Below, piece by piece: positions 1-64,000 of a DNA stretch of 64,000 bases. The stretch lies in the NCBI RefSeq assembly GCF_900176375.1, contig NZ_FWYF01000005.1, positions 62,001-126,000 on the forward strand. Direction: 5' to 3'. The stretch is from Reichenbachiella faecimaris. Lineage in GTDB: Bacteria; Bacteroidota; Bacteroidia; Cytophagales; Cyclobacteriaceae. The position numbers were made by a program, and so were the translations under genes. The stretch's first letter is position 1; every line of letters starts with the position of its first letter. Under the pieces are notes generated by a model. The model saw nothing but the letters and a program-made list of their open reading frames with translations. It was not told the DNA's origin and made no database searches.

Positions 1-50
1 AGTGTTATTGCATTTTGCAATGCACTTATTTATAAAGTAATTCTGCGGTT

Positions 51-85
51 AAATAAAAAAGGTCATGCCTTATTAGCATGACCCT
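51..85 (-). terminator. Intrinsic terminator after the FecR-like gene
   Basis: On the minus strand an 8-bp perfect stem (GGTCATGC at 61-68 with GCATGACC at 76-83, 7-nt loop) is followed by a T-rich run (complement of the A-run at 51-60). It lies 24 bases past the stop of the minus-strand gene that ends at 109, so it should end the CHASE2/FecR-like transcript. Confidence 0.85.
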
Positions 86-108
86 TCTATCTTAAGAACT
101 TTGGACGT

Positions 109-1029
109 TTATTTTAATCCGTTTTTCGCTAAGAAATCGTTATAAATTGTTTTGAAATCTTCTACATCTGGAGAAGCAATCAAAGCTTTTTCGTATTGAG
201 TCATAGCATCCAAGATAAGATCGTTTTCCTCATAAAAAGAGGCGAAAATTAAATTGTTCAATGGGCTATCCTCAGCGATTTCTGATTTCAAAGCCAGAAG
301 ATTTTCATTAATAGACGCTGCGTCGTCGGCAGACATTCTTTTGATGCCATAATCGCCTGACTTCAATTCGTCGTTGTCTTTGACCTGCACATTAAGAATG
401 ACCAATCTTTCGTTAGCCAGATTATCATCTTCAAAGTTGATGTTTAAGCTAGTGTCAGTAGTTTCCGCACTATATATTTCTTCATCAAAAATATTTTTAA
501 TACTGACAACATAAGACGCGTCTTCGACCTCTGAAGCACCTTCCCATCTGATGATGGCCTCAGGATTTAGAATATCAACAGAACTTGGTAGCAAGACCTT
601 TAGCGAAGCGCTAGCTGTTGCTCGTTCTACAGCTCCAGTTGCTTTCATATTGCGTCGGTAGTTTGAACTTTCTCCTTCGCCCTGCATTTTGTTCATTACG
701 AACTGAGCATATTTGTTAGCTACACTTGATTGGCTTTTTGCCAATTTGGTTTCTAAGTCAGTTATTTTTGTAACACCAGGATTTCTTACCTCAATCGTTC
801 TTCCCGATTTGTGCATTAATCCAATGTACGCACCAGATGCAGCGATCAATTCGTCGCCTGACATCAAAGTGGCTCCCGTTTTTAAGGGAATAGTTTCGCC
901 TGATTGCCCTTTTTTTACCTGATTGGCTCCTTTGCTTGCCAATACTCTAAAAACAAAACTTTGTCCGTAGCTGGTATTGACTAGAAAGAATATCAGAAGA
1001 GTAGAAGTTATGAATAATTTAGTTCTCAT
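109..1029 (-). CDS. Secreted FecR-like protein with a C-terminal TPR-like unit
   Basis: The 306-residue product starts with a signal peptide (residues 1 to about 22, ending SYG before Gln). Residues about 25-100 look like a FecR-type beta domain: a glycine-rich stretch with LKTGATLMSGDEL and then a hydrophobic strand pattern. The last 50 residues contain one TPR-like helical hairpin (ENDLILDAMTQYEKAL). It is probably periplasmic. It lies 28 bases downstream of the CHASE2 gene on the same strand, so the two are likely co-transcribed. FecR-like domains next to CHASE2 proteins are seen in many bacteria, but the ligand is unknown. The function is not assigned; the FecR call is by pattern only. 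Confidence 0.7.
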   Translation of the reverse strand: MRTKLFITSTLLIFFLVNTSYGQSFVFRVLASKGANQVKKGQSGETIPLKTGATLMSGDELIAASGAYIGLMHKSGRTIEVRNPGVTKITDLETKLAKSQSSVANKYAQFVMNKMQGEGESSNYRRNMKATGAVERATASASLKVLLPSSVDILNPEAIIRWEGASEVEDASYVVSIKNIFDEEIYSAETTDTSLNINFEDDNLANERLVILNVQVKDNDELKSGDYGIKRMSADDAASINENLLALKSEIAEDSPLNNLIFASFYEENDLILDAMTQYEKALIASPDVEDFKTIYNDFLAKNGLK

Positions 1030-1057
1030 GATATATATAGATTTATAGATTACAAAT

Positions 1058-2302
1058 TTACAATTTCTTTAATTCACGGAGTTCCTTTCTACCCTCTTTT
1101 GTAAAGAGATTGACAAAAACTCCAAAGAAGACCTCTAATGCGTCCCCTACAATAAGTACTGCAACAATAGCTAACGTTACATCAACTTTCACATTGAATT
1201 TGATAAATACTATGAGGCTTAAAGTAAATAGTGCTGCAGCCTCAATTAGCTGTGTAAGTTTCGTTAGCCCATCGTACCACTTAGGGACTACTTTGTAGAC
1301 CACCGTAAACAGTACAATGTTGAGATAGAGCAAAATAAGTGCCAAACCGTATGAAAAGGTATCCCCCAGAGAGTTTATATAGTCTTCTGCCATGATCATA
1401 GAAAAAGCATTGGCATGAACCACACCTCCAAACATGTCTGCATGGGTCTTGCCTACATAATTTTTATTCAGTGGAGTGAAATACTTATCGTCCAAGGCTT
1501 TTCGATCACCTAATTCACTTCCCAGATAACAAAAAATGACCGCTTTGTCCTTTATTAATTCAGGAGCAAATTCCATATTCAATACTTGATACCAGTCCAG
1601 TGCAAAATAGCTGATCGGGTATTCAGTATCACCATAGTCAAAAATATTTCCGCGATAGTTGATGTCTTCTACTTCATTGCCTCTGGCTAAGAATTTTTCT
1701 ACTTTTTCAGGATCCATATATTGAGCCATCTTAACAGAAAAAGCTAACTCTTCTTCTCCGTTGACATATTCTCTGACCGCAAATTGCCTACACATTTTAA
1801 GGTCATCCTGATCTGCGGCCCCTGAAATAAAGTTCGTGAATGCAGTTTCTCCATAATTGAAGTACGGGGGATAAGAAACTTCCAAAGTGTCAAACTCACC
1901 ATCATCATCCCTATCCACGAGTTTGCTATACATCACAAGGTTTTCTACTCTGGAGAATGCCTCTGAGAGCTTTAAGTCTCCGAGTGTATCTTCTTTCGGG
2001 TATCTGAATCTCATGTCCATACCAATTACTCTTGGTTCTGAAGAATTGATAATATTGACTAAGTCAGCTATGCCAGCTCGTGGTAAATTTCCGACATTCA
2101 CAAGAATCAAATTCTCTTCTGCTATTGGGTCAGCTCTCAGCCGTGAAAATACAATGTCAGTACTTTCCATGTCTTCAAAGACTGCACCAACTGGGTCAAA
2201 GACATCAAATATATTGAAGGCAGTTACTCGGGTGACAAGGAAGGCTAATACTAGGATAAAAAACAATCCGTAAATGGTCTCTAACCAGAATTTATTAAAC
2301 AT
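1058..2302 (-). CDS. CHASE2-domain membrane protein without an output domain
   Basis: The product has 414 residues. A membrane segment at about 8-28 is followed by a long extracytoplasmic region (about 30-300) with CHASE2 hallmarks: the DIVFSRLR segment, a VIGMDMRF strand and the late KAVIFCYLG and GVVHANAFSMI segments. Two or three membrane helices follow at about 310-395. The protein stops soon after the last helix with a short basic tail (KEGRKELRELKKL). CHASE2 proteins usually carry a cyclase, kinase or GGDEF output domain; none is present here. It probably senses an envelope signal and may act through its FecR-like neighbour. CHASE2 assignment is fairly sure; the role is inference. Confidence 0.8.
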   Translation of the reverse strand: MFNKFWLETIYGLFFILVLAFLVTRVTAFNIFDVFDPVGAVFEDMESTDIVFSRLRADPIAEENLILVNVGNLPRAGIADLVNIINSSEPRVIGMDMRFRYPKEDTLGDLKLSEAFSRVENLVMYSKLVDRDDDGEFDTLEVSYPPYFNYGETAFTNFISGAADQDDLKMCRQFAVREYVNGEEELAFSVKMAQYMDPEKVEKFLARGNEVEDINYRGNIFDYGDTEYPISYFALDWYQVLNMEFAPELIKDKAVIFCYLGSELGDRKALDDKYFTPLNKNYVGKTHADMFGGVVHANAFSMIMAEDYINSLGDTFSYGLALILLYLNIVLFTVVYKVVPKWYDGLTKLTQLIEAAALFTLSLIVFIKFNVKVDVTLAIVAVLIVGDALEVFFGVFVNLFTKEGRKELRELKKL

Positions 2303-2522
2303 GTCAGTTTGTTAAGATTAGTAAATGTTCACTTTATTAATAACCTGGAACAATTGTTAACCTTTCTCTCAATTCGAAATTAAAGCTAACTCTATCTTGG
2401 ATTAATTCAATTATTAATCGACCAATCACTCCAAATTATCTATAAACATAGGAAATCCAACCATAAGAAGTATTCCGAATCTTAATTTTTTGATATTTCT
2501 AAAACTCATGTCAATTCATTGC

Positions 2523-2530
2523 TATCTTTA
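2523..2530 (+). promoter_or_regulatory. Putative -7 promoter element for meaB
   Basis: TATCTTTA, close to the Bacteroidota -7 consensus TAnnTTTG, lies 22 bases before the meaB start in the 250-base divergent region. The same TATCTTT core precedes other genes in this window (for example near 26214). Only the sequence match supports it. Confidence 0.35.
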
Positions 2531-2552
2531 AATTTTTACTCTGTACTATAGA

Positions 2553-3542
2553 ATGAAAAGATTTGACCTTGATTATTATATAACTGGCCTAAAGAGCCAA
2601 AATAATGTTGTCTTAGCCCAAGCCATCACACTTGTAGAGAGTAAACGCAAAACAGATCAGGAAATAGCTGATCAATTGCTCAATGAAATAGTTAAGGGAA
2701 GTCAACCATCCATTCGAATTGGAATTACTGGAACACCAGGTGTGGGAAAGTCGAGCTTCATTGAAGGTTTTGGTTCCTACTTGATTGATCAGGGAAAAAA
2801 AGTAGCAGTGCTCGCTATTGATCCCAGCAGCCAAAAAACTGGAGGGAGTATTTTGGGAGACAAAACCAGAATGGAAACTTTGAGTAGAAACCCTCAAGCT
2901 TATATTCGACCATCTGCATCAGGCAACACCCTTGGAGGTGTTAACAATCGGACTAGAGAAGCAGTGCTGCTATGCGAAGCTGCTGGCTATGATGCTATCA
3001 TCGTGGAAACAGTGGGTGTTGGGCAATCAGAAACGTTGGTAAACAACATGGTGGATTTTTTCCTACTGATGATTCAACCTGGCTCAGGAGACGATTTGCA
3101 GGGCATTAAAAAAGGAATCATGGAGATGGCACATGGTATTGTGATCAACAAAGCTGATGGAGATCAAGCCAAATTAGCCAAGCAGTCCAAAAAAGACTTG
3201 TTGAGCGCGCTACATTTATTTGCGCCAAGTGAAACAGGATGGTCTACTCAAGTAGAACTTTGTTCAGCCTTGGAAAAGACTGGTTTTGATCTTGTTTGGC
3301 AAATGGTACAATCCTTTCAAAGTGCCATGAGATCCAATAGCCTTTTTGAAAAAAATAGGAGTAGCCAAAATGTGTCCTGGTTTGAGGACCGAGCGAATTT
3401 TGGAATCTTGCAGGAATTAGTTGATCAACCCAAGTTGAGTGCACTCCAACAAGAACTTGTATTAAAGGTTAGACAAAATGAGATATCAGTTTCAAAAGCC
3501 ACTGAGGAAATGCTCAGTGCTGTCAAAGAGCTATTGACTTAG
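2553..3542 (+). CDS. meaB: Methylmalonyl-CoA mutase-associated GTPase MeaB
   Basis: G3E-family P-loop GTPase of 329 residues, the normal MeaB/ArgK length. It loads and protects adenosylcobalamin in methylmalonyl-CoA mutase. Visible motifs are Walker A GTPGVGKS at residues 60-67, the base-binding/Mg motif AIDPSS at about 88-93, ETVGVGQSE at about 152-160, and NKADGD as the guanine-specificity (NKxD) motif near 198. The neighbouring operon makes cobalamin, so the location fits a B12-dependent metabolism cluster, although the mutase itself is not in the window. Its 3' end overlaps the convergent DUF71 gene by 20 bases. Start is the ATG 22 bases after a promoter-like element. Confidence 0.95.
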   Translation: MKRFDLDYYITGLKSQNNVVLAQAITLVESKRKTDQEIADQLLNEIVKGSQPSIRIGITGTPGVGKSSFIEGFGSYLIDQGKKVAVLAIDPSSQKTGGSILGDKTRMETLSRNPQAYIRPSASGNTLGGVNNRTREAVLLCEAAGYDAIIVETVGVGQSETLVNNMVDFFLLMIQPGSGDDLQGIKKGIMEMAHGIVINKADGDQAKLAKQSKKDLLSALHLFAPSETGWSTQVELCSALEKTGFDLVWQMVQSFQSAMRSNSLFEKNRSSQNVSWFEDRANFGILQELVDQPKLSALQQELVLKVRQNEISVSKATEEMLSAVKELLT

Positions 3543-4245
3543 TCATCGTCAAATCGGCAAACTCAAAAACTGATTTCACATGCTCTCCAGATTTTAGTTG
3601 GTACTCGTAGGTATGAATCATAATTTCATTTACATCAATGGAAAGGGGCTGTTGGAAAATGGGGCCATCAAACGTAAAGGAGTGAAATTCACCATTTTCA
3701 CCACATGGGTCTACCTCTGAGCTAAAGGTTTCTAACATGGCTTTTGAATATTCTTTCCCACAAATGGATTCAGCAAAGAGTGATTGCTTGGCACAACAGA
3801 TTAATGTTTTAAACTTTTTATCTAGAAAGAACTGGGCAAGTGTTTTGGTTTTTTGTTTCCAAAGGGGATATACACCCATCAAGCCATTGTTGCTAAGCAT
3901 CTGATCTCTATACGCTTTGAGGTCTTCCAAAAAGATGTCACCAAACCCGATATGGTTAATCCCTTTTGATTTTAGGTTTGAATAATAGCTATTTAATGCT
4001 TTTTCATAATTTGTATTGGTAGCATAAGGTGCAATAGAAATGAAATAGATAGGGAGTCCAATAGATTCTGCCTGTGCTCGAATCAAATCCTGACTAATGC
4101 CATGCATAGAAACTCGTTCGGTTTCGCTGGAAATGGCAGTGTGCAGTTCAACTATTTCATATTGATTGTCATTCATTAAATGATGAAGCATCATGCTGGA
4201 ATCTTTGCCGCCACTCCAGCTGATGGCTAATGGAATTTTTGTCAT
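3523..4245 (-). CDS. DUF71 (COG2102) ATP-pyrophosphatase, B12-associated paralogue 2
   Basis: The product is a 240-residue PP-loop ATPase of the DUF71/Dph6-like family. The PP-loop SWSGGKDS is at residues 9-16, and the family C-terminal motif appears as CGENGEFHS near 186-194. In archaea and eukaryotes this family makes diphthamide, but bacteria lack that modification. A comparative-genomics study by de Crecy-Lagard and colleagues predicted that a bacterial subgroup works in B12 salvage. This copy is the last gene of the cob operon and overlaps cobC by 4 bases (ATGA), which supports that role. It shares only the motifs with the copy at 7101-7751, so the two are diverged paralogues. The exact amidation substrate is unknown. 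Confidence 0.85.
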   Translation of the reverse strand: MTKIPLAISWSGGKDSSMMLHHLMNDNQYEIVELHTAISSETERVSMHGISQDLIRAQAESIGLPIYFISIAPYATNTNYEKALNSYYSNLKSKGINHIGFGDIFLEDLKAYRDQMLSNNGLMGVYPLWKQKTKTLAQFFLDKKFKTLICCAKQSLFAESICGKEYSKAMLETFSSEVDPCGENGEFHSFTFDGPIFQQPLSIDVNEIMIHTYEYQLKSGEHVKSVFEFADLTMTKSIAL

Positions 4246-4802
4246 TTTCTATTGATATAATCTACTGAAAATAGGCCTTCATTTAAACTGATTTTTGTCA
4301 CGCTGCCGTAATCAATTTTGAGTGTAAAGGTATCTTTTAATGATAGGTTGAGTATATGAGACAGAATAGCTCGAATAGGCCCTGCATGAGTGATAATGCC
4401 TGTTGATGGTCTGTTTTGAGAAATGATTCCTTTGAAAATTTCAACCACTCTTGCTTTCAACTGCTCATAAGACTCGCCTTTTGGTGGCGCTTGATTTACA
4501 TAGTTCTCCATCCATTCATTGAGAGCTGTTTGAGGCAAGTCCTTCCATTTTTTCATTTCCCAATCTCCAAAATTGAGTTCCATGAGTCTGGATTCCGTCT
4601 GTACAGTCACTTCGAATAAATCTGCCAAACTCGAGCATCGCTTTAGTGGGCTTGAAAAAATATAGTCCAATGGCTTTTTTATTAGCTGATGTACAGATTG
4701 GGCTTCTTGCTCGAAATGAGGAGTTAACTCAATATCACTTTGACCATAACAAATTCCTTGAGCTATTTTGGGAGTGGTGTGTCTGATTAAATAAATTTCC
4801 AT
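4242..4802 (-). CDS. cobC: Alpha-ribazole phosphatase-type histidine phosphatase CobC
   Basis: A 186-residue member of the histidine phosphatase superfamily. The phospho-acceptor motif is at the N terminus (LIRHTTP, His8). A second-half THAGP motif near residue 138 supplies the other catalytic His, and ELNFGDWEMKKW matches the conserved E-x-x-x-G-x-W segment. CobC removes the phosphate of alpha-ribazole 5'-phosphate (or adenosylcobalamin 5'-phosphate) late in cobalamin assembly. Its start overlaps the end of cobS by 16 bases and its stop overlaps the following DUF71 gene by 4, so it is translationally coupled in the operon. The superfamily is broad; the specific call rests on context. Confidence 0.9.
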   Translation of the reverse strand: MEIYLIRHTTPKIAQGICYGQSDIELTPHFEQEAQSVHQLIKKPLDYIFSSPLKRCSSLADLFEVTVQTESRLMELNFGDWEMKKWKDLPQTALNEWMENYVNQAPPKGESYEQLKARVVEIFKGIISQNRPSTGIITHAGPIRAILSHILNLSLKDTFTLKIDYGSVTKISLNEGLFSVDYINRK

Positions 4803-5563
4803 AATAGTAAAACCATGAGGTATAAGATAATTTCGGAAACTTGTTGAACAGCTCCCAAACAGTCACCTGTGTAGCCACCTATCCATTTTTTGAAATAGCT
4901 GGACAAATACAATTTAACCAAAATAAGTACAGGAATGGCTGTCAGGAAATATAGATTTTGGAAATAGACAAGAGGAAGAAATCCAATACTAATGGCCATC
5001 ATAAAGCTTCCAAAGTTCATTTGTCTGGCTACGGGTTTGGCCTTGGAGTCTTCATTGTCTCTGGCATATTGGTCAGTGAATATCATAAAGACTGAATTGG
5101 CTCTACTGATGGAGTGTGCAGCTAACATGATCACAGCCGTGGTAAGCCCATCTTTTGTATTCGAAATTTCCCAAAGCAATATGAATTTGAATAATATCAT
5201 CATGGTCATGCCCAAAGCGCCATAGGCTCCTATGGCAGAATCTTTCATGATTTTAAGAATTTTTTCTTTGGTCCAGCCACCACCAAACCCGTCACACACA
5301 TCTGCAAAACCGTCTTCGTGAAATGCGCCTGTCAATAGTATGCTTGCTGTCATAGATAGCACAACAGCAATACTAACAGGTAGCATTTGATAGGCTCCAA
5401 AAAACACGGCACCTGCAAATCCACCAACCACCCAGCCGATTAATGGAAAATACTTAGTTGCTTTGTTGAGCATGTCAGCTGAATGATCAACCCATCTGGG
5501 GCATGGAATGCGTGTATAAAACATGATGGCAGTGAGAAATATTGACCACTCTTTTCTTATCAT
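4787..5563 (-). CDS. cobS: Adenosylcobinamide-GDP ribazoletransferase CobS
   Basis: Polytopic membrane enzyme of 258 residues that joins adenosylcobinamide-GDP to alpha-ribazole, the last assembly step. It shows the family signature HEDGFADVCDGFGGG around residues 82-96, followed by KDSAIGAYGALGM, and five or six hydrophobic helices. N-terminal TRIPCPRW also fits the family. Its start directly follows the cobT stop without any gap, and its end overlaps cobC. Confidence 0.96.
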   Translation of the reverse strand: MIRKEWSIFLTAIMFYTRIPCPRWVDHSADMLNKATKYFPLIGWVVGGFAGAVFFGAYQMLPVSIAVVLSMTASILLTGAFHEDGFADVCDGFGGGWTKEKILKIMKDSAIGAYGALGMTMMILFKFILLWEISNTKDGLTTAVIMLAAHSISRANSVFMIFTDQYARDNEDSKAKPVARQMNFGSFMMAISIGFLPLVYFQNLYFLTAIPVLILVKLYLSSYFKKWIGGYTGDCLGAVQQVSEIILYLMVLLLWKFI

Positions 5564-6601
5564 CTAATCTTTGTTTGAGACTCCAGCATCATCAAAACTC
5601 GCCATTTTATTTATAAAGTCAACACTCGACTGAATCAGGGGATAGGCCAGGGCACATCCTGTCCCTTCACCCAATCTTAAATTCATTTGAACGATGGATT
5701 TTACTTGGAGAAATTCGAGCATCTTTTTATGCCCTGATTCGTCAGATTGATGGCAGAACAGGGTATAGTGTTCTATGTTCGAATTTATCGAATGAGCGCA
5801 CAGATAAGCAGAGGTGCTAATAAAACCATCTACTAAAACAATCATTTGATTGGCTGCTGCCTGAAGCATGGCTCCAGTCATCATGGCTATCTCAAATCCA
5901 CCAACAGCCAGTAAGAGTTCTGAAATACTCGAAATTGAGGAGTGCTTTTGTTGAACCTTCTCAAGTATCTCGATTTTCTTATACCACCCAGCATCGTCAA
6001 CCCCTGTGCCACGTCCAACACAATCCTTGATTGGAAGCTTGCAAATATGGCTCATGATCAAACTGGCGGCGGAGGAGTTGCCAATGCCCATTTCACCAAA
6101 GCCTATAACGTTTGATCCCTTGGCATGAATGTTATTGACTATTTCACATCCTTTTTGAATTGCTTGTGTTAGCTGATTCTCAGATATGGCCGTCTGTGTG
6201 AGTGAATTCTCAGTACCCATTCCAATTTTGGCATTGATTAGATGGGGATGGTTTTCGAAGTCAAAATTCACACCTGCATCTACGATTTTCAGATCAATAC
6301 CATGTTGCTCACTAAAGATATTGATGGCGGCCTCACCAGACAAAAAGTTGAGTACCATCTGATGGGTGACTTCTTGCGGGAAGGCACTCACACCTTCTTT
6401 GGCCAAGCCGTGATCGCCTGCGAATACCACAATAGATGGTTTTTTCAACTCAGGAGCAAGTGTCTGTTGGATTAGACAGATTTGGCGGGCGACGGACTCT
6501 AACTGGCCTAGCGCACCAATGGGTTTGGTTTTGAAATCAATCTTATGATTGATTGCTGAGATAAGTTTTGAACTTGGCTTCGGGATATTTATTTCAATCA
6601 T
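5564..6601 (-). CDS. cobT: Nicotinate-nucleotide-dimethylbenzimidazole phosphoribosyltransferase CobT
   Basis: 345 residues, normal length. CobT activates the lower-ligand base (dimethylbenzimidazole or another base) with nicotinate mononucleotide to make alpha-ribazole phosphate. Family motifs seen: VFAGDHGLAKEGVSAFPQ near residues 59-76, FGEMGIGNSSAAS near 168-180, GRGTGVDD near 194-201, and a C-terminal LRLGEGTGCALA segment that carries the glutamate taken as catalytic base in the family. Start overlaps the cobU stop by one base. No dimethylbenzimidazole synthesis gene (bluB) is visible here, so the base is probably imported or made elsewhere. Confidence 0.97.
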   Translation of the reverse strand: MIEINIPKPSSKLISAINHKIDFKTKPIGALGQLESVARQICLIQQTLAPELKKPSIVVFAGDHGLAKEGVSAFPQEVTHQMVLNFLSGEAAINIFSEQHGIDLKIVDAGVNFDFENHPHLINAKIGMGTENSLTQTAISENQLTQAIQKGCEIVNNIHAKGSNVIGFGEMGIGNSSAASLIMSHICKLPIKDCVGRGTGVDDAGWYKKIEILEKVQQKHSSISSISELLLAVGGFEIAMMTGAMLQAAANQMIVLVDGFISTSAYLCAHSINSNIEHYTLFCHQSDESGHKKMLEFLQVKSIVQMNLRLGEGTGCALAYPLIQSSVDFINKMASFDDAGVSNKD

Positions 6602-7104
6602 TATTTAAGTTTTAGGGGTAATCCTGAGACCATAAAGTAAGCTTCATCAGCTGCTTCGGCAATGTGCTGATTGATCCAGCCTTGCAATTCTACAAAGTCT
6701 CGTCCTACTTGGGTATCGCCATGCAGACCCATTCCTATTTCATTAGAGATGATAACTAGATGCCCATTATAATTTTTCAACTTGTCAAATTCAGCTTTAG
6801 CTAGTTTTAACGACTCATCACGGTTGGCCTTAGTTTTTGAGAAAAAATTGGAAAGCCATAGCGTAATGCAATCAATAACCACTACACGATTTGGTGGTAA
6901 TACTTTGCTCAATTCAAAGCATTCTTCAATATTCGTCCATCTTTCGTCGCGTTCGGCTTGATGGCGTTTGATACGCTCTTCAAAATGACTGTCATTGGCT
7001 TTGGCAGTGGCTAAATAGATGGGCTGATCTGAAAGATTTAATGCCATTTTTTGTGCAAAAGAAGACTTGCCTGACCGTTCGCCGCCTGATATGTAGGTGA
7101 TCAT
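6601..7104 (-). CDS. cobU: Adenosylcobinamide kinase / guanylyltransferase CobU
   Basis: Bifunctional enzyme that phosphorylates adenosylcobinamide and transfers GMP to it. Walker A GGERSGKS is at residues 7-14. The RIKRHQAERDERWTNIE segment holds the His that is guanylylated in the family, and NEIGMGLHG follows near 130. I place the start at 7104, not at the in-frame ATG at 7131: this gives a 167-residue protein that begins MITYISGGERSGKSS like other CobU proteins, and makes an ATGA overlap with the upstream DUF71 stop. Confidence 0.95.
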   Translation of the reverse strand: MITYISGGERSGKSSFAQKMALNLSDQPIYLATAKANDSHFEERIKRHQAERDERWTNIEECFELSKVLPPNRVVVIDCITLWLSNFFSKTKANRDESLKLAKAEFDKLKNYNGHLVIISNEIGMGLHGDTQVGRDFVELQGWINQHIAEAADEAYFMVSGLPLKLK

Positions 7105-7751
7105 TTGATTAAACTGGTTTTGATAAAACAATAATTATCTGTTTTCACTTTTTCTCCTTTTTTAATATGAATTGGTTCTTTGAAAAGTGGACAATCAATA
7201 ACCAACGTGTGATATTCGCCATTTTCCCCACAGACATCCACTCCATGCGCTTCCAATTTCGGAATCAGATCATGAGTGATCTCTACACCTAGAAAATCCA
7301 ACCCTAGCGTGTGATTACAAGAAACTATAATGGCCCTAATGCCAGCATCAATCATGGATTCAACTAGTTCGCGACGATTGCCTTGCCAAAGTGGGAGGTA
7401 GGCTTGAATGTTAGCGATTGCAGATACTTTTTCTTCCCAGTCCCTGTGTTTTTGGATGTCAATGTCTCCATAGACCATACCTTGTATTCTGTGGTCAGCT
7501 TTTATTTGTTGGAGATTACTTATGAAATTTTTTTCATAAGTAGACCAAGATGCTGAAGCCAATTGAATAGAAACATCCAAAACCTTGGCTTGTGCTTTTA
7601 ATACTTCTTGCGTGAGTCCATGGGATTTGGAGTATTCTTGATTTTCATCCATCACATTCATGATGACTTTTAGCTGATCACCCTTAGCCAATTGTTGCAT
7701 CAAAGCAAAACAGCTGTCTTTACCACCACTCCAAGAACATCCTATATTCAT
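7101..7751 (-). CDS. DUF71 (COG2102) ATP-pyrophosphatase, B12-associated paralogue 1
   Basis: PP-loop ATPase of about 216 residues. The PP-loop SWSGGKDS lies at residues 6-13 from the chosen start and CGENGEYHT near 174-182. The chosen start is ATG 7751; an in-frame ATG at 7805 would add 18 residues before the usual family N terminus. It is the first small gene after the TonB receptor and overlaps cobU by 4 bases. Family knowledge: bacterial DUF71 members clustered with cob genes are predicted to act in B12 salvage, perhaps re-forming an amide. With the copy at 3523-4245 the operon is bracketed by two such enzymes, which suggests two different substrates. Confidence 0.85.
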   Translation of the reverse strand: MNIGCSWSGGKDSCFALMQQLAKGDQLKVIMNVMDENQEYSKSHGLTQEVLKAQAKVLDVSIQLASASWSTYEKNFISNLQQIKADHRIQGMVYGDIDIQKHRDWEEKVSAIANIQAYLPLWQGNRRELVESMIDAGIRAIIVSCNHTLGLDFLGVEITHDLIPKLEAHGVDVCGENGEYHTLVIDCPLFKEPIHIKKGEKVKTDNYCFIKTSLIK

Positions 7752-7820
7752 TTGCAATTTTTTGTTTGAAACAACGGCTGTCAGGTTGAGGCAATCAAAA
7801 CCCAACAGCCATCAGTTTAT

Positions 7821-9734
7821 TTAAAATTTAAAATTCAACCCTATGGTTGCGTTTCTACCTCTGGTAGTGAATCCGTAGATACCAATGAAATCAGTGTCAA
7901 AAACATTATTGATTCCGCCATAAACTGATAAGCTATTGTTCATGAACTTATAGCTAGTAAAAAGATCAACAACGCTAAAAGATTTCAGATCAGTTTCTTC
8001 TGAGGTGAAGGTTGTAGCATTCCAATAGGCAATAGTTCGATCGCCTGTTAAATTGTATTTCATCGAAATATCAATATTTTCTTTAGGTGATACTACCAAG
8101 CCTGCTCCAAACTTGTATGCCGGAACTCTATAAAAATTGGCTTCCTGATCTGTAGTCACATAGGCGTAATTAGTGTTGATACTGATTAGCTCTGAAATTG
8201 ACCAGTTGGCATCAAATTCAAAACCCTTTACCACCTGTTCATCTGTTCCATTGTCATAAAAGCTTACCCAACCCCCACTATTGTCAGGCGCACCACTGAA
8301 AATAATTGGGTCTGTTTCATCACGTCTGAAATATGTGGTATTTAAGGTCAATTTATCACCTAGATAAAAAGAGATACCTCCCTCATAGTTGGTAGATCGT
8401 TCTGGCGACAAATCTTCATTTCCATAAAATGAGTACAGTTGATATAGACTAGGCGTCACGTAGGAGGTGGATACAGAGGCCAACAATTTGATGGATAGAT
8501 CACCTGCTAACGGAAGCAAAAACGATGGATTCAAGTTGTAAATGAACTCAGAGTTGTACACGCTATGCGTATTTAGCCGCACACCCGCATGTACATTCAA
8601 TCCAGAACTATGATCAAAAAATACAGAAGCGAATGGATCAACAAGTGTAAAGTCATCATATTCAGCCTCAGGATCAGCCAATGTTTCTTTGGCCGACAGT
8701 TTTTGTACATTTAGACCAACCAAGGTTTTGAAATTGTCATTCCACTGGTGCTCGTGGGTCAACTCAGTTTGAAGGTTTTTCGATTTGTACTCTGATGGAT
8801 AGCTGGAGATAAACTCTCTTGTTCCTGTATTTAACAAGACGTTCAATTTTATGTTGCCAGCTCCATAGTTGTAGATTGGAGTGAAACCAATTCTAAATTG
8901 TTTGCCATTGTTTTGATTATCAGCATCCAAGTAAGCCCCATCATCATAGTCTGCAGAAAATTCATCATAACCAACATTGAAGTCCAATTTCAACTCATCA
9001 GTTGCTTGAAGTCCTAATTTTACATTAGCGTTCTTTTGAGACATGCCGTCCTTATTATAAGCTGTGCTTGAGTTCTCATCTGAAGCTGCTGAGAATCCTT
9101 CTGATTCCATTAGACTGCCACTAATCATATAGTTAAGCCTGTCCTGTTTACCATTCAAGTTGGCTGATATTTGATGTGTTTCATAAGACCCGTAGCTATA
9201 ATCAGCTTGCCCGTGAACACCCTCATCAGTTGCTTCTTTGAGTTTGATGTTGATGACTGCCGCAGCTGCACCAGTACCATATAAAGTACTTAATCCTCCT
9301 TTCAGTACTTCGATTGACTCAATTTGACTGACAGGTAAAAAGCGAAGGTCGAACGATGCATCAATTCCAGAGGGGTCATTCAATGGCACACCATCTATAA
9401 GGATTAATGTGTTTTTATTTCTACCACCTCTTACAAAATAGCTAATATTCGTTCCGGGTGCACCAAAATTGCCATCCATCTGGATGCCTGGAACTTCGTT
9501 GAGTAAGTCTGGAACTGATTTGCCTGCATTTTGCTCTATATCCTTAGCCGTTAGCTTAAAAATACTCTTGCCGGATTTTTCTACAGGTAATTCGAATTTG
9601 GTGCCGGTCACCACCACCTCATCCATTGAATAGGTGGTAAGGTCTTCTTGCTTTTGGGCTAGAGCCCAAAAGGCCGATTGCAAGATTAGCCCAAAGGCTA
9701 AAGTGTGTTTGAGATTAATTTTTAAGATTCTCAT
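7821..9734 (-). CDS. btuB: TonB-dependent outer-membrane receptor, cobalamin/cobinamide (BtuB-like)
   Basis: The product has 637 residues with a signal peptide (1 to about 26, ending ALA). A TonB-box-like DEVVVTGTK follows at about 38-46. The plug domain (about 55-165) shows DLLNEVPGIQMDG, RGGRNKNTLILIDGVPLND and IEVLKGGLSTLYGTGAAAAVI. A beta-barrel with alternating patterns runs to the terminal aromatic (GLNFKF). Length matches BtuB-type receptors rather than the 1000-residue SusC class. The substrate is inferred from the cobalamin riboswitch directly upstream and the cob genes downstream. It should bring corrinoids into the periplasm with energy from TonB/ExbBD. Confidence 0.93.
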   Translation of the reverse strand: MRILKINLKHTLAFGLILQSAFWALAQKQEDLTTYSMDEVVVTGTKFELPVEKSGKSIFKLTAKDIEQNAGKSVPDLLNEVPGIQMDGNFGAPGTNISYFVRGGRNKNTLILIDGVPLNDPSGIDASFDLRFLPVSQIESIEVLKGGLSTLYGTGAAAAVINIKLKEATDEGVHGQADYSYGSYETHQISANLNGKQDRLNYMISGSLMESEGFSAASDENSSTAYNKDGMSQKNANVKLGLQATDELKLDFNVGYDEFSADYDDGAYLDADNQNNGKQFRIGFTPIYNYGAGNIKLNVLLNTGTREFISSYPSEYKSKNLQTELTHEHQWNDNFKTLVGLNVQKLSAKETLADPEAEYDDFTLVDPFASVFFDHSSGLNVHAGVRLNTHSVYNSEFIYNLNPSFLLPLAGDLSIKLLASVSTSYVTPSLYQLYSFYGNEDLSPERSTNYEGGISFYLGDKLTLNTTYFRRDETDPIIFSGAPDNSGGWVSFYDNGTDEQVVKGFEFDANWSISELISINTNYAYVTTDQEANFYRVPAYKFGAGLVVSPKENIDISMKYNLTGDRTIAYWNATTFTSEETDLKSFSVVDLFTSYKFMNNSLSVYGGINNVFDTDFIGIYGFTTRGRNATIGLNFKF

Positions 9735-9753
9735 AGTAATTTTTAAAAAGGTT

Positions 9754-9837
9754 AAAAAACTATGAGCCTTTGTTTGAAAAAGGGAATAGAGGCATTTGCC
9801 ATGCCGCAGTTCACTTCACTTTTCTCCCGAAAGCTCA
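9754..9837 (-). promoter_or_regulatory. Likely expression platform of the cobalamin riboswitch
   Basis: Between the B12 box and the receptor start the minus strand can form an outer stem (TGAGCTTT, plus-strand 9830-9837, with AAAGGCTCA, plus-strand 9763-9771, one bulged G). It encloses a short GGCAT/ATGCC hairpin (9791-9805) and is followed by six Ts (plus-strand A-run 9754-9759). This resembles a long-loop terminator 20 bases before the start codon. Pairing was judged by eye only. Confidence 0.4.
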
Positions 9838-10045
9838 GATAAATAATAACTACTGGCAGGTCTCCTGGCTCTTCGAAATCTTTTGATCGGCCTTCCCATC
9901 CCGATTCATTAGGACAGTGGCAATGGTAGATCAAAAATGATATCACAAGGATATCTTCGAATTACAGTTGCGGGAACAGCTTCGGAATGAGCGCTAAGCA
10001 CTTCACCGAATTCCCTTTTAATTTCTCAGGATACGTTTCCTTCGA
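9838..10045 (-). promoter_or_regulatory. Cobalamin (AdoCbl-class) riboswitch
   Basis: Read on the minus strand, the leader contains the conserved core in order: AAAAGGGAATTCGGTGAA, then CCGAAGCTGTTCCCGCAACT, then GCCACTGTCC, then the B12 box AGCCAGGAGACCTGCC (plus-strand 9855-9870). Order and spacing match the classic B12-element. It sits in the leader of the receptor/cob operon and should reduce expression when cobalamin is plentiful. An upstream GGAAACGTATCC stretch is probably part of the peripheral stem. Confidence 0.96.
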
Positions 10046-10061
10046 AAACCAATAATTGCCG

Positions 10062-10070
10062 CAAATCTAG
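10062..10070 (-). promoter_or_regulatory. Promoter -7 element of the btuB-cob operon
   Basis: The minus strand reads TAGATTTGC here, an exact match to the extended Bacteroidota -7 consensus TAnnTTTGC. Its position puts the transcript start a few bases before the riboswitch, as expected for the leader. No strong -33 TTG was seen at the ideal spacing. Confidence 0.6.
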
Positions 10071-10137
10071 AGAAATAATTGAGGATGGGAAATAATATCT
10101 TTTAAATGAAATTCAATCTGGCATTGGACGCACTAAA

Positions 10138-10176
10138 GGTTATTTGTTTGCAATAACCTGCTATTGGTAGGTTATT
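10138..10176. repeat. Alternating stem: one AATAACC arm, two possible GGTTATT partners
   Basis: AATAACC at 10152-10158 can pair with GGTTATT at 10138-10144 (7-nt loop) or with GGTTATT at 10170-10176 (11-nt loop). It lies in the 637-base gap between the divergent receptor and zinc-protein genes, upstream of the plus-strand promoter-like sites and the riboswitch promoter. It could be a protein-binding repeat or a mutually exclusive hairpin. Confidence 0.4.
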
Positions 10177-10201
10177 CTGTGTGAGGGATTCACTAATTCC
10201 G

Positions 10202-10256
10202 TACTTTTGTTTGGTGATTCATTGCAACAGAAAGAAACTATTTCGTAATATTTTTG
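10202..10256 (+). promoter_or_regulatory. Two putative -7 promoter elements for the zinc-protein gene
   Basis: TACTTTTG at 10202-10209 and TATTTTTG at 10249-10256 both match TAnnTTTG and point towards the gene at 10372. Either would give a leader of about 110-160 bases, which contains the hairpin at 10299-10322. A long structured leader is suggested but no known riboswitch is recognised in it. Confidence 0.4.
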
Positions 10257-10298
10257 TCTTTTGTGCAACTAAATGAGCGTAACGATCATCTAATAAAT

Positions 10299-10322
10299 GT
10301 GAAACCGAAAGAAGCGTTTCAC
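10299..10322 (+). other. Leader hairpin
   Basis: Perfect 7-bp inverted repeat GTGAAAC (10299-10305) and GTTTCAC (10316-10322) with a 10-nt loop, 50 bases before the start of the zinc-protein gene and with no T-run after it, so it is not a terminator. It may stabilise the leader or affect translation. Confidence 0.4.
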
Positions 10323-10371
10323 GTCTTAAAAGAGAAATCATCAAAAAACCAAAGATCAAAACTCGACTATC

Positions 10372-10836
10372 ATGGGATTATTAGGGCTGTTTAAAAAAGA
10401 AAAAAAAGGGAAGAAAGCTACACAATGTAGTGTGTGCAAGTCGCACATGGAACGAAATGAGGGATATGCTTTAACTACCTCTCAGGTGATATCAAGCAAA
10501 ACCTATTGGGATCATAAAATGGTAGAGCCAGAAACCATGTCCTATACGACACAGCATTTCAAAGATAAAGATGAAAACGCAACGAAAATGAGAGGAATCA
10601 TTTTCGAAAAGACAGCCGAAAAAGATCAAACTTGGATGACTTGCGACACATGTATCAAGCATTTTGATGTGGATCATGCAGCAACCAAAGAATTGGCTTC
10701 TGAATGGTGGAATGCTGAAAATGGTCACAAAATCCCTAATACAGGTAAAGCTATTGACCATTTGCCAAATGAGGCTTATGAGACTATTAGAGATTATGCA
10801 ACTATGGAAGCAGGTGCTTCTTTGATCAGATTGTAA
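10372..10836 (+). CDS. Small protein with two CxxC pairs, probable zinc site
   Basis: A 154-residue soluble protein I do not recognise as a named family. A very basic N terminus (KKEKKGKK) is followed by CSVC (Cys19, Cys22) and, 70 residues later, CDTC (Cys91, Cys94). The spacing of two CxxC pairs suggests one shared zinc. No signal peptide or membrane segment is seen. It ends 46 bases before the btuF-like start and its transcript probably ends at the intrinsic terminator that overlaps that start. No function is proposed. Confidence 0.75.
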   Translation: MGLLGLFKKEKKGKKATQCSVCKSHMERNEGYALTTSQVISSKTYWDHKMVEPETMSYTTQHFKDKDENATKMRGIIFEKTAEKDQTWMTCDTCIKHFDVDHAATKELASEWWNAENGHKIPNTGKAIDHLPNEAYETIRDYATMEAGASLIRL

Positions 10837-10861
10837 GCGAAGAATTTTATTTTTATAAAAG

Positions 10862-10907
10862 GATAGGTGTTTATTTGTGCGATGAATAAATGCCTATCTT
10901 TTTTTTT
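10862..10907 (+). terminator. Intrinsic terminator whose loop holds the btuF-like start codon
   Basis: GATAGG-TG-TTTATT (10862-10875) pairs with AATAAA-TG-CCTATC (10885-10898), 12 base pairs with one internal TG/TG mismatch, then nine Ts (10899-10907). The loop (10876-10884) contains the ATG (10882) of the next gene, and the T-run encodes part of its signal peptide. It should stop transcription from the zinc-protein gene, so importer expression needs read-through or another promoter. Confidence 0.75.
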
Positions 10908-12015
10908 GTGCCTTATTTTGATTGCAGCTTGTACAAGTGAAAAACGAGACCTGTCTGCTGATGGCCATCTGCCCGAGTCAAATATTAAATATGCCGAAAG
11001 GTTTGATATTCAACATCAAAACGGAGTCAGGTTAATAACCATTGATAAACCCTGGCAGGGTAGTAAGGAGCCGATCAGATACCTGCTTTATCAAGATTCT
11101 GTTCCAGCATTGTATGCAAATGACGATTCCTATGTCAAAATAAAAACACCAGTACAAACTATAGTTTCTAACCTCACCACACAACTCGCTCTGATGGATG
11201 ATTTAGGTATCACTGAACGATTGATAGGTTTTGCACAAACTCAGTTTATTTATTCACCAAAGATTTTGTCCAGAGTGAGTGATGGAAAAGTAAAGGAAGT
11301 TGGTCCAGATGGAAGTTTAGATGTTGAGAGTATTTTAAATCTCAATCCTGATGTCATTTTAGCATTCAGTTCAGGAACAGAAAATCGCCAACTTGAAAAA
11401 CTCAAAGAGTTAGGGATGAATGTGGTGATGAACGCTGGCTATATGGAAACTTCCGTTTTAGGTCGTTTTGAGTGGATTAAATTCCTAGGTCACCTTGCAG
11501 GAACAGAAGAGCGAGCCCAGGAGGTTTTTGATGAGAAGGTGATCATTTACGATTCTTTGATGCAATTGGTGGAGGGGCTGGAACAGCCCTCGGTCATTAC
11601 AGGTACGCTATATGGAGGTACGTGGTTTATGCCAGCAGGAGAAAATTATGGTGCTAATATCATCACTGCTGCAGGGGGAAATTATCTTTGGAAGGAAGAT
11701 CAAAGTACAGGGTGGTTAAGTATGGATTTTGAATCCGTGTTTGAGCATGGGTATGATGCGGACTACTGGATTGGTGTGGCAAGCTATTCGTCGCTTGCTC
11801 AGTTGCGGCAAGCAGATGATCGCTACGCGGAATTTGAGGCGTTCAAAAATGGTAATGTCTATTCGTATATGGCTAGAGTAAACGAAGAAGGTGCCAATGA
11901 CTATTTCGAATCTGGAAATGTAAACCCTGAAAAACTCCTGGCAGATCATATTAAAATATTACACCCTGAGTTGCTTCCAGATTATGAACTCTATTATTAT
12001 ATGAAATTGGAATAG
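10882..12015 (+). CDS. btuF: Corrinoid ABC transporter substrate-binding lipoprotein (BtuF-like)
   Basis: From the ATG at 10882 the product is 377 residues with a lipoprotein signal MNKCLSFFLCLILIAAC (lipobox LIAAC, Cys17). An in-frame start at 10867 would only add MFICA before it. The rest is a TroA-like cluster-A binding protein: LTTQLALMDDLGITERLIGF, LNPDVILAFS and a long inter-lobe helix region. It is followed by a FecCD permease and an ATPase. Iron-siderophore binders look alike; corrinoid specificity is inferred from the neighbouring cob operon. Regulation is unusual, because an intrinsic terminator hairpin covers the start codon. Confidence 0.83.
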   Translation: MNKCLSFFLCLILIAACTSEKRDLSADGHLPESNIKYAERFDIQHQNGVRLITIDKPWQGSKEPIRYLLYQDSVPALYANDDSYVKIKTPVQTIVSNLTTQLALMDDLGITERLIGFAQTQFIYSPKILSRVSDGKVKEVGPDGSLDVESILNLNPDVILAFSSGTENRQLEKLKELGMNVVMNAGYMETSVLGRFEWIKFLGHLAGTEERAQEVFDEKVIIYDSLMQLVEGLEQPSVITGTLYGGTWFMPAGENYGANIITAAGGNYLWKEDQSTGWLSMDFESVFEHGYDADYWIGVASYSSLAQLRQADDRYAEFEAFKNGNVYSYMARVNEEGANDYFESGNVNPEKLLADHIKILHPELLPDYELYYYMKLE

Positions 12016-12059
12016 GCTGTGCTTTTCCATTAATTTCGTCACAAACCTTTAGAGCTACT

Positions 12060-13076
12060 TTGAACAAACCCCTCGCTATACTCATTCTCGTCTTTATTGC
12101 AGCATTATTGCTGGATGTAATGTTTGGGTCTGTGTTGATTCCACTCGAAGCGCTTTGGGACATCTTTATTGGGGAACCAGTACCTCATCCTGCATGGGAA
12201 CGAATCGTGCTCAACTACAGACTGCCAAGAGCAGTCACTGGTGTATTGGCTGGTAGTGGGTTAGGATTGAGTGGTTTGTACATGCAGACCTTTTTTAGAA
12301 ACCCATTAGCAGGTCCTTATGTGCTGGGGATCAGTGCAGGTGCAAGTTTGGGCGTGGCATTGGTTGTGTTTGGAGAGTCGTTATGGCTCCTGTTTGGGAT
12401 TCAGTTTATGTCGGGCTTTTCCATGGCCATAGGTGCCATCGTCGGGTCTTTTTTAGTGTTTGCTGTTGTGCTTTTTTTCTCAACTAAAGTGCGAGACAAT
12501 ACATCACTACTTATCATTGGATTAATGTTCAGTAGTGCGACAAGTGCCATTGTGAGTATTCTACAGTTTTTTAGCAACCCAGAGGATGTACAATCCTATT
12601 TGATTTGGACTTTTGGCGATTTGGGGAGTGTCACGGTCAGTGAGCTGCAAATTCTATTTCCTCTGATTGCGTTGGGATGGATTGGATCTGTCTTTCTGAT
12701 TAAGCCACTAAACATTTTCCTGTTGGGCAATCAATACGCCAAAAATGCAGGGTTGAATATGACCTTGGCGAAATATGGGGTTATTAGTATTACAGCTCTT
12801 TTGTCAGGTACCATTACTGCCTATTGTGGACCCATCGCTTTTATTGGTTTGGCTACTCCTCACATTGCGCGCATGATTTTGGATACTAGTGATCATAGAT
12901 TATTGATTCCTTTTGTAGGTTTTTTGGGCGCCATTATTTTGATGCTTTGTGATGTGATTTCGCGGATGCCAGGTTTGTCGCATTCGCTTCCGCTTAATGC
13001 AATTACTTCTATCCTTGGGGGACCTTTAGTGATATGGTTGATTGTGAAACGAGGAAATATATCTAATAGCTTCTGA
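12060..13076 (+). CDS. btuC: FecCD/BtuC-type ABC transporter permease
   Basis: 338-residue polytopic inner-membrane permease of the BtuCD/FecCD family. It has about ten hydrophobic segments, with the family motifs NYRLPRAVTGVLAGSGLGLSG, FFRNPLAGPYVLGISAGASL and, in the coupling region, GPIAFIGLATPHIARMI. The start is a TTG at 12060: no ATG upstream keeps the first membrane helix, and the next ATG would cut into it. It lies 44 bases after the binding protein and shares one base with the ATPase start (TGATG). Confidence 0.9.
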   Translation: MNKPLAILILVFIAALLLDVMFGSVLIPLEALWDIFIGEPVPHPAWERIVLNYRLPRAVTGVLAGSGLGLSGLYMQTFFRNPLAGPYVLGISAGASLGVALVVFGESLWLLFGIQFMSGFSMAIGAIVGSFLVFAVVLFFSTKVRDNTSLLIIGLMFSSATSAIVSILQFFSNPEDVQSYLIWTFGDLGSVTVSELQILFPLIALGWIGSVFLIKPLNIFLLGNQYAKNAGLNMTLAKYGVISITALLSGTITAYCGPIAFIGLATPHIARMILDTSDHRLLIPFVGFLGAIILMLCDVISRMPGLSHSLPLNAITSILGGPLVIWLIVKRGNISNSF

Positions 13077-14044
13077 TGACATCCTTACACATCAAAGGAC
13101 TGAGCGTAGGGTACGCGACTAAAGAAATTGCCACGAATATCAATTTGAGTCTTAGTGGTGGTCAGTTGGTTTGTTTGCTAGGGCAAAATGGAGTTGGTAA
13201 ATCTACTTTATTGCGCACACTATCAAATCTGCAAGAACCACTGGCTGGTCATATTGAAATTGACCATCAGGATATCCGAGCCTTGGATAGGCGAAAGCTG
13301 GCAACCAAGCTGGGTATTATCACTACTGAAAAAATTGGTATGTCTAACATGACCGTACGCGAGCTGGTGGCACTTGGACGTTATCCCTATACCAATTGGG
13401 TCGGACAAGAATCCAAAGAAGACACCCAAAAAATCGAAGAAGCTATTTCCAGATGTAGGATCAACTACATAGAGAAATCCAAATTATCAGCCATCAGTGA
13501 CGGGCAGTTTCAGAAAGCCATGGTGGGCAGAGTATTGGCTCAGGATACAGACATTATTCTGATGGACGAACCCACGGCTCATTTAGATGTAGTCAATCGA
13601 GTTGAAATGTTTCAATTATTGCAATCTATTGTGCAGGAAACAGATAAATCTATATTGATATCTACGCACGAACTGGATCTCTCCATGCAGTTTGCTGATG
13701 AGCTTTGGCTGATGAATTTTAATGCACCCATAGTGATTGGCACACCTGAAGATCTGGGACTGACTGGCGAAATAGAGAAAATCTTCTTTCATGAGGAGTT
13801 TCATTTGGATAGCCGTACGGGTCAAGTCAAACTAAGACAAGAAGTAAAGGAATCCTTTAATTTGGTAGGAGAGGACAAAGCCTTTCATTGGGTGCAAAAG
13901 GCATTGGAAAGGAAGGGCTATGGCATTAGCCCTGAAGGAGTACGAATTGCTGTTGAGTTTGTAGATAATCAATTGGTCTGGAGTTTTGATAATCATAAAG
14001 GTCAAAATATCCGTGAACTACTAGAAATAATAGACAAGAAATGA
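13076..14044 (+). CDS. btuD: ABC transporter ATPase of the BtuD/FecE type with C-terminal extension
   Basis: 322 residues. The nucleotide-binding domain spans about 1-250: Walker A GQNGVGKST near 37-45, a degenerate signature (AISDGQFQKAMVGR instead of LSGGQ) near 139-152, Walker B IILMDEPTAHLD near 160-171 and switch His in ISTHELD near 198. About 65 further residues form a small extra domain (EDKAFHWVQKALERKGYG) that standard FecE proteins lack. It powers the permease upstream. The stop overlaps the next ORF by 4 bases (ATGA). Confidence 0.88.
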   Translation: MTSLHIKGLSVGYATKEIATNINLSLSGGQLVCLLGQNGVGKSTLLRTLSNLQEPLAGHIEIDHQDIRALDRRKLATKLGIITTEKIGMSNMTVRELVALGRYPYTNWVGQESKEDTQKIEEAISRCRINYIEKSKLSAISDGQFQKAMVGRVLAQDTDIILMDEPTAHLDVVNRVEMFQLLQSIVQETDKSILISTHELDLSMQFADELWLMNFNAPIVIGTPEDLGLTGEIEKIFFHEEFHLDSRTGQVKLRQEVKESFNLVGEDKAFHWVQKALERKGYGISPEGVRIAVEFVDNQLVWSFDNHKGQNIRELLEIIDKK

Positions 14045-14385
14045 GTCAGATAAGAAAAATACGAGAAGAGGAAATAACACTTGCTAAACATCTTTTGACA
14101 TTGGCAAAAAAGAATCCTGAAGCGTATACTTTTCCGTCAGATGTTGATGAATATGAAGGTGGCGTGATGGGGAGTATTAATTTCACCTTAGGTGATTCAG
14201 GTGATTATGCTGGCGACATTATTCAAGTGGAGTACACAGATGAAGATGGGGTGAGAGTATTGATCACTCTGACTCAAAATAGTAAAGGAGAGTTGTTGGA
14301 TATGGATTTCTGGAAAGAGAATTTCACTAAACTCTTGAGATATCCCACGCCAGATAGAGTGACGATCAACACACGAGGAATCTAG
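14041..14385 (+). CDS. DUF6984-like small protein
   Basis: 114 residues, soluble, with an acidic centre (DVDEYEGGVMGSINF, GDYAGDIIQVEYTDEDG) and a mostly beta C-terminal half. I believe it belongs to the DUF6984 family, but this is from memory of the pattern. It is translationally coupled to the ABC ATPase by a 4-base ATGA overlap, so it belongs to the importer transcript. No link of this family to corrinoid uptake is known to me. Confidence 0.7.
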   Translation: MSQIRKIREEEITLAKHLLTLAKKNPEAYTFPSDVDEYEGGVMGSINFTLGDSGDYAGDIIQVEYTDEDGVRVLITLTQNSKGELLDMDFWKENFTKLLRYPTPDRVTINTRGI

Positions 14386-14439
14386 ATCAGTAGGAGTTTA
14401 AAACCAATAGGAGTCCCTTCCGTTTCTGAGTATAATTTC

Positions 14440-14447
14440 TATATTTG
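14440..14447 (+). promoter_or_regulatory. Putative -7 element for the LolD-type ATPase gene
   Basis: TATATTTG matches TAnnTTTG and lies 36 bases before the ATG at 14483, in the gap after the importer operon. Supported only by consensus and position. Confidence 0.4.
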
Positions 14448-14482
14448 AGAAAGAGTCAAAAACAACTTCAAAATAAAATCTA

Positions 14483-15154
14483 ATGATCAAACTTAAAGAC
14501 ATAGACAAGTACGTCGATTCTAAATTTCAGCGCTTGTTTATCCTCAAAGGGATAGACCTGGAAGTGAAGCAAGGCGAATTTGTGAGTATCATGGGGCCAT
14601 CAGGTTCTGGAAAATCAACCTTGCTCAATATTATTGGGATGCTGGATAAGCCCTCAGCAGGAGAATATTACTTTCTGGATGAGCCTGTACACAAATTTAG
14701 CGAAAGAAAGACCTCCAAACTTCATAAAGAATACATTGGTTTCGTATTTCAGGCTTATCACTTGATTGACGAACTCAATGTATATGAGAACATTGAAACA
14801 CCACTTTTGTATCGTGGAGTGAAAGGTAAAGAAAGAGCCAGTATGGTAGCTGAGATGCTCGATAGATTTCAGATGGTGGCCAAGAGAGATTTGTTTCCCG
14901 AACAGCTGTCTGGTGGCCAGCAGCAGTTGGTAGGTGTGGCGAGAGCACTTATTGGTGGGCCTAATCTATTATTGGCTGATGAACCAACTGGGAACCTGCA
15001 TTCGGAACAAGGTGAAGAAATCATGAAACTCTTCAAAAAGCTGAATGAAGAGGGGATGACGATTATTCAGGTGACCCACTCAGAGAAATGTGCCGAATAT
15101 GGTTCTCGCATCATTAGACTGGAAGACGGTGCCATCGTAAGTGACGGCAAATAA
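14483..15154 (+). CDS. ABC transporter ATPase, LolD/MacB type
   Basis: 223 residues, a lone nucleotide-binding protein of the lipoprotein-release/MacB class: Walker A GPSGSGKST at about 39-47, Q-loop VFQAYHLIDELNVYEN, signature LSGGQQQ at about 140-146, Walker B LLLADEPTGNL and switch VTHSEKC. No permease gene is adjacent, so its FtsX-like partner is elsewhere. It has its own promoter-like element upstream and a strong terminator 27 bases after the stop, so it is monocistronic. Confidence 0.9.
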   Translation: MIKLKDIDKYVDSKFQRLFILKGIDLEVKQGEFVSIMGPSGSGKSTLLNIIGMLDKPSAGEYYFLDEPVHKFSERKTSKLHKEYIGFVFQAYHLIDELNVYENIETPLLYRGVKGKERASMVAEMLDRFQMVAKRDLFPEQLSGGQQQLVGVARALIGGPNLLLADEPTGNLHSEQGEEIMKLFKKLNEEGMTIIQVTHSEKCAEYGSRIIRLEDGAIVSDGK

Positions 15155-15180
15155 CAAGTCGTATCCTAAAAAATATTTAA

Positions 15181-15210
15181 AAACCGAAGTCACTCGCTTC
15201 GGTTTTTTTG
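15181..15210 (+). terminator. Intrinsic terminator after the LolD-type ATPase gene
   Basis: AAACCGAAG (15181-15189) and CTTCGGTTT (15197-15205) form a perfect 9-bp stem with a 7-nt loop, followed by further Ts. Confidence 0.92.
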
Positions 15211-15241
15211 AGTCCCCTTAGTTCAGGAATCTATCCTTGCC

Positions 15242-15249
15242 TATATTTG
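15242..15249 (+). promoter_or_regulatory. Putative -7 element for the secreted-protein/LuxR pair
   Basis: TATATTTG (TAnnTTTG match), 38 bases before the ATG at 15288 and just after the preceding terminator. Confidence 0.42.
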
Positions 15250-15287
15250 GTTTTTGTATTTTTAATTGAAAAAATTAAAATTATCCC

Positions 15288-16211
15288 ATGGCTATGGATA
15301 ACCACCTTCAAAGAATTCTAACCTGTCTTATTTTTATTTTTGTTTCATTTTGTCAAGTTGCGAAAGGGCAGATGCCAGTAGAGGATCAGCAGAAATTTGA
15401 TAAGTCTATAGAATGGCTTCAAACTAATTTGGCCTACTTCTATCAGAATCCATCTACGGGTCAGTGGTGGCATAACAATTTTCTCTATAGTTCAGATAAA
15501 AAAGAGATCAATATCAAAAACTCAAGTTCTGATACACCAAATAAGACAGACAAAGATGTTTATTTTGATCGCATAGTGAACCTAAGGGATCTGGATCTAG
15601 CTTCAGTCAGAATTGAAGAGATAAGGTCGAACAAGGGGAGAATTGTAAAAGGAAAAGTGGTACATATAGACGCCATTGGCAAAACACAACGTATCCAAAA
15701 ACTCTATAATGGAGCGCCATCTTTTATGGAATTTTTTCTGCAGTTTCCTTTTCCAAAATCCGACGACAAAATGTACCTAAAAGCAGAAGATTGCAAGAGG
15801 CATTTTGAGACTGTGATAGATTTGGCTTCAAAGGTGTACCCAGCCGTAGATTCTTTAGACAATACCAATTACATTTTTGATCTGATCCCTGGCACCTATG
15901 ATGGTTCTGATCAGAGCAGGTGCGAAATAATAGAGTTATTTCCCCATTCATTAGAATTGAAATTTTATAGAGGAGCGAAGCTTTATAAAAAAAGTGTGAT
16001 CAGCTATGATGAGTCCAATCATCATTTTATTTATTGGATGGTGAATGCAGCTGGAAGTAGTCATTTTGAGCTTAATCTACATTTTCAGGATGAAATCAAT
16101 CTAGAGGCTAATGCCAAGGACTACCTGCTTAAATTCCCGAACAGCAATCAATTTTCAATTTTTGACAGGGGATCTACAGTCAATTATAACCGAACTGGAT
16201 TTAACGAGTAA
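15288..16211 (+). CDS. Secreted protein of unknown function
   Basis: 307 residues with an N-terminal signal peptide (hydrophobic CLIFIFVSFCQ, cleavage near AKG-Q, about residue 28). The start could also be the ATG two codons later. The mature part is mixed alpha/beta and rich in aromatic and charged residues, with no motif I recognise. It ends 3 bases before a membrane-anchored LuxR-type regulator, so the two are probably one transcript. Confidence 0.72.
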   Translation: MAMDNHLQRILTCLIFIFVSFCQVAKGQMPVEDQQKFDKSIEWLQTNLAYFYQNPSTGQWWHNNFLYSSDKKEINIKNSSSDTPNKTDKDVYFDRIVNLRDLDLASVRIEEIRSNKGRIVKGKVVHIDAIGKTQRIQKLYNGAPSFMEFFLQFPFPKSDDKMYLKAEDCKRHFETVIDLASKVYPAVDSLDNTNYIFDLIPGTYDGSDQSRCEIIELFPHSLELKFYRGAKLYKKSVISYDESNHHFIYWMVNAAGSSHFELNLHFQDEINLEANAKDYLLKFPNSNQFSIFDRGSTVNYNRTGFNE

Positions 16212-16214
16212 AAA

Positions 16215-16631
16215 TTGAAAAAATCAGCCATATTCATTGGGTTGAGTGTAGGACTACTACTCACACTGCTGAATGCGCTGGATTATTTCCACCTCATCCG
16301 AGTAATGTCTTTTGAGTTGTATGCAGCAGGAGTGGGCCTGCTATTCATGGTATTAGGTATATGGGCAGGTGTCAGACTGAGTGGCTCACGGAAGCAACAA
16401 CCTTTACCCAAAGTGTCACTTGAAAACGGCAAGAAAATCAATTTAAGTGACCGCGAATTAGACGTACTGATTGAGTTGAATAATGGGCTTTCAAATCAGG
16501 AGATTGCTGACAAACTTTTTGTTTCGCTCAACACGGTCAAAACCCATATCAGTAATCTTTATCTGAAACTCCATGCCAAGCGAAGGACGCAAGCTCTGGC
16601 CAAGGCCAAAGAACTCAGAATAGTAGAATAG
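16215..16631 (+). CDS. Membrane-anchored LuxR-type (GerE) transcription factor
   Basis: 138 residues. Two membrane helices (about 5-25 and 34-54) precede a C-terminal GerE/LuxR helix-turn-helix (about 75-135) with LSDRELDVLIELNNGLSNQE, IADKLFVSLNTVKTHISNLY and LHAKRRTQALAKAKEL. There is no receiver or sensor domain in between; only a short basic linker (SGSRKQQ) follows the second helix. The start codon is TTG, 3 bases after the stop of the secreted-protein gene. It could control genes while staying at the membrane, or be released by proteolysis; both are inference. Confidence 0.88.
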   Translation: MKKSAIFIGLSVGLLLTLLNALDYFHLIRVMSFELYAAGVGLLFMVLGIWAGVRLSGSRKQQPLPKVSLENGKKINLSDRELDVLIELNNGLSNQEIADKLFVSLNTVKTHISNLYLKLHAKRRTQALAKAKELRIVE

Positions 16632-16677
16632 AAGCTATTTCATACTTTCGGGTGACTCCATTATTACCATCTTCCTA

Positions 16678-16685
16678 TACTTTTG
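16678..16685 (+). promoter_or_regulatory. Putative -7 element for the DUF4199 gene
   Basis: TACTTTTG, an exact TAnnTTTG match, 24 bases before the ATG at 16709. Confidence 0.45.
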
Positions 16686-16708
16686 GCTGATCATCAATTA
16701 TGTAAAAA

Positions 16709-17221
16709 ATGAAAAATATAGCAATTAAATATGGGCTGGTTGGGTCTGTAGTTATGATGTTGGGTGTCATGCTTCCATTTTGGATTTATGGTGAAGACAT
16801 GGAATTAGGGGCAGGAGAGGTATACGGCTATGCGTCCATGATCCTTTCTCTTACAGCCATCTATTTTGGAATCAAACAGTACAAAACAGAGCTCGAAGGG
16901 GTGTTGTCTTTCAAGCAGGCATTCATATTTGGCACATTTGTGAATTTCATTGCCGCACTGGCCTTTGGTATATTTTCCTATGTACTGTACGCCTGGCTGA
17001 TGCCTGATTTTTTACAAACCTACCTGGATCATTCCATTGCCATGGTAAAAACCAACAACTCCTTGTCAGCCGAGGAAATGGAAGCAGAACTGGCTTATAT
17101 TAATAATGGAAAAGACTTATGGCTGAGTCCTGCTTTTGGAGGCTTACTTATGTTTGGTACAGTATTTCCTATTGGGTTAGTCATGACACTAATCTCCTCA
17201 TTTGCATTAAAAACTAAATAA
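16709..17221 (+). CDS. DUF4199 membrane protein
   Basis: 170 residues with four hydrophobic segments at about 8-26, 40-57, 68-93 and 143-165, and a short hydrophilic loop before the last (NNSLSAEEMEAELAYINNGK). Length, layout and the KQAFIFGTFVNFIAAL segment fit DUF4199, a Bacteroidota inner-membrane family of unknown function. It is followed after 22 bases by a VOC-family gene. Confidence 0.85.
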   Translation: MKNIAIKYGLVGSVVMMLGVMLPFWIYGEDMELGAGEVYGYASMILSLTAIYFGIKQYKTELEGVLSFKQAFIFGTFVNFIAALAFGIFSYVLYAWLMPDFLQTYLDHSIAMVKTNNSLSAEEMEAELAYINNGKDLWLSPAFGGLLMFGTVFPIGLVMTLISSFALKTK

Positions 17222-17243
17222 CCAGAAACTTAAACTTATAGAT

Positions 17244-17615
17244 ATGAAACTTGGAGCATTTTCAGTTAGTCTTAGTGTGAAAGATTTGACTAAGTCTAAA
17301 TTATTTTATGAAAACCTTGGATTCACTGTATTTGCAGGAAGCATGGAACAGAATTATCTGATCATGAAAAATGAACAAACCTTGATTGGCTTATTTCAGG
17401 GCATGTTTGAGGGGAATCTGCTTACTTTCAACCCAGGTTGGGATCAGGACGCGAATGCTTTGTCAGCTTATGACGACGTGCGAGATATTCAGAAAAAAAT
17501 GAAATCGTTAGATGCGAACTTACTTCAGGAGGCGGATGAATCTACTTCTGGCCCAGCAAGTATGACGATAGCTGACCCTGATGGCAATATGATTTTGATT
17601 GACCAGCATGTGTGA
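17244..17615 (+). CDS. VOC-superfamily (glyoxalase-like) protein
   Basis: 123 residues with one pair of beta-alpha-beta-beta-beta modules: SVSLSVKDLTKSKLFYENLGF at the start and ASMTIADPDGNMILIDQH at the end. This is the usual layout of glyoxalase/bleomycin-resistance proteins. Several proteins of this shape bind a metal and a small substrate, but the substrate is unknown. Confidence 0.9.
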   Translation: MKLGAFSVSLSVKDLTKSKLFYENLGFTVFAGSMEQNYLIMKNEQTLIGLFQGMFEGNLLTFNPGWDQDANALSAYDDVRDIQKKMKSLDANLLQEADESTSGPASMTIADPDGNMILIDQHV

Positions 17616-17660
17616 AAAAATTAGGTCAGAGTTTAAACCCTGACCTAAGCATAAATTTTT
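17614..17660. terminator. Bidirectional terminator between convergent genes
   Basis: TTAGGTCAG (17621-17629) and CTGACCTAA (17640-17648) form a 9-bp stem with a 10-nt loop that itself contains the palindrome GTTTAAAC. An A-run precedes and a T-run follows, so it can serve both the VOC gene and the DUF1573 gene. Confidence 0.8.
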
Positions 17661-17662
17661 GA

Positions 17663-18076
17663 CTAGCTATCCGTCTTTGGTAAAATATTCGTGATGATTT
17701 TAACCCGTTCGGGATTATTGGTGGCATTGCTCATGATGGTAATGACTTTATTCTGATGACCAATTTTCCCTGTGCTGTTGAAGCTTACTTCGATTTTGCT
17801 TGAGGTACCTGGAAGTACTGGTTCGCGTGGCCAGCTAGAAGCTGTACAGCCACAGGTAGTCATGACGTTGGAAATGACAACTGGGGCATTTCCAGTATTG
17901 GTGAATTCAAAGGTGTATTCAACAGATTCACCCTGCTCTATGTCGCCAAAGTCGTGAGACGTTTCAGTGAATTTGATAAATGGCCCTGGAGGGGTAGGTG
18001 CTAAAAGTTCAGCATCCTGAGCTGATGCACCAAATGAAAGACAGGCAAGTACAGCTATGGCTAATATATATTTCAT
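17663..18076 (-). CDS. DUF1573 secreted protein
   Basis: 137 residues. The signal peptide (1-19, ending ASA) is followed by a DUF1573 Ig-like domain: FTETSHDFGDIEQGESVEYTF and NTGNAPVVISNVMTTCGC with the family's conserved cysteines. DUF1573 proteins are abundant in Bacteroidota envelopes and have no firm function. It lies 36 bases downstream of the helicase gene on the same strand. Confidence 0.93.
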   Translation of the reverse strand: MKYILAIAVLACLSFGASAQDAELLAPTPPGPFIKFTETSHDFGDIEQGESVEYTFEFTNTGNAPVVISNVMTTCGCTASSWPREPVLPGTSSKIEVSFNSTGKIGHQNKVITIMSNATNNPERVKIITNILPKTDS

Positions 18077-18112
18077 TGCTAGTTTTTTAGTTGTTTGCTA
18101 CTTAACGTAATT

Positions 18113-19510
18113 CTAAAAGAATTTGGTGTCAAAGTTAACCAGAAAAAGTTCATTTTTTGCTCGGGTGATGGCTGTATAAGTCCAGCGAATAAAGTCATTG
18201 TCGATTTCAGCCTCTCCCAAATACCCCTGATCCACAAATACGGCATCCCATTGCCCACCCTGACTTTTGTGGCATGTCAGTGCATAAGCGTACTTCACTT
18301 GAAGGGCATTAAGATATTTGTCTTCTTTCATGGCTTCCTTTTGTTGTTTTTTAGGCAAGTCCATGTAGTCAATCAATACACTTTTGTAGAGTGCCTGATT
18401 TTGCTCTTGTGTGAGGGCTGGGGTATAGCTATGCAACCCATCCAAAATAATCTTGGCTTCAAATGGTGCTGCATCAGGATAATCCGTCAACCTGATTTCC
18501 ACATCTGCAAACCTTAATCCGTGCAATTCTTCAGTCTTTTTGATTTTCAATATCTCCATAAAATCCCCATTGGCCAAAAAACCAGAGGGCACCTGATCTG
18601 TTGCGAAATTGTAGTTGTTTCGAGAAATCATGAGCAAGTCACCTGCATCCAATTCATCTTCCTTATAGAAGAGAGTATTTCGAATGTAGTGGTTGTACAT
18701 CACAGCATTCTTGTTGGATCTGCAGATGATTAGCGTGTTTTCCAGACCATATTTGTCATGGGCGTATCTCAGTCCATCCTCCAGTCGCTCACCAGTCATC
18801 CTATAGATGTCTTTGTGAGACTTGGTATCAAAATGAACTTGTTTCTCTTTTTGAAAGAGACTGTTTCTTAAACTGGTGGCATTGAGTAAAATTCCACTGT
18901 TTTCTGCTTGTCGGGTGATTTCTGTTAGCACACTTTCAATGGTATCCAATTGGTATATGTCAGACAAGTGTTCCCGATCCAGAGCCATGCTCTTTTCCTG
19001 ATGTACAGGAGGAAGTTGGGCTGTATCTCCTACCAGGAGCAGCTTGTTGCCGTCTTTTTCAAAAACATATTGAATCAAATCGTTCAACAAGCTTTTATTC
19101 TTGTAGTCAGCTTCTGAGCTTATCATTGATGCCTCATCTACAATGAAAATCGTATTGGATTGATAATTTTTAGTTTGACTAAATACAGGCCCAGTAGATT
19201 CTTGGCTTGATTTGGCTTTATAGATCCGTTTGTGAATGGTAAATGCTGTTCGTTTGGCGTACTGACTAATTACTTTGGCTGCACGTCCTGTAGGGGCCAG
19301 TAGCACAAATTTGTAATTGAAAAGTGGAAGCACCTTAACCAAGGTGGCTACTATAGAAGTTTTACCAGTACCCGCGTAGCCTTTGAGGATCATGGTAGGC
19401 TTAGCTGTTTTGGCTGCGACAAACTGGTCGATTGCTAAGAAGGCCTTGGCTTGGCTTTCCGTAGGCTGATGCTCAAATTTGTTTCTTAATATTTCGGAAG
19501 GTAGTGGCAA
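18113..19510 (-). CDS. RecD/Dda-like superfamily 1 DNA helicase
   Basis: 465 residues. Walker A GYAGTGKT is at 44-51, LAPTGRAAK at about 71-79, the DEAS Walker B (FIVDEASM) at 122-129, and VGDTAQLPP follows. The C-terminal UvrD_C_2-type region has LTCHKSQGGQWDAVFVDQG and TAITRAKNELFLVN. It resembles the short RecD2/Dda helicases that act 5' to 3' on single-stranded DNA, without the RecD2 N-terminal HhH region. It is divergent from a NUDIX gene with a 42-base gap. Confidence 0.9.
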   Translation of the reverse strand: MPLPSEILRNKFEHQPTESQAKAFLAIDQFVAAKTAKPTMILKGYAGTGKTSIVATLVKVLPLFNYKFVLLAPTGRAAKVISQYAKRTAFTIHKRIYKAKSSQESTGPVFSQTKNYQSNTIFIVDEASMISSEADYKNKSLLNDLIQYVFEKDGNKLLLVGDTAQLPPVHQEKSMALDREHLSDIYQLDTIESVLTEITRQAENSGILLNATSLRNSLFQKEKQVHFDTKSHKDIYRMTGERLEDGLRYAHDKYGLENTLIICRSNKNAVMYNHYIRNTLFYKEDELDAGDLLMISRNNYNFATDQVPSGFLANGDFMEILKIKKTEELHGLRFADVEIRLTDYPDAAPFEAKIILDGLHSYTPALTQEQNQALYKSVLIDYMDLPKKQQKEAMKEDKYLNALQVKYAYALTCHKSQGGQWDAVFVDQGYLGEAEIDNDFIRWTYTAITRAKNELFLVNFDTKFF

Positions 19511-19552
19511 TTGTATTTGATTAATTTAGCACAAGTATAGCCACCTCATAGA

Positions 19553-20044
19553 ATGGGATCAGAAGAAATCAAAAGTATTTTTGGAAATAAAGTCCGAGTA
19601 CGCGTGATGGGTGTTTTAGTACAGGATCAGTGTGTCTTGTTATTGAATCATTCGGGGTTAAATGATGAAGACGAACTTTGGCTGCCACCTGGAGGAGGAG
19701 TGGAGTTTGGGGAACATTCTAAAGAAGCCTTAATCAGAGAATTTAAGGAAGAGGTAAATATTCCTGTAAAAATTTGTGACTTTTTAGGAGTCAATGAATT
19801 TATAAGTGACGAATTGCATGCTGTAGAACTATTCTTTGTGGTGGAGCAAATCGGTGGTAAATTACGACTAGGTGATGATCCTGAAATGAGTGGTAATTCT
19901 ATTTTGAAAGAGGCTCGTTGGATGAATATTCAAAGCTTGAAACAAATGAACAAAAACTGCCTGCATGGGCTGTTTCACGGCATTGAATCTTTAGACGATC
20001 TATTTGATAAACAGGGATTTTTTAATATTGGAAATAATCCTTAA
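19553..20044 (+). CDS. NUDIX hydrolase
   Basis: 163 residues with one NUDIX domain. The Nudix box (GGGVEFGEHSKEALIREF, then KEEVNI) is at about 46-69 and has the GX5EX7REUXEEXGU pattern apart from a final Gly-to-Asn change. Substrates of this superfamily are nucleoside diphosphates linked to other groups; the actual one cannot be told from sequence. Confidence 0.9.
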   Translation: MGSEEIKSIFGNKVRVRVMGVLVQDQCVLLLNHSGLNDEDELWLPPGGGVEFGEHSKEALIREFKEEVNIPVKICDFLGVNEFISDELHAVELFFVVEQIGGKLRLGDDPEMSGNSILKEARWMNIQSLKQMNKNCLHGLFHGIESLDDLFDKQGFFNIGNNP

Positions 20045-20112
20045 AATAGCATTTGCTTAAAGCAGAATTACTCTAAAAAATATTTATACTTGCAAAAAAT
20101 CGAAATTCAAGC

Positions 20113-20703
20113 ATGGAGAAGACAAGAATAATCTCAATCAGTTTTTTAGTCCTATCGCTTTTGTTGGCGGGCTTTTTAGGTAATAGCATTTTTAAGTCAA
20201 TTGACGATGCCGATAAAATCGCTAGAATGGAAGATCAAATCAAAAACAAATTGATGATGATCAGAGAAGCTCAGATTGGATATCAGGCTGTCAATGGACA
20301 ATATACAAGTGACTGGGACAAATTGAAAAGTTTCATTGATTCAGGTCAGTTTTATTTAACTTCTAGAATTGAAACGATCCATCAGTTGTCTTATGGTGCT
20401 GATAGTGTGGTTGTAGAAATAGACACATTAGGAACTGTGGCAGTGAGGGATTCACTATTCTCAGCAGCAAAATATCCTAACTTTGATTTGGCCACATTGG
20501 ACATTGTTCCTGGTACTACAGATAAGAAATTTGCTATGTGGGCAGACAAAATCGAAAAGAGTAATGTGAGAGTGGATGTAGTAGAGGTTTGGAATACTGC
20601 CCCTTATGATCCAAGGAGAAAAGAAGACAATGAAGCTAGAACCAAAAAACCTTTGAGGTTTGGATCTAGAACAAGTATCACTACAGCTGGAAACTGGGAA
20701 TAA
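20113..20703 (+). CDS. Membrane-anchored protein upstream of DUF3822/coaD, function unknown
   Basis: 196 residues. One N-terminal membrane helix (about 7-27) precedes a short coiled-coil-like stretch (DADKIARMEDQIKNKLMMIR) and a soluble domain that includes YQAVNGQYTSDWDKLKSFID, reminiscent of pilin-like proteins after their N-terminal helix. I do not recognise a named family. The order unknown protein - DUF3822 - coaD fits an operon with an 8-base gap to the next gene. Confidence 0.75.
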   Translation: MEKTRIISISFLVLSLLLAGFLGNSIFKSIDDADKIARMEDQIKNKLMMIREAQIGYQAVNGQYTSDWDKLKSFIDSGQFYLTSRIETIHQLSYGADSVVVEIDTLGTVAVRDSLFSAAKYPNFDLATLDIVPGTTDKKFAMWADKIEKSNVRVDVVEVWNTAPYDPRRKEDNEARTKKPLRFGSRTSITTAGNWE

Positions 20704-20711
20704 CAAAAGAT

Positions 20712-21602
20712 TTGGAAGCTATACATAGCGCAACATACAAACTGGTAAAAAGAATCAAAGACAGTAATTTTGATGTGGATCAACTGCATCATTACTGTCT
20801 TTCGATGCAAATAGGGATTCGTGATTTTCAAATGAGCGTCACAGATACCCGCAATGACACTTGTCTGATGGTGGAGGATTATATCCTTCAGGATGTGAAG
20901 ACAATCAATGCAAGATTGCAGGTTCTGGCCAAATTATTTGAGAATCATCACCTGCTTATGGCAGGATTTTGGGATTCGATCAAACTATCACTTAAGAGTC
21001 ACAAATTTTCTTTGGTTCCTGCCTCTCACTTCGTGGAGGACTCAGTCAGAGATTACTTATTACTCAACTGCACGATCAATGACGCCGTAGAAGGGGAATA
21101 TACATACAAGCACTCTTCGTCCAATGTTGTAAATGCTTTTGCTGGCGATAAGCGATTGGTGAATTGGATCAACTCATTGTATCCTAACAAAGAAATTGAA
21201 GTTATTCATCAAGGGAGTGCCTTGATTGAAGGTATTTTGAAACACAATACTCAGAGCGACGAAAAAATAGTGTACTGTATTCTTGACAGAGGTATCATGC
21301 ACATATTCGTATCTGAAAATCACAAGCTTCATTATTACAACCAATTTTCCATCAAGGAGGCTAAGGACTATGTGAAGTACCTGATGATGGTGTTCAAAGA
21401 GTTTAATTTGAACCAAAGAACACAAAAGGTAATTTTGTGGGGAAATATTTCACAGGGATCAGATCATCATAAGTTATTCTCTAAGTACATTGGAGGCATT
21501 GCTTTTGGTAAGCGCCCTTCAAATTTGAAATTCAATTATCACTTCGACGAACTCTCTGATCATCAGTATTTTGATTTGTTGAGTATCTACCTTTGTGACT
21601 AA
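20712..21602 (+). CDS. DUF3822 protein
   Basis: 296 residues from a TTG at 20712. The first ATG downstream would lose the conserved YKLVKRIKDSNFD start region, so TTG is preferred. The sequence fits DUF3822, a Bacteroidota family usually next to coaD and thought to have an actin-like (ASKHA) fold. Visible features are LSMQIGIRDFQMSV, a central VYCILDRGIMHIFV strand pair and VILWGNISQGSDHH near the end. The role is unknown; the coaD neighbourhood hints at coenzyme A metabolism, but that is only context. Confidence 0.8.
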   Translation: MEAIHSATYKLVKRIKDSNFDVDQLHHYCLSMQIGIRDFQMSVTDTRNDTCLMVEDYILQDVKTINARLQVLAKLFENHHLLMAGFWDSIKLSLKSHKFSLVPASHFVEDSVRDYLLLNCTINDAVEGEYTYKHSSSNVVNAFAGDKRLVNWINSLYPNKEIEVIHQGSALIEGILKHNTQSDEKIVYCILDRGIMHIFVSENHKLHYYNQFSIKEAKDYVKYLMMVFKEFNLNQRTQKVILWGNISQGSDHHKLFSKYIGGIAFGKRPSNLKFNYHFDELSDHQYFDLLSIYLCD

Positions 21603-21612
21603 ATCTAAAGCC

Positions 21613-22071
21613 ATGCCGGACAAAAAAATTGCTCTTTTCCCGGGTTCATTCGACCCGTTTACTAAAGGGCATCAGGATATTGTACGTCGTGCGCTCAAAC
21701 TATTCGATGAGGTAGTAGTTGCCATTGGTTACAACAGTGCCAAGTCTCGATACTTCGAAGTAGAGTACATGGTAGAAAGAATAAAATCTGCATTTTCTCC
21801 AGAAGAAAGTGTGTCTGTAATCGTTTATAATGAGCTGACAGCAGATTTGGCCAAAAAGACTGATGCATTATTCCTAATTAGAGGATTGAGAAATACCACG
21901 GATTTCGAATACGAGAACAGTATCTCTCAGGTGAATAGATATCTGAATGACAAACTAGAGACTGTATTTTTGATTACATCTCCAGATTATGCACACATCA
22001 GCTCTACGATCATTCGAGAGGTGCATAAATATGACGGAGATATAAGTCCGTTTATTCCTTACGAGCTTTAG
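21613..22071 (+). CDS. coaD: Phosphopantetheine adenylyltransferase CoaD
   Basis: Fourth step of coenzyme A synthesis: adenylates 4'-phosphopantetheine. From ATG 21613 the product is 152 residues, normal for CoaD. Motifs: FPGSFDPFTKGH with the T/HxGH site at residues 9-20, LIRGLRNTTDFEYE near 86-99, and the ISSTIIRE segment near 123-130. An earlier in-frame GTG (21595) overlaps the DUF3822 stop and would add six residues; the ATG is preferred. Its 3' end overlaps the convergent NUDIX gene by 4 bases. Confidence 0.97.
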   Translation: MPDKKIALFPGSFDPFTKGHQDIVRRALKLFDEVVVAIGYNSAKSRYFEVEYMVERIKSAFSPEESVSVIVYNELTADLAKKTDALFLIRGLRNTTDFEYENSISQVNRYLNDKLETVFLITSPDYAHISSTIIREVHKYDGDISPFIPYEL

Positions 22072-22742
22072 GCTTCCTGCAAAAGCTTACGATACTTTTC
22101 TACTACTCGTCCAATGGTTTTGAATGAATGTAGCATGGCCACATCCACTTCATTATCAGTCATCCATACGGTCTTCTGGATGTTTTCTTCCTTCTGAGGT
22201 TTCATTTGGCTGTCGTCCAGACAAGTCATTCTATACCAAGTGGTTTTCTTTAGTACGTATTTTTTGTTTCGAATGTAAGTGTGCCAGGTCGAACAAATTT
22301 TTTCTTCTAGTTGTACTCTGACGCCCGTTTCTTCTTCTACTTCCCTAACTGCGCCTTCGTGCTTTTTTTCCTTCTTTTCTAGTTTTCCTTTTGGGATATC
22401 CCAAAGATCATTTCTTAGGATCATTAAGATCTTACCCTCTTTCTCAACCACTCCACCTGCGGCCTGCACAATGTCAAATTTAGATTTTAGGTATTGCTGA
22501 GCTTTTACTTTGTTTTTAACCCTGATTTCAATCTGCTTAATCTTGTTGTATTTTTTGTCCGTCATGATGTGGAGCAGACGGTTAATGGCCTCATTAGATT
22601 TTTCCTTGATCAGGACTTTGCCTTTAAGTTTAATGGCTTGGATGTCATCTATGTCACTGTCCAAAACCACATCGAACTTTTTGTTAGACTCGCGTTCTCT
22701 GTCACGAATCCTTACAGGAATATCGTTAATATATATTTTCAT
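22068..22742 (-). CDS. NUDIX hydrolase with an N-terminal extension
   Basis: 224 residues. The first 95 or so form a separate charged alpha/beta region (MKIYINDIPVRIRDRE, then DDIQAIKLKGKVLIKEK). The NUDIX domain follows (about 95-200) with DLWDIPKGKLEKKEKKHEG, then AVREVEEETGV, a complete Nudix box. This two-part layout is common in Bacteroidota; the function of the N-terminal part is unknown. Confidence 0.88.
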   Translation of the reverse strand: MKIYINDIPVRIRDRERESNKKFDVVLDSDIDDIQAIKLKGKVLIKEKSNEAINRLLHIMTDKKYNKIKQIEIRVKNKVKAQQYLKSKFDIVQAAGGVVEKEGKILMILRNDLWDIPKGKLEKKEKKHEGAVREVEEETGVRVQLEEKICSTWHTYIRNKKYVLKKTTWYRMTCLDDSQMKPQKEENIQKTVWMTDNEVDVAMLHSFKTIGRVVEKYRKLLQEA

Positions 22743-22874
22743 TTATATAAAAGTACTTGGCGAACATGGATAAAAAATCCTGAGATTCACAATTTCGATG
22801 ATTAATTTTTCTTCAATTTTTAGAATTCATTCTTTCAACGAAATCTTGATTTAAAATATTACTAATTTCGCCAC

Positions 22875-23525
22875 ATGACGAACAATGAATCAAATCTTCC
22901 GCTAAGTGCACAAATTGCTACCGAATTATTAGAAATCAAGGCTATCAAACTGCAACCTAAGGATCCATTTACCTGGGCTTCAGGATGGAAGTCTCCGATT
23001 TATTGCGACAATCGCATGACCCTTTCATACCCGTCATTGCGGACTTTGATCAAAAATGCGTACGTAAAGGAAATCAAGTCCAGATACCCTGAAACGGAGA
23101 TTATAGCTGGAGTTGCCACGGCAGGAATCCCTCAAGGTGCTTTGATTGCAGAAGAAATGGGATTGCCATTCATCTATGTTAGAGACAAAGCCAAATCACA
23201 TGGTCGCACGAATCAAATAGAAGGACAAGTGCAACCAGGTAAAAAAGTGTTCGTAGTAGAGGATCTGATTTCAACAGGAGGAAGTTCGATTAAGGCGATT
23301 GAGGCATTAAGAGAAGCTGGGATGAAAGTGCTTGGTTTGGGCGCTATTTTTACTTATGGCTTTCCACATGCAGATAGAAACCTGATGCAAGCCAAAGTAC
23401 CTTACTTTACCTTGTCGGATTATCATTCCTTACTCGATATTGCAGTCTCTTCCAATTTGATAAAAAGTGAGGAACTAGATTCGCTCAACTCATGGAGAAT
23501 GGAACCAGAGAACTGGAGAGGATAA
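22875..23525 (+). CDS. pyrE: Orotate phosphoribosyltransferase PyrE
   Basis: 216 residues; transfers orotate to PRPP in pyrimidine synthesis. The PRPP-binding loop is VFVVEDLISTGGSSIKAIEA (about 125-144), the substrate region FTWASGWKSPIYCDNR is near 37-52, and VRDKAKSHGRTNQIEG supplies the flexible basic loop. The gene stands alone and is divergent from the NUDIX gene with a 132-base gap. Confidence 0.97.
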   Translation: MTNNESNLPLSAQIATELLEIKAIKLQPKDPFTWASGWKSPIYCDNRMTLSYPSLRTLIKNAYVKEIKSRYPETEIIAGVATAGIPQGALIAEEMGLPFIYVRDKAKSHGRTNQIEGQVQPGKKVFVVEDLISTGGSSIKAIEALREAGMKVLGLGAIFTYGFPHADRNLMQAKVPYFTLSDYHSLLDIAVSSNLIKSEELDSLNSWRMEPENWRG

Positions 23526-23590
23526 GCTAAGTTCGAAGTCTAAGTGATAAGTTTATAAAATAGTAACTTTAAGTTTTCTACTTTCAACTC

Positions 23591-24352
23591 CTAATACTTC
23601 TCCATTACACCTAGTCCGAATAATGCAAAATCATATTTGACTGGATCGTGAGGGTCTAATCTCCTCAAGTTATTACTGAGTTCAAGAGCTGCTCGCCAGT
23701 CTGTCTGCTTTCTTTGAAGTACCCCAAGTCTTTTGGCTACTCGTTCTACATGAACATCTAATGGGCAGATCAACTGGGATGGTTTTATTGTATTCCAGAT
23801 GCCAAAATCTACTCCTTTATTGTCTTTTCTCACCATCCATCTCAGGTACATATTTAGTCGCTTGCAAGCTGACTTACGAGCTGGTGTAGCTACATGCTTC
23901 TTTGTCCGGTCAGGCGCATTGGGATGGGTAAATAATGCACGATGAAAATTGATCAGATAGGCCTCCATGTTACTGGTTTGCCCAGAGGTAAATGCGATTT
24001 CCAATGAATCGTGTTTTTGATAATGGGATTTTAAAAAGTCAATAAAAAAGAGTGTGTCTGTGGGATTGAAGGTTCTGTGTTTGAATGCGAGAAATTTTCT
24101 GAGATCATTTTCTTCGTGATTGATTATAAAGTCATGAGGTGCATGCTCCATCATCTGCATCAGTTCATTGCCTTTGTTGATGATCGTTTTGCGCTGCCCC
24201 CAAGCGAGTGTAGCTGCAAATAGCCCGGCGATTTCTATGTCCTGCTTTTTTGTGAATTGATGAGGGATGGATATGGGATCTTCAGAAATGAAAGAAGGCT
24301 GATTGTAAAGCGCTACTTTCTCATCCAAAAAAACTTTCAGATCATTCCTCAT
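23591..24352 (-). CDS. TIGR02757 / DUF2400 protein
   Basis: 253 residues matching the TIGR02757 family: FAATLAWGQRKTIINKG near 49-65 and, at the C terminus, LDVHVERVAKRLGVLQRKQT and LDPHDPVKYDFALFGLG. The C-terminal part resembles the helix-hairpin-helix/GPD layout of base-excision glycosylases, but I see no clear catalytic Lys/Asp pair, so a glycosylase role is only a guess. Third gene of a minus-strand operon; its start overlaps the LysM gene by 11 bases. Confidence 0.88.
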   Translation of the reverse strand: MRNDLKVFLDEKVALYNQPSFISEDPISIPHQFTKKQDIEIAGLFAATLAWGQRKTIINKGNELMQMMEHAPHDFIINHEENDLRKFLAFKHRTFNPTDTLFFIDFLKSHYQKHDSLEIAFTSGQTSNMEAYLINFHRALFTHPNAPDRTKKHVATPARKSACKRLNMYLRWMVRKDNKGVDFGIWNTIKPSQLICPLDVHVERVAKRLGVLQRKQTDWRAALELSNNLRRLDPHDPVKYDFALFGLGVMEKY

Positions 24353-25409
24353 CTTGAGAATAGCTGACCGTAATAGGTGTTTTCAAATCTATGGCGCCCA
24401 TAGCTTTGTAGGCAGCAGAAGAGAGTCTTAGAAGTAAAGTGCGATTCATGGCACTTTCAGGTAATTTACCCACTACTCTGGCCTCTATCATTTGGTTGGT
24501 CATTTGGTTTTTTACCTGAATGGAAGAACCAAGTGGCGCAGAACGGTGCAGGGCCAGATACTTTTGCGTGTAGTCTGTGTCTTCTATCTTCATGGCAAAG
24601 CCTTCTTCTACAGTCTGTTTTTTGCCTTCTACTTCCTTTGTTTTAGTCTTGAATTGGCTGTTGTCAGTTTTGACATAAAGCGTGTCTAATGCCAGCTCTT
24701 GAGGCTTCACGTAGGAAGAGTCCACTTCTTTTTTAGCAATTGGTGTGAGAGAGACTGTGTCCTTTGTTTCAGTATTTGGCAGGCTGGATACCATAAGTTT
24801 TTGTCCAATAGACAAGGTATAGTCGGGCAAATTATTCCACTGTTGGATATCTTCAATTTCAACCTGATAGAGTCGTGAAATACCAAACAGCGTCTCAGAA
24901 GGTTGAACGATATGATAATTTCTTTCTGGATCGAGAGTAGGTGCGGGTTTTGGCTTGGAGAGTGGTTGGGTGTAGAGTGTATCCCCTACACTCAAATTAG
25001 CATTTTCCAATTGATTGATGACGGCTAAGGAGTCGACTGACAAGTTGTACATTCTGGATATGGCGAATAAGGTTTCGCCCGCCTCAACAATATGAAAATC
25101 GTTTGATTCACTGGTTTGGATTTCAATTTCTAGATTCTGCCTTTTATTCTTTTTCAATAAAGGCACTTGAATGGTATCATACATTTTCAGTCCACTGGCT
25201 TTCAGTGATGGATTGAGTTCATACAAATCCTCCAGTGTTACGCCATATCTTTTCGTAATAGAATAAAGCGTTTCTTTGGGCTCTGCACGATGGATGATGT
25301 ATTTCTTGCCCTTAATTTTTTCTACACGTAGACTATCCATAGGGTTATTGGTATACCCAAATTGAGCCATGCCCATGAAGGCGAAGAAAAAGAGCAGTCT
25401 ATAAATCAT
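24342..25409 (-). CDS. Secreted protein with three LysM repeats and an RlpA-like C-terminal domain
   Basis: 355 residues. The signal peptide (1-20) precedes three LysM peptidoglycan-binding repeats at about 38-82, 105-148 and 165-208 (each has a H-x-V/A-x-x-x-E-T-L-x-x-I start). A charged linker leads to a C-terminal domain (about 275-355) with LALHRSAPLGSSIQVKNQ and LLRLSSAAYKAMG. That pattern fits the RlpA-type double-psi beta-barrel (A-H-x-x-x-P-x-G-S and L-S-x-A-A-x-x-x-G). It probably binds or trims peptidoglycan in the periplasm. It overlaps both neighbours by 11 bases. Confidence 0.88.
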   Translation of the reverse strand: MIYRLLFFFAFMGMAQFGYTNNPMDSLRVEKIKGKKYIIHRAEPKETLYSITKRYGVTLEDLYELNPSLKASGLKMYDTIQVPLLKKNKRQNLEIEIQTSESNDFHIVEAGETLFAISRMYNLSVDSLAVINQLENANLSVGDTLYTQPLSKPKPAPTLDPERNYHIVQPSETLFGISRLYQVEIEDIQQWNNLPDYTLSIGQKLMVSSLPNTETKDTVSLTPIAKKEVDSSYVKPQELALDTLYVKTDNSQFKTKTKEVEGKKQTVEEGFAMKIEDTDYTQKYLALHRSAPLGSSIQVKNQMTNQMIEARVVGKLPESAMNRTLLLRLSSAAYKAMGAIDLKTPITVSYSQDEE

Positions 25410-26175
25410 AAATATTCAATGTATTTTTTTGTGTGACAAAGATGGCTTTATTTCTGTAGACGAAAAAGGTGTCTTTTCCAATTCCACTGAGCTCATCAAC
25501 CAAAAGTATACTTTCCAAAATTTCACCTTCATTGTCCAAAATAACTAGTGTATTGACCAAGCCGTTTTCACGTTCCTCATAGTATGAAATCAGAACAGCA
25601 TCATTTGCCTTTAGGTATTCAATTTGCCTACAAGGAATAATGTTGTACTTGGCAAAATATTGTACGAACCATTGAAAATACTCTGATTCTACTGTGTATG
25701 ACGTAGCGTATGAAACATTGTCGAAAATGGCTAGGCCTGAAACAGGAGCAGTCCGAAGTTCGGTTCCTGATTTAAGGTCAACATAAATTTCTTTATTTGC
25801 GAAATGCGGATGTGGGACTTTGATCCATTCAGATCCGGATTGAATGATTCTGGTATTTTGAAGGCTGAAGGTGGGGTCACCTCCGTTCCAGCTGAAGGTG
25901 TAAATATTTGTCAGGTCAGGATTGTTTTGGTCAGAATATTGGATAAAGAGGAGTTGAGCTGCGTCATAAGATTTTGCTACCAATCCTGAGTATTCTTCTC
26001 CAAATGAAATGGCCTGAATAATTTCTAATGGCTGGAATGAAAGGAGAAGAAAGGTTTGTGATTTGGCTTCAGCATCATAAGTTTCGATCAAAAGGAGATT
26101 TTCATCTGATCCAGGGATAATAGACTTGATTGGAAAATCAAAAGTAATCTGATGATGTACATTTTTAACCGCCAA
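25399..26175 (-). CDS. DUF4905-like beta-propeller-type protein
   Basis: 258 residues, almost all beta, without a signal peptide. Recurrent SLQNTRIIQSGS and KEIYVDLKSGTELR segments look like propeller blades. I think it fits DUF4905, a Cytophagales family of unknown function, but I cannot confirm it. It is the first gene of the operon that also makes the LysM/DPBB protein and the TIGR02757 protein, with 11-base overlaps. Confidence 0.75.
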   Translation of the reverse strand: MAVKNVHHQITFDFPIKSIIPGSDENLLLIETYDAEAKSQTFLLLSFQPLEIIQAISFGEEYSGLVAKSYDAAQLLFIQYSDQNNPDLTNIYTFSWNGGDPTFSLQNTRIIQSGSEWIKVPHPHFANKEIYVDLKSGTELRTAPVSGLAIFDNVSYATSYTVESEYFQWFVQYFAKYNIIPCRQIEYLKANDAVLISYYEERENGLVNTLVILDNEGEILESILLVDELSGIGKDTFFVYRNKAIFVTQKNTLNIYDL

Positions 26176-26245
26176 AATTCAATATTCGTTTAATGGATGT
26201 GATAAATAATAAATATCTTTCGGGCAAATCTAAATGTAATCCTTG

Positions 26246-27595
26246 ATGTACAAACGTCTCCATCTTTTAATCTTTATTGTCTTTGGCATATATACGGGTA
26301 TAACTGCTCAGGACAGCACCCATGTCAAACCTCTGGTTTTCTTGATGAAGCTAGACGCAGACATAGACGCGCGAACAAATCGTTATACGGAATTGGCCCT
26401 TGAGGAGGCCAGAGTGCAAGAGGCTGATTATGTAATCATAGAGATGGATACTTATGGTGGCGCACTCAATGATGCTGATGATATCAGGACTCGTGTGTTA
26501 GAATTTGAAAAACCTATTTATGTATATATAAACAAGGATGCAGCATCAGCTGGGGCTTTGATTTCTATTGCCTGTGATAGCATCTATATGGCGAAAGGTG
26601 CCAGTATTGGCGCTGCCACTGTGGTGACTCAAGATGGTGCGGCAGCCCCCGACAAATACCAGTCTTATATGAGATCCATCATGCGCTCTACTGCTGAAGC
26701 CAATGGTCGTGATCCGAAAATTGCAGAAGCCATGGTCGATCAGGATGTGGAAGTAGACAGCATCTCTACAGAAGGTAAGGTGATTACGTTTTCAACTTCC
26801 GAAGCGATCAAACATGGATTTTGTGAAGCCCAGGTAGATGGGATAGAGGATATCATGTTTAGGTCTGGTATTGAGGACTATGATACGTATGACTATGAAT
26901 TATCAGCTTCTGATAAAATTATTGATATTTTTATTAATCCATTTGTCAGTGGTATTTTAATACTTATTATTCTTGGTGGAATATATTTTGAGCTGCAAAC
27001 ACCTGGAGTAGGTTTTCCTATTTTGGCTTCTTTGATTGCTATTGTTCTGTACTTCACCCCTTATTATCTTAATGGACTGGCTGAGAATTGGGAGATTATT
27101 ATCTTCTTTTTAGGCGTCGTTTTATTGGCATTGGAGATATTTGTAATACCAGGATTTGGTGTAGCCGGAGTATCTGGAATTACGATGATGGTCACATCCT
27201 TGATATTGGTGATGCTCAATAATGATTACTTCGATTTTTCATTCGTGCCTACTGGCAATTTGACTACAGCCGTATTGGTCACTTTTTTGGGTCTGATTGG
27301 CTCTTTCATTGTGATGTTCATTGGGGGAGTGAGATTGACGGAATCGGGCTTATTTAAAAGAATTGCCTTAGAAACTACCCTGGACAAATCAGCTGGATAT
27401 ACTTCCAATTTCAAAAAAGATTCCCTCATGGGCAAAACGGGAGTGGCCTATACCATCTTACGGCCCAGTGGAAAGGTGGAAATAGAAAATGAAATATATG
27501 ACGCCTATACTCGTGGGAGCTATATAGAGCAGGGTGCTAAAATAGAGGTAATAGGTGAGGAGGGCACTTCTCTCAAAGTAAAAGAACTATCCTGA
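26246..27595 (+). CDS. NfeD-family ClpP-class membrane serine protease
   Basis: 449 residues from ATG 26246 (a TTG one codon earlier is also possible). The signal peptide (ending TAQ) precedes a ClpP/SppA-like domain (about 28-230) with VIIEMDTYGGALNDAD, the nucleophile in KDAASAGALISIACD and KGASIGAATVV. Four to five membrane helices (about 235-365) and a C-terminal NfeD OB-fold (KTGVAYTILRPSGKVEIENE) complete it. Full-length NfeD proteins pair with stomatin-like proteins; none is present here. Two more membrane genes follow with gaps of 2 and 0 bases. Confidence 0.93.
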   Translation: MYKRLHLLIFIVFGIYTGITAQDSTHVKPLVFLMKLDADIDARTNRYTELALEEARVQEADYVIIEMDTYGGALNDADDIRTRVLEFEKPIYVYINKDAASAGALISIACDSIYMAKGASIGAATVVTQDGAAAPDKYQSYMRSIMRSTAEANGRDPKIAEAMVDQDVEVDSISTEGKVITFSTSEAIKHGFCEAQVDGIEDIMFRSGIEDYDTYDYELSASDKIIDIFINPFVSGILILIILGGIYFELQTPGVGFPILASLIAIVLYFTPYYLNGLAENWEIIIFFLGVVLLALEIFVIPGFGVAGVSGITMMVTSLILVMLNNDYFDFSFVPTGNLTTAVLVTFLGLIGSFIVMFIGGVRLTESGLFKRIALETTLDKSAGYTSNFKKDSLMGKTGVAYTILRPSGKVEIENEIYDAYTRGSYIEQGAKIEVIGEEGTSLKVKELS

Positions 27596-27597
27596 TC

Positions 27598-27780
27598 ATG
27601 TCAAAAGAAAAGTTGTTGAAAATTCTCTATTGGGTATTATTCATAGGAGCGGTCATTTTTCTGTATTTCAGTCTCAGGACACAATATTATCAATTAGAAT
27701 ATTCGCTTGTAGCACTTGGGCTTTGGGGTGGAGCATTCCTGTTGAATAGATTTGTAAAAAAGGAAGACACATCTGAATAA
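27598..27780 (+). CDS. Small two-helix membrane protein
   Basis: 60 residues, with hydrophobic segments at about 8-24 and 33-49 and a charged tail (KKEDTSE). It lies 2 bases after the NfeD gene and directly before the DUF3667 gene without spacing, so it is likely a real member of this operon. No family recognised. Confidence 0.7.
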   Translation: MSKEKLLKILYWVLFIGAVIFLYFSLRTQYYQLEYSLVALGLWGGAFLLNRFVKKEDTSE

Positions 27781-28818
27781 ATGAGAGCCCTGCGTAAAAC
27801 CAAAAATTGCCTCAATTGTCAAACGCCACTTGCTGAAGTACACAATTTCTGTCCTATGTGTGGACAGCAGAATGATGATAAAAACGTGTCTTTTAAAGAG
27901 CTGAGTAGAGATTTGTTCGAAAATTTCTTTTCATTCGATTCTAGATTGGCTCATACCTTCTTCCCTTTCTTTTTTAAACCTGGAGAGCTCACTAAGAAAT
28001 ACAATGAGGGCAAACGTTTTACCTACGCCAATCCAATCAGATTATACATCATTGTAAGTTTCTTTTACTTTTTTGTACTCAATATCGTAATGGGTGACTT
28101 GACTCGTGAATTGGGTCAGGCTTTGGATTCACCTGAAGTAGATTCTGTTCAAAATGTCTTTCAGAAAGAAATGGAGTTTAATATAGACTCAATAAAAAAT
28201 GCACCTCCCGTGATGGTAACTTTTGATGAAGATTCATTAGAAAGTTCAGAAGATGTTTCCTGGCCGTTAGAAGAATGGCAATGGAAGATGTTCAACCAAT
28301 ACATGGACGACAGCAGTGTGTCAGAGGAGGCTTTATTCGATTCTTTAAAATTGGAAAACAGACATGCATTAACCCGATTGACGGTCAAACAAATCATTCG
28401 GATTTACAAGAGGGATAAGGAATTATTAGTTTCTCAGATTGTAAAGAACCTATCAGTCATGATGTTTGTGCTGATACCAGTATTTGCCATGCTTTTGAAA
28501 CTGATGTATATCAGACGAAAGACGCTCTATATCAATCATTTGATCCATACGATCCATTTACACACTTTTGCCTTTTTTGTCTATGGAATAATCATGGCTT
28601 TGATGCATTGGTTAGTTCATTCTGATAATGCGCAAGAATGGATGATTACAGGATCTTTGTTTACTGTTTTTATATATACATTCTTTTCGTTCAAACGAGT
28701 GTATGGGCAAAATTGGAAAAAGACTATTCTTAAATTTTGGATTACCTCATGGCTCTATTTTTACATTCTTGTGTTTGCCATTATTGCAGAATTGTTGATA
28801 TCACTTTTAATATTTTAA
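27781..28818 (+). CDS. DUF3667 membrane protein with N-terminal zinc ribbon
   Basis: 345 residues. Two CxxC pairs at the start (Cys10/Cys13 and Cys24/Cys27) form a zinc ribbon, followed by the family segment LAHTFFPFFFKPGELTKKYN and FTYANPIRLYIIVSFFYFF. Five membrane helices are spread over the rest, with an acidic soluble loop at about 100-200. DUF3667 is a Bacteroidota family with unknown role. Third gene of the NfeD operon. Confidence 0.92.
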   Translation: MRALRKTKNCLNCQTPLAEVHNFCPMCGQQNDDKNVSFKELSRDLFENFFSFDSRLAHTFFPFFFKPGELTKKYNEGKRFTYANPIRLYIIVSFFYFFVLNIVMGDLTRELGQALDSPEVDSVQNVFQKEMEFNIDSIKNAPPVMVTFDEDSLESSEDVSWPLEEWQWKMFNQYMDDSSVSEEALFDSLKLENRHALTRLTVKQIIRIYKRDKELLVSQIVKNLSVMMFVLIPVFAMLLKLMYIRRKTLYINHLIHTIHLHTFAFFVYGIIMALMHWLVHSDNAQEWMITGSLFTVFIYTFFSFKRVYGQNWKKTILKFWITSWLYFYILVFAIIAELLISLLIF

Positions 28819-28988
28819 TGAGCATTTTAAACTCAACAATGAGAGAACTTCAAGTGGCAATTGCCCATATCAGTGTATGGTAAGATCACCACTGGTTGAA
28901 ATTCATTGAGCTGTAGGGAATTGTTTTGTTTACTCTTTATACTTCCAATAATTATAGAATGTATCATTGTATTCATTAACACAAGGTT

Positions 28989-29963
28989 ATGCTGACTCTT
29001 ATTCAATACAACAAATCTACCCACCAAAAGGAAGAGAAAATAACTCCCCAGGCTGCCTTCGATACCATAGAAGGAACTCGAAGAATCTCGTGGCTGGATA
29101 TAGAAAGTCATGACCGAAACATCCTGCAAGAAGTAATCAGTCTCAATAGATTTCATCCGCTTACATTGGAAGATATTTTGATTGTAGAGTCGTTGCCAAA
29201 GTTCGAAGTCTTTGATGATTATATCTTCTTTTCGGCCAATATGCTTACTGTCGACACAAATGATTTGATTGCAGAGGAAAAGATCAGTATTGTGTTGAAA
29301 AAGAATGTGCTCATTACTTTTCAAGAAGGCTTGCCTGGTGACGTATTCGACGAGCTGCGTAATAAGATAAAAAGATCACTAGGAATCATTCGGGCCAATC
29401 CAGTAGACTATCTTTTTTATCAGGTGCTTAATGCTATCGTAAGCAGCTATTCTCACATAGCTGAAAAATTAAGATTTGAAATTGAAGAGCTCGAAGATCA
29501 AATTTTAACAGACGACAACTATGAGGTAATGAAAGAAGTCATTGCAATCAAAAGAAAAGTAAACTTAATCAGACGGCACACCATACCCTTGCTAGACGCT
29601 GTCACTAGCATGAAAACAGAAGGCGCTCAATTCCTCAGAAAAGCCAACCAAGCTTATTTGCATGACCTTCAAGATCAGGTGAAGAACATTTTGGCTTTTT
29701 GTAATACATCTCGTGAGATGCTTCGAGACATTATGGATTTGCACCATACTAATCAAAACAATGAGATGAATCGAGTCATGAAGACACTGACCATTGTGTC
29801 TGCGATCTTCATACCAATGACCTTCATTGCCGGGATTTATGGTATGAATTTCCATACCATGCCAGAGTTGGATTGGAAATATGGTTATTTTGGTGTTCTT
29901 GGAGCTATGGGAGTGATTGGTGCCATTATTTTTTATATACTCAAAAGAAAACAATGGTTGTGA
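28989..29963 (+). CDS. corA: CorA-family magnesium/cobalt transporter
   Basis: 324 residues. A long soluble N-terminal domain with the stalk helix is followed by two C-terminal membrane helices; the first ends in the family signature GMN (residues 285-287, in IYGMNFHTMPEL). This is the Mg2+/Co2+ channel of the inner membrane. Cobalt uptake would suit an organism that handles corrinoids, but only salvage genes are present and the main substrate is probably magnesium. Confidence 0.95.
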   Translation: MLTLIQYNKSTHQKEEKITPQAAFDTIEGTRRISWLDIESHDRNILQEVISLNRFHPLTLEDILIVESLPKFEVFDDYIFFSANMLTVDTNDLIAEEKISIVLKKNVLITFQEGLPGDVFDELRNKIKRSLGIIRANPVDYLFYQVLNAIVSSYSHIAEKLRFEIEELEDQILTDDNYEVMKEVIAIKRKVNLIRRHTIPLLDAVTSMKTEGAQFLRKANQAYLHDLQDQVKNILAFCNTSREMLRDIMDLHHTNQNNEMNRVMKTLTIVSAIFIPMTFIAGIYGMNFHTMPELDWKYGYFGVLGAMGVIGAIIFYILKRKQWL

Positions 29964-30063
29964 TGTATCAGTCAATTTTAGTCATAAGGTAATAACTACA
30001 TAAAGACCCATCTGCTTTCATTTGTCTAATTCTTTTCTAGTTTTGCCGCCTAATCCTAAGAGA

Positions 30064-30738
30064 ATGCTAGAAGCAGTAATATTTGATATGGACGGGGTGA
30101 TCATGGACAGTGAGCCCATCCACTACGAAACAGAGTTTGAAATTCTAAAACGTTTTGGAGTCAAGGACTATCCTTTTGAGGAGCATGCGCAGTATGTAGG
30201 CATGCGTACGTGGGACCTTTGGGCTGGAAATATTGCCAAATATAGCCTGGATGCTACAGCAGAAGCTTTGACCATAGAGGGAGATGAGGCTTATATAAAT
30301 GCACTTCGTGAAAAAGATTTTGACCCTATCACGGGATTGGCCGATCTGTTGGATAGGATAAAAGCTAGTGGCACAAAAATGATCGTAGCTTCTTCGGCTT
30401 CAAGAGAGAATATTAAGTTGGTTTTAGATAAATTTGCCATTACCCAATACTTCGAGGGCTATGTGAGTAGTCAAGATGTGAAGAAGACCAAACCCAATCC
30501 TGATATTTTTTTACTGGCTGCCAAAACTTTGGGTGTAAATCCTGAGAATTGTGTAGTGATAGAAGATGCCAAACATGGTGTGCAAGCAGCTATTTCTGCA
30601 GGAATGAAATGCATTGGTTATGGTAATCTAAATTCTGGAAATCAGGATTTGAGTAAAGCCCATGTGATCATAGATTCACATAACAACATTGATCTGGAAT
30701 TGTTAGAAAAATTGACAATTGAAAAAACACTAATTTAA
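30064..30738 (+). CDS. HAD-superfamily phosphatase (beta-phosphoglucomutase/YniC-like)
   Basis: Start set at ATG 30064, giving 224 residues that begin at motif I ([18 protein letters not shown], nucleophile Asp8, acid Asp10). An in-frame TTG at 30022 would only add a non-conserved stretch. Motif II is VASSAS, motif [12 protein letters not shown], motif [10 protein letters not shown]. The helical cap between motifs I and II is of the C1 type. It lies 1 base before pgi, so it probably acts on sugar phosphates. Confidence 0.9.
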
Positions 30739-30739
30739 T

Positions 30740-32392
30740 ATGTTTCCAAAAGTAAATCCTGCTGAGACCAAGTCCTGGGATGCCCTAGAAAACCATTACG
30801 AAGACATTTCGAAAGATCCTATTATAGAAATGTTTGAAAAAGACCCTGACAGATTCAATAAATTTTCCATTCAGTGGAAAGACTTTTTATTGGATTACTC
30901 CAAAAATATCTTTTCGGACAAGACGAAGTCTTTGTTGATAAAATTGGCAGATGAGTGCCAGTTGAAAGATGCAATAGAAGCGATGTTTTCAGGAGAGAAG
31001 ATCAATGAAACGGAAGATCGTGCAGTTTTGCATACAGCACTGAGAAGCAACAGCAAAGAGCCACTCAAAGTAGATGGAGAAGATGTGCGTCCATTGATCG
31101 CCAAAGAGTTGGAGAAAATGAAGGCCTTTACTGAAAAACTTCATTCAGGCGAGTTGAAAGGTTTTGATGGCAAAGTGATCAAAAACATTGTCAATATTGG
31201 CATTGGTGGATCTGACTTAGGGCCATACATGGTTTGCGAAGCATTAAAACCTTATCAGAAAGAAAACATCAACTCCTATTTTGTGTCCAATGTAGATGGC
31301 TCCCACCTTCATCAAGTATTGCAGAAAGTAGATGCAGCTGAGACTTTATTTATTATTGCTTCTAAGACATTTACGACTCAGGAAACCATGACCAACGCCA
31401 ATTCGGCCAAGGATTGGTTTTTGAATCTTGCTAAAGATGAAACAGCAATAGCCAAGCATTTTATCGCGCTATCTACTAATAAGAAATCTGTAGAAGCCTT
31501 TGGAATCGACTCAGCCAATATGTTTGAGTTTTGGGATTGGGTAGGTGGTAGGTACTCTCTCTGGTCATCTATTGGAATGTCTATTGCTTGCGCGATTGGA
31601 TATGACAATTTCAGAGACCTGTTGGATGGTGCAGAGGCTATGGATATTCACTTCCGCGAAACGGAATTTGAAAAAAACCTGCCTGTGATTCTTGCCATGC
31701 TTGGTGTTTGGTACAACAACTTCTTTGGTGCTGAGTCTCATGCTATTTTGCCTTATGATCAATATTTGCATCGTTTTGCCAGTTATCTCCAGCAAGGTGA
31801 CATGGAGAGCAATGGTAAATTCATTGATAGAAATGGTGAGCCAATTGCCATCCAAACGGGGCCAATCATTTGGGGCGAACCAGGCACCAATGGACAGCAT
31901 GCCTTTTATCAGTTGATCCACCAAGGAACTAAATTGATTCCATCAGATTTTATTGCTTCCGCGCAAAGTCAGAACCCAATGAGTGATCATCATGAAAAGC
32001 TCTTGGCTAATTTCTTTGCTCAGACTGAAGCTCTGATGAAAGGCAAGATGGAAGAAACAGTCATAGACGAATTGTTGAAAACTGGGATGGAAGAAGAGGA
32101 TATTGATTTCTTGCTCCCATTCAAAATATTTGAAGGCAATCAACCAACAAATTCGATATTGGTCAAGAAAATAACGCCTTTCAATCTAGGTGCATTGATC
32201 GCCATGTACGAGCATAAGATTTTTGTGCAGGGTGTCATTTGGAATGTATTCAGTTTTGATCAGTGGGGTGTAGAACTTGGAAAACAATTGGCTGGGCAAA
32301 TATTGCCCGAGTTGCAAGGCGACGATAAAGTAACTTCTCACGATGGATCAACCAATAGCCTGATCAATCAGTGGAAGGAGTGGAGAAAATAA
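30740..32392 (+). CDS. pgi: Glucose-6-phosphate isomerase Pgi
   Basis: 550 residues, the long E. coli-type enzyme that converts glucose 6-phosphate to fructose 6-phosphate. Motifs: [13 protein letters not shown] near 151-163, [17 protein letters not shown] near 265-281 (the family GGRxSxxS), and [20 protein letters not shown] with the catalytic-region Glu near 338-357. The C-terminal segment has [13 protein letters not shown]. Follows the HAD gene with a 1-base gap. Confidence 0.97.
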
Positions 32393-32410
32393 AGTAAAAA
32401 TTTGGTGGTT

Positions 32411-32425
32411 AACTTTTCTAAAGTT
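32411..32425 (+). promoter_or_regulatory. Inverted repeat upstream of the DUF4160/DUF2442 pair
   Basis: AACTTT (32411-32416) and AAAGTT (32420-32425), a perfect 6-bp inverted repeat with a 3-base spacer, 13 bases before the DUF4160 start. It could be an operator for the pair; no experimental support. Confidence 0.3.
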
Positions 32426-32437
32426 TTATATTGTACT

Positions 32438-32671
32438 ATGCCTACGGTTCTAATTATTGGCGCTTTTAGATTCTTCTTTTATAGCAATGAGCATCTCCCT
32501 GAACATGTACATGTCGAAAGTGGGGAAGGTGTAGCGAAGTATTCATTGAGACCTGTGGAGTTAGTTAAATCCTCAGGTCTCAATGCATCAGAGTTGAGTA
32601 AAATCCGTAAATTAGTGTTGGAGAATCAAGTCACTTTACTTTCAAAATGGGATGAGTATTTTAACAACTAA
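32438..32671 (+). CDS. DUF4160 protein
   Basis: 77 residues from ATG 32438 (an earlier in-frame start at 32402 would add a non-family stretch). Family features are the start MPTVLIIGAFRFFFYSNEH followed by PEHVHVESG. DUF4160 genes are commonly followed by DUF2442 genes, as here, with a 20-base overlap. The pair is often suggested to be toxin-antitoxin-like, but this is not established. Confidence 0.88.
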   Translation: MPTVLIIGAFRFFFYSNEHLPEHVHVESGEGVAKYSLRPVELVKSSGLNASELSKIRKLVLENQVTLLSKWDEYFNN

Positions 32672-32891
32672 TTCACCAAAAGCAAAAGAAATCTGGTTCA
32701 AAGAAGATAAGATTTATTTCCTCTTGGCAGATGGACGAGAGCTCGGAGTGCCGATCGAGTGGTTTCCGAAATTAAGAGATGCCAACCCAGATCAATTAAA
32801 AAATTGGCGACTGATCGGTAGCGGAGATGGTGTGCATTGGGAGGAGTTAGACGAAGACATATCCATAGAAGGCCTCTTAGTAACTATTTAA
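32652..32891 (+). CDS. DUF2442 protein
   Basis: 79 residues with the family core KIYFLLADGRELGVPIEWFP, then GSGDGVHWEELDEDISIEGL. It overlaps the DUF4160 gene by 20 bases, so expression is coupled. Its role is unknown; proposed by context as the partner of the preceding protein. Confidence 0.9.
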   Translation: MSILTTNSPKAKEIWFKEDKIYFLLADGRELGVPIEWFPKLRDANPDQLKNWRLIGSGDGVHWEELDEDISIEGLLVTI

Positions 32892-32916
32892 TTCTTTCTT
32901 TATTTAAATATTCAAA

Positions 32917-33282
32917 ATGAGACTAGCAGTAATTGCCCATGATGGCAAAAAGGCCGAAATGGTAGGCTTTTTACTTCAAAATAAGGAACGCATAGCCAAA
33001 GCAGACATTGTGGCGACTGGAACCACAGGATCACATGCTGAGAAGGCTGGATTGAAAGTGAAAAAGTTGCTTTCTGGCCCTATGGGTGGTGATGCCCAGA
33101 TTGCTACGCTGGTGGCGGAAGGTAAGATGGATTTGATCTTCTTCTTTCGAGATCCACAAGGTAAGCATCCCCATGAGCCAGATATTCAGATGTTGATGAG
33201 ACTTTGTGATGTGCATAACATTCCATTTGCTACCAATCCAGCTGGAGCACAGTTGCTTTTGAATGGCTGGCCAATAGAATAA
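32917..33282 (+). CDS. mgsA: Methylglyoxal synthase MgsA
   Basis: 121 residues. It converts dihydroxyacetone phosphate to methylglyoxal and phosphate, a bypass when sugar phosphates build up. Conserved features are AHDGKK at the N terminus, GTTGSHAEKAGL, SGPMGGDAQI with the catalytic Asp59, and HPHEPDIQ with His86, which match the E. coli catalytic residues by motif. It is shorter than the E. coli enzyme at both ends but complete in the core. It lies close to pgi, which fits central carbon overflow control. Confidence 0.95.
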   Translation: MRLAVIAHDGKKAEMVGFLLQNKERIAKADIVATGTTGSHAEKAGLKVKKLLSGPMGGDAQIATLVAEGKMDLIFFFRDPQGKHPHEPDIQMLMRLCDVHNIPFATNPAGAQLLLNGWPIE

Positions 33283-33346
33283 TAAGGAGTTGATGGTTTT
33301 GCGCTTTTAGTTTATCTTAGGATAAATAAATCAAAACCAACCTATC

Positions 33347-34009
33347 ATGAGCAAGCTCCTTCAAGTGGCCTTTAAGGAATTGGGTCAAGCCGAAATCCCA
33401 GGAAGTCAGCACAATCCGCGAATTGTAGCCTACGCCGAACAATCCAATTTTCCAGGTATAAAAGATGACGAAACACCCTGGTGTAGCATCTTTGTTAATT
33501 TTTGTTGTGACGAGTTAAACTATCAGCGAAGTGGTAAAGCCAATGCTCGCAGTTGGTTGCAGGTGGGAAGCGAACAGCATGCGCCTAGACCTGGTGATGT
33601 AGTTGTTTTTTGGCGAGAAAGCATTCATTCCTGGAAAGGCCATGTCGCCATTTATCTAGGACATTCAGATGATCGTAAAGAGGTTTTTTGTATAGGTGGA
33701 AATCAGGGAAATGCAGTTTCAGTGGCTGCTTATGATGCGGGTAAGGTACTGGGGTATCGTCGTGTGGGTGTTGAAGTGCAATTAGATATTCCTGAACCAG
33801 TTCTGCAAAAAGGGGACAAAGGTGAAGAAGTCATTAGCCTTCAAAGACTGCTGAATAAATTGGGCTATAACTGTGGTGATGCTGATGGAGACTTTGGCAA
33901 TAAAACCATCAAAGCCCTCAAGCTGCTCCAAGCCAATAATCAACTCACAGTTGATGGAGTTTATGGCAATCAGTCGAAATCTATCCTTGAATCTTTATTA
34001 CAATCTTAA
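33347..34009 (+). CDS. TIGR02594-type CHAP/NlpC-like hydrolase with peptidoglycan-binding domain
   Basis: 220 residues without a signal peptide. Residues 1-145 follow TIGR02594 (QVAFKELGQAEIPGSQHNPR, then DDETPWCSIFVNFCCDE with the nucleophile Cys in TPWCS, and GDVVVFWRES, GHVAIYLG supplying His). A PG_binding_1 domain (about 155-218) follows with DKGEEVISLQRLLNKLGY and DGVYGNQSK. This is the layout of phage endolysins and T6SS or bacteriocin-like amidases. With a membrane gene 23 bases later it forms a possible lysis or effector pair. Confidence 0.88.
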   Translation: MSKLLQVAFKELGQAEIPGSQHNPRIVAYAEQSNFPGIKDDETPWCSIFVNFCCDELNYQRSGKANARSWLQVGSEQHAPRPGDVVVFWRESIHSWKGHVAIYLGHSDDRKEVFCIGGNQGNAVSVAAYDAGKVLGYRRVGVEVQLDIPEPVLQKGDKGEEVISLQRLLNKLGYNCGDADGDFGNKTIKALKLLQANNQLTVDGVYGNQSKSILESLLQS

Positions 34010-34032
34010 TATTTCATTAAACCTAAACTATC

Positions 34033-35238
34033 ATGACAGGAAGTGTCGCATTAGATGTAGTTATCGGACTGGTATTCATCTATCTGCTATATAGCTTATT
34101 TGCCACATTAGTTGCTGAGATCATCTCAACGAACCTAATGCTCAGGGCAAGAAATCTCAAAGAGGCAATTAATCGAATGATTAATGATGAGGAAGGTGAA
34201 GGGAATAGTTATCCAAGAATTATCGAATTGTTTAATATCCTTCCTGATAATTATGTAAATAACCTGATCAATAATTTTTACGATCACCAAGAAGTCAAAT
34301 ACTTGGGTAGAAAGGCGAACCTCAATCCTTCTGCTATCAAAGCAGTAAACTTTGCAAAAGTTATTTTAGATAAAATAAAAGCTGTTGGTTCTGGCACTAC
34401 TGAAATCCAAAAAATAAAGTCAGGTCTGGAGCGGTTGTGCTTACCAGAAGGTAGTGAGGATTATATTGAAGGGACTCGTCGCATATTGGGCAGGAAAACA
34501 GCCGAGTACATCCAAAGCATATTAGAGGATTGCCAAGGTGATCTGGAAGCTTTCAAGAAGGAATTGGAAAATTGGTTTGATAGAACCATGGAGCAGACTA
34601 CTGAGTGGTACAAGCAACGGATGCAGAAAATCTTACTCATTATAGGCTTTATGCTGGCTTGGGTCTTCAATGTGGATACTTTTTCAATTGTCAAAAAACT
34701 GTCTGTAGACCAAGATGCACGAGATCAGATGGTACAACTAGCTAGTGCCTATGTTCAGAACAATCAATATGATAAATATGCCCTGTTGGTTACTGATAGT
34801 CTGGCTCTGAAGGCAGATACATTGAAATTGGATTCAGCATCAAAGGCATTAATTACTGATTACAATGCTCGTTTGGAAGCTTTATTGGATACAAAAAAGG
34901 TGTTGGAGCAGGATTTGGCTTCGGCCAATACTGTATTGGGATTGGGCTCATGGTTGCCTGATTCACTGATGTTGGATGAGAAGAAAAGGATTATTTATCC
35001 AGATTGGGTAAATGCTGGAGTTGCATCTAAAATTATAGGGAAATGTGACAGTGCAAAATCTGCTGTGACAATCACATGCTTTCAGAAATGGCATTATCTA
35101 TTTTGTTTGTTATTCGGCTGGCCGAGAATACTGGGTTATTTCATAACGGCACTGGCCATTTCTTTGGGAGCACCTTTTTGGTTTGATATTTTAAATAAAC
35201 TGATGAAATTGAGAGGAGCAATTTCGGAGAAAAAATGA
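34033..35238 (+). CDS. Membrane protein of unknown function next to the endolysin-like gene
   Basis: 401 residues. A first helix (about 9-33) is followed by a soluble region, a second helix (about 195-215), a large extracytoplasmic or cytoplasmic loop rich in Asp, Lys and Ala (about 220-345) and a last hydrophobic region (about 350-385) that ends LGAPFWFDILNKLMKLRGAI. This ending recurs in bacterial proteins of unknown function, as I recall. Its stop is directly next to the stop of the convergent PLP-protein gene. No function proposed beyond the possible link with the hydrolase upstream. Confidence 0.72.
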   Translation: MTGSVALDVVIGLVFIYLLYSLFATLVAEIISTNLMLRARNLKEAINRMINDEEGEGNSYPRIIELFNILPDNYVNNLINNFYDHQEVKYLGRKANLNPSAIKAVNFAKVILDKIKAVGSGTTEIQKIKSGLERLCLPEGSEDYIEGTRRILGRKTAEYIQSILEDCQGDLEAFKKELENWFDRTMEQTTEWYKQRMQKILLIIGFMLAWVFNVDTFSIVKKLSVDQDARDQMVQLASAYVQNNQYDKYALLVTDSLALKADTLKLDSASKALITDYNARLEALLDTKKVLEQDLASANTVLGLGSWLPDSLMLDEKKRIIYPDWVNAGVASKIIGKCDSAKSAVTITCFQKWHYLFCLLFGWPRILGYFITALAISLGAPFWFDILNKLMKLRGAISEKK

Positions 35239-35925
35239 CTATTCCTTTTTAGAATAATTCCTAGCCCCAAAAATAGTACTGCCAATTCGTACCATGGTGC
35301 TGCCTTCTTCTACGGCTATTTGATAGTCGCCACTCATGCCCATAGAGATTTCTGTGAGATTTAGGAGTGGGTGGTTGTATTCTTTTTTTAGCGATTCGAA
35401 AAAGGATTTCAATCCAGCAAATTCAGCTCTTACTTTAGCTTTATCGTCTGTGTTTGTTGCCATACCCATCAGACCCACAATGGACACGTTTGTCATTTCA
35501 TCCAGTGGAGGAGATGATATCAATGCTTTGATTTCGTTCTGACTGAAACCAAATTTAGTCTCCTCATCAGCAATATGGACTTGCAAAAGACAGGGAATAA
35601 CACGATCATTTTTTCTACCTTCTTTGTTGATTTCTTTAAGTAGTTTGATTGTGTCGACTCCGTGGATCAAGTGCACAAAAGGTGCAATATATTTTACCTT
35701 GTTGCGCTGAAGGTGGCCAATCATGTGCCACTCGATATCTTTTGGGAGAGAGGCTTCTTTTTCTACCAATTCCTGCACTTTGTTTTCACCAAAGGCTCTT
35801 TGACCTGCTGCATAGGCTTCTAATAGAAGTTCAATGGGCTTGGTTTTACTTACCGCTATCAGTTCGGCATTAGTAGTGGTGGATAGTTCTTTTTGAATGG
35901 TTTGTATTTGATCTGCGACAGACAT
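35239..35925 (-). CDS. PLP-binding homeostasis protein (YggS/PLPBP family)
   Basis: 228 residues. Non-catalytic alanine-racemase-like barrel that buffers pyridoxal phosphate. The cofactor lysine is Lys27 in AVSKTKPIELL, followed by FGENKVQEL, WHMIGHLQRNKVKYI and, near the end, LSMGMSGDYQIAVEEGSTMV. Normal length. Convergent with the membrane-protein gene; the two stop codons abut. Confidence 0.95.
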   Translation of the reverse strand: MSVADQIQTIQKELSTTTNAELIAVSKTKPIELLLEAYAAGQRAFGENKVQELVEKEASLPKDIEWHMIGHLQRNKVKYIAPFVHLIHGVDTIKLLKEINKEGRKNDRVIPCLLQVHIADEETKFGFSQNEIKALISSPPLDEMTNVSIVGLMGMATNTDDKAKVRAEFAGLKSFFESLKKEYNHPLLNLTEISMGMSGDYQIAVEEGSTMVRIGSTIFGARNYSKKE

Positions 35926-36043
35926 ATGGATTGCTTAATTTCTTAATCGTGAATTAACGAAATAACAATTAACTTAGAATGGTTCTGACGATTATTTCTT
36001 CTAATTTAATGAATCAATTATTTCAATCAGTTGTTCAGTTCAC

Positions 36044-37600
36044 ATGGCTATTTTAGGAACATTGCTCAAACGCGGTATTCGTCTTAGAGAGAGTTTAGAG
36101 CAGGATTATACTTCTTCATTTGATTTGCAAAAATCAGAATTGCGTAAGCTCTTAATTGCCGCAAAGGATACATACTTTGGTCGATACTATTATTTTAAGA
36201 CCATCTTGAATGGTTTTAAAGATCAAGACCCGAATCTGTTCTATAAATATTACACAAGCAACGTCCCTATTCATGATTACAATGCTATCAATGAGGAATG
36301 GTGGTCTAAGTCTAGAGAGGGGATAAGAGGAGTCACTTGGCCAGGCAAGGTCAAATACTATGCTTTGAGTTCGGGAACTTCTGGCGCTCCTTCCAAATAC
36401 ATCCCCATCACTAAGGATATACTCAAGTCCATGCAAAAAACTGGAGTTCGACAGTTGTTGGCCTTGTCAAAACTGGAAATAGATTCCAGATACTATGAGA
36501 CTGATATTCTGATGGTTGGTGGAAGCACAGACTTGAAGTTTAATGGCACATATTTCGAAGGTGATCTGAGTGGAATCACTACCAGTCAGATACCTATCTG
36601 GCTTCAGCGGTTTGCCAAACCTGGTAGAAAGATCGCAAAGGCAGCTAACTGGGATACAAAGCTGGATGAAATGGTGCATAAGGCCAAAGACTGGAATGTT
36701 GGCGTGATTGTAGGTGTGCCAGCGTGGATACAATTATTGATGGAGAAGATAATTGCCGAGTATCAGGTTCAGACGATACATGATATTTGGCCGAATCTCA
36801 AGGTTTTTGTACATGGTGGTGTATCATTTAAGCCATACAAAAGAGGCTTTGAGAAACTGCTGGCTGAGCCTATTCACTACATGGAGACTTACCTGGCCTC
36901 TGAGGGATTCATTGCTTTTCAGGATAAACCAGATCATTCGTCCATGAAGCTGGTTTTGAACAATGGCATTTTTTATGAGTTTATACCATTCACCAACAAC
37001 AATTTTGATATGAACGGACAGCTTGTAGATAATCCCACAATTTTCAAAATTGATGAAGTTGAAATAGGACAGGAGTATGCGCTTTTGATTAGCACAAATG
37101 CAGGAGCATGGCGATATTTGATTGGTGATGTAATAGAATTTACTAATAAGAAGGATGCAGAAATAGTCATCAAAGGTCGAACCAAGCACTTTCTCAGTTT
37201 GTGTGGAGAACATTTGTCTTTAGATAATATGAATGAGGCGCTAGAACTTACAGCCAGCCAGTTGAATGTCACGGTCAAAGAGTTTACAGTTTGCGGGGAA
37301 TTTTACGGATCACTATTTGCGCATCACTGGTATATAGGCACAGATGATCCTGTGAACCAAGGGAGGTTTAAGAAATTGTTGGATGAGAATTTAAAAATTC
37401 TAAATGACGATTACCGAGTAGAACGAACGGCCGCTCTTCAAGAAATGCATGCAGATTTTCTACCCACATCTGTATTTTATTCTTGGATGAAAAGCCAGGG
37501 TAAAGCAGGTGGCCAACATAAGTTTCCGCGAGTGTTGAATGAAGAACGACAAAAGGAATGGAACCTTTTCATTCAATCCAAGAGTAGCCCATCTTATTAG
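36044..37600 (+). CDS. Bacterial GH3-family acyl-adenylate/amidosynthetase-like protein
   Basis: 518 residues, whole-length match to the GH3 auxin-responsive family: the ATP/phosphate motif YALSSGTSGAPSKYIPIT near 108-125, SEGFIAFQ near 286-293, TNAGAWRYLIGDVIEF near 353-368 and FSLxGE-type LSLCGEHLSLDNM near 388-400. Plant members join amino acids to acyl hormones. The Bacteroidota members have no known substrate. Stand-alone gene with no other synthesis genes nearby. Confidence 0.93.
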   Translation: MAILGTLLKRGIRLRESLEQDYTSSFDLQKSELRKLLIAAKDTYFGRYYYFKTILNGFKDQDPNLFYKYYTSNVPIHDYNAINEEWWSKSREGIRGVTWPGKVKYYALSSGTSGAPSKYIPITKDILKSMQKTGVRQLLALSKLEIDSRYYETDILMVGGSTDLKFNGTYFEGDLSGITTSQIPIWLQRFAKPGRKIAKAANWDTKLDEMVHKAKDWNVGVIVGVPAWIQLLMEKIIAEYQVQTIHDIWPNLKVFVHGGVSFKPYKRGFEKLLAEPIHYMETYLASEGFIAFQDKPDHSSMKLVLNNGIFYEFIPFTNNNFDMNGQLVDNPTIFKIDEVEIGQEYALLISTNAGAWRYLIGDVIEFTNKKDAEIVIKGRTKHFLSLCGEHLSLDNMNEALELTASQLNVTVKEFTVCGEFYGSLFAHHWYIGTDDPVNQGRFKKLLDENLKILNDDYRVERTAALQEMHADFLPTSVFYSWMKSQGKAGGQHKFPRVLNEERQKEWNLFIQSKSSPSY

Positions 37601-37737
37601 AATGACAACGTTCGAACAAGTAATTTTAAAATTCTACAAATAGTTATATTATTTCTTGGGATAGTTCGTTTTGATACATATTTGAGATAATATTGTACTA
37701 GGCAATTTGTCATTAATTTAACTATAAATCACCTATT

Positions 37738-39495
37738 ATGCCTCTAACCGCTTTGGCTGGTACGTTGGGAAGAAAGCGTGCAGCACATTTGCTCAGAAGG
37801 GTGACCTTCGGCGCGACTAAAGCACAAATAGATCAAGTAGCCGCACTCACGACCAGTGAAGCCATGGATTTGTTGTTTATCATGGAAGATTTGCCTGATC
37901 CAGAATTGCCGCTAGATCCAGCCACAGGTCAGGAATGGCTCAGCACTCCAACCACGGATGCCAATTCTTCAGACAGAGATTTGAATACGTATTTGAAATC
38001 GTGGCATTTTGGCCAATTGCTGGCTCTGGATGTGGCTGAGGAGTATGCCTTGTCTTATGCAACTCGCGAAAAGATCACCTTTCTTCTGCATACGATTTTT
38101 ACCACAATAGAGTCCAAAGTGGCTAACAGCAAATTCATCTATTATCAAAATGCACTTTTTAGACAGTATAGCTTTGATGATAATGAAGACCCTGATTTCA
38201 ATTTTAAGACATTATCAAAAAAAGTGTGTGTTGAAAATGCCATGTTAAGATATCTGGATGGCAATACCAATGTACTGGGAAGTCCCAACGAAAATTTTGG
38301 TCGGGAATTCTTAGAATTGTTCTCTATAGGTAGGGGGCTGGAGGGTACAGTTTCAACCCTGCCCGCACCAGGAGATTATTTCAATTATACAGAGCAGGAT
38401 GTTCAAGCGGCTGCGTTGGTGTTTTCAGGTTTTAATATTGACGAGACATTTTCCAATATTGATGAAGATACTGAACTGCCAAAAGGTGTAATTAGAGGTG
38501 GAACTATTGCTTCTTCACATGACAACACAACCAAGCAGTTTAGCTATAGATTCAATGACGCTACGATATCGCCTGATCCAGATTTGTTGCAAGGGGGGGC
38601 GGCCACAGAAGAAAGTGCCTTGGGCGAAATAGATCAATTGGTGGAAATGATCTATGGTGTGTCAGATGAAGCGGCTAAAAACATCTGTCGAAAAATTTAT
38701 AGGTTCTATGTCTATTACAATATAGACGAGGATCTGGATAATGATATTATTGATAACCTTACCCAGACCTTTATAAATAGTGGATATAAGTTGCAGCCCG
38801 TATTAGTTGATCTTTTTCAAAGTGAGCACTTTTATGAGGCTGGCGCTGGTACTGGCAACGACAATTTTGGAAGTATCATCAAATCTCCCATGGATCTGGC
38901 GCTTGGGACACTGAAGGGTTTAGAAGTGAAAATCCCGGATTATACGACCGATCTAGAAAACTACTATACTTTCATGGGCAGTATACAGCAGTCTATGAAT
39001 AGCCAGGGTATGATTTACTACGAGCCGTCAGAAGTGGCTGGTTATCCGGCTTACCATCAATTCCCCATTTACAATAGAAGTTGGATATCTACCAATTACC
39101 TGGCTGAACGCTATCAGTTTATTCAGCGATTGATTGACAATATGGACGCTGATGAACCGGGAAGTGTAGGAGTAGATGTTGTGGAGTTTGTTCGAGATAA
39201 TTTTTCTGCTGTAGCTGCAGATGCGAACGATCTAATCATAGAATTGTGCCGATACTTTTTGCCGATGAATGATAATCTTACATTTGATGCAGCAGGAGAT
39301 GATTCATCAGAGATTACTGCCGAAAGACTGAATTACTTCCTGATGGCATTTTTGTATAGTCCACAAATTGACCCAGATCCAGAAGGATCCTGGAACTTTA
39401 GGTGGACCAATCTAGAAGATAGTGAAGTGGTAGAGAGTCAACTAAAGAATTTGTTTAACGCACTAATGCAGTCACCTGAGTTTCAACTCTCATAA
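37738..39495 (+). CDS. DUF1800 protein without a signal peptide
   Basis: 585 residues with the family start AHLLRRVTFGATKAQIDQ and, near the middle, NENFGREFLELFSIGRG. DUF1800 proteins are usually exported and pair with DUF1501 proteins. This copy begins MPLTALAGTLGRKRAAHLLR with no hydrophobic signal, and an in-frame stop lies 8 codons before the ATG, so no longer N terminus exists. It could travel with its DUF1501 partner (10 bases downstream), which has a Tat-like signal. Function unknown. Confidence 0.93.
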   Translation: MPLTALAGTLGRKRAAHLLRRVTFGATKAQIDQVAALTTSEAMDLLFIMEDLPDPELPLDPATGQEWLSTPTTDANSSDRDLNTYLKSWHFGQLLALDVAEEYALSYATREKITFLLHTIFTTIESKVANSKFIYYQNALFRQYSFDDNEDPDFNFKTLSKKVCVENAMLRYLDGNTNVLGSPNENFGREFLELFSIGRGLEGTVSTLPAPGDYFNYTEQDVQAAALVFSGFNIDETFSNIDEDTELPKGVIRGGTIASSHDNTTKQFSYRFNDATISPDPDLLQGGAATEESALGEIDQLVEMIYGVSDEAAKNICRKIYRFYVYYNIDEDLDNDIIDNLTQTFINSGYKLQPVLVDLFQSEHFYEAGAGTGNDNFGSIIKSPMDLALGTLKGLEVKIPDYTTDLENYYTFMGSIQQSMNSQGMIYYEPSEVAGYPAYHQFPIYNRSWISTNYLAERYQFIQRLIDNMDADEPGSVGVDVVEFVRDNFSAVAADANDLIIELCRYFLPMNDNLTFDAAGDDSSEITAERLNYFLMAFLYSPQIDPDPEGSWNFRWTNLEDSEVVESQLKNLFNALMQSPEFQLS

Positions 39496-39505
39496 GCCTA
39501 ACCAG

Positions 39506-41227
39506 ATGAAAAGAAGAAATTTTCTAAAAAAAATACCACTGGCTGCCAGTCTTCCTTTTGCGATTAGTGGGGTGCCTATCAATTTGATTGCGCGAAACAA
39601 CTATTTTCGTCAAATGGCTGCAAGCAGTACCAATGATCGGGTGCTGGTGATTTTGCAGTTGTTGGGAGGCAACGACGGGGTGAATACAGTTATTCCTGTT
39701 GAGCAATACGACCAGTATTATAGTCGCAGAGCCAACATTGCTATACCTGCAAAAAATGGAGCTAGAAAATATATACCAGTAGATAGCACTTTGGCCTCAC
39801 CTGATCAAATCGGATTGCATCCAGATATGCAAGGCGTAAAGGATCTGTATGACAGAGGAAGGATGGCGATTGTGCAGGGGGTGTCTTATAAGAACAACAA
39901 TGGTTCGCACTTTCGAGGCAGAGATATCTGGAATATGGGTGGTGGCGTAGATGACTTTTACTCCTCAGGTTGGGTAGGTCGCTATTTACAAAGTGAATAT
40001 GCACCTCAAGTTTATCCAGATGATTTTCCAAATAATGATATGCCTGATCCATTGGCCATTGAGCTAGGGAGTGATGTATCTCTGGTCTTTCATCAAAATG
40101 GAAACATCCCTTCTTCTATTTCATTAGGAGGGAATCCTCAAGGATTTGCTGATCTGATTGAAAATTTGGATGGTTTTGTAGACCAGGGCACTGATCCCCG
40201 TGGCCGCCCACCAGAGTATTTGCTGAATTCTGCTTATTGGAATGAAATGAACTGGATATTGGGGCTGGAGGATAAATCTGAGGATTATGCCGGAAGATTG
40301 CTCGAAATATACAATGCTGCTTCTGCGTCTTCTGTGGCATACCCAGAAGTATATCCTTTCAATGCACCAGATGGTGCTAAGCGCAATCGACTGACTCCAC
40401 AATTGCAATTGGTCTCAAGGCTTTTGGATGGAGGGGGGCCTGGCTTAGGCGCTAAAACCAAGGTGTTTTTAGTAAAAGTAGGCGGATTTGATACGCATGC
40501 AGATCAAGTAGAATCTTATGATCCTACCATGGGCAATCATGCTTCTTTGCTCTATCACATTTCGTCTGCTATGAAGGCCTTTCAGGATGATTTGAGAGCC
40601 AGAGGAATTGAAGATCGTGTACTCACAGTAACCATGTCTGAATTTGGCAGAAGGATAGCCTCGAATGGCAGTTATGGAACTGATCACGGTACTGGAGGGC
40701 CTATGTTTATCTTTGGCAAAGGAGCGAATCCTGGTGTGTTTGGTACCAATCCAGACATGGCTGAAAACAATGTGGGCATGCAGTACGATTACCGACAGAT
40801 TTATGCCAGTATTTTGGAAGATTGGCTTCAAGTGGACAAGAGCGTAATTACCAGTGATATTTTCTTTAATAATTACATTGATGGTACGGGTGATGATGGG
40901 GAAGCATTGGAGAAAGTTGAGGTTTCTAAGTCTGTAATTACTGGTATAGAAGAGTTTATGACTCAACGCTTTCATTTGAAAGAATGCTATCCTAACCCTG
41001 CCCATAAAGAAACTAAAATCGGTTTTTATTTGAATGCACCAGCTCAAGTCGAGCTTAGCCTTTATGACAACAATGGTAAGATGGTTAGGCATATTTTGCA
41101 GGAAGAAAAACTCATTGGTGAGCATGAGGTGAATTTGGATGTGTCAGATCTCAAACCAGGAACCTACATCTACAGAATAAATGCTGGACTACTCAAGGAC
41201 TCAAAAAAACTAATCGTTAAGCACTAA
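39506..41227 (+). CDS. DUF1501 protein with Tat-like signal and T9SS C-terminal sorting domain
   Basis: 573 residues. The N terminus has a twin-arginine-like motif (KRRNFLKK) and a moderately hydrophobic stretch (IPLAASLPFAISGVP). DUF1501 core: VILQLLGGNDGVNTVIP, NGSHFRGRDIWNMGG, TMSEFGRRIASNGSYGTDHG. The C-terminal 85 residues are a T9SS type A sorting domain (CYPNPAHKETKIGFYLNAPA, LYDNNGKMV, LKPGTYIYRI, KLIVKH), so it should be secreted or anchored at the surface. DUF1501 resembles the alkaline phosphatase/sulfatase fold, but the activity is unknown. Confidence 0.94.
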   Translation: MKRRNFLKKIPLAASLPFAISGVPINLIARNNYFRQMAASSTNDRVLVILQLLGGNDGVNTVIPVEQYDQYYSRRANIAIPAKNGARKYIPVDSTLASPDQIGLHPDMQGVKDLYDRGRMAIVQGVSYKNNNGSHFRGRDIWNMGGGVDDFYSSGWVGRYLQSEYAPQVYPDDFPNNDMPDPLAIELGSDVSLVFHQNGNIPSSISLGGNPQGFADLIENLDGFVDQGTDPRGRPPEYLLNSAYWNEMNWILGLEDKSEDYAGRLLEIYNAASASSVAYPEVYPFNAPDGAKRNRLTPQLQLVSRLLDGGGPGLGAKTKVFLVKVGGFDTHADQVESYDPTMGNHASLLYHISSAMKAFQDDLRARGIEDRVLTVTMSEFGRRIASNGSYGTDHGTGGPMFIFGKGANPGVFGTNPDMAENNVGMQYDYRQIYASILEDWLQVDKSVITSDIFFNNYIDGTGDDGEALEKVEVSKSVITGIEEFMTQRFHLKECYPNPAHKETKIGFYLNAPAQVELSLYDNNGKMVRHILQEEKLIGEHEVNLDVSDLKPGTYIYRINAGLLKDSKKLIVKH

Positions 41228-41231
41228 ACTT

Positions 41232-42101
41232 ATGGATCGCAAATTTCAATTCTTGTTGCTTTTTTGTTTGCTGATTGGCTTTCAAAGCATGGCGCAGCGT
41301 AAAGGGCAACCTAAAAAACCGCCCAATCCACTCAAGCAATTTATGCAAACACAATTCTGGATCGGACTAAAAGGAGGCCCTAATTTGACCAAAGCTAACC
41401 CTACACAATTTTATTCAACCTTTGAAGGTGTTGACTTTGTGGATACTGAGCTCCAAAAGGACTATGATAATTTTAAAACGTTAGGTTCTCAAGTAGGATT
41501 GGAATTTGTCTTCTATCACAGAGGGTTTTCGTTAGCCTTCTTTCCAAATTATTCTAGGTTCAATTTTACCTATCACAACTCCTATACTTACGAGTCGGTA
41601 AGTAATCTAGAGGACATGGTCATTCTCAATTATGATCAAAAAAATCACCTGGAATACATTGACTTGCCTTTGATGTTTAAGTATGACATTCTTCAGGAAA
41701 AAATCAGACCATTTGTGCAAATAGGTGCCTATTACAGTCGTTTGCTCAATGCCAATAAAGAAATTCAAATTGAAAATAACGATATAGCCTCTGGTGCTGT
41801 CAGACCCTATCAGCCTGATGCAATTATAGTTGGAGCCAAAGATATCTTCATTGGCTCATCCTTGGGAGTTATGGCTGGTGTAGGCGTACACTATGATCCT
41901 GGTAACATTCGCCTTTCTCTTGATATCAATTATCGCTATGGGCTAAACAATATCGCCAGTGCCTCTAATAGATATTCTGACAATCGACTGGCTGCATCAG
42001 GAGACGCTATGGACGACCTCACGATCGACAACATTACCATGAATGTAGGTGTTTTTTTCCCCATGCGATTTATTAGCAAAAGTTTCAACTCTGATTTTTA
42101 G
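41232..42101 (+). CDS. PorT-like outer-membrane beta-barrel protein
   Basis: 289 residues. The signal peptide (ends SMAQ at about 21) precedes a beta-barrel of the outer-membrane-protein type: FWIGLKGGPNLTKANPTQF, strands such as SLAFFPNYSRFNFTYHNSY, and a terminal strand MNVGVFFPMRFISKSF. Third gene of the DUF1800/DUF1501 operon (4-base gap). It may help anchor or export the surface proteins, but that is inference from context. Confidence 0.85.
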   Translation: MDRKFQFLLLFCLLIGFQSMAQRKGQPKKPPNPLKQFMQTQFWIGLKGGPNLTKANPTQFYSTFEGVDFVDTELQKDYDNFKTLGSQVGLEFVFYHRGFSLAFFPNYSRFNFTYHNSYTYESVSNLEDMVILNYDQKNHLEYIDLPLMFKYDILQEKIRPFVQIGAYYSRLLNANKEIQIENNDIASGAVRPYQPDAIIVGAKDIFIGSSLGVMAGVGVHYDPGNIRLSLDINYRYGLNNIASASNRYSDNRLAASGDAMDDLTIDNITMNVGVFFPMRFISKSFNSDF

Positions 42102-42107
42102 TCTCTC

Positions 42108-43310
42108 ATGAAAATTCAATTTAAAGACCTCGTTTGGGTAATAGCTACGTTATGGGTTATTTCATCTTGTGACATAGCGGACAATAAGGATGTAGATCCT
42201 GCTGATTCATTTTTGAGAATTTATGATAGTCATCAGTTCGATCATGAGATCAGACCCGTGGATATTGTACAAACAGCTGAGGGTGGCTATTTATTTCTTG
42301 GTAATTATAGACGCGAGGATGTGGACTTTCTGGGTACATACGTCTCTAGTGCAGATGAAGAAGGCCAGTTTGTTAGAAATACCTATTTAACAGACGACAA
42401 CGTGCACCCTGTGGGGAAGTTTTTGGAATTGGGTGGAGAACACTATTTTATCAGTATGGATGCTGTGAGCCTACAAGCCTACCTTAATCAAGTCAATGAT
42501 TCCGCTCGCATTGTGAGTACTACTGGCCTGGGCGTGACTTATCCTATGTATGCTGAGAATGATGGTGAAGATCAATTTGTATTGCTTAGTTATAACTCTT
42601 TGGATAGAACCACTATGTTGTCTTTGGTTAATGCAGACGGATCTATTGCCGCTCAGAGTGCTTTTGGAATAGGGGCGGGACAAGAGGTGGAAGAACCAAT
42701 CATTGATCACTTTACACGGACTGGTAGGGAATTGCCATTTTTTGCAGGCCGTTCTGTGAATGGAACTTATTATGCCAATGGGTTTTATAATTACACTTTG
42801 TCATTATTATTTACTGATTTGAGTGATGATACACCTTCTGGTGTTATTCAAGGCCAACAAGATCAGGGAGGTATCAGTAGCTTGATTTCTTTGAGTGGAG
42901 ATAATTATGGCCTGGCCAGATTCAACTATGGAGATCAGTATGCCAATGCCATTGCGACACTCAATACATTAGGAACCACTTCTTCAAGTGATTTAGCAGG
43001 CAGTCCCATGCTAGAGTGGGCGTATGGCGAAAAGGTAAAAATGACTACTATGACATTGGGTAGCTCTGATTATATCATTATGGCCACTACTACCAAGAAC
43101 CAACAAATCGTCTTGCATTTTTATGACAATGCAGGTGCTTATGTTGCTGTTGATTACCTAGGTTTTTCAAGTCCCTATCAGCTGGGAGCGATCCATGTCA
43201 CTTCTGATAATGGTTTGGCAATTCTAGGGTCTACTCAAGTAGCAGGTAAATTTCAGCGATTGTGTTTGTTTAAGAAATCAGAGAATGAACTCAAGGACTT
43301 GGTTCAATAA
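42108..43310 (+). CDS. Lipoprotein of unknown function, last gene of the envelope operon
   Basis: 400 residues. Lipoprotein signal (hydrophobic VWVIATLWVISSC, Cys at about 21). The mature protein is beta-rich with recurrent blades of the VQTAEGGYLFLGNY and TSDNGLAILGST kind, which suggests a beta-propeller. It follows the barrel gene after 6 bases. Downstream lies the operator-like repeat of a toxin-antitoxin pair, so the operon ends here. Confidence 0.8.
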   Translation: MKIQFKDLVWVIATLWVISSCDIADNKDVDPADSFLRIYDSHQFDHEIRPVDIVQTAEGGYLFLGNYRREDVDFLGTYVSSADEEGQFVRNTYLTDDNVHPVGKFLELGGEHYFISMDAVSLQAYLNQVNDSARIVSTTGLGVTYPMYAENDGEDQFVLLSYNSLDRTTMLSLVNADGSIAAQSAFGIGAGQEVEEPIIDHFTRTGRELPFFAGRSVNGTYYANGFYNYTLSLLFTDLSDDTPSGVIQGQQDQGGISSLISLSGDNYGLARFNYGDQYANAIATLNTLGTTSSSDLAGSPMLEWAYGEKVKMTTMTLGSSDYIIMATTTKNQQIVLHFYDNAGAYVAVDYLGFSSPYQLGAIHVTSDNGLAILGSTQVAGKFQRLCLFKKSENELKDLVQ

Positions 43311-43311
43311 G

Positions 43312-43345
43312 CGAAATATTTCGTTTAATTACGCGAATTATTTCG
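43312..43345 (+). promoter_or_regulatory. Twin operator-like palindromes of the Xre-RES pair
   Basis: CGAAATATTTCG at 43312-43323 is a perfect 12-bp palindrome. CGAATTATTTCG at 43334-43345 is an imperfect copy. Their starts are 22 bases apart, about two helical turns, which suits two repressor dimers on one DNA face. They lie just upstream of the antitoxin gene, where autoregulation is expected for Xre/MbcA antitoxins. Confidence 0.55.
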
Positions 43346-43353
43346 TACATTTG
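43346..43353 (+). promoter_or_regulatory. Putative -7 element of the Xre-RES pair
   Basis: TACATTTG, an exact TAnnTTTG match, directly after the second palindrome and only 3 bases before the antitoxin ATG at 43357. The transcript would start at or very near the start codon, so it may be leaderless. Confidence 0.5.
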
Positions 43354-43356
43354 TGT

Positions 43357-43764
43357 ATGGCATATAAAACGAGCGAGATCCTTAATTTGATCCATGATCC
43401 TGCAATTAGATACCAAAAGGCTCATGAGGGTATTACCAAATTAGATTTTTTGGCAGTAGTGTCTATGACAGGCATGAATTTGAAGGAATTTTCTAATTTA
43501 CTGCCAGTAACTAGACGAACCCTAGAAAAAGTAAAGGACAAAGAACTCATTAATGCATCAGTAAGTGATCGAATCTTACAAATTGCGGCTTTGTATCAAT
43601 ATGGAGAGGAGGTGCTAGGAAGTATCCCAGCCTTTCAGTCATGGCTCAAATCTGACCTATTGGCCCTGGCAAATAAAAAACCTTATGACTTTTTAAGTAA
43701 TAGTACAGGTTTATCTCTGGTAGAGGATTTACTTGGCCGCATAGAACACGGCGTTTATTCATGA
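43357..43764 (+). CDS. Xre/MbcA/ParS-type antitoxin
   Basis: 135 residues from ATG 43357. An earlier start at 43285 overlaps the lipoprotein gene and would read through the palindromes, so it is rejected. The N-terminal part carries a helix-turn-helix-like segment (FLAVVSMTGMNLKEFSNLL, VTRRTLEKV). The C-terminal part is the MbcA/ParS toxin-binding domain (FQSWLKSDLLALANKKPYDF, then STGLSLVEDLLGRIEHGVYS). It neutralises the RES toxin that follows with an ATGA overlap and probably represses the operon. Confidence 0.92.
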   Translation: MAYKTSEILNLIHDPAIRYQKAHEGITKLDFLAVVSMTGMNLKEFSNLLPVTRRTLEKVKDKELINASVSDRILQIAALYQYGEEVLGSIPAFQSWLKSDLLALANKKPYDFLSNSTGLSLVEDLLGRIEHGVYS

Positions 43765-44210
43765 TTTTTTTTCGGATCACGACCAAACCATATATTCATG
43801 ATTTGTCTGGGACGGGTGCTATGCGCTATGGCGGAAGGTGGAACCCTAAGGGTCGAAGAATGCTATATACCTCTGAGAGTCTTTCCCTGGCTATGTTAGA
43901 AGTAATGGCGAATAGTAGTTCAAATCAAATAGGTAAAGGATTTTATTGTACAGAATTGGAATTGCCCGATCAGTATAATGTCGGAGAACTTACCGTCTTA
44001 CCCAAAGGTTGGAACAGTTACCCTTTTTCGAATTTGACCATTGATGCAGGGAGGCAATTTTTAGACGGAGGAGGGTTGTGTTTGAAGGTGCCTAGTTCTA
44101 TTGTTTCCTCAGAATCTAATTTTTTGCTGAACCCTTTGCATGATCACTTTCATCACCTGAAGATAAATGAGGTCAAACCCTTGTTGTTTGATCAAAGACT
44201 TTGGAATTAA
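43761..44210 (+). CDS. RES-domain NAD-degrading toxin
   Basis: 149 residues. RES family: the Arg-Gly pattern RYGGRWNPKGRRMLYTSES near 23-41 with the conserved Arg (the Glu expected nearby is in LAMLEV), and the late NFLLNPLHDHFHHL segment with the conserved Ser/Asn region. RES toxins (for example MbcT) are NAD+ phosphorylases or hydrolases that arrest growth. Coupled to the antitoxin by a 4-base overlap. Confidence 0.93.
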   Translation: MIFFRITTKPYIHDLSGTGAMRYGGRWNPKGRRMLYTSESLSLAMLEVMANSSSNQIGKGFYCTELELPDQYNVGELTVLPKGWNSYPFSNLTIDAGRQFLDGGGLCLKVPSSIVSSESNFLLNPLHDHFHHLKINEVKPLLFDQRLWN

Positions 44211-44269
44211 TCAATAAAACGTAAACTTCTTTGAGATAACTTTATTCTTATAATAATGAAGCAACTATT

Positions 44270-44884
44270 TTGATAGCTTATCTAATTGGCCTTTCAGCAG
44301 GCCTTGTTCCAGCACTTTCTACAGGTCCTGTATTTCTTACACTCGTACAGCATGCCATTGATCATGGGTTTAGAAAGGCGGTTTATTTTATCGCAGGTGT
44401 AGCCCTGACAGATACGTCTATTATCCTCTTGACTTGGCTTGGACTGAGTCAAATCTCGGGAGGCAGTGAACCTCCTGCCCAGTTATCTATAGGCGGAGGG
44501 ATTCTCCTTATCCTATTTGGGCTAATTTTTATATTCAAAAAGGAATCTGAACAGCAACCAGTCGAGACCTCGTCAACTCATTTACAAAAGTTTGGTTTGT
44601 TTACTCAAGCCATTATGCTCAATGCCATCAACCCCATCATTTGGGGTTTTTGGGCAGCTATCTCCAATTACGCGATTGCTGAATTTAATGATACCACTAG
44701 CGAGTTGTTGTTTTTTGCAGGTGTATTGAATATGGTTTGGATCACAGATGTACTGAAGGCTTATTATGCGCAGAATCTGAACAAGTACCTGAATGAAAGG
44801 TTCAAAAAATACCTTCGCATAGGTATTGGCTTGGTGCTGGCTGTCCTTGGCGCTAAGTTGCTGGTGGAGTATTATTTGATGTGA
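44270..44884 (+). CDS. LysE-family amino acid exporter
   Basis: 204 residues with six membrane helices; LysE signature STGPVFLTLVQHAIDHGFRK near 17-36 and LNAINPIIWGFW near 121-132. The start is a TTG at 44270, because the only nearby ATG is followed at once by a stop in its frame. It probably exports an amino acid or related metabolite. It is the last gene before the AT-rich cassette. Confidence 0.88.
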   Translation: MIAYLIGLSAGLVPALSTGPVFLTLVQHAIDHGFRKAVYFIAGVALTDTSIILLTWLGLSQISGGSEPPAQLSIGGGILLILFGLIFIFKKESEQQPVETSSTHLQKFGLFTQAIMLNAINPIIWGFWAAISNYAIAEFNDTTSELLFFAGVLNMVWITDVLKAYYAQNLNKYLNERFKKYLRIGIGLVLAVLGAKLLVEYYLM

Positions 44885-44890
44885 CGGCTC

Positions 44891-45001
44891 GTGTATGGTG
44901 TCGTAGCGGATTACGTGAGCTTTAACTTTCAGAACAGCACCGAAATACGGGCGAGTGACAAAGCTCAAAACACCACCAAAACCCGCTATGCATTATACAT
45001 A
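44891..45001. repeat. Large imperfect hairpin at the left edge of the cassette (attC-like)
   Basis: GTGTATGGTGTCGTAGCGG (44891-44909) pairs imperfectly with CCGCTATGCATTATACAT (44983-45000), and GAGCTTT (44917-44923) pairs perfectly with AAAGCTC (44960-44966). The result is a stem about 110 bases long. Elements of this kind, with a CGCTATGCATTATA core, recur beside accessory genes in Bacteroidota as far as I remember, and they resemble integron attC sites in shape. Confidence 0.5.
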
Positions 45002-45003
45002 TT

Positions 45004-45013
45004 GTTGTGCGGT
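45004..45013. repeat. Inverted repeat, left copy, of the cassette
   Basis: GTTGTGCGGT here matches ACCGCACAAC at 48366-48375 as a perfect 10-bp inverted repeat about 3.35 kb apart, enclosing the large AT-rich gene. A 9-bp direct copy (TTGTGCGGT) occurs again at 45069-45077. Confidence 0.6.
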
Positions 45014-45111
45014 CGTACTTTTTCTTCTGTCAGCTTTGGCAAAGACATACTTATTGACAAGTATTGGATTGTGCGGTTGGCTTTTTCAAGCGACTTGGCA
45101 ATGTGTATGGC

Positions 45112-45123
45112 TTTATGCGTTGG
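45112..45123. repeat. Direct repeat, left copy, overlapping the stop codon of the ATPase gene
   Basis: TTTATGCGTTGG is repeated exactly at 48302-48313, 3190 bases away, in the same direction. On the minus strand it contains the TAA stop of the large gene (45113-45115). Stop codons inside recombination sites are typical of integron gene cassettes, so this may mark the cassette joint. Confidence 0.55.
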
Positions 45124-48100
45124 CATTTTGTAAAATTGGTTCTATTAATTTGATTAAATTGTCTATTAAGTTATCTAATGATTCTCCTGTTCTTACTATA
45201 GGTTGTGGAATTGTTCCACGATAATCTCCACTTAGAGATATTTCATTTTCAATGTCTTTAACAGAAAGGACACCATCTAAAATTGGTTTAAGTCTACTCC
45301 CAATATCATTTAAAACTTGAATCCGATTAATTATTTCTTGAATATTTGAAACACTGTATCTTTCCTTTTCTCCTATTTTATAATTACACATATCCACGCA
45401 ACATAAAGAGTAATTGTCTTTATTCTGAACTGCATTTTTCATTTGAAGAGGACTCATTGTAATTGAATTTCTACTATCCCAACGTGATTTAACTTCAATA
45501 TAATAAAGTATTGAGTTGTTGTGTTTTACTACAATGTCTTGTCCGCCTTGTTCATCACGAACTTTAATTTGAAAATCTTCTAACTCGATGCCAATTTTAT
45601 CCCTTATTAACTTTTCTATATGTGTACCAATTGTGTGCTTGAATTGAAAATCTGCTTTTTCTCGATTTTCTTCTTCTAAGGCTATTTTACCTAAATTAAT
45701 AATACGTTCTAAATCCGCGTCTCTTGATAATTCACCTAATAATGCAATATGCTTAGATTCTAATCCAATAATAGAAAAAAGGTCATTTTTTGTTTCAGTA
45801 TTTGAAATTCGAGCCATCATTATCGTGGCTTTTTTTTCTTCAATAAATGGAAAATACTTTGACCATTTGTTATCATCGGATATTTTTTTAATTATCCAAA
45901 GAATGTCCTTTTTATAAGGATGTTTATTAATCTCGGTATATGACATTGCATCTTGAAAAACTTTATCAATGCTGTCACCAAGATTTTTAGAATATTTGGT
46001 GTCGTTATCCTTTAAATATTTAGAGAAACCTGAAAGAATTAATGTACTTCTGACTTTTTTTTGAGGTTGAGTAATCCTATCAAACAAATCCTTTAATTCA
46101 TCAGAAATATCTCCATCTTTTTTCAATTCACTTGGTTCGCACAATTTAAAAAGTTGATTAGGGAATATTGGATGTGTTTTAACAATATCACCATATTCAT
46201 AATAGCTGTGAATTATTGATAATACGTTACTTAAAAAAGTTGAATTTGATTCTACCCAAGACTCATCTTTAGTATTTAGTTCCCAAATAAAATTTCTAAG
46301 AAGGCATTTTATAGGCGTTAGCCATTCAATTTCTTGATTTGCAACTGTTGGTAAACTTATAAATGAAGAATCAACACTATAGTACTCGCAAATCTGTTTT
46401 ATTAGAACTCCTCTTGTACCTGTATTATCAGTTGCAGGAAAGATCCGACAATATAAAATTAAAGCCTGTAAAGTGTCTTGCTCCAAAACCGAACCTTCCT
46501 TAATCGTCTTATTGAGTTCCGAAATTTGTGAATTAATATCTTTTGAAAAATGTTTTCTGTCGTATGGTTCAAAACCAAGGTTTAGTTCAAATCCTGATTT
46601 AATATATCGCTTTGGAATTTCTGGAACTATTGTGTCAGCAACTTCAATAAGTATTTCATCAATGTTATTAGTTGAGTTTAGCTGAGATAAAAGCCTAAAT
46701 TCATTTTTAATATTAGGCAATATTTTATGTTGATTAAAAACTTTACTAAAAGAGTATTTGATAAGATACTCATAGAATTTTTGTAATTGAATAGTGTCTT
46801 GATAGAAATCTAATGTTAAAGTCTTTTCAATTTCATTAACAATATCTTCTACTGTTATATATGAGATGTTTTCGTCTTCCCAAAAAGAAATGTTTTTTGT
46901 CCAACTACGAGCTATTTGCTTTTTTGGAATATTTTTCCAGAAAAGATTTGTAATAAAATAAACAGAATCGTAATAGTCTTCATCTAACAGTAATTCACTT
47001 GACAAGAAATTAACTTCATTTGCGTTTAACCTTTCTTCATCAGTTTCAACAATAGGGAATCCTTTGAATTTTTCAACCCATTTTTTTTTTAATCCAATAA
47101 AATATTCAGATAAATGAGTATTTGAAGTTCCTGTGTTGAAATTTATATATCCTAATAATTTAGGGTTTTCAATTTCTAATGCATATTTCTCGACAAATTC
47201 AAAAATTAGCGCAGAAGCTTTCTCAATTATACTCCTGTTATTTTTCTCTTTTTCCTGAACTTGTTCATTTTTACTCCTTAAATGAATTCCATCTCTTGGT
47301 TCTGTTGGTGCAAATTGTTTTGAATGAATCAAATAGTTAAAACCAAAATTTTCAGTACCTATTAAGGGGTAGTAAAGAAATAATTTTGAAAGATACTTAT
47401 CTAACTTTACTGCTTTGTTTTTCTCTGATAATGGAAGTACTACAACCAAGTCTTCTACTTCGGAAACTAAAGAAAATATTTTTTTAATGTTTTGATTAAT
47501 ATGAATTATTGAAGTTGTAATATTATCACCATTACTGGTTTCTCCTTTGCGATAAATAGTTTCTGTCCCGTTTATGTCATATACTTTTACCTTATTAAGT
47601 TTTTTGTTAATCCTCATTACATAAGGAAGAATGACTATTAAGCTATCAATTGCTTTAATTATATTTTGCTGCTCAAGAGGACTTGCTGCTTTATAATAAA
47701 ATGATGTATATGTATTACATTCAGTCTTTAATTCTCCATACTCAATTAGGTCAAAAACTTTTTGCTGTTGAGCAATGATTTTATCGATTAAATCATCTGG
47801 TTTTTGAATTATTCTGTCTATCTCAAAATTCTGGATAGGTATAAAATAATCACCTTCTTTTAATGAGCCTGAAACCAATATCTTTTTTCCAAAAGAATGT
47901 GTTGTTATAAATCCTGTTCCATATTGACCAACTTCGTCATTGTTATTTTCCGAACTCTTTGAACTAACTTGCTTTATTAAGCATCTTAATGTTTTAGATG
48001 TAAAAGGAAGTCCATTGTGCTTAAATATAATCCCATCATCTCTCTGCTCTATAATTATCTCACAATTTTCTGATAAATCAATCGCATTTTGAAAAAGTTC

Positions 48101-48250
48101 CCATACAGCTCTTCTCGAATGACTTTCCTCCAGTTTTTCAAAACCTTGAATTAATTTATCAGCGTGCTGTTTCATATCCTCACGCTTTGATTCGTTTTCG
48201 TCTCTTTTTCGTACTAATTTTCGATTTATAATATTCTCGCTATTTGTCAT
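45113..48250 (-). CDS. GHKL/Hsp90-like ATPase with C-terminal nuclease-like (DUF3883-like) domain
   Basis: 1045 residues. The N-terminal GHKL ATPase fold has the N box VWELFQNAID at 49-58 (Glu51, Asn55, Asp58), an FKHNGLPF box at 77-84 (HNG in place of the usual DxG) and a GQYGTGF glycine loop at 108-114. This is the sacsin/Hsp90-like branch. A helical middle of about 700 residues shows no motif I know. Residues about 880-960 have GGQDIVV (Asp905) and YYIEVKS (Glu919, Lys921), a D-x(13)-E-x-K pattern as in PD-(D/E)XK nucleases, in a DUF3883-like context. No signal or membrane segment. It is rich in Ile, Asn and Lys and clearly more AT-rich than its neighbours, and lies between repeats, so it was probably acquired. 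GHKL ATPases have precedent in restriction-like systems; a defence role is inference. Confidence 0.85.
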   Translation of the reverse strand: MTNSENIINRKLVRKRDENESKREDMKQHADKLIQGFEKLEESHSRRAVWELFQNAIDLSENCEIIIEQRDDGIIFKHNGLPFTSKTLRCLIKQVSSKSSENNNDEVGQYGTGFITTHSFGKKILVSGSLKEGDYFIPIQNFEIDRIIQKPDDLIDKIIAQQQKVFDLIEYGELKTECNTYTSFYYKAASPLEQQNIIKAIDSLIVILPYVMRINKKLNKVKVYDINGTETIYRKGETSNGDNITTSIIHINQNIKKIFSLVSEVEDLVVVLPLSEKNKAVKLDKYLSKLFLYYPLIGTENFGFNYLIHSKQFAPTEPRDGIHLRSKNEQVQEKEKNNRSIIEKASALIFEFVEKYALEIENPKLLGYINFNTGTSNTHLSEYFIGLKKKWVEKFKGFPIVETDEERLNANEVNFLSSELLLDEDYYDSVYFITNLFWKNIPKKQIARSWTKNISFWEDENISYITVEDIVNEIEKTLTLDFYQDTIQLQKFYEYLIKYSFSKVFNQHKILPNIKNEFRLLSQLNSTNNIDEILIEVADTIVPEIPKRYIKSGFELNLGFEPYDRKHFSKDINSQISELNKTIKEGSVLEQDTLQALILYCRIFPATDNTGTRGVLIKQICEYYSVDSSFISLPTVANQEIEWLTPIKCLLRNFIWELNTKDESWVESNSTFLSNVLSIIHSYYEYGDIVKTHPIFPNQLFKLCEPSELKKDGDISDELKDLFDRITQPQKKVRSTLILSGFSKYLKDNDTKYSKNLGDSIDKVFQDAMSYTEINKHPYKKDILWIIKKISDDNKWSKYFPFIEEKKATIMMARISNTETKNDLFSIIGLESKHIALLGELSRDADLERIINLGKIALEEENREKADFQFKHTIGTHIEKLIRDKIGIELEDFQIKVRDEQGGQDIVVKHNNSILYYIEVKSRWDSRNSITMSPLQMKNAVQNKDNYSLCCVDMCNYKIGEKERYSVSNIQEIINRIQVLNDIGSRLKPILDGVLSVKDIENEISLSGDYRGTIPQPIVRTGESLDNLIDNLIKLIEPILQNANA

Positions 48251-48284
48251 TTCAATTTATATGTTTTGTTTGAGCGTTGGTAAA

Positions 48285-48346
48285 AACAGCTCTTTTGGTT
48301 TTTTATGCGTTGGTTTCTGGGGTCGGCAAAAACCAAATGTGCTGTT
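48285..48346. repeat. Long hairpin upstream of the ATPase gene, right edge of the cassette
   Basis: Arms at 48285-48303 and 48328-48346 are 19 bases each and pair at 17 of 19 positions (AACAGC and TTTGGTTTTT blocks intact). The 24-base loop holds most of the second TTTATGCGTTGG copy. It lies 35 bases upstream of the start codon of the large minus-strand gene, inside its leader or promoter region. Confidence 0.65.
48302..48313. repeat. Direct repeat, right copy
   Basis: TTTATGCGTTGG, exact copy of 45112-45123, here in the loop of the hairpin at 48285-48346. A related GCGTTGG also occurs at 48274-48280. Confidence 0.55.
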
Positions 48347-48365
48347 TGTGCGTGGGCTTTAGTAT

Positions 48366-48375
48366 ACCGCACAAC
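48366..48375. repeat. Inverted repeat, right copy, of the cassette
   Basis: ACCGCACAAC, reverse complement of GTTGTGCGGT at 45004-45013. It marks the right outer limit of the AT-rich cassette. The rest of the stretch up to the uvrB stop (48376-48549) shows only a 12-bp palindrome TTAAACGTTTAA (48423-48434) and no gene. Confidence 0.6.
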
Positions 48376-48549
48376 GTAGTGATATGTAGACAAAGGTGAC
48401 TATATATCTATTATGTATGTATTTAAACGTTTAATAATACGTTTCTCTCAGAAGTGCTGCGAAGTAATGTTAGGATTTTTCAGGGAAAGATCAAAACACC
48501 GTGCATTTGTCTCTCTGGCATGAAAGAAGTAGAAAGTATAAAAGATAAG

Positions 48550-50574
48550 TTACTTTTCAGCGCTGAGCTTTTCCAAAGCCAACATCTCATCTCTCAATCT
48601 GGCCGCTTCCATGAAGTCCAAATCCTTGGCAGCTTTTTCCATGGATTTTTTGGTCTTTTCGATCATCTTCTCGATACCTGCTTTGTCCATGTAGGCTACT
48701 ACAGGATCTGCAGCAATGTTCGTTTCTTCACTTTCTATGTACGGCTTTGGAGTCGTTTGTTTCTTGGAGTCGGCCACGGAGGTTTGGCCCATGATGGATT
48801 CTTTAGACTTTTTCACTGTGGTTGGGGTAATGCCATGTTTGGTATTGTATTCCATCTGGATGGCACGCCTTCTGTTGGTTTCATCTATCGCCATTTGCAT
48901 GGAGCCAGTGACTTTGTCCGCATACATGATCACCATGCCTTTTTCATTTCTTGCGGCACGACCTATGGTTTGCACCAGAGATCTTTCGTTTCTCAAGAAT
49001 CCTTCCTTATCTGCATCAATGATCGCCACTAAAGATACCTCTGGTAAATCCAATCCTTCTCTCAGTAGATTTACACCGACCAATACATCAAAGACTCCCA
49101 AACGTAATTCTCTAAGAATTTCCACGCGATCGAGCGTATCCACTTCAGAGTGAATGTATCTGGTCTTTACTCCCGCATTGATGAGATATTTGGAGAGTTC
49201 TTCTGCCATCCTTTTGGTTAGTGTAGTCACCAAAACTCTTTCATCTAATTGGACTCTTTCTTCGATTTCATCCATCAGATCATCTATCTGATTGAGACTT
49301 GGCCGAACCTCAATAATTGGATCAAGAAGTCCGGTTGGTCGAATGACCTGTTCTACCACCACACCTTCAGACTTTCTGAGTTCGTAGTCACCGGGCGTTG
49401 CGCTCACATAAACGCTTTGGCCTACCATGCCTTCAAACTCATCAAAGGTGAGTGGACGATTGTCCATCGCGGAGGGTAGCCTGAATCCGTGATCTACCAG
49501 ATTTACTTTTCGAGCTCTGTCACCTCCCCACATGGCACGTACCTGTGGAAGGGTCACGTGACTTTCGTCAATGATCATCAGAAAGTCGTCTGGGAAATAG
49601 TCTAATAAACAGAAGGGGCGTGCCCCTTTTTCTCTTCTGTCGAAATAGCGAGAGTAGTTTTCTACGCCAGAACAATAGCCTAATTCTCTCATCATCTCTA
49701 TGTCGAATTCAGTACGTTCTTTTAGCCTCTTTGCTTCCAAAAATCTTCGTTCTTCTTCAAAATATTGCACTTGAAGCACCATGTCATCCTGAATCTGATT
49801 GATGGCCTGGTGAAGTAAGTCCTTGCCTGTCACGAACAGATTGGCAGGGAAGATAGTTACGATCTTTTCGTCTGATAACTTTTTACCTGTATAGGGATCA
49901 ATGCGCTGAATGGTTTCTATTTCATCTCCCCAGAAGATGATTCTATAAGCAAAGTCACCATAGGCAATGAAGATGTCTACAGTATCTCCTTTGACTCGGA
50001 AGTTGCCTCGTTTGAAATCAGCTTCTGTTCTGCTATAGAGGATATCCACAAACTTGAAGAGCAACTGGTTTCTGGTGATTTGCTGACCCACTTCCAACGT
50101 GACGATATTCTTACCAAACTCTTCTGGATTACCAATACCGTAAATGCAAGAAACGGATGCGACTACTATAACGTCCCTTCGGCCAGTCAGTAGGGAGGAA
50201 GTTGCTGCCAAACGCAGTTTTTCGATTTCTTCATTGATACTTAAGTCTTTCTCAATGTACAGTCCTGTAGTCGGCAAGAAGGCTTCTGGCTGGTAGTAAT
50301 CATAGTAACTAATAAAGTACTCCACTGCATTCTCAGGGAAGAACTGCTTCAGCTCACCATATAGTTGAGCGGCCAAAGTTTTGTTGTGACAGAGTACCAA
50401 AGCAGGCCTATTGGTATCGGCAATCACGTTGGCCATGGTGAAGGTTTTCCCTGACCCCGTGACACCAAGTAGGACTTGAGATGGCTCTCCATTATTCAGT
50501 CCTTCAGTGAGTTCGGCAATGGCTTGAGGTTGGTCTCCAGTAGGGACGTATTCTGAAGTGAGTTTGAAATCCAT
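48550..50574 (-). CDS. uvrB: Excinuclease ABC subunit B, UvrB
   Basis: 674 residues, normal length. Damage-verifying helicase-like subunit of nucleotide excision repair. Walker [11 protein letters not shown] ends at residues 43-44, the DNA-gripping beta-hairpin is in [20 protein letters not shown] (about 91-110), DESHVTLPQ is Walker B, and RAARNEKG is motif VI. A C-terminal UVR motif ([15 protein letters not shown]) binds UvrA/UvrC. It is the first housekeeping gene after the cassette. Confidence 0.98.
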
Positions 50575-50661
50575 AGGCGTAAATATCGACTAGTCTATAC
50601 GGATGAACAAATCAAAAGTGGCACTATTCAATAATTAAGAATAGATGAATATGTGTTTTAG

Positions 50662-51816
50662 TTATTTTGACTTGAGAATGGCAACCAGAGGGATTAATAA
50701 TAGTGGAATCGTCGTGAGCAACATAGTCTCCCATCCCAGTGCATGCACAACAAACCCTGCAGACAAGGCGGCTGTAGCTTGTGTACCAAAGATCATGAAT
50801 TCGTTCAATGCCTGCACTTTGAAACGTTCATGGTCTGTGTAAGCTTGCGGCAGCAGGGTGGTGCCTCCTATGAATAGAAAATTCCAGCCAATGCCCAGAA
50901 GTACGAGCGAACCCCAATAGTGTCCTACGTGATGTCCAGAATAGGCGATGCCTAAGCAGATGGCAAATGCCAGAATGCCTATGAGCATCATAGATTTAAT
51001 TCCAATTTTTTTGATAATCCATGCCGTGATCAAACTTGGTAAAAACATGGCTACAATATGACTTTGAATGACCCATTTGGTATCCTCAAGCGAATGCCCA
51101 TCCATGACATGCATGCTCACTGGGGTGGCCGTCATAATGAAACTCATCACAGCATATCCCATCATAGCGCAAAGCACAGCTGTCCAAAAAATGGGCTGTT
51201 TGATGATAACTGAAAGAGGGCGTCCTTGAACAGCTTGTTTCTGAGTAGTAGGTTTTACATTTTGAAAAAAGGAAATGATCGCAAAGCCCAAAACAAATAG
51301 AACAGCTAGTAGAACGAACGACCCAGTAAAGGGGTATTCGAACAAGTTTCTGCCCTTGACGGCAATCTCAGGGCCTACAAATGCCGCAACAATACCCCCT
51401 AAAAGCACAGTGGAAGCAGCATCTGGAATCTGCTCAGGGTTTACACTTTCCATGGCGGCAAATCGAAATTGATTCAGCGAAGCAGTTGAAACACCAAAAA
51501 GAGCCAGGCTGGTACAGAACAAATAGAAGGATTGGATATGAATGCTGTAAGCTGCTAGCAGGGAAATAAAAACAGAGTATGCTATGATGGACAAAAAGGT
51601 CTTTTTTCTCCCTAATTTTCTCATGAGCAGTGCTACAGGTATCGTAGCGAATGCCGTACCCACAATAATGGCAGCAACTGGCAAAGTGGCCAGATTGGGG
51701 GAAGGAGCAAGGGTATTGCCCACCAATCCACCAACAAAAACTACAAGCGAACTGGCAGACATCATGAGCGCCAAACCCAGAGCCAGTACCCAGACATTTT
51801 TTGGAAGTGATAGCAT
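50662..51816 (-). CDS. Major facilitator superfamily transporter
   Basis: 384 residues with about twelve hydrophobic segments. The MFS loop between helices 2 and 3 reads LMRKLGRKKTFL near 63-74, a version of the G-x-x-x-D/R-R-x-G-R-K/R motif. A paired segment appears after helix 8. Substrate unknown; the family covers drugs, sugars and metabolites. Stands alone with gaps on both sides. Confidence 0.9.
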   Translation of the reverse strand: MLSLPKNVWVLALGLALMMSASSLVVFVGGLVGNTLAPSPNLATLPVAAIIVGTAFATIPVALLMRKLGRKKTFLSIIAYSVFISLLAAYSIHIQSFYLFCTSLALFGVSTASLNQFRFAAMESVNPEQIPDAASTVLLGGIVAAFVGPEIAVKGRNLFEYPFTGSFVLLAVLFVLGFAIISFFQNVKPTTQKQAVQGRPLSVIIKQPIFWTAVLCAMMGYAVMSFIMTATPVSMHVMDGHSLEDTKWVIQSHIVAMFLPSLITAWIIKKIGIKSMMLIGILAFAICLGIAYSGHHVGHYWGSLVLLGIGWNFLFIGGTTLLPQAYTDHERFKVQALNEFMIFGTQATAALSAGFVVHALGWETMLLTTIPLLLIPLVAILKSK

Positions 51817-51868
51817 GAAAAATAATTAAGTCAAGGTAGGAGATACGTGTGCCAGAGGAGAAAGATGG

Positions 51869-52609
51869 CTAATCATTCCAGATTTTCCAAGAGGCTTCTG
51901 CTTGCCCTATAAGCATGGTATGTCCATTCTTAATTTTAGCTCCAGCATCTAGTCCCTCTTGGAGAAATGCTGTGATTGCTGGATTGTAAACCAGATCAAA
52001 TAGTAGATGCTGGTCAGATAATAGGTTGTAGGGGAGTAATGGCTTGGTGTCGACCTCTGGATAAGTACCCAGTGGAGTTGTGTTTATGATCAATTGATGC
52101 TTTTGAACCCAATCACCAGTATTTACTTCGTCGTAACTAATGCTAGCTTCTGAAGCCTTTCTGGATACGGACTGGAACGGGATGGCTAAATCTTTCAATG
52201 CTTTTTTAATGGCTTCTGATGCTCCTCCAGTACCTAGTACCAGCGCTTTTTTGTTTGACAAGTCCCAGCCCTCTTGCAACGAATTGATAAAACCCAAGTA
52301 ATCTGTATTGTATCCTTTGAGCCTACCGTCTTCCAAAACTTTGATGGTATTTACTGCGCCAATTTCAGCCGCATTATCATCCAATTCATCCAAGAAATCC
52401 ATCACCTCCTTTTTGTATGGAATGGTCACGTTGAGCCCAGCCAGTGTATCTGAATAATGATCTACCAGATTCTGAAATTCAGCTATGGCATCCAATTCAA
52501 ACAACTCATATTCACTATTTTGTATACCTTCTTTATTAAATTTTTCTGAAAAGTAATTTTTAGAAAAAGAGTGTTTCAGAGTCTTGCCGATAAGTCCAAA
52601 TTGTCTCAT
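51869..52609 (-). CDS. aroE: Shikimate dehydrogenase AroE
   Basis: 246 residues, the short form usual in Bacteroidota. Reduces dehydroshikimate with NADPH. The substrate site is GLIGKTLKHSFSKNYF (Ser-x-Ser at 14-16), catalytic Lys66 in NVTIPYKKEV and Asp103 in YNTDYLGF. The nucleotide loop is VLGTGGASEAIKKAL near 121-135. Overlaps the DUF368 stop by 4 bases, so the two are coupled. Confidence 0.97.
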   Translation of the reverse strand: MRQFGLIGKTLKHSFSKNYFSEKFNKEGIQNSEYELFELDAIAEFQNLVDHYSDTLAGLNVTIPYKKEVMDFLDELDDNAAEIGAVNTIKVLEDGRLKGYNTDYLGFINSLQEGWDLSNKKALVLGTGGASEAIKKALKDLAIPFQSVSRKASEASISYDEVNTGDWVQKHQLIINTTPLGTYPEVDTKPLLPYNLLSDQHLLFDLVYNPAITAFLQEGLDAGAKIKNGHTMLIGQAEASWKIWND

Positions 52610-53559
52610 GAGTCACTTTTTTGCCTGGCTTTTTTTATAGCGAAAGCGATTTTTTCCATAATGACAACCATCATAAAGCCGAGCGCCATGAAAAGAATGG
52701 CCTGAATGATCATAGGAGATTGACCAGTTTCAGTCATATAATCTGTTGGGAGCAGGTTTCTTTCAAAGATCGGGACTTGCTCGCCTTGTGAGTTGAACCG
52801 GAAAAGCTCAGCTTTTTTCCAAGGCCATATTTTATTGAGAGAACCAATCATAAACCCAGCCAATAAGGCAATGGCATAATTGTGGAATTTTTTTAGAAAC
52901 CAGGCAATCAACCTGGAAAAGGTGAAAAGCCCAATCACGCAGCCTGTGCCAAAAACAGCAATAGGTAGGATCTCAAAATTCTTTAAAATTGACATCACAT
53001 AGGCATATTTCCCTAAAATCAGCAAAATAAAACTTCCTGATATGCCTGGTAATATCATAGCGCAGATGGCTATGGCACCACAGATAAATACAAACCAAAG
53101 TTCATTTGGAGTGGTAGATGGAGTTACTATCGTAATTACGTAGGCTATGGCCACTCCAAAAAGACATGACAATACCGTGTAGATATTCCACTTAGAGATC
53201 TCTTTCGCTACTGAAATGGATGATATAATTATCAATCCAAAGAAAAAGGACCAAATCTGAATGGGGTGTTTGTCTAGCAGAAATGTAATGATCTTAGCCA
53301 GGGTGAGTGCGCTGAGCAAAATCCCAGTAACAAGCGGAAATAGGAATGCTCCGTTGATTTTGGACCAAAACTCCTTGATCTTAAATGAAAACAATAGCTT
53401 GAAAGCTTCTGCATCAAAGGAATTGATCGAATTCAGTAGCTCTTCATAAATTCCAGTAATAAAGGCAATGGTTCCTCCGGAAACTCCAGGCACCACATCA
53501 GCACTTCCCATGCCCATGCCTTTGAGAAACAGTAGGAAATAATCTTTAAATGTGCGCAT
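52606..53559 (-). CDS. DUF368 membrane protein
   Basis: 317 residues with eight or nine membrane helices. Family features: KGMGMGSADVVPGVSGGTIA near 14-33 and CAMILPGISGSFILLILGKY near 160-180, the twin PGxSG motifs of DUF368. Members of this family were recently linked to undecaprenyl-phosphate recycling (together with DedA proteins), so a flippase role is plausible. It is followed by aroE with a 4-base overlap. Confidence 0.95.
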   Translation of the reverse strand: MRTFKDYFLLFLKGMGMGSADVVPGVSGGTIAFITGIYEELLNSINSFDAEAFKLLFSFKIKEFWSKINGAFLFPLVTGILLSALTLAKIITFLLDKHPIQIWSFFFGLIIISSISVAKEISKWNIYTVLSCLFGVAIAYVITIVTPSTTPNELWFVFICGAIAICAMILPGISGSFILLILGKYAYVMSILKNFEILPIAVFGTGCVIGLFTFSRLIAWFLKKFHNYAIALLAGFMIGSLNKIWPWKKAELFRFNSQGEQVPIFERNLLPTDYMTETGQSPMIIQAILFMALGFMMVVIMEKIAFAIKKARQKSDS

Positions 53560-53576
53560 AAGGTGGTTTGGGTCGC

Positions 53577-54350
53577 TTATAGTTTCGCGTCACCGTTTAG
53601 AAAGTAGTCAAAAGTGTCACCTCTCAAGCCAAGTCTAAGTGTTTCTAGAGGGATTACTTCTGCAGGAGCTATATTTCCCAGGTTCACATTTGAACCCAGT
53701 AGCTTGATAAAGTACACCTGTTGGGATTTTTGTGGTGCTTCCCAGATGACTTTTTCCATTGGGATTTTGGTCAAAATTTCCTGAACAAGGCCAGATCTTA
53801 CTTCACCATCAGATCTAAACAAACCAACGTTCCCACCTTCGCGAGCTTCTCCAATTACTTTCCATGCACCAGCATCAAGCTCTTTTTGCATAAGTTCAAT
53901 CCACTGATAGGGCGGAATGATTTCAGCTGCATCCTTTGATCCTACTTCGGAAAGAACAGTAACTTCCTTGGCCAATGTGCTAATGTATTCGCATTTTTTG
54001 GAATGGTCGAGTGTGATAGAACCATCTGATACTTCTGCGTGTTGAATGTCATATTTTTCAAGCACTCTTCTATAGTCGTCAAATTGATCCCTAATGATAA
54101 AGGCTTCAAAAAGAGTGCCTCCTAAATAAACAGGAATCCCAACAGATTTATAAAAGTCTAATTTTTTTTGCAGGTTGTTAGTGGCATAGGAAGTAGCCCA
54201 ACCCAACTTTATGATGTCTATATAATCTCCACAGGTCTCAACCAAGTCTTCTGCCTGACGGACACTTAATCCTTTGTCCATCACCATCGTGAATCCTTTG
54301 TCACGTGGTTTTACCGTTCTTTCAGGTATATTCTTAAGGGTATAATTCAT
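53577..54350 (-). CDS. comA: Phosphosulfolactate synthase (ComA family)
   Basis: 257 residues, TIM-barrel of the ComA family that adds sulfite to phosphoenolpyruvate. Motifs: FTMVMDKGLSVRQAED near 20-35, IDIIKLGWATSYAT near 44-57, YLGGTLFEAFI, VEVSDGS-like HAEVSDGSI near 124-132, and WKVIGEAREGGNVGLF near 158-174 with the catalytic acidic residue. In archaea it starts coenzyme M synthesis. In Cytophagales it more likely feeds sulfolactate or cysteate for sulfonolipids; this is inference. Confidence 0.93.
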   Translation of the reverse strand: MNYTLKNIPERTVKPRDKGFTMVMDKGLSVRQAEDLVETCGDYIDIIKLGWATSYATNNLQKKLDFYKSVGIPVYLGGTLFEAFIIRDQFDDYRRVLEKYDIQHAEVSDGSITLDHSKKCEYISTLAKEVTVLSEVGSKDAAEIIPPYQWIELMQKELDAGAWKVIGEAREGGNVGLFRSDGEVRSGLVQEILTKIPMEKVIWEAPQKSQQVYFIKLLGSNVNLGNIAPAEVIPLETLRLGLRGDTFDYFLNGDAKL

Positions 54351-54466
54351 TCTAAGTATTCAATACGAAAATCTAGCTGGTCGATTTTTTCAACCTGCAA
54401 ATAAATTGATAATAGCCCTATTTGCAAAGGGTTTTGATGATTGATTTGGGGTAAGTGACGAATGTC

Positions 54467-55861
54467 TTATTTGTACTGCTGAATGATTTTGTACAGGGCC
54501 TTTTGAGTTTCCAATTTAGGAAAATGATCATATAGGATGGTGTGTCCATCATAGTTTAGAAACAACCCTTTTTCTAAATAGGTAAAAGCCAATTTGTAGT
54601 GGCCTTTTTCTATCAAATAAATAACGGCTTGGTAAAATAGTTCGGCTTCGTCTGGCAATTCCTCTAGGCCGTCATGAATGATATTCATTGCTTGTTCATG
54701 ATCACCTTGCTCATGATAAATGAAAGACCACTTTTTCCAAACATCCACATTTCCAGGATCCAATTGGCTTACTTCGTCGTAGGCATCTACACTTGATATC
54801 ACATTACCTACTTTGTATTCTGCCTCTGCCAAGGCCATCCAGTATTCGGCATTTTCTACACTCAATTTGAGTGCTTTATTAAAGAAATGAACCGCTTCAT
54901 ACCATTTGTTTTGATGTCCGAGACACACGCCTGTGCAGTACCAGGCCTCATCATAAAACTGATCGAGTTTAGTGGATTTTCTGTAGTATCTAATGGCTAA
55001 ATCATATTGCTCCATTTGTTCATACACAGATCCAATGCTGAAATAGATTTCTGGCGTAGGGCCTTCAAGTTCTAAAGTGGTTTTGAATGCGTTCAAACCT
55101 TGCTCATACTTCTTTAGCATCATGAGTGAATTGCCCATGTTGAAGTAGGCTGAACTATACTTTTCATCTATGGCTAGACAGTACTCGTACGCATTGATTG
55201 AGTCTTCGTATTTTTCTAGTTTGTTGTAGACGATACCCAAGTTGAACCAGGCGTATTCAGAGTAGGGGTCTTTATCTATAAATTCTTTGTAATAAGAAAT
55301 GCTGGTTTCCAATTCACCAGTTACGTCCAAGCAATAAGCCAGCTCATAGAGGGCATTTTCATTGTTTAGATTTTCTTCCAATGATTTTTTGAAGAAAGTA
55401 ATGGCTTCTTTGTAATCCCCTCTGTTCTGATAGGCCAATCCAATACTATAAAAAATTTCATCTTTGTCTTCAGATGATTCCAAAGCTTTTTCAAAACTGG
55501 TTAAAGCTTCATCAATGTCACCGTTCAGGATTTGAATATTACCCTTAATGAGAAATATATCTGAGTCTCCAGGGTGTAAATTGCCTGCCTTTTCCAGTAT
55601 GTTTATGGCTATGCCATATTCTTGCAAATTAGAATAGGTTTGAGCCTTGAGTACCATAAATTCAACCGCAAAAGGATACTGCTCGATGGCCGAGTTGATA
55701 GCTTTAAGTGCTTTACGGTGTTTGTTTTGGTCTATGTAATTTTGGATGATAGATTCATATTCATCCGACGTAAAATAAAAGGCCTCTTTATTTTCCCGAA
55801 ACGACTCATACTTTTTTAAAAGCTCCTTCTCCTCGTTTCGTTTCTTAAAATTCTCCTCCAT
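54467..55861 (-). CDS. Tetratricopeptide-repeat protein
   Basis: From ATG 55861 the product is 464 residues (an in-frame ATG at 55909 would add 16 poorly supported residues). After a charged N terminus there are about ten consecutive TPR units: YGIAINILEKAGNLHPGDSD, DEALTSFEKALESSEDKDEI, KEAITFFKKSLEENLNNENA, ETSISYYKEFIDKDPYSEYA and so on, ending near residue 455. No signal peptide or enzymatic domain, so it is a cytoplasmic scaffold. TATCTTTA (minus strand, plus-strand 55877-55884) may be its promoter element. Confidence 0.9.
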   Translation of the reverse strand: MEENFKKRNEEKELLKKYESFRENKEAFYFTSDEYESIIQNYIDQNKHRKALKAINSAIEQYPFAVEFMVLKAQTYSNLQEYGIAINILEKAGNLHPGDSDIFLIKGNIQILNGDIDEALTSFEKALESSEDKDEIFYSIGLAYQNRGDYKEAITFFKKSLEENLNNENALYELAYCLDVTGELETSISYYKEFIDKDPYSEYAWFNLGIVYNKLEKYEDSINAYEYCLAIDEKYSSAYFNMGNSLMMLKKYEQGLNAFKTTLELEGPTPEIYFSIGSVYEQMEQYDLAIRYYRKSTKLDQFYDEAWYCTGVCLGHQNKWYEAVHFFNKALKLSVENAEYWMALAEAEYKVGNVISSVDAYDEVSQLDPGNVDVWKKWSFIYHEQGDHEQAMNIIHDGLEELPDEAELFYQAVIYLIEKGHYKLAFTYLEKGLFLNYDGHTILYDHFPKLETQKALYKIIQQYK

Positions 55862-56169
55862 TGTCCAATAGCATTTGGTTGTAAAGATACTGAATGCTTC
55901 ATCTGTCACACCAATATCATTAATGAAATATACTAATTATGATTTAACTAAAGAGTCGTTAAGTTTGATTTTTGTTTGGCCAATGTAAGCTATAAGGCTA
56001 GGGAATTATTAATATAATAGAATTTATAGATTTGATTATCAGTTAGATATCTAATAGTAGATGCATTTATTAATCAATGTATATTTTTCTTGTGGCTATC
56101 GACTGATTTGAATATTGAGTATTTAAACCTGATATTATTTATTAAAACTTAGCAAGTGAAGAAGCACTT

Positions 56170-57063
56170 ATGACTGATTATTTTGAATTGTTTTGGCAGG
56201 CCACTACGGGCTATTTCAACTGGTTTGTGGGGCAGATCACTTTTAGTACTAGTGACGGACTCTGGGGTAATTACTTTTATTTTTTGATGATAATCTCACT
56301 CACTTTTTTTGGATTGGAGCTCATCAACCCATGGAGAAAGGAGCAGCCGAAATTCAGACAAGACTTTTGGCTGGATGCTTTCTATATGTTTTTCAATTTC
56401 TTCCTTTTTTCTATTGTTGCATTTGCAGGGCTGTCACATTTGGCCGTAGAGATGCTGAATGATTTTTTGGCGTTGATTGGTATCGCCAACCTGATGGCTA
56501 TTCAGGTGGGGAACCTTCCAGCATGGGTTCAGCTTTTATTACTTTTTGTAGTTAAGGATTTTATCGAGTGGACGATTCATAGGCTACTGCACTGGTCACC
56601 TTGGTTGTGGGAGTTTCATAAGGTACATCATAGTGTAAAGCAAATGGGATTTGCAGCTCACTTGAGGTATCATTGGATGGAAAATGTGGTGTATAAGTCT
56701 CTCGAATATATCCCGCTGGCATTGATTGGTTTCAGTCTTTCTGATTTCTTTTTGGTTCATGCTGTTGCCATCGCAATTGGGCACTGGAACCATGCCAATT
56801 TCAACGTCAATATTGGCCCGCTCAAATACATTTTCAACAATCCAGCCATGCACATTTGGCACCATGCCAAGGACTTGCCAGGTGATAGAAAATTTGGAGT
56901 CAATTTTGGATTGTCCCTAAGTGTCTGGGACTACCTATTCGGAACCAATTACATCCCTAAAGACGGGAAGGATATTGAGTTGGGATTTCCGAATGATGAG
57001 AATTTCCCGTCTGATTTTGTTCGCCAAAATTTGAAAGGCTTTGGTATAAAAAAAGAGAACTGA
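56170..57063 (+). CDS. Sterol desaturase/fatty acid hydroxylase family protein
   Basis: 297 residues with four or five membrane helices and the di-iron histidine clusters: HRLLH at 137-141, HKVHH at 150-154, and HIWHH at 228-232. A single His in AIGHWNHANF (about 203-208) completes the set. It should hydroxylate or desaturate a lipid in the inner membrane. Preceded by a 260-base gap in which I see no gene. Confidence 0.93.
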   Translation: MTDYFELFWQATTGYFNWFVGQITFSTSDGLWGNYFYFLMIISLTFFGLELINPWRKEQPKFRQDFWLDAFYMFFNFFLFSIVAFAGLSHLAVEMLNDFLALIGIANLMAIQVGNLPAWVQLLLLFVVKDFIEWTIHRLLHWSPWLWEFHKVHHSVKQMGFAAHLRYHWMENVVYKSLEYIPLALIGFSLSDFFLVHAVAIAIGHWNHANFNVNIGPLKYIFNNPAMHIWHHAKDLPGDRKFGVNFGLSLSVWDYLFGTNYIPKDGKDIELGFPNDENFPSDFVRQNLKGFGIKKEN

Positions 57064-57102
57064 TCAATCAATTCTCTTCTGCGCCTTTTTTTTTAAAATT
57101 TT

Positions 57103-57498
57103 TTAAAACGGTAAGTCATCCGCTTCGCCACTATTATCAGCATTGAGCCATTCAGGTTCTGTAAGATTCGAGCTGGATTCGTCAGATTGACCTGGCGCAG
57201 GAGCTACACTTACATCATTAGCTGCACTGATTCTCCATGCTTGCAAGGAATTAAAATAAACAACCTCCCCCTTTGGGTTAGTCCATTTCCGGCCCTTAAG
57301 GTTAAAAGCAACATTTAATTCTTGGCCAATATTGAAGCCATCTAGTTGCTCACATTTATCTTGGATCAATTCGAACTTGATGAACTCTGGATACTGCGGA
57401 TTTTCAGCATATTCGACAACAAATTCTCTTTTTTTAAAGCCACTGGCACCGAAGGATGCAGTCTCATATTTTTCTAGCAATTTTGCTTTGATTTCCAT
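57103..57498 (-). CDS. DUF3127 protein with an SSB-like C-terminal tip
   Basis: 131 residues. The N-terminal DUF3127 OB-fold-like domain (about 1-95) has FKKREFVVEYAEN and WTNPKGEVVYFNSLQAWRIS. A flexible Ser/Ala/Pro-rich linker leads to an acidic tail that ends GEADDLPF. That ending matches the conserved tip of single-strand DNA-binding protein (D-D-D-I/L-P-F), by which SSB recruits repair and replication proteins. The protein may thus bind DNA and share SSB partners. The tail match is seen; the function is inference. Confidence 0.9.
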   Translation of the reverse strand: MEIKAKLLEKYETASFGASGFKKREFVVEYAENPQYPEFIKFELIQDKCEQLDGFNIGQELNVAFNLKGRKWTNPKGEVVYFNSLQAWRISAANDVSVAPAPGQSDESSSNLTEPEWLNADNSGEADDLPF

Positions 57499-57590
57499 GG
57501 TGTATATTTTCTAAATGAACGGGGCACAAAGATGTGAATTCAAAAGGGAAACTTCAATGATGTACTGAAAATTTTGAAGTCAAGATTGGA

Positions 57591-58127
57591 TCAATCATAA
57601 GACATTCTCTCATTTTCAGCTGTTCGTTTTACTACTTGCTGAAAAATCATTTCCTCATCAAAAACATATACTGAATCTTTAGAAATGGCTCGATAGCTTG
57701 TAGGGGAGTCAGTGGGAACATATTTGGACAAATAATCCAATTCAATGTCCTTTGTTTTTTCTTGAAGAGCCATAATCAAATCCAATGGCGCTGATGCCAA
57801 AATTTCTTCCGCATAATATTTGTATCTCTTTTCTATCACCTGGCCATCTTTGAAAAAGATAATAGTTTCTAATCCTTCTAAAGCTGTAATGTCTACACCC
57901 TGTCTTAGAAAGGTAATAGCGAATTGTTCTTGCATATTTACCTTGTAAAAATTGAATCTGAATTCTTGCAAGCTCATCTTTTCGATTTCATCGCCCAACG
58001 AGACCTTTACTGGATCAGGCAGACTCTCGTAGTTGATTTGAGTCATACCATCTGTTTCTTGTGCAAACGAACTGTTGAGTATAGAAACGAATAATAAGAG
58101 TAAGAAAAGGGACACCTTGATTTTCAT
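57591..58127 (-). CDS. Secreted protein of unknown function
   Basis: 178 residues with a signal peptide (1 to about 22, ending SFA). The rest is charged alpha/beta, with INYESLPDPVKVSLGDEIEK at the start, similar in style to small Bacteroidota periplasmic proteins of the PepSY/DUF2874 kind, but I cannot assign it. The gene stands alone, with 158 bases upstream that show no clear feature. Confidence 0.7.
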   Translation of the reverse strand: MKIKVSLFLLLLFVSILNSSFAQETDGMTQINYESLPDPVKVSLGDEIEKMSLQEFRFNFYKVNMQEQFAITFLRQGVDITALEGLETIIFFKDGQVIEKRYKYYAEEILASAPLDLIMALQEKTKDIELDYLSKYVPTDSPTSYRAISKDSVYVFDEEMIFQQVVKRTAENERMSYD

Positions 58128-58285
58128 TGTATTGTATTTGAATCTGATTAATAATAGAACCAGTAGGTTGACTTAAATACAGGTGGGATAGGATAGGTGT
58201 GGAATTCTGATCCTAAGATATCATACAATATTGAAATTACAATTCATTAGGCATCCAAAGATCAAATAAATAGACAGAGGTATGT

Positions 58286-59629
58286 CTAACGATTGGGTTT
58301 AAGTGGACTGGGACAGGTTTCTTCGTATGGGAAATTGTGGCCCACGTAATCCTGCCATTCCTCTGGAGTCATATTTCGGGTGATATATTTACATAGTCTG
58401 TCAGCCATCCACTCAAAATCTAAATTGAAAATTCTAATGGTTTTGTCTTTCGAACCAGTAATAATTTTTTCACCAGATTGATCAAAGCAAGCAGTCATTA
58501 CCCAGTCGTTGTGATCATCAAGGACTATGGGGAATTTCTTGGAATCAAATATGTCCCAAACTCTAACTGTTCCGTCTCGACTGGCTGTCAGTATTCTTTC
58601 GTTATCAGGACTGAAGTCAATGGCTGTAATGGCAGACTGATGACCTGAAATGATTCGTACGATTCTTTTTTCTTCTAGGTGCCAAATGATGGCGTCTCCC
58701 TTTTCTCTACCAATGGCTAGCAGTTTGTGATCTGCACTCACGGCGAGCACGTTGACGGCGAAAGTCTCAGGTATGTCTAAATATGAATTTTCAAACCTTT
58801 CGTTCCATACCTGAACCACCCCTTTGATTGTGCCAGCATAGATTTCGCTTTTTTCAACATCTACAGCAAGTGCTCTGACCTCATATTCTGTTTTTCCTTT
58901 GACAGAGTCCAGTTCATAGCCTTTAATTTTGATATGGCCTTGTTTGTTTACCGTCAGGTAATTCAGCTCATTAGGTAGAAAAATGGCAGCTTGAGCATTT
59001 TCTGTGTCTTGACTCACGTGTGAGAATTTGACTTCATTTTTGTTTAGATTTTGGTCTTGCGTACTGATGATTAGGACTCCATTTTCTTTGGTCAATGCCA
59101 GGAGCCATTGTCCGTCTGAACTTAGGTCAATTGAGCGATAGAGGTATCGATCTCTAAACAACAGTATGGGCTGCTGGTCAATTTTAGTTTCATCCCACTT
59201 TAAAATTTTACCATCAGAAGAGGCAGAGTAAAAAATATTTGATTCGGTACCATATACAATGGAGGTGACCATTTCATCGTGCTCAAGAATGTGATTGTAG
59301 AAGGTATTTTCAGCACTATCATATTCGTAATACTTGTTGGCATCGTACAATGCTGAATAAACATTGAGGTGGGAGATGAATTTACTGGCACTATTTTTTA
59401 TCCAGAAATTATAGGCTTGTCTGGCGGTCAAAGATTTTCGATCCTTGAAATACAGTGGCGTAAGAATCGAGCGCTGAGACATGGACTGAATGAGTTCAGT
59501 GGTCTCAAGAGAAACAACCAATTCGTTTAGAGAATCGATTTTTAGCTGCAATTGCCTCTCGTTATCAGGTTGTGCAATGGCTACTAAAAAAATGAATTGA
59601 GTCAAGAGTAAGGTTAAAGTAAATTTCAT
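58286..59629 (-). CDS. Secreted seven-blade WD40 protein
   Basis: 447 residues. Signal peptide (1-19, ending AIA), a coiled-coil-like stretch (about 25-60) and the segment SLTARQAYNFW, then seven WD40 blades from about residue 125 to 415 (for example GHQSAITAIDFSPDNERILT, then DGTVRVWDI; NDWVMTACFDQSGEKIITGS, then DKTIRIFNL). The C terminus (YITRNMTPEEWQDYVGHNFP, then YEETCP) resembles the tail often found after WD40 repeats in large STAND-type proteins. Likely a periplasmic scaffold; partner unknown. Confidence 0.9.
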   Translation of the reverse strand: MKFTLTLLLTQFIFLVAIAQPDNERQLQLKIDSLNELVVSLETTELIQSMSQRSILTPLYFKDRKSLTARQAYNFWIKNSASKFISHLNVYSALYDANKYYEYDSAENTFYNHILEHDEMVTSIVYGTESNIFYSASSDGKILKWDETKIDQQPILLFRDRYLYRSIDLSSDGQWLLALTKENGVLIISTQDQNLNKNEVKFSHVSQDTENAQAAIFLPNELNYLTVNKQGHIKIKGYELDSVKGKTEYEVRALAVDVEKSEIYAGTIKGVVQVWNERFENSYLDIPETFAVNVLAVSADHKLLAIGREKGDAIIWHLEEKRIVRIISGHQSAITAIDFSPDNERILTASRDGTVRVWDIFDSKKFPIVLDDHNDWVMTACFDQSGEKIITGSKDKTIRIFNLDFEWMADRLCKYITRNMTPEEWQDYVGHNFPYEETCPSPLKPNR

Positions 59630-59687
59630 AGTTAAAGATATGAAATTAATAACGTGATTCAGTTTGATTTATTCCAGGTCTGGGTAA

Positions 59688-59722
59688 TAAAAAAGCCATT
59701 CCAATTTATCGGAATGGCTTTC
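59688..59722 (-). terminator. Intrinsic terminator of groES-groEL
   Basis: On the minus strand AAAGCCATTCC and GGAATGGCTTT (plus-strand 59692-59702 and 59711-59721) form an 11-bp stem with an 8-nt loop followed by Ts. It lies 38 bases after the groEL stop. Confidence 0.9.
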
Positions 59723-59759
59723 ATATAGGCTAAATAATCTTTCGATTATGGTTTCATGA

Positions 59760-61403
<1,644 letters not shown>

Positions 61404-61436
61404 TTAATATTCTAAATGAAAATTGTTTATTGAAAA

Positions 61437-61715
61437 TTAGAGCGTTCCGAATACGTCAGAGTTGCGCATGATAAGGTACTCAGTACCATCTAAAGACAAC
61501 TCAGTACCAGAGTATTTGCCGTAAAGCACTTTGTCTCCAACCTTTACAGTCACTGGCTTATCAGTAGTGCCTTCGCCAACAGCAACAACTACTCCTTCTT
61601 GAGGTTTTTCTTTGGCAGTGTCAGGAATGATAATACCGGAAGCTGTTTTTTCTTCTGCAGCAGCAGGTTCAACCAAAATTCTATCTTCGTTTGGTTTAAA
61701 GCTTACTTTTGACAT
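61437..61715 (-). CDS. groES: Co-chaperonin GroES
   Basis: 92 residues from ATG 61715 ([20 protein letters not shown]). A longer in-frame reading from 61814 would add 33 residues never seen in GroES and is rejected. The mobile loop is [20 protein letters not shown], with the usual IIIPD, and the family ending [13 protein letters not shown] and [12 protein letters not shown] follows. No CIRCE operator is visible upstream; a sigma-54-like site lies at 61767-61786. Confidence 0.97.
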
Positions 61716-61766
61716 GTTCTTATATATTTTATTTGATTCTATAAATAAAGAAATTTCTGTCTGCCT

Positions 61767-61786
61767 ATTAGCATTTCTTATGCCAA
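61767..61786 (-). promoter_or_regulatory. Possible sigma-54 (-24/-12) promoter of groES-groEL
   Basis: The minus strand reads TTGGCATAAGAAATGCTAAT. TGGCA and TGCT have the exact GG-to-GC spacing of the sigma-54 consensus TGGCACGNNNNTTGCW, with mismatches only at less conserved positions. A start site about 12 bases downstream would leave a 45-base leader. No activator-binding site was identified. Confidence 0.35.
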
Positions 61787-61885
61787 TCCAAAGACCTGTC
61801 AAAAAGTCGGTCAAACTTGCAGGAAAGATGACAGGAGTAAGGTAGAGGGTAAGTTTTTCTGACAGGATTGCACTTGCTGTAGCCC

Positions 61886-61922
61886 ATAAAAAAAGTCCTG
61901 AACATTTCTGATCAGGACTTCA
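61886..61922 (-). terminator. Intrinsic terminator of secG
   Basis: On the minus strand AAGTCCTGA and TCAGGACTT (plus-strand 61912-61920 and 61893-61901) form a 9-bp perfect stem with a 10-nt loop, followed by seven Ts (plus-strand A-run 61888-61894), 25 bases past the secG stop. Confidence 0.9.
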
Positions 61923-61944
61923 ATATTTTTAAAGTAATTCGAGA

Positions 61945-62328
61945 TTACTCTTCGTTGTCAGTATCTGCTGCCTCAACTTCTAGCACTTCATCAAGCACCT
62001 CGGCATCGCCTTCCTCTGCACCTAAATCAAGGTTAGGAGCGATTGTTTTATCCTGAGCGCTTTCGATGTTAGGACTTGCAAATTCATCTCCGGCTCTAGA
62101 CTGGGTGATTAAAAATTTAGTAGAAAGCGTCAAGCCGATCAAAGCAATAGCCAATCCCCAAGTCAATTTTTCTAGCAAGTCACCAGTTTTTTTAACACCC
62201 ATAAGCTGAGAAGTACCTGATCCACCAAACTGGCTAGTCAATCCACCACCCTTTGAGTTTTGAGCCAATACGACCAATACAAGCACTACAGCTACAAAAA
62301 CAATTAATACAACAATCGTAGTAAACAT
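61945..62328 (-). CDS. secG: Preprotein translocase subunit SecG
   Basis: 127 residues. Two membrane helices (about 3-22 and 55-72) with the conserved loop LAQNSKGGGLTSQFGGSGTS and MGVKKTGDLLEKLTW, typical of SecG. The C-terminal 50 residues form a very acidic, mostly disordered tail (LGAEEGDAEVLDEVLEVEAA), as seen in other Bacteroidota SecG proteins. Acts with SecYE in the inner membrane. Confidence 0.95.
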   Translation of the reverse strand: MFTTIVVLIVFVAVVLVLVVLAQNSKGGGLTSQFGGSGTSQLMGVKKTGDLLEKLTWGLAIALIGLTLSTKFLITQSRAGDEFASPNIESAQDKTIAPNLDLGAEEGDAEVLDEVLEVEAADTDNEE

Positions 62329-62714
62329 CTATTTCTTATTTAATTTTTCAATTTGAGACGCAAAGTAAAGCTATTTTTCAGAATATTAAAAACTAATAAA
62401 AGACGTCATGCTAGATATGATAAATCATTCGACGAATATTTTGAATATGTAATCGAGAAAACTGCCATTTTCATCCAACAAACTTCGTAAAATTGGACAA
62501 TTAGTTTAAATTGATTGCTAAAGAGAAGCAAAATAGAACACGTTCTTAGCAGTATTAGTGTTCATGAGATAAATTAATGAAGCAAACCCATGTCTGTTCA
62601 GAGTTCAATTCTGAGCATTACGGAGTCTATACTCATAGGTAGGCTTGCGCATAATTCGTTTCAAATAACCTTCTTGCAAGTATTGTAAATGCATTTAAGC
62701 AATAGGTAGTGACT
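62329..62714. other. Long intergenic region between secG and the 124-residue protein gene
   Basis: 386 AT-rich bases between divergent genes. I see a small hairpin (TCAGA at 62598-62602 with TCTGA at 62610-62614), no terminator-like T-run, and no exact TAnnTTTG match. No gene or RNA of known type is recognised; it should hold the two divergent promoters. Confidence 0.4.
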
Positions 62715-63083
62715 ATGGATAAAATCGAACTTCAAAACGGACTCAAGGAATTTGAACGAGATAATAAGAGTTCAGGTATTTGTTACGTTAACACCAAGTC
62801 TGGTCGTGTAGAAATGAAATTTGGTTCATCTCAGATCATGAAAAAAATGGAGAAGGTGATACTGAGGAACCAAGGTTATAAAAATATTAATTCGCAATTC
62901 AATTCTCTGTTCTATAAGAGAGAAATTCCAGAGCTAATCCATGTAAAGACTAGGAGTGAAAGTAGATTCATAAAATTCATGGATTCCCATCATATAATTT
63001 TGGCAATAAGTGAAGCAGAGGAAATTAATTATGCTAAAATAAAAATTCAGTTATCTCAAATCTTATTTAACAAGGATGATTGA
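62715..63083 (+). CDS. Small protein coupled to the SpoIIE-type phosphatase
   Basis: 122 residues from ATG 62715 (a GTG two codons earlier is also in frame). It is alpha/beta, with SGICYVNTKSGRVEMKFGSS near the start and HHIILAISEAEEINYAKIKI near the end, a layout faintly like Roadblock/LC7 proteins, which I cannot confirm. Its end overlaps the next gene by 8 bases, so the two products are probably partners. No family recognised. Confidence 0.7.
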   Translation: MDKIELQNGLKEFERDNKSSGICYVNTKSGRVEMKFGSSQIMKKMEKVILRNQGYKNINSQFNSLFYKREIPELIHVKTRSESRFIKFMDSHHIILAISEAEEINYAKIKIQLSQILFNKDD

Positions 63084-64000
63084 ATCGTTAGTCAAAATAT
63101 CTCAAATCGGACCATATTTAGCAAGCTCATTTGAACGAATTGGTTTTGTGTCTGCCTATTCTAGCGGGAAGAGAGTTGCTGTGTATGAGAATAAAATCAA
63201 TGAAGAACTAAACCTAAAAGCTTTTGAAATCTATTGCATCAATTCGTTAGGGGAAGAAAGTATAGAAAAGGAAGATATAATCGTCGATTACGGCAGTAAG
63301 GGTTTTTTATCTTTTCATCAGATTAGCCCAGAGAATTGGCTAATAATTGTAGCAGATAAACAGCTATTCCCCACAGTGAAATCAGTAGTCAAAAAAATAA
63401 ATAAAGAAAAAATTTTATTCGACTTGGAAGACGCTGAAATACAAACACCGCCTGAAACAAAGGTGGAAAGGATAGTAGAGTCTAAGGAGGGTATAGAAGA
63501 GAAGCTAATGTCAACGCAGCGACTACAGCAGAGTATTTTACCAGACTTGTCAGTACTGGGAGTTTATTTTAATAAGTACTTTTCATATTACAGCCCTGAG
63601 GATGTATTGAGTGGTGATATTTATTGGTTGAAGGAAACTGAAGAATCCATATTTGTTGTAGTAGCGGATTGCAAAGGAAATAGTATGGAAGGTGCGTTGG
63701 CTACAATGACTGTCCATCTCATTTTGGATCAAATTACTGTTGCCGATCCAGTATCTTCTTTGAGATCTATATATGAGGATCTAGCAAAATCAAATAGTTT
63801 AAATGATGCTAGTTATTCGGTGAGTGTTGAAATGGCTATGTGCAAGTTTGATAAAAAAACTGGAAGGATCGAGATTGCTACATCTGGCGTACCTGTGTTG
63901 TATATTGAAGGAGATGACAATTCCAATCTGTTGAAAATTAAAGGAGCTCAAAATACTGATGCATCTAATGCCAAGCTAGAAAGTATAAAACTATATGCCA
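63076..64000 (+). CDS. SpoIIE/PP2C-type phosphatase, cut by the window end
   Basis: Open frame from ATG 63076 to the end of the window, 308 complete codons, no stop. The first 160 residues are a non-catalytic domain of unknown type, followed by a short helical linker (EEKLMSTQRLQQSILPDLS). Then comes the SpoIIE domain (about 165 onwards) with YYSPEDVLSGDIYW and FVVVADCKGNSMEGALATMT, matching the metal-binding SGD and D-x-x-G-x-x-x-x-G-A pattern (KGNSMEGA in place of the common GHGVPGA). It probably dephosphorylates an anti-sigma antagonist or similar switch protein. Overlaps the upstream gene by 8 bases. Confidence 0.88.
   Translation, partial: MIESLVKISQIGPYLASSFERIGFVSAYSSGKRVAVYENKINEELNLKAFEIYCINSLGEESIEKEDIIVDYGSKGFLSFHQISPENWLIIVADKQLFPTVKSVVKKINKEKILFDLEDAEIQTPPETKVERIVESKEGIEEKLMSTQRLQQSILPDLSVLGVYFNKYFSYYSPEDVLSGDIYWLKETEESIFVVVADCKGNSMEGALATMTVHLILDQITVADPVSSLRSIYEDLAKSNSLNDASYSVSVEMAMCKFDKKTGRIEIATSGVPVLYIEGDDNSNLLKIKGAQNTDASNAKLESIKLYA

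Follow-up and report, generated by a model that had tools for sequence, protein, structure and literature searches.

A Tiamat-family anti-phage gene in an apparently mobile, hairpin-bounded cassette of Reichenbachiella faecimaris

A single AT-rich gene lies between lysE and uvrB in the 64,000-nucleotide stretch of Reichenbachiella faecimaris DNA that we analysed (the window), raising the questions of what its protein does and how the gene came to be there. Our reading, to which we give a probability of about three in four, is that the gene, tmtA, encodes the anti-phage protein TmtA (Tiamat) and reached this genome horizontally, in a cassette that carries one gene and has a hairpin repeat at each end, U and D. 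An earlier reading of the sequence alone had described a 1045-residue ORF without giving its strand. The ORF is real, with an ATG start and no internal stop, and is on the minus strand; the plus-strand reading of the same interval is full of stops. The gene had also been called more AT-rich than its surroundings, and its GC content is indeed 28.8%, compared with 39.0% for the window, the lowest among the 34 window ORFs of at least 250 amino acids. The toxin-antitoxin pair said to lie nearby is an Xre/RES pair (43285-44210, plus strand). It had no PADLOC match, and its genes were the sole conflict-related ones among the neighbours scanned (43285-50574).

Table 1. Positions of tmtA, its predicted domains and its flanking features in the window
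Feature	Position	Strand	Remarks
lysE-type translocator	44270..44884	plus	flank gene; adjoins uvrB in 6/7 congeners
D hairpin repeat	45040..45117	minus	tmtA 3′ end; CCATACACATTGCCAAGTCGCT at 45089-45110
tmtA-like gene (Tiamat family)	45113..48250	minus	1045 aa; PADLOC PDLC03967 TmtA match
C-terminal segment	45116..45733	minus	residues 840-1045; predicted PD-(D/E)XK-like core: E879, D905, E919, K921, Q936; modelled alone
NOV_C (Pfam PF13020) match	45386..45559	minus	residues 898-955, E 1.4e-7
Sacsin-type GHKL ATP-binding core	47876..48112	minus	residues 47-125; E51, N55, D58, H78-x-G80, G108xxGTGF
U hairpin repeat	48266..48365	minus	15 bases before tmtA start codon; covariance model R1, 93 bits (this copy is one of the 63 from which R1 was built)
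uvrB	48550..50574	minus	flank gene

The PADLOC-DB 2.0.0 profile PDLC03967 (TmtA, which we take to be the Tiamat system) matched the protein end to end, over residues 15-1037 and profile positions 6-1061 of 1063 (E 3.1e-291, 967.5 bits). This profile was also the best match of all nine diverse homologues scanned. Other TmtA profiles (PDLC03968 and others) gave weak matches only, mainly in the GHKL region. The sequence-only reading had treated the gene as an unclassified, new candidate system, with about 700 middle residues that matched nothing known. Neither statement stands. A TmtA profile was already present in PADLOC-DB 2.0.0, and because it covers the middle 700 residues these are not unmatched. 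The guess of an anti-phage role was better founded, being supported by the family match and by the many restriction genes among the neighbours of homologues. The gene belongs to a known single-protein anti-phage family, with a sequence that predicts a clamp driven by ATP and, fused to it, a domain that cuts DNA; the protein is a further member of Tiamat rather than a new system, and the new part is its genomic setting. Catalogues list Tiamat among the one-gene systems, and with lysE and uvrB as neighbours tmtA is a single gene here as well. The accessible part of PMC10482375 lists the Tiamat mechanism as unknown, and our literature search, which did not cover the original 2022 Tiamat study, found no experiment on what Tiamat does.

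A GHKL ATPase had been proposed for the N terminus. The protein matched NCBIfam P_loop_sacsin (NF047352) with an E value of 5.2e-16, and Foldseek of an AF2 model of the whole protein (pLDDT 87.9) matched the N-terminal region to Hsp90, MORC and GyrB, Hsp90 chains being the best matches of the model. Plain Pfam HATPase_c gave an E value of only 0.85, and a sequence search of the PDB returned no relative of the protein. The model and the profile match thus support assignment of the N-terminal half as a predicted Hsp90/MORC/gyrase-like GHKL ATPase. The positions first given for N55, GQYGTGF (108-114), D905, E919 and K921 were correct, but the HNG motif is at 78-80, not 79-81. By analogy with Hsp90 and GyrB, E51 is presumably the general base and N55 the magnesium ligand. 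GHKL proteins usually carry the aspartate of a DxG motif. In all 81 distinct homologue sequences of at least 1000 amino acids (best 80 of 463 relatives) that position is occupied by H78, with G80 also kept, so ATP hydrolysis is not assured. The invariance at residues 47-55 and 108-117 in the same set is in part a product of the patterns with which homologues were sought.

The C terminus had been described as nuclease-like, with a structure search named as a possible refutation. A predicted nuclease fold came out of that search. When the C-terminal segment was modelled alone (AF2, pLDDT 92.3), its predicted core was alpha-beta-beta-beta-alpha-beta, of the PD-(D/E)XK type, and the top Foldseek matches were the Hjc resolvases 2eo0 and 4tkk (probabilities 1.00 and 0.99, E 3.3e-3 and 4.0e-3; none below 1e-3). 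SPARDA, EcoRV and DpnI matched more weakly. The Pfam match in this region is to NOV_C, which we take to be the same domain as DUF3883. The spacing D905-x13-E919-x-K921 holds, and the residues are conserved: among the 81 sequences (best 80 of 463 relatives), E919 and K921 were each kept in 80, D905 in 77, G875 in 81, E879 in 78 and Q936 in 80, and three of the four sequences without D905 have an Asp one column away. These results support a modelled PD-(D/E)XK fold nearest to Hjc resolvases, from which nuclease activity is predicted.

We infer that the protein acts as a GHKL clamp. The middle region would sense invading DNA or a phage product, and ATP binding (E51, N55) would make the N-terminal domains dimerise and close around it; clamp closure would license the C-terminal nuclease (E879, D905, E919, K921, Q936) for DNA cutting. 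The target could be the DNA of the phage or, if all else fails, that of the cell itself.

The distribution of tmtA was examined next to that of its flanking genes. A match was found in none of seven congeners and in 7 of 146 relatives, the source genome and partial matches included, and lysE and uvrB are neighbours in six of the seven congeners. A homologue tree made by a quick method was patchy, and in it a copy from Acinetobacter branches within the Bacteroidota sequences. No tmtA relative was found in the phage records searched, nor in viral contigs searched with the protein alone. Searching viral contigs with an alignment gave two loci: one has a 1024-aa ORF without D905, E919, K921 and Q936, and at the other no ORF was found. 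A plasmid search gave three partial matches, of which the one from Priestia is a short 'ATP-binding protein'.

The suggestion that the gene is repeat-bounded holds in a stronger form than was proposed, as both flanks of tmtA match the same two other places in the genome. The tmtA stop codon is itself within a repeat-matched stretch (45043-45117). It was whole-genome comparison that gave the useful repeat; a look for direct repeats in the 8 kb around the gene turned up short, chance-like ones. U is a hairpin whose outer arms covary and D is an imperfect hairpin. Elsewhere in the source genome are two further strong U copies, and the same U and D pair bounds two apparent restriction-modification (R-M) gene sets. 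A fourth candidate (C7:1380422, 28.9 bits) was not counted, the neighbouring ORFs that were read including no defence gene. Of 395 genomes from the host's class (Bacteroidia), 52 contain U, and the genes behind it are often R-M genes, in an analysis that included a control. Rfam gave chance-level matches only, and no description of U was found there or in the literature searched. Of 81 sources, counting the window, only 4 have U directly before tmtA.

The cassette looks mobile, and in related bacteria the same hairpins are found beside further genes for defence against phages. A broader proposal, which we hold tentatively and at slightly under even odds, is that an undescribed Bacteroidota mobile cassette system, with U and D as its ends, spreads defence genes, and some others, unit by unit; two hairpins built alike (outer arm, ACA, inner arm, loop, inner arm, AGA, outer arm) would bound each unit, an Xer-like tyrosine recombinase directly upstream of some would move them, and tmtA would have been captured more than once. 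A competing explanation, less likely than not in our judgement, is that U and D are transcription leaders or terminators common to R-M and similar genes, such that tmtA shares a regulator and not a carrier. In its favour, 57 of 63 U sites are followed at a short distance (median 69 nt) by a first ORF that runs in the same direction, and helix-turn-helix families are among those most often matched there. Against this, D is found 2-6 kb behind U in 12 of the 63 sites, the pair bounds differing cargo at three places of one genome, some cargo consists of chaperone or metal-transport genes, and the tmtA copies with U sit in three separate parts of the tree (quick method). Of 60 U stretches, 7 also have a same-strand tyrosine recombinase or fragment upstream, two of the seven being short fragments. 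The window itself contained no relative of one U-associated recombinase used as a query at E 1e-5. In the search for empty sites of the other cassettes, a hypX-like flank was found in one of seven congeners, without adjoining R-M genes, and a TPR flank gave one distant match in the seven (33% identity); exact insertion junctions were therefore not obtained.

The R-M neighbours bear on a different account, in which TmtA is an accessory effector that guards or backs up type I R-M when restriction is blocked, much as PrrC does, and the lone copy here has become detached. The earlier statement that no methylase or partner is present fits the genes next to tmtA in the window but fails for a minority of relatives, whose surroundings include many restriction genes and are not housekeeping contexts only. 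Among 78 homologue loci, hsdR was directly downstream (≤119 nt) in 10 and hsdS within 1.5 kb upstream in 13 (within 100 nt in 8); tmtA was between the two, each within 1.5 kb, in 7 loci, in 5 of which both were within 120 nt. Ten homologue neighbours were scanned with Pfam beside the hsd profile search. The R-M genes that share U and D ends with tmtA in the source genome also fit this account. We consider it unlikely, given that the flanks examined in 59 of the 78 loci had no hsdR or hsdS match (with profiles built from six and three sequences, and some flanks short), that the window tmtA has no R-M gene next to it and is not in an hsd operon, and that Tiamat is listed as a one-gene family. 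Less probable still is a role outside defence, as a chaperone or stress protein of the Hsp90/sacsin kind in which the nuclease-like domain survives only as a structural remnant. The sacsin-type ATP-binding domain and the Hsp90 matches of the model would suit such a protein, but E919 and K921 are too well conserved (80 of 81 each, best 80 of 463 relatives) for a remnant, and the patchy distribution and the restriction genes among neighbours also speak against it.

For a Tiamat protein, the analysis predicts an architecture in two parts and names residues in each (E51, N55 and H78; E879, D905, E919, K921 and Q936), which makes its mechanism directly testable. Relatives of tmtA are placed both beside and inside type I restriction operons. 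A widespread hairpin such as U, marking the start of R-M and other operons, would be a new homology-free handle on Bacteroidota defence genes, because anything behind it would become a candidate.

Among known systems, the protein is most like Tiamat: the profile matches over its full length, the N terminus is GHKL, the C terminus is of NOV_C type and the gene stands alone here, a likeness set by the family profile rather than by an experimentally tested Tiamat sequence. VcSduA, a Shedu protein with a GHKL N terminus (paraMORC3), would be an analogue in how it works, combining a GHKL ATPase and a C-terminal PD-(D/E)xK domain in one protein; in the accessible part of PMC12137116, E27A and K557A each abolished its activity. 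The Shedu nuclease is DUF4263, whereas the Pfam matches of this protein, listed up to E 1, include NOV_C but no DUF4263. Plant NO VEIN and animal sacsin, with eukaryotic developmental or chaperone roles, share the sacsin-type ATP-binding domain and the NO VEIN C-terminal domain, but no HEPN domain is among the Pfam matches of this protein. In plant-associated metagenomes, every Tiamat call lay on DNA of the plant, according to the available text of PMC12409356. A 2013 survey, in the portion of PMC3710099 at hand, describes DUF3883 as a novel REase domain whose operon also holds R-M components; its fusion partner in that case is an SNF2 helicase, whereas here the fusion is to a GHKL ATPase. Finally, the proposed cassettes resemble integron cassettes and attC sites in their small units, apparently folded end sites, varied cargo and a tyrosine recombinase beside some U sites. 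By structure matches the U-associated recombinase is nearer to XerC-like and XerA proteins (E 2.4e-39 and 2.7e-39) than to the integron integrase IntI4 (1.7e-34), by a modest margin.

TmtA, the product of tmtA, matched the PADLOC-DB profile PDLC03967 over residues 15–1037 (E 3.1e-291, 967.5 bits). The same profile was the best match for 9 of 9 diverse homologues that were scanned, six of which also gave weak PDLC03968 or PDLC03972 matches, mainly in the GHKL region. A sacsin-type ATP-binding domain was identified at residues 47–125 (NCBIfam, E 5.2e-16) and a NOV_C domain at residues 898–955 (Pfam, E 1.4e-7); we take NOV_C and DUF3883 to be one domain. TmtA is presumably the protein of the Tiamat system, reportedly described by Millman and others in 2022, and the window protein is a new member of this already known family. 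In a study of plant-associated metagenomes, every Tiamat call fell on plant DNA (PMC12409356). Our guess is that those calls likely represent the NO VEIN protein, in which case eukaryotic DNA may be over-called by Tiamat profiles.

tmtA occupies the interval between a lysE-type translocator gene and uvrB. These two genes are also neighbours in 6 of 7 congeners, with 49 to 988 bases separating the matched stretches and, in 3 of those 6, a small OB-fold-like ORF (as read from sequence) between them; a tmtA match was found in none of the 7. The sequence-only reading had called the gene AT-rich and placed it near a toxin-antitoxin pair, and both observations held: the GC content of tmtA is 28.8%, the minimum among the 34 ORFs that reach 250 aa, compared with 39.0% for the window, and an Xre/RES pair lies on the far side of lysE. 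This pair likewise looks like an insertion, since the gaps before lysE in the counterpart region of congeners G005 and G002 are only about 65 and 226 bases.

Features of the tmtA locus and of the two further hairpin-bounded cassettes in the same genome (cassette contents read from sequence)
Feature	Position	Strand	Remark
Xre/RES toxin-antitoxin pair	43285-44210		far side of lysE from tmtA
lysE-type translocator	44270-44884	plus	neighbour of tmtA
D	45040-45117	minus	downstream hairpin repeat
tmtA ORF	45113-48250	minus	1045 codons, ATG start
U	48266-48365	minus	upstream hairpin repeat
uvrB	48550-50574	minus	neighbour of tmtA
C3 cassette	L130:4563-7200		HTH, C5-methyltransferase-like and restriction-enzyme-like genes between U and D
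C7 cassette	L131:4000-6420		pair of a C5-methyltransferase-like and a restriction-enzyme-like gene, bounded by U and D

Both tmtA flanks were searched against the genome from which the window derives. Besides itself, each flank found the same two further places, on contigs C3 and C7, and the order of the hairpin repeats U and D and their orientation to the genes are identical at all three. In congener G005 the C3 gene set was not found next to the hypX-like flank gene. U is a hairpin consisting of GCACATTTGGTTTT, a loop and AAAACCAAAAGAG, the outer arms of which vary between copies yet remain complementary, and D in its commoner copies is approximately CCACACACATTGCCAAG, a loop and CTTGGCAAAGAGTGTG. 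The architecture common to both is outer arm, ACA, inner arm, loop, inner arm, AGA, outer arm.

Among 395 class genomes, 52, the window's own included, carried the exact U pattern, CATTTGGTTTT N6-36 AAAACCAAAAGAG, with 83 sites listed; read backwards, the pattern gave 0 in every row listed. We aligned 63 sites, of which 60 were hand-picked from the 80 outside the window's genome and 3 were from that genome. Covariation was read outside the search pattern, which already specifies most of the stem. Pairing was kept with both sides changed in 22 sequences at columns 24/86 and in 26 at columns 25/85, and was broken in 2 and 1, respectively; columns 40/70 were compensated in 27 sequences and broken in 8. 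At E 1e-8 a covariance model of U identified 53 of 395 genomes of a phylum sample, including the window's own. The model gave three strong copies in that genome and no copy in 160 kb taken elsewhere in genomes that carry U. D, searched as a pattern allowing at most 4 mismatches, followed 2 to 6 kb behind U in 12 of the 63 sites. In the 414 kb surrounding U the D pattern had 11 occurrences, one place entering twice through overlapping stretches; the 160 kb control had 0 and the 1.47 Mb around tmtA had 2. At L189, L190 and L194, U comes no more than a few hundred bases after a D repeat, and U/D units appear to stand in tandem. We found no description of the hairpin-bounded cassette in Rfam, or in open-licence literature searched by sequence string and topic, where it may carry another name.

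The first ORF behind U was co-directed and started at −60 to 200 nt in 57 of the 63 sites (median 69 nt), compared with 13% for random points and 38% for random intergenic points. Four of the six other sites (L172, L189, L207 and L221, from different genomes) lie at the convergent 3′ end of one epimerase-photolyase-like gene set, recognized by inspection of the sequence or, for L207, from gene sizes. Co-directed ORFs of at least 100 aa, at most two per site, gave 89 proteins behind U from 54 of 60 stretches. Their Pfam matches, in overlapping counts, were N6_Mtase (9), Eco57I (8), ResIII (8), Methylase_S (6), HsdM_N (6), HTH_3 (6), DNA_methylase (4), HSDR_N (4) and HSP70 (2). The control comprised 89 of 138 ORFs from the same genomes, taken from 20 stretches whose coordinates were chosen away from U; no restriction-modification family was among the 25 of 138 control families listed, and one member had type II methyltransferase matches in PADLOC. 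The PADLOC families matched numbered 584 behind U versus 41 in the control, an indirect measure because the proteins matched are not given, and the control set was shorter (27281 versus 46511 residues). Further U sites found by the model yielded 29 ORFs from 22 stretches outside the 63, some being near-copies of one another, with matches to N6_Mtase (4), ResIII (3), DNA_methylase (2), N6_N4_Mtase (2), Eco57I (2) and AccI (1). Since heavy-metal domain (2), AcrB-type (1), MerT (1) and YceI (1) matches also occurred behind these sites, the cargo of U is not defence only.

The 55 nearest ORFs on the opposite side of U matched 42 families, and the 25 listed included integrases (5) and Methylase_S (1). 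In 7 of 60 stretches a relative of one of these integrases lay upstream of U within 1500 nt and in the same direction, two of the seven being short fragments; in 1 of 60 it was on the opposite strand, and control stretches had 0 of 20. XerC-like and XerA structures were somewhat closer to the U-associated integrase than IntI4. Some tmtA homologues also have a tyrosine recombinase (L035:8978-9829) or a partial match to it (L032:8709-9125 and L041:9645-9812) upstream in the same orientation.

Counting the window's genome and partial matches, tmtA was matched in 7 of 146 relatives and, among the 395 class genomes, in 15 at E 1e-20. The phage records searched gave zero matches, and plasmids gave three, all partial. 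A tree built by a quick method from 80 rows was patchy and placed an Acinetobacter copy within Bacteroidota. In the class sample, L018, L020, L022 and L024 encode shorter relatives of 840–889 aa whose main match covers approximately the first 570–630 profile positions; two of these, as well as L026 and L027, also match a C-terminal part.

U stands directly before tmtA in 4 of 81 sources (the window, L028, L032 and L054, the last with a 34.9-bit copy), and these four tmtA copies occupy three distinct regions of the tree. Restriction genes were searched with hsd profiles built from 6 hsdR-like and 3 hsdS-like tmtA neighbours, which match by construction. hsdR was found in 16, hsdS in 18 and either in 19 of 78 homologue loci, some with short flanks (at least 1.2 kb downstream in 69 of 78). 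hsdR followed tmtA directly downstream (within 119 nt) in 10 loci, and hsdS preceded it by no more than 1.5 kb in 13; 7 loci combined both arrangements, 5 of them with both distances at most 120 nt. The 129 nearest neighbours, from 134 listed with 5 left out for size limit or as copies, matched 391 PADLOC families, the leading ones being restriction and specificity subunits of type I systems.

Conservation was assessed with one ORF of at least 1000 aa per locus from L001–L109, excluding two window copies and shorter or broken ORFs, which gave 85 sequences including the window protein, 81 of them distinct. The set leans to close relatives because the genome scan supplying most homologues retained the best 80 of 463. 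E51, N55, H78, G80, G108, G111–F114 and G875 were kept in 81 of 81. The invariance at 47–55 and 108–117 is partly by construction because search patterns spanned parts of these stretches; conservation of H78, G80 and the C-terminal residues is free of this bias. E879 was present in 78 of 81 (Q in 3), D905 in 77, and E919, K921 and Q936 each in 80. Three of the four rows without D905 have a D shifted by one column; the remaining row, L108, comes from a viral contig and is without E919, K921 and Q936 as well. The residues named in the sequence-only reading were correctly placed, except that HNG is at 78–80. GHKL proteins usually carry a DxG aspartate; in TmtA the conserved H78 replaces it, and this is a real oddity.

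A full-length AlphaFold model made from 80 of the 81 distinct sequences had a mean pLDDT of 87.9 and a pTM of 0.65. Hsp90 chains were its top Foldseek matches in the PDB, and gyrase B and MORC were among 49 matches at E ≤0.001. Residues 840–1045 modelled alone, from 75 of the 81 sequences, gave a pLDDT of 92.3 and the order helix, three strands, short fourth strand, helix, strand. The top matches of this model were the Hjc Holliday-junction resolvases 2eo0 and 4tkk (probabilities 1.00 and 0.99; E 3.3e-3 and 4.0e-3), followed lower down by the SPARDA, EcoRV and DpnI nucleases, with zero matches under E 0.001. The predicted topology, this modest Foldseek support, the NOV_C match and a survey that names DUF3883 a novel REase domain (PMC3710099) suggest a PD-(D/E)XK reading of the C terminus. 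By analogy with GHKL clamps and VcSduA, TmtA may act as a clamp that, under the control of ATP, licenses a nuclease; in this model a trigger, ATP control and dimer closure would govern putative DNA cutting. What the analysis shows of it is the predicted folds and the conserved residues. VcSduA is likewise a GHKL and PD-(D/E)xK protein, and E27A or K557A abolished its protection (PMC12137116).
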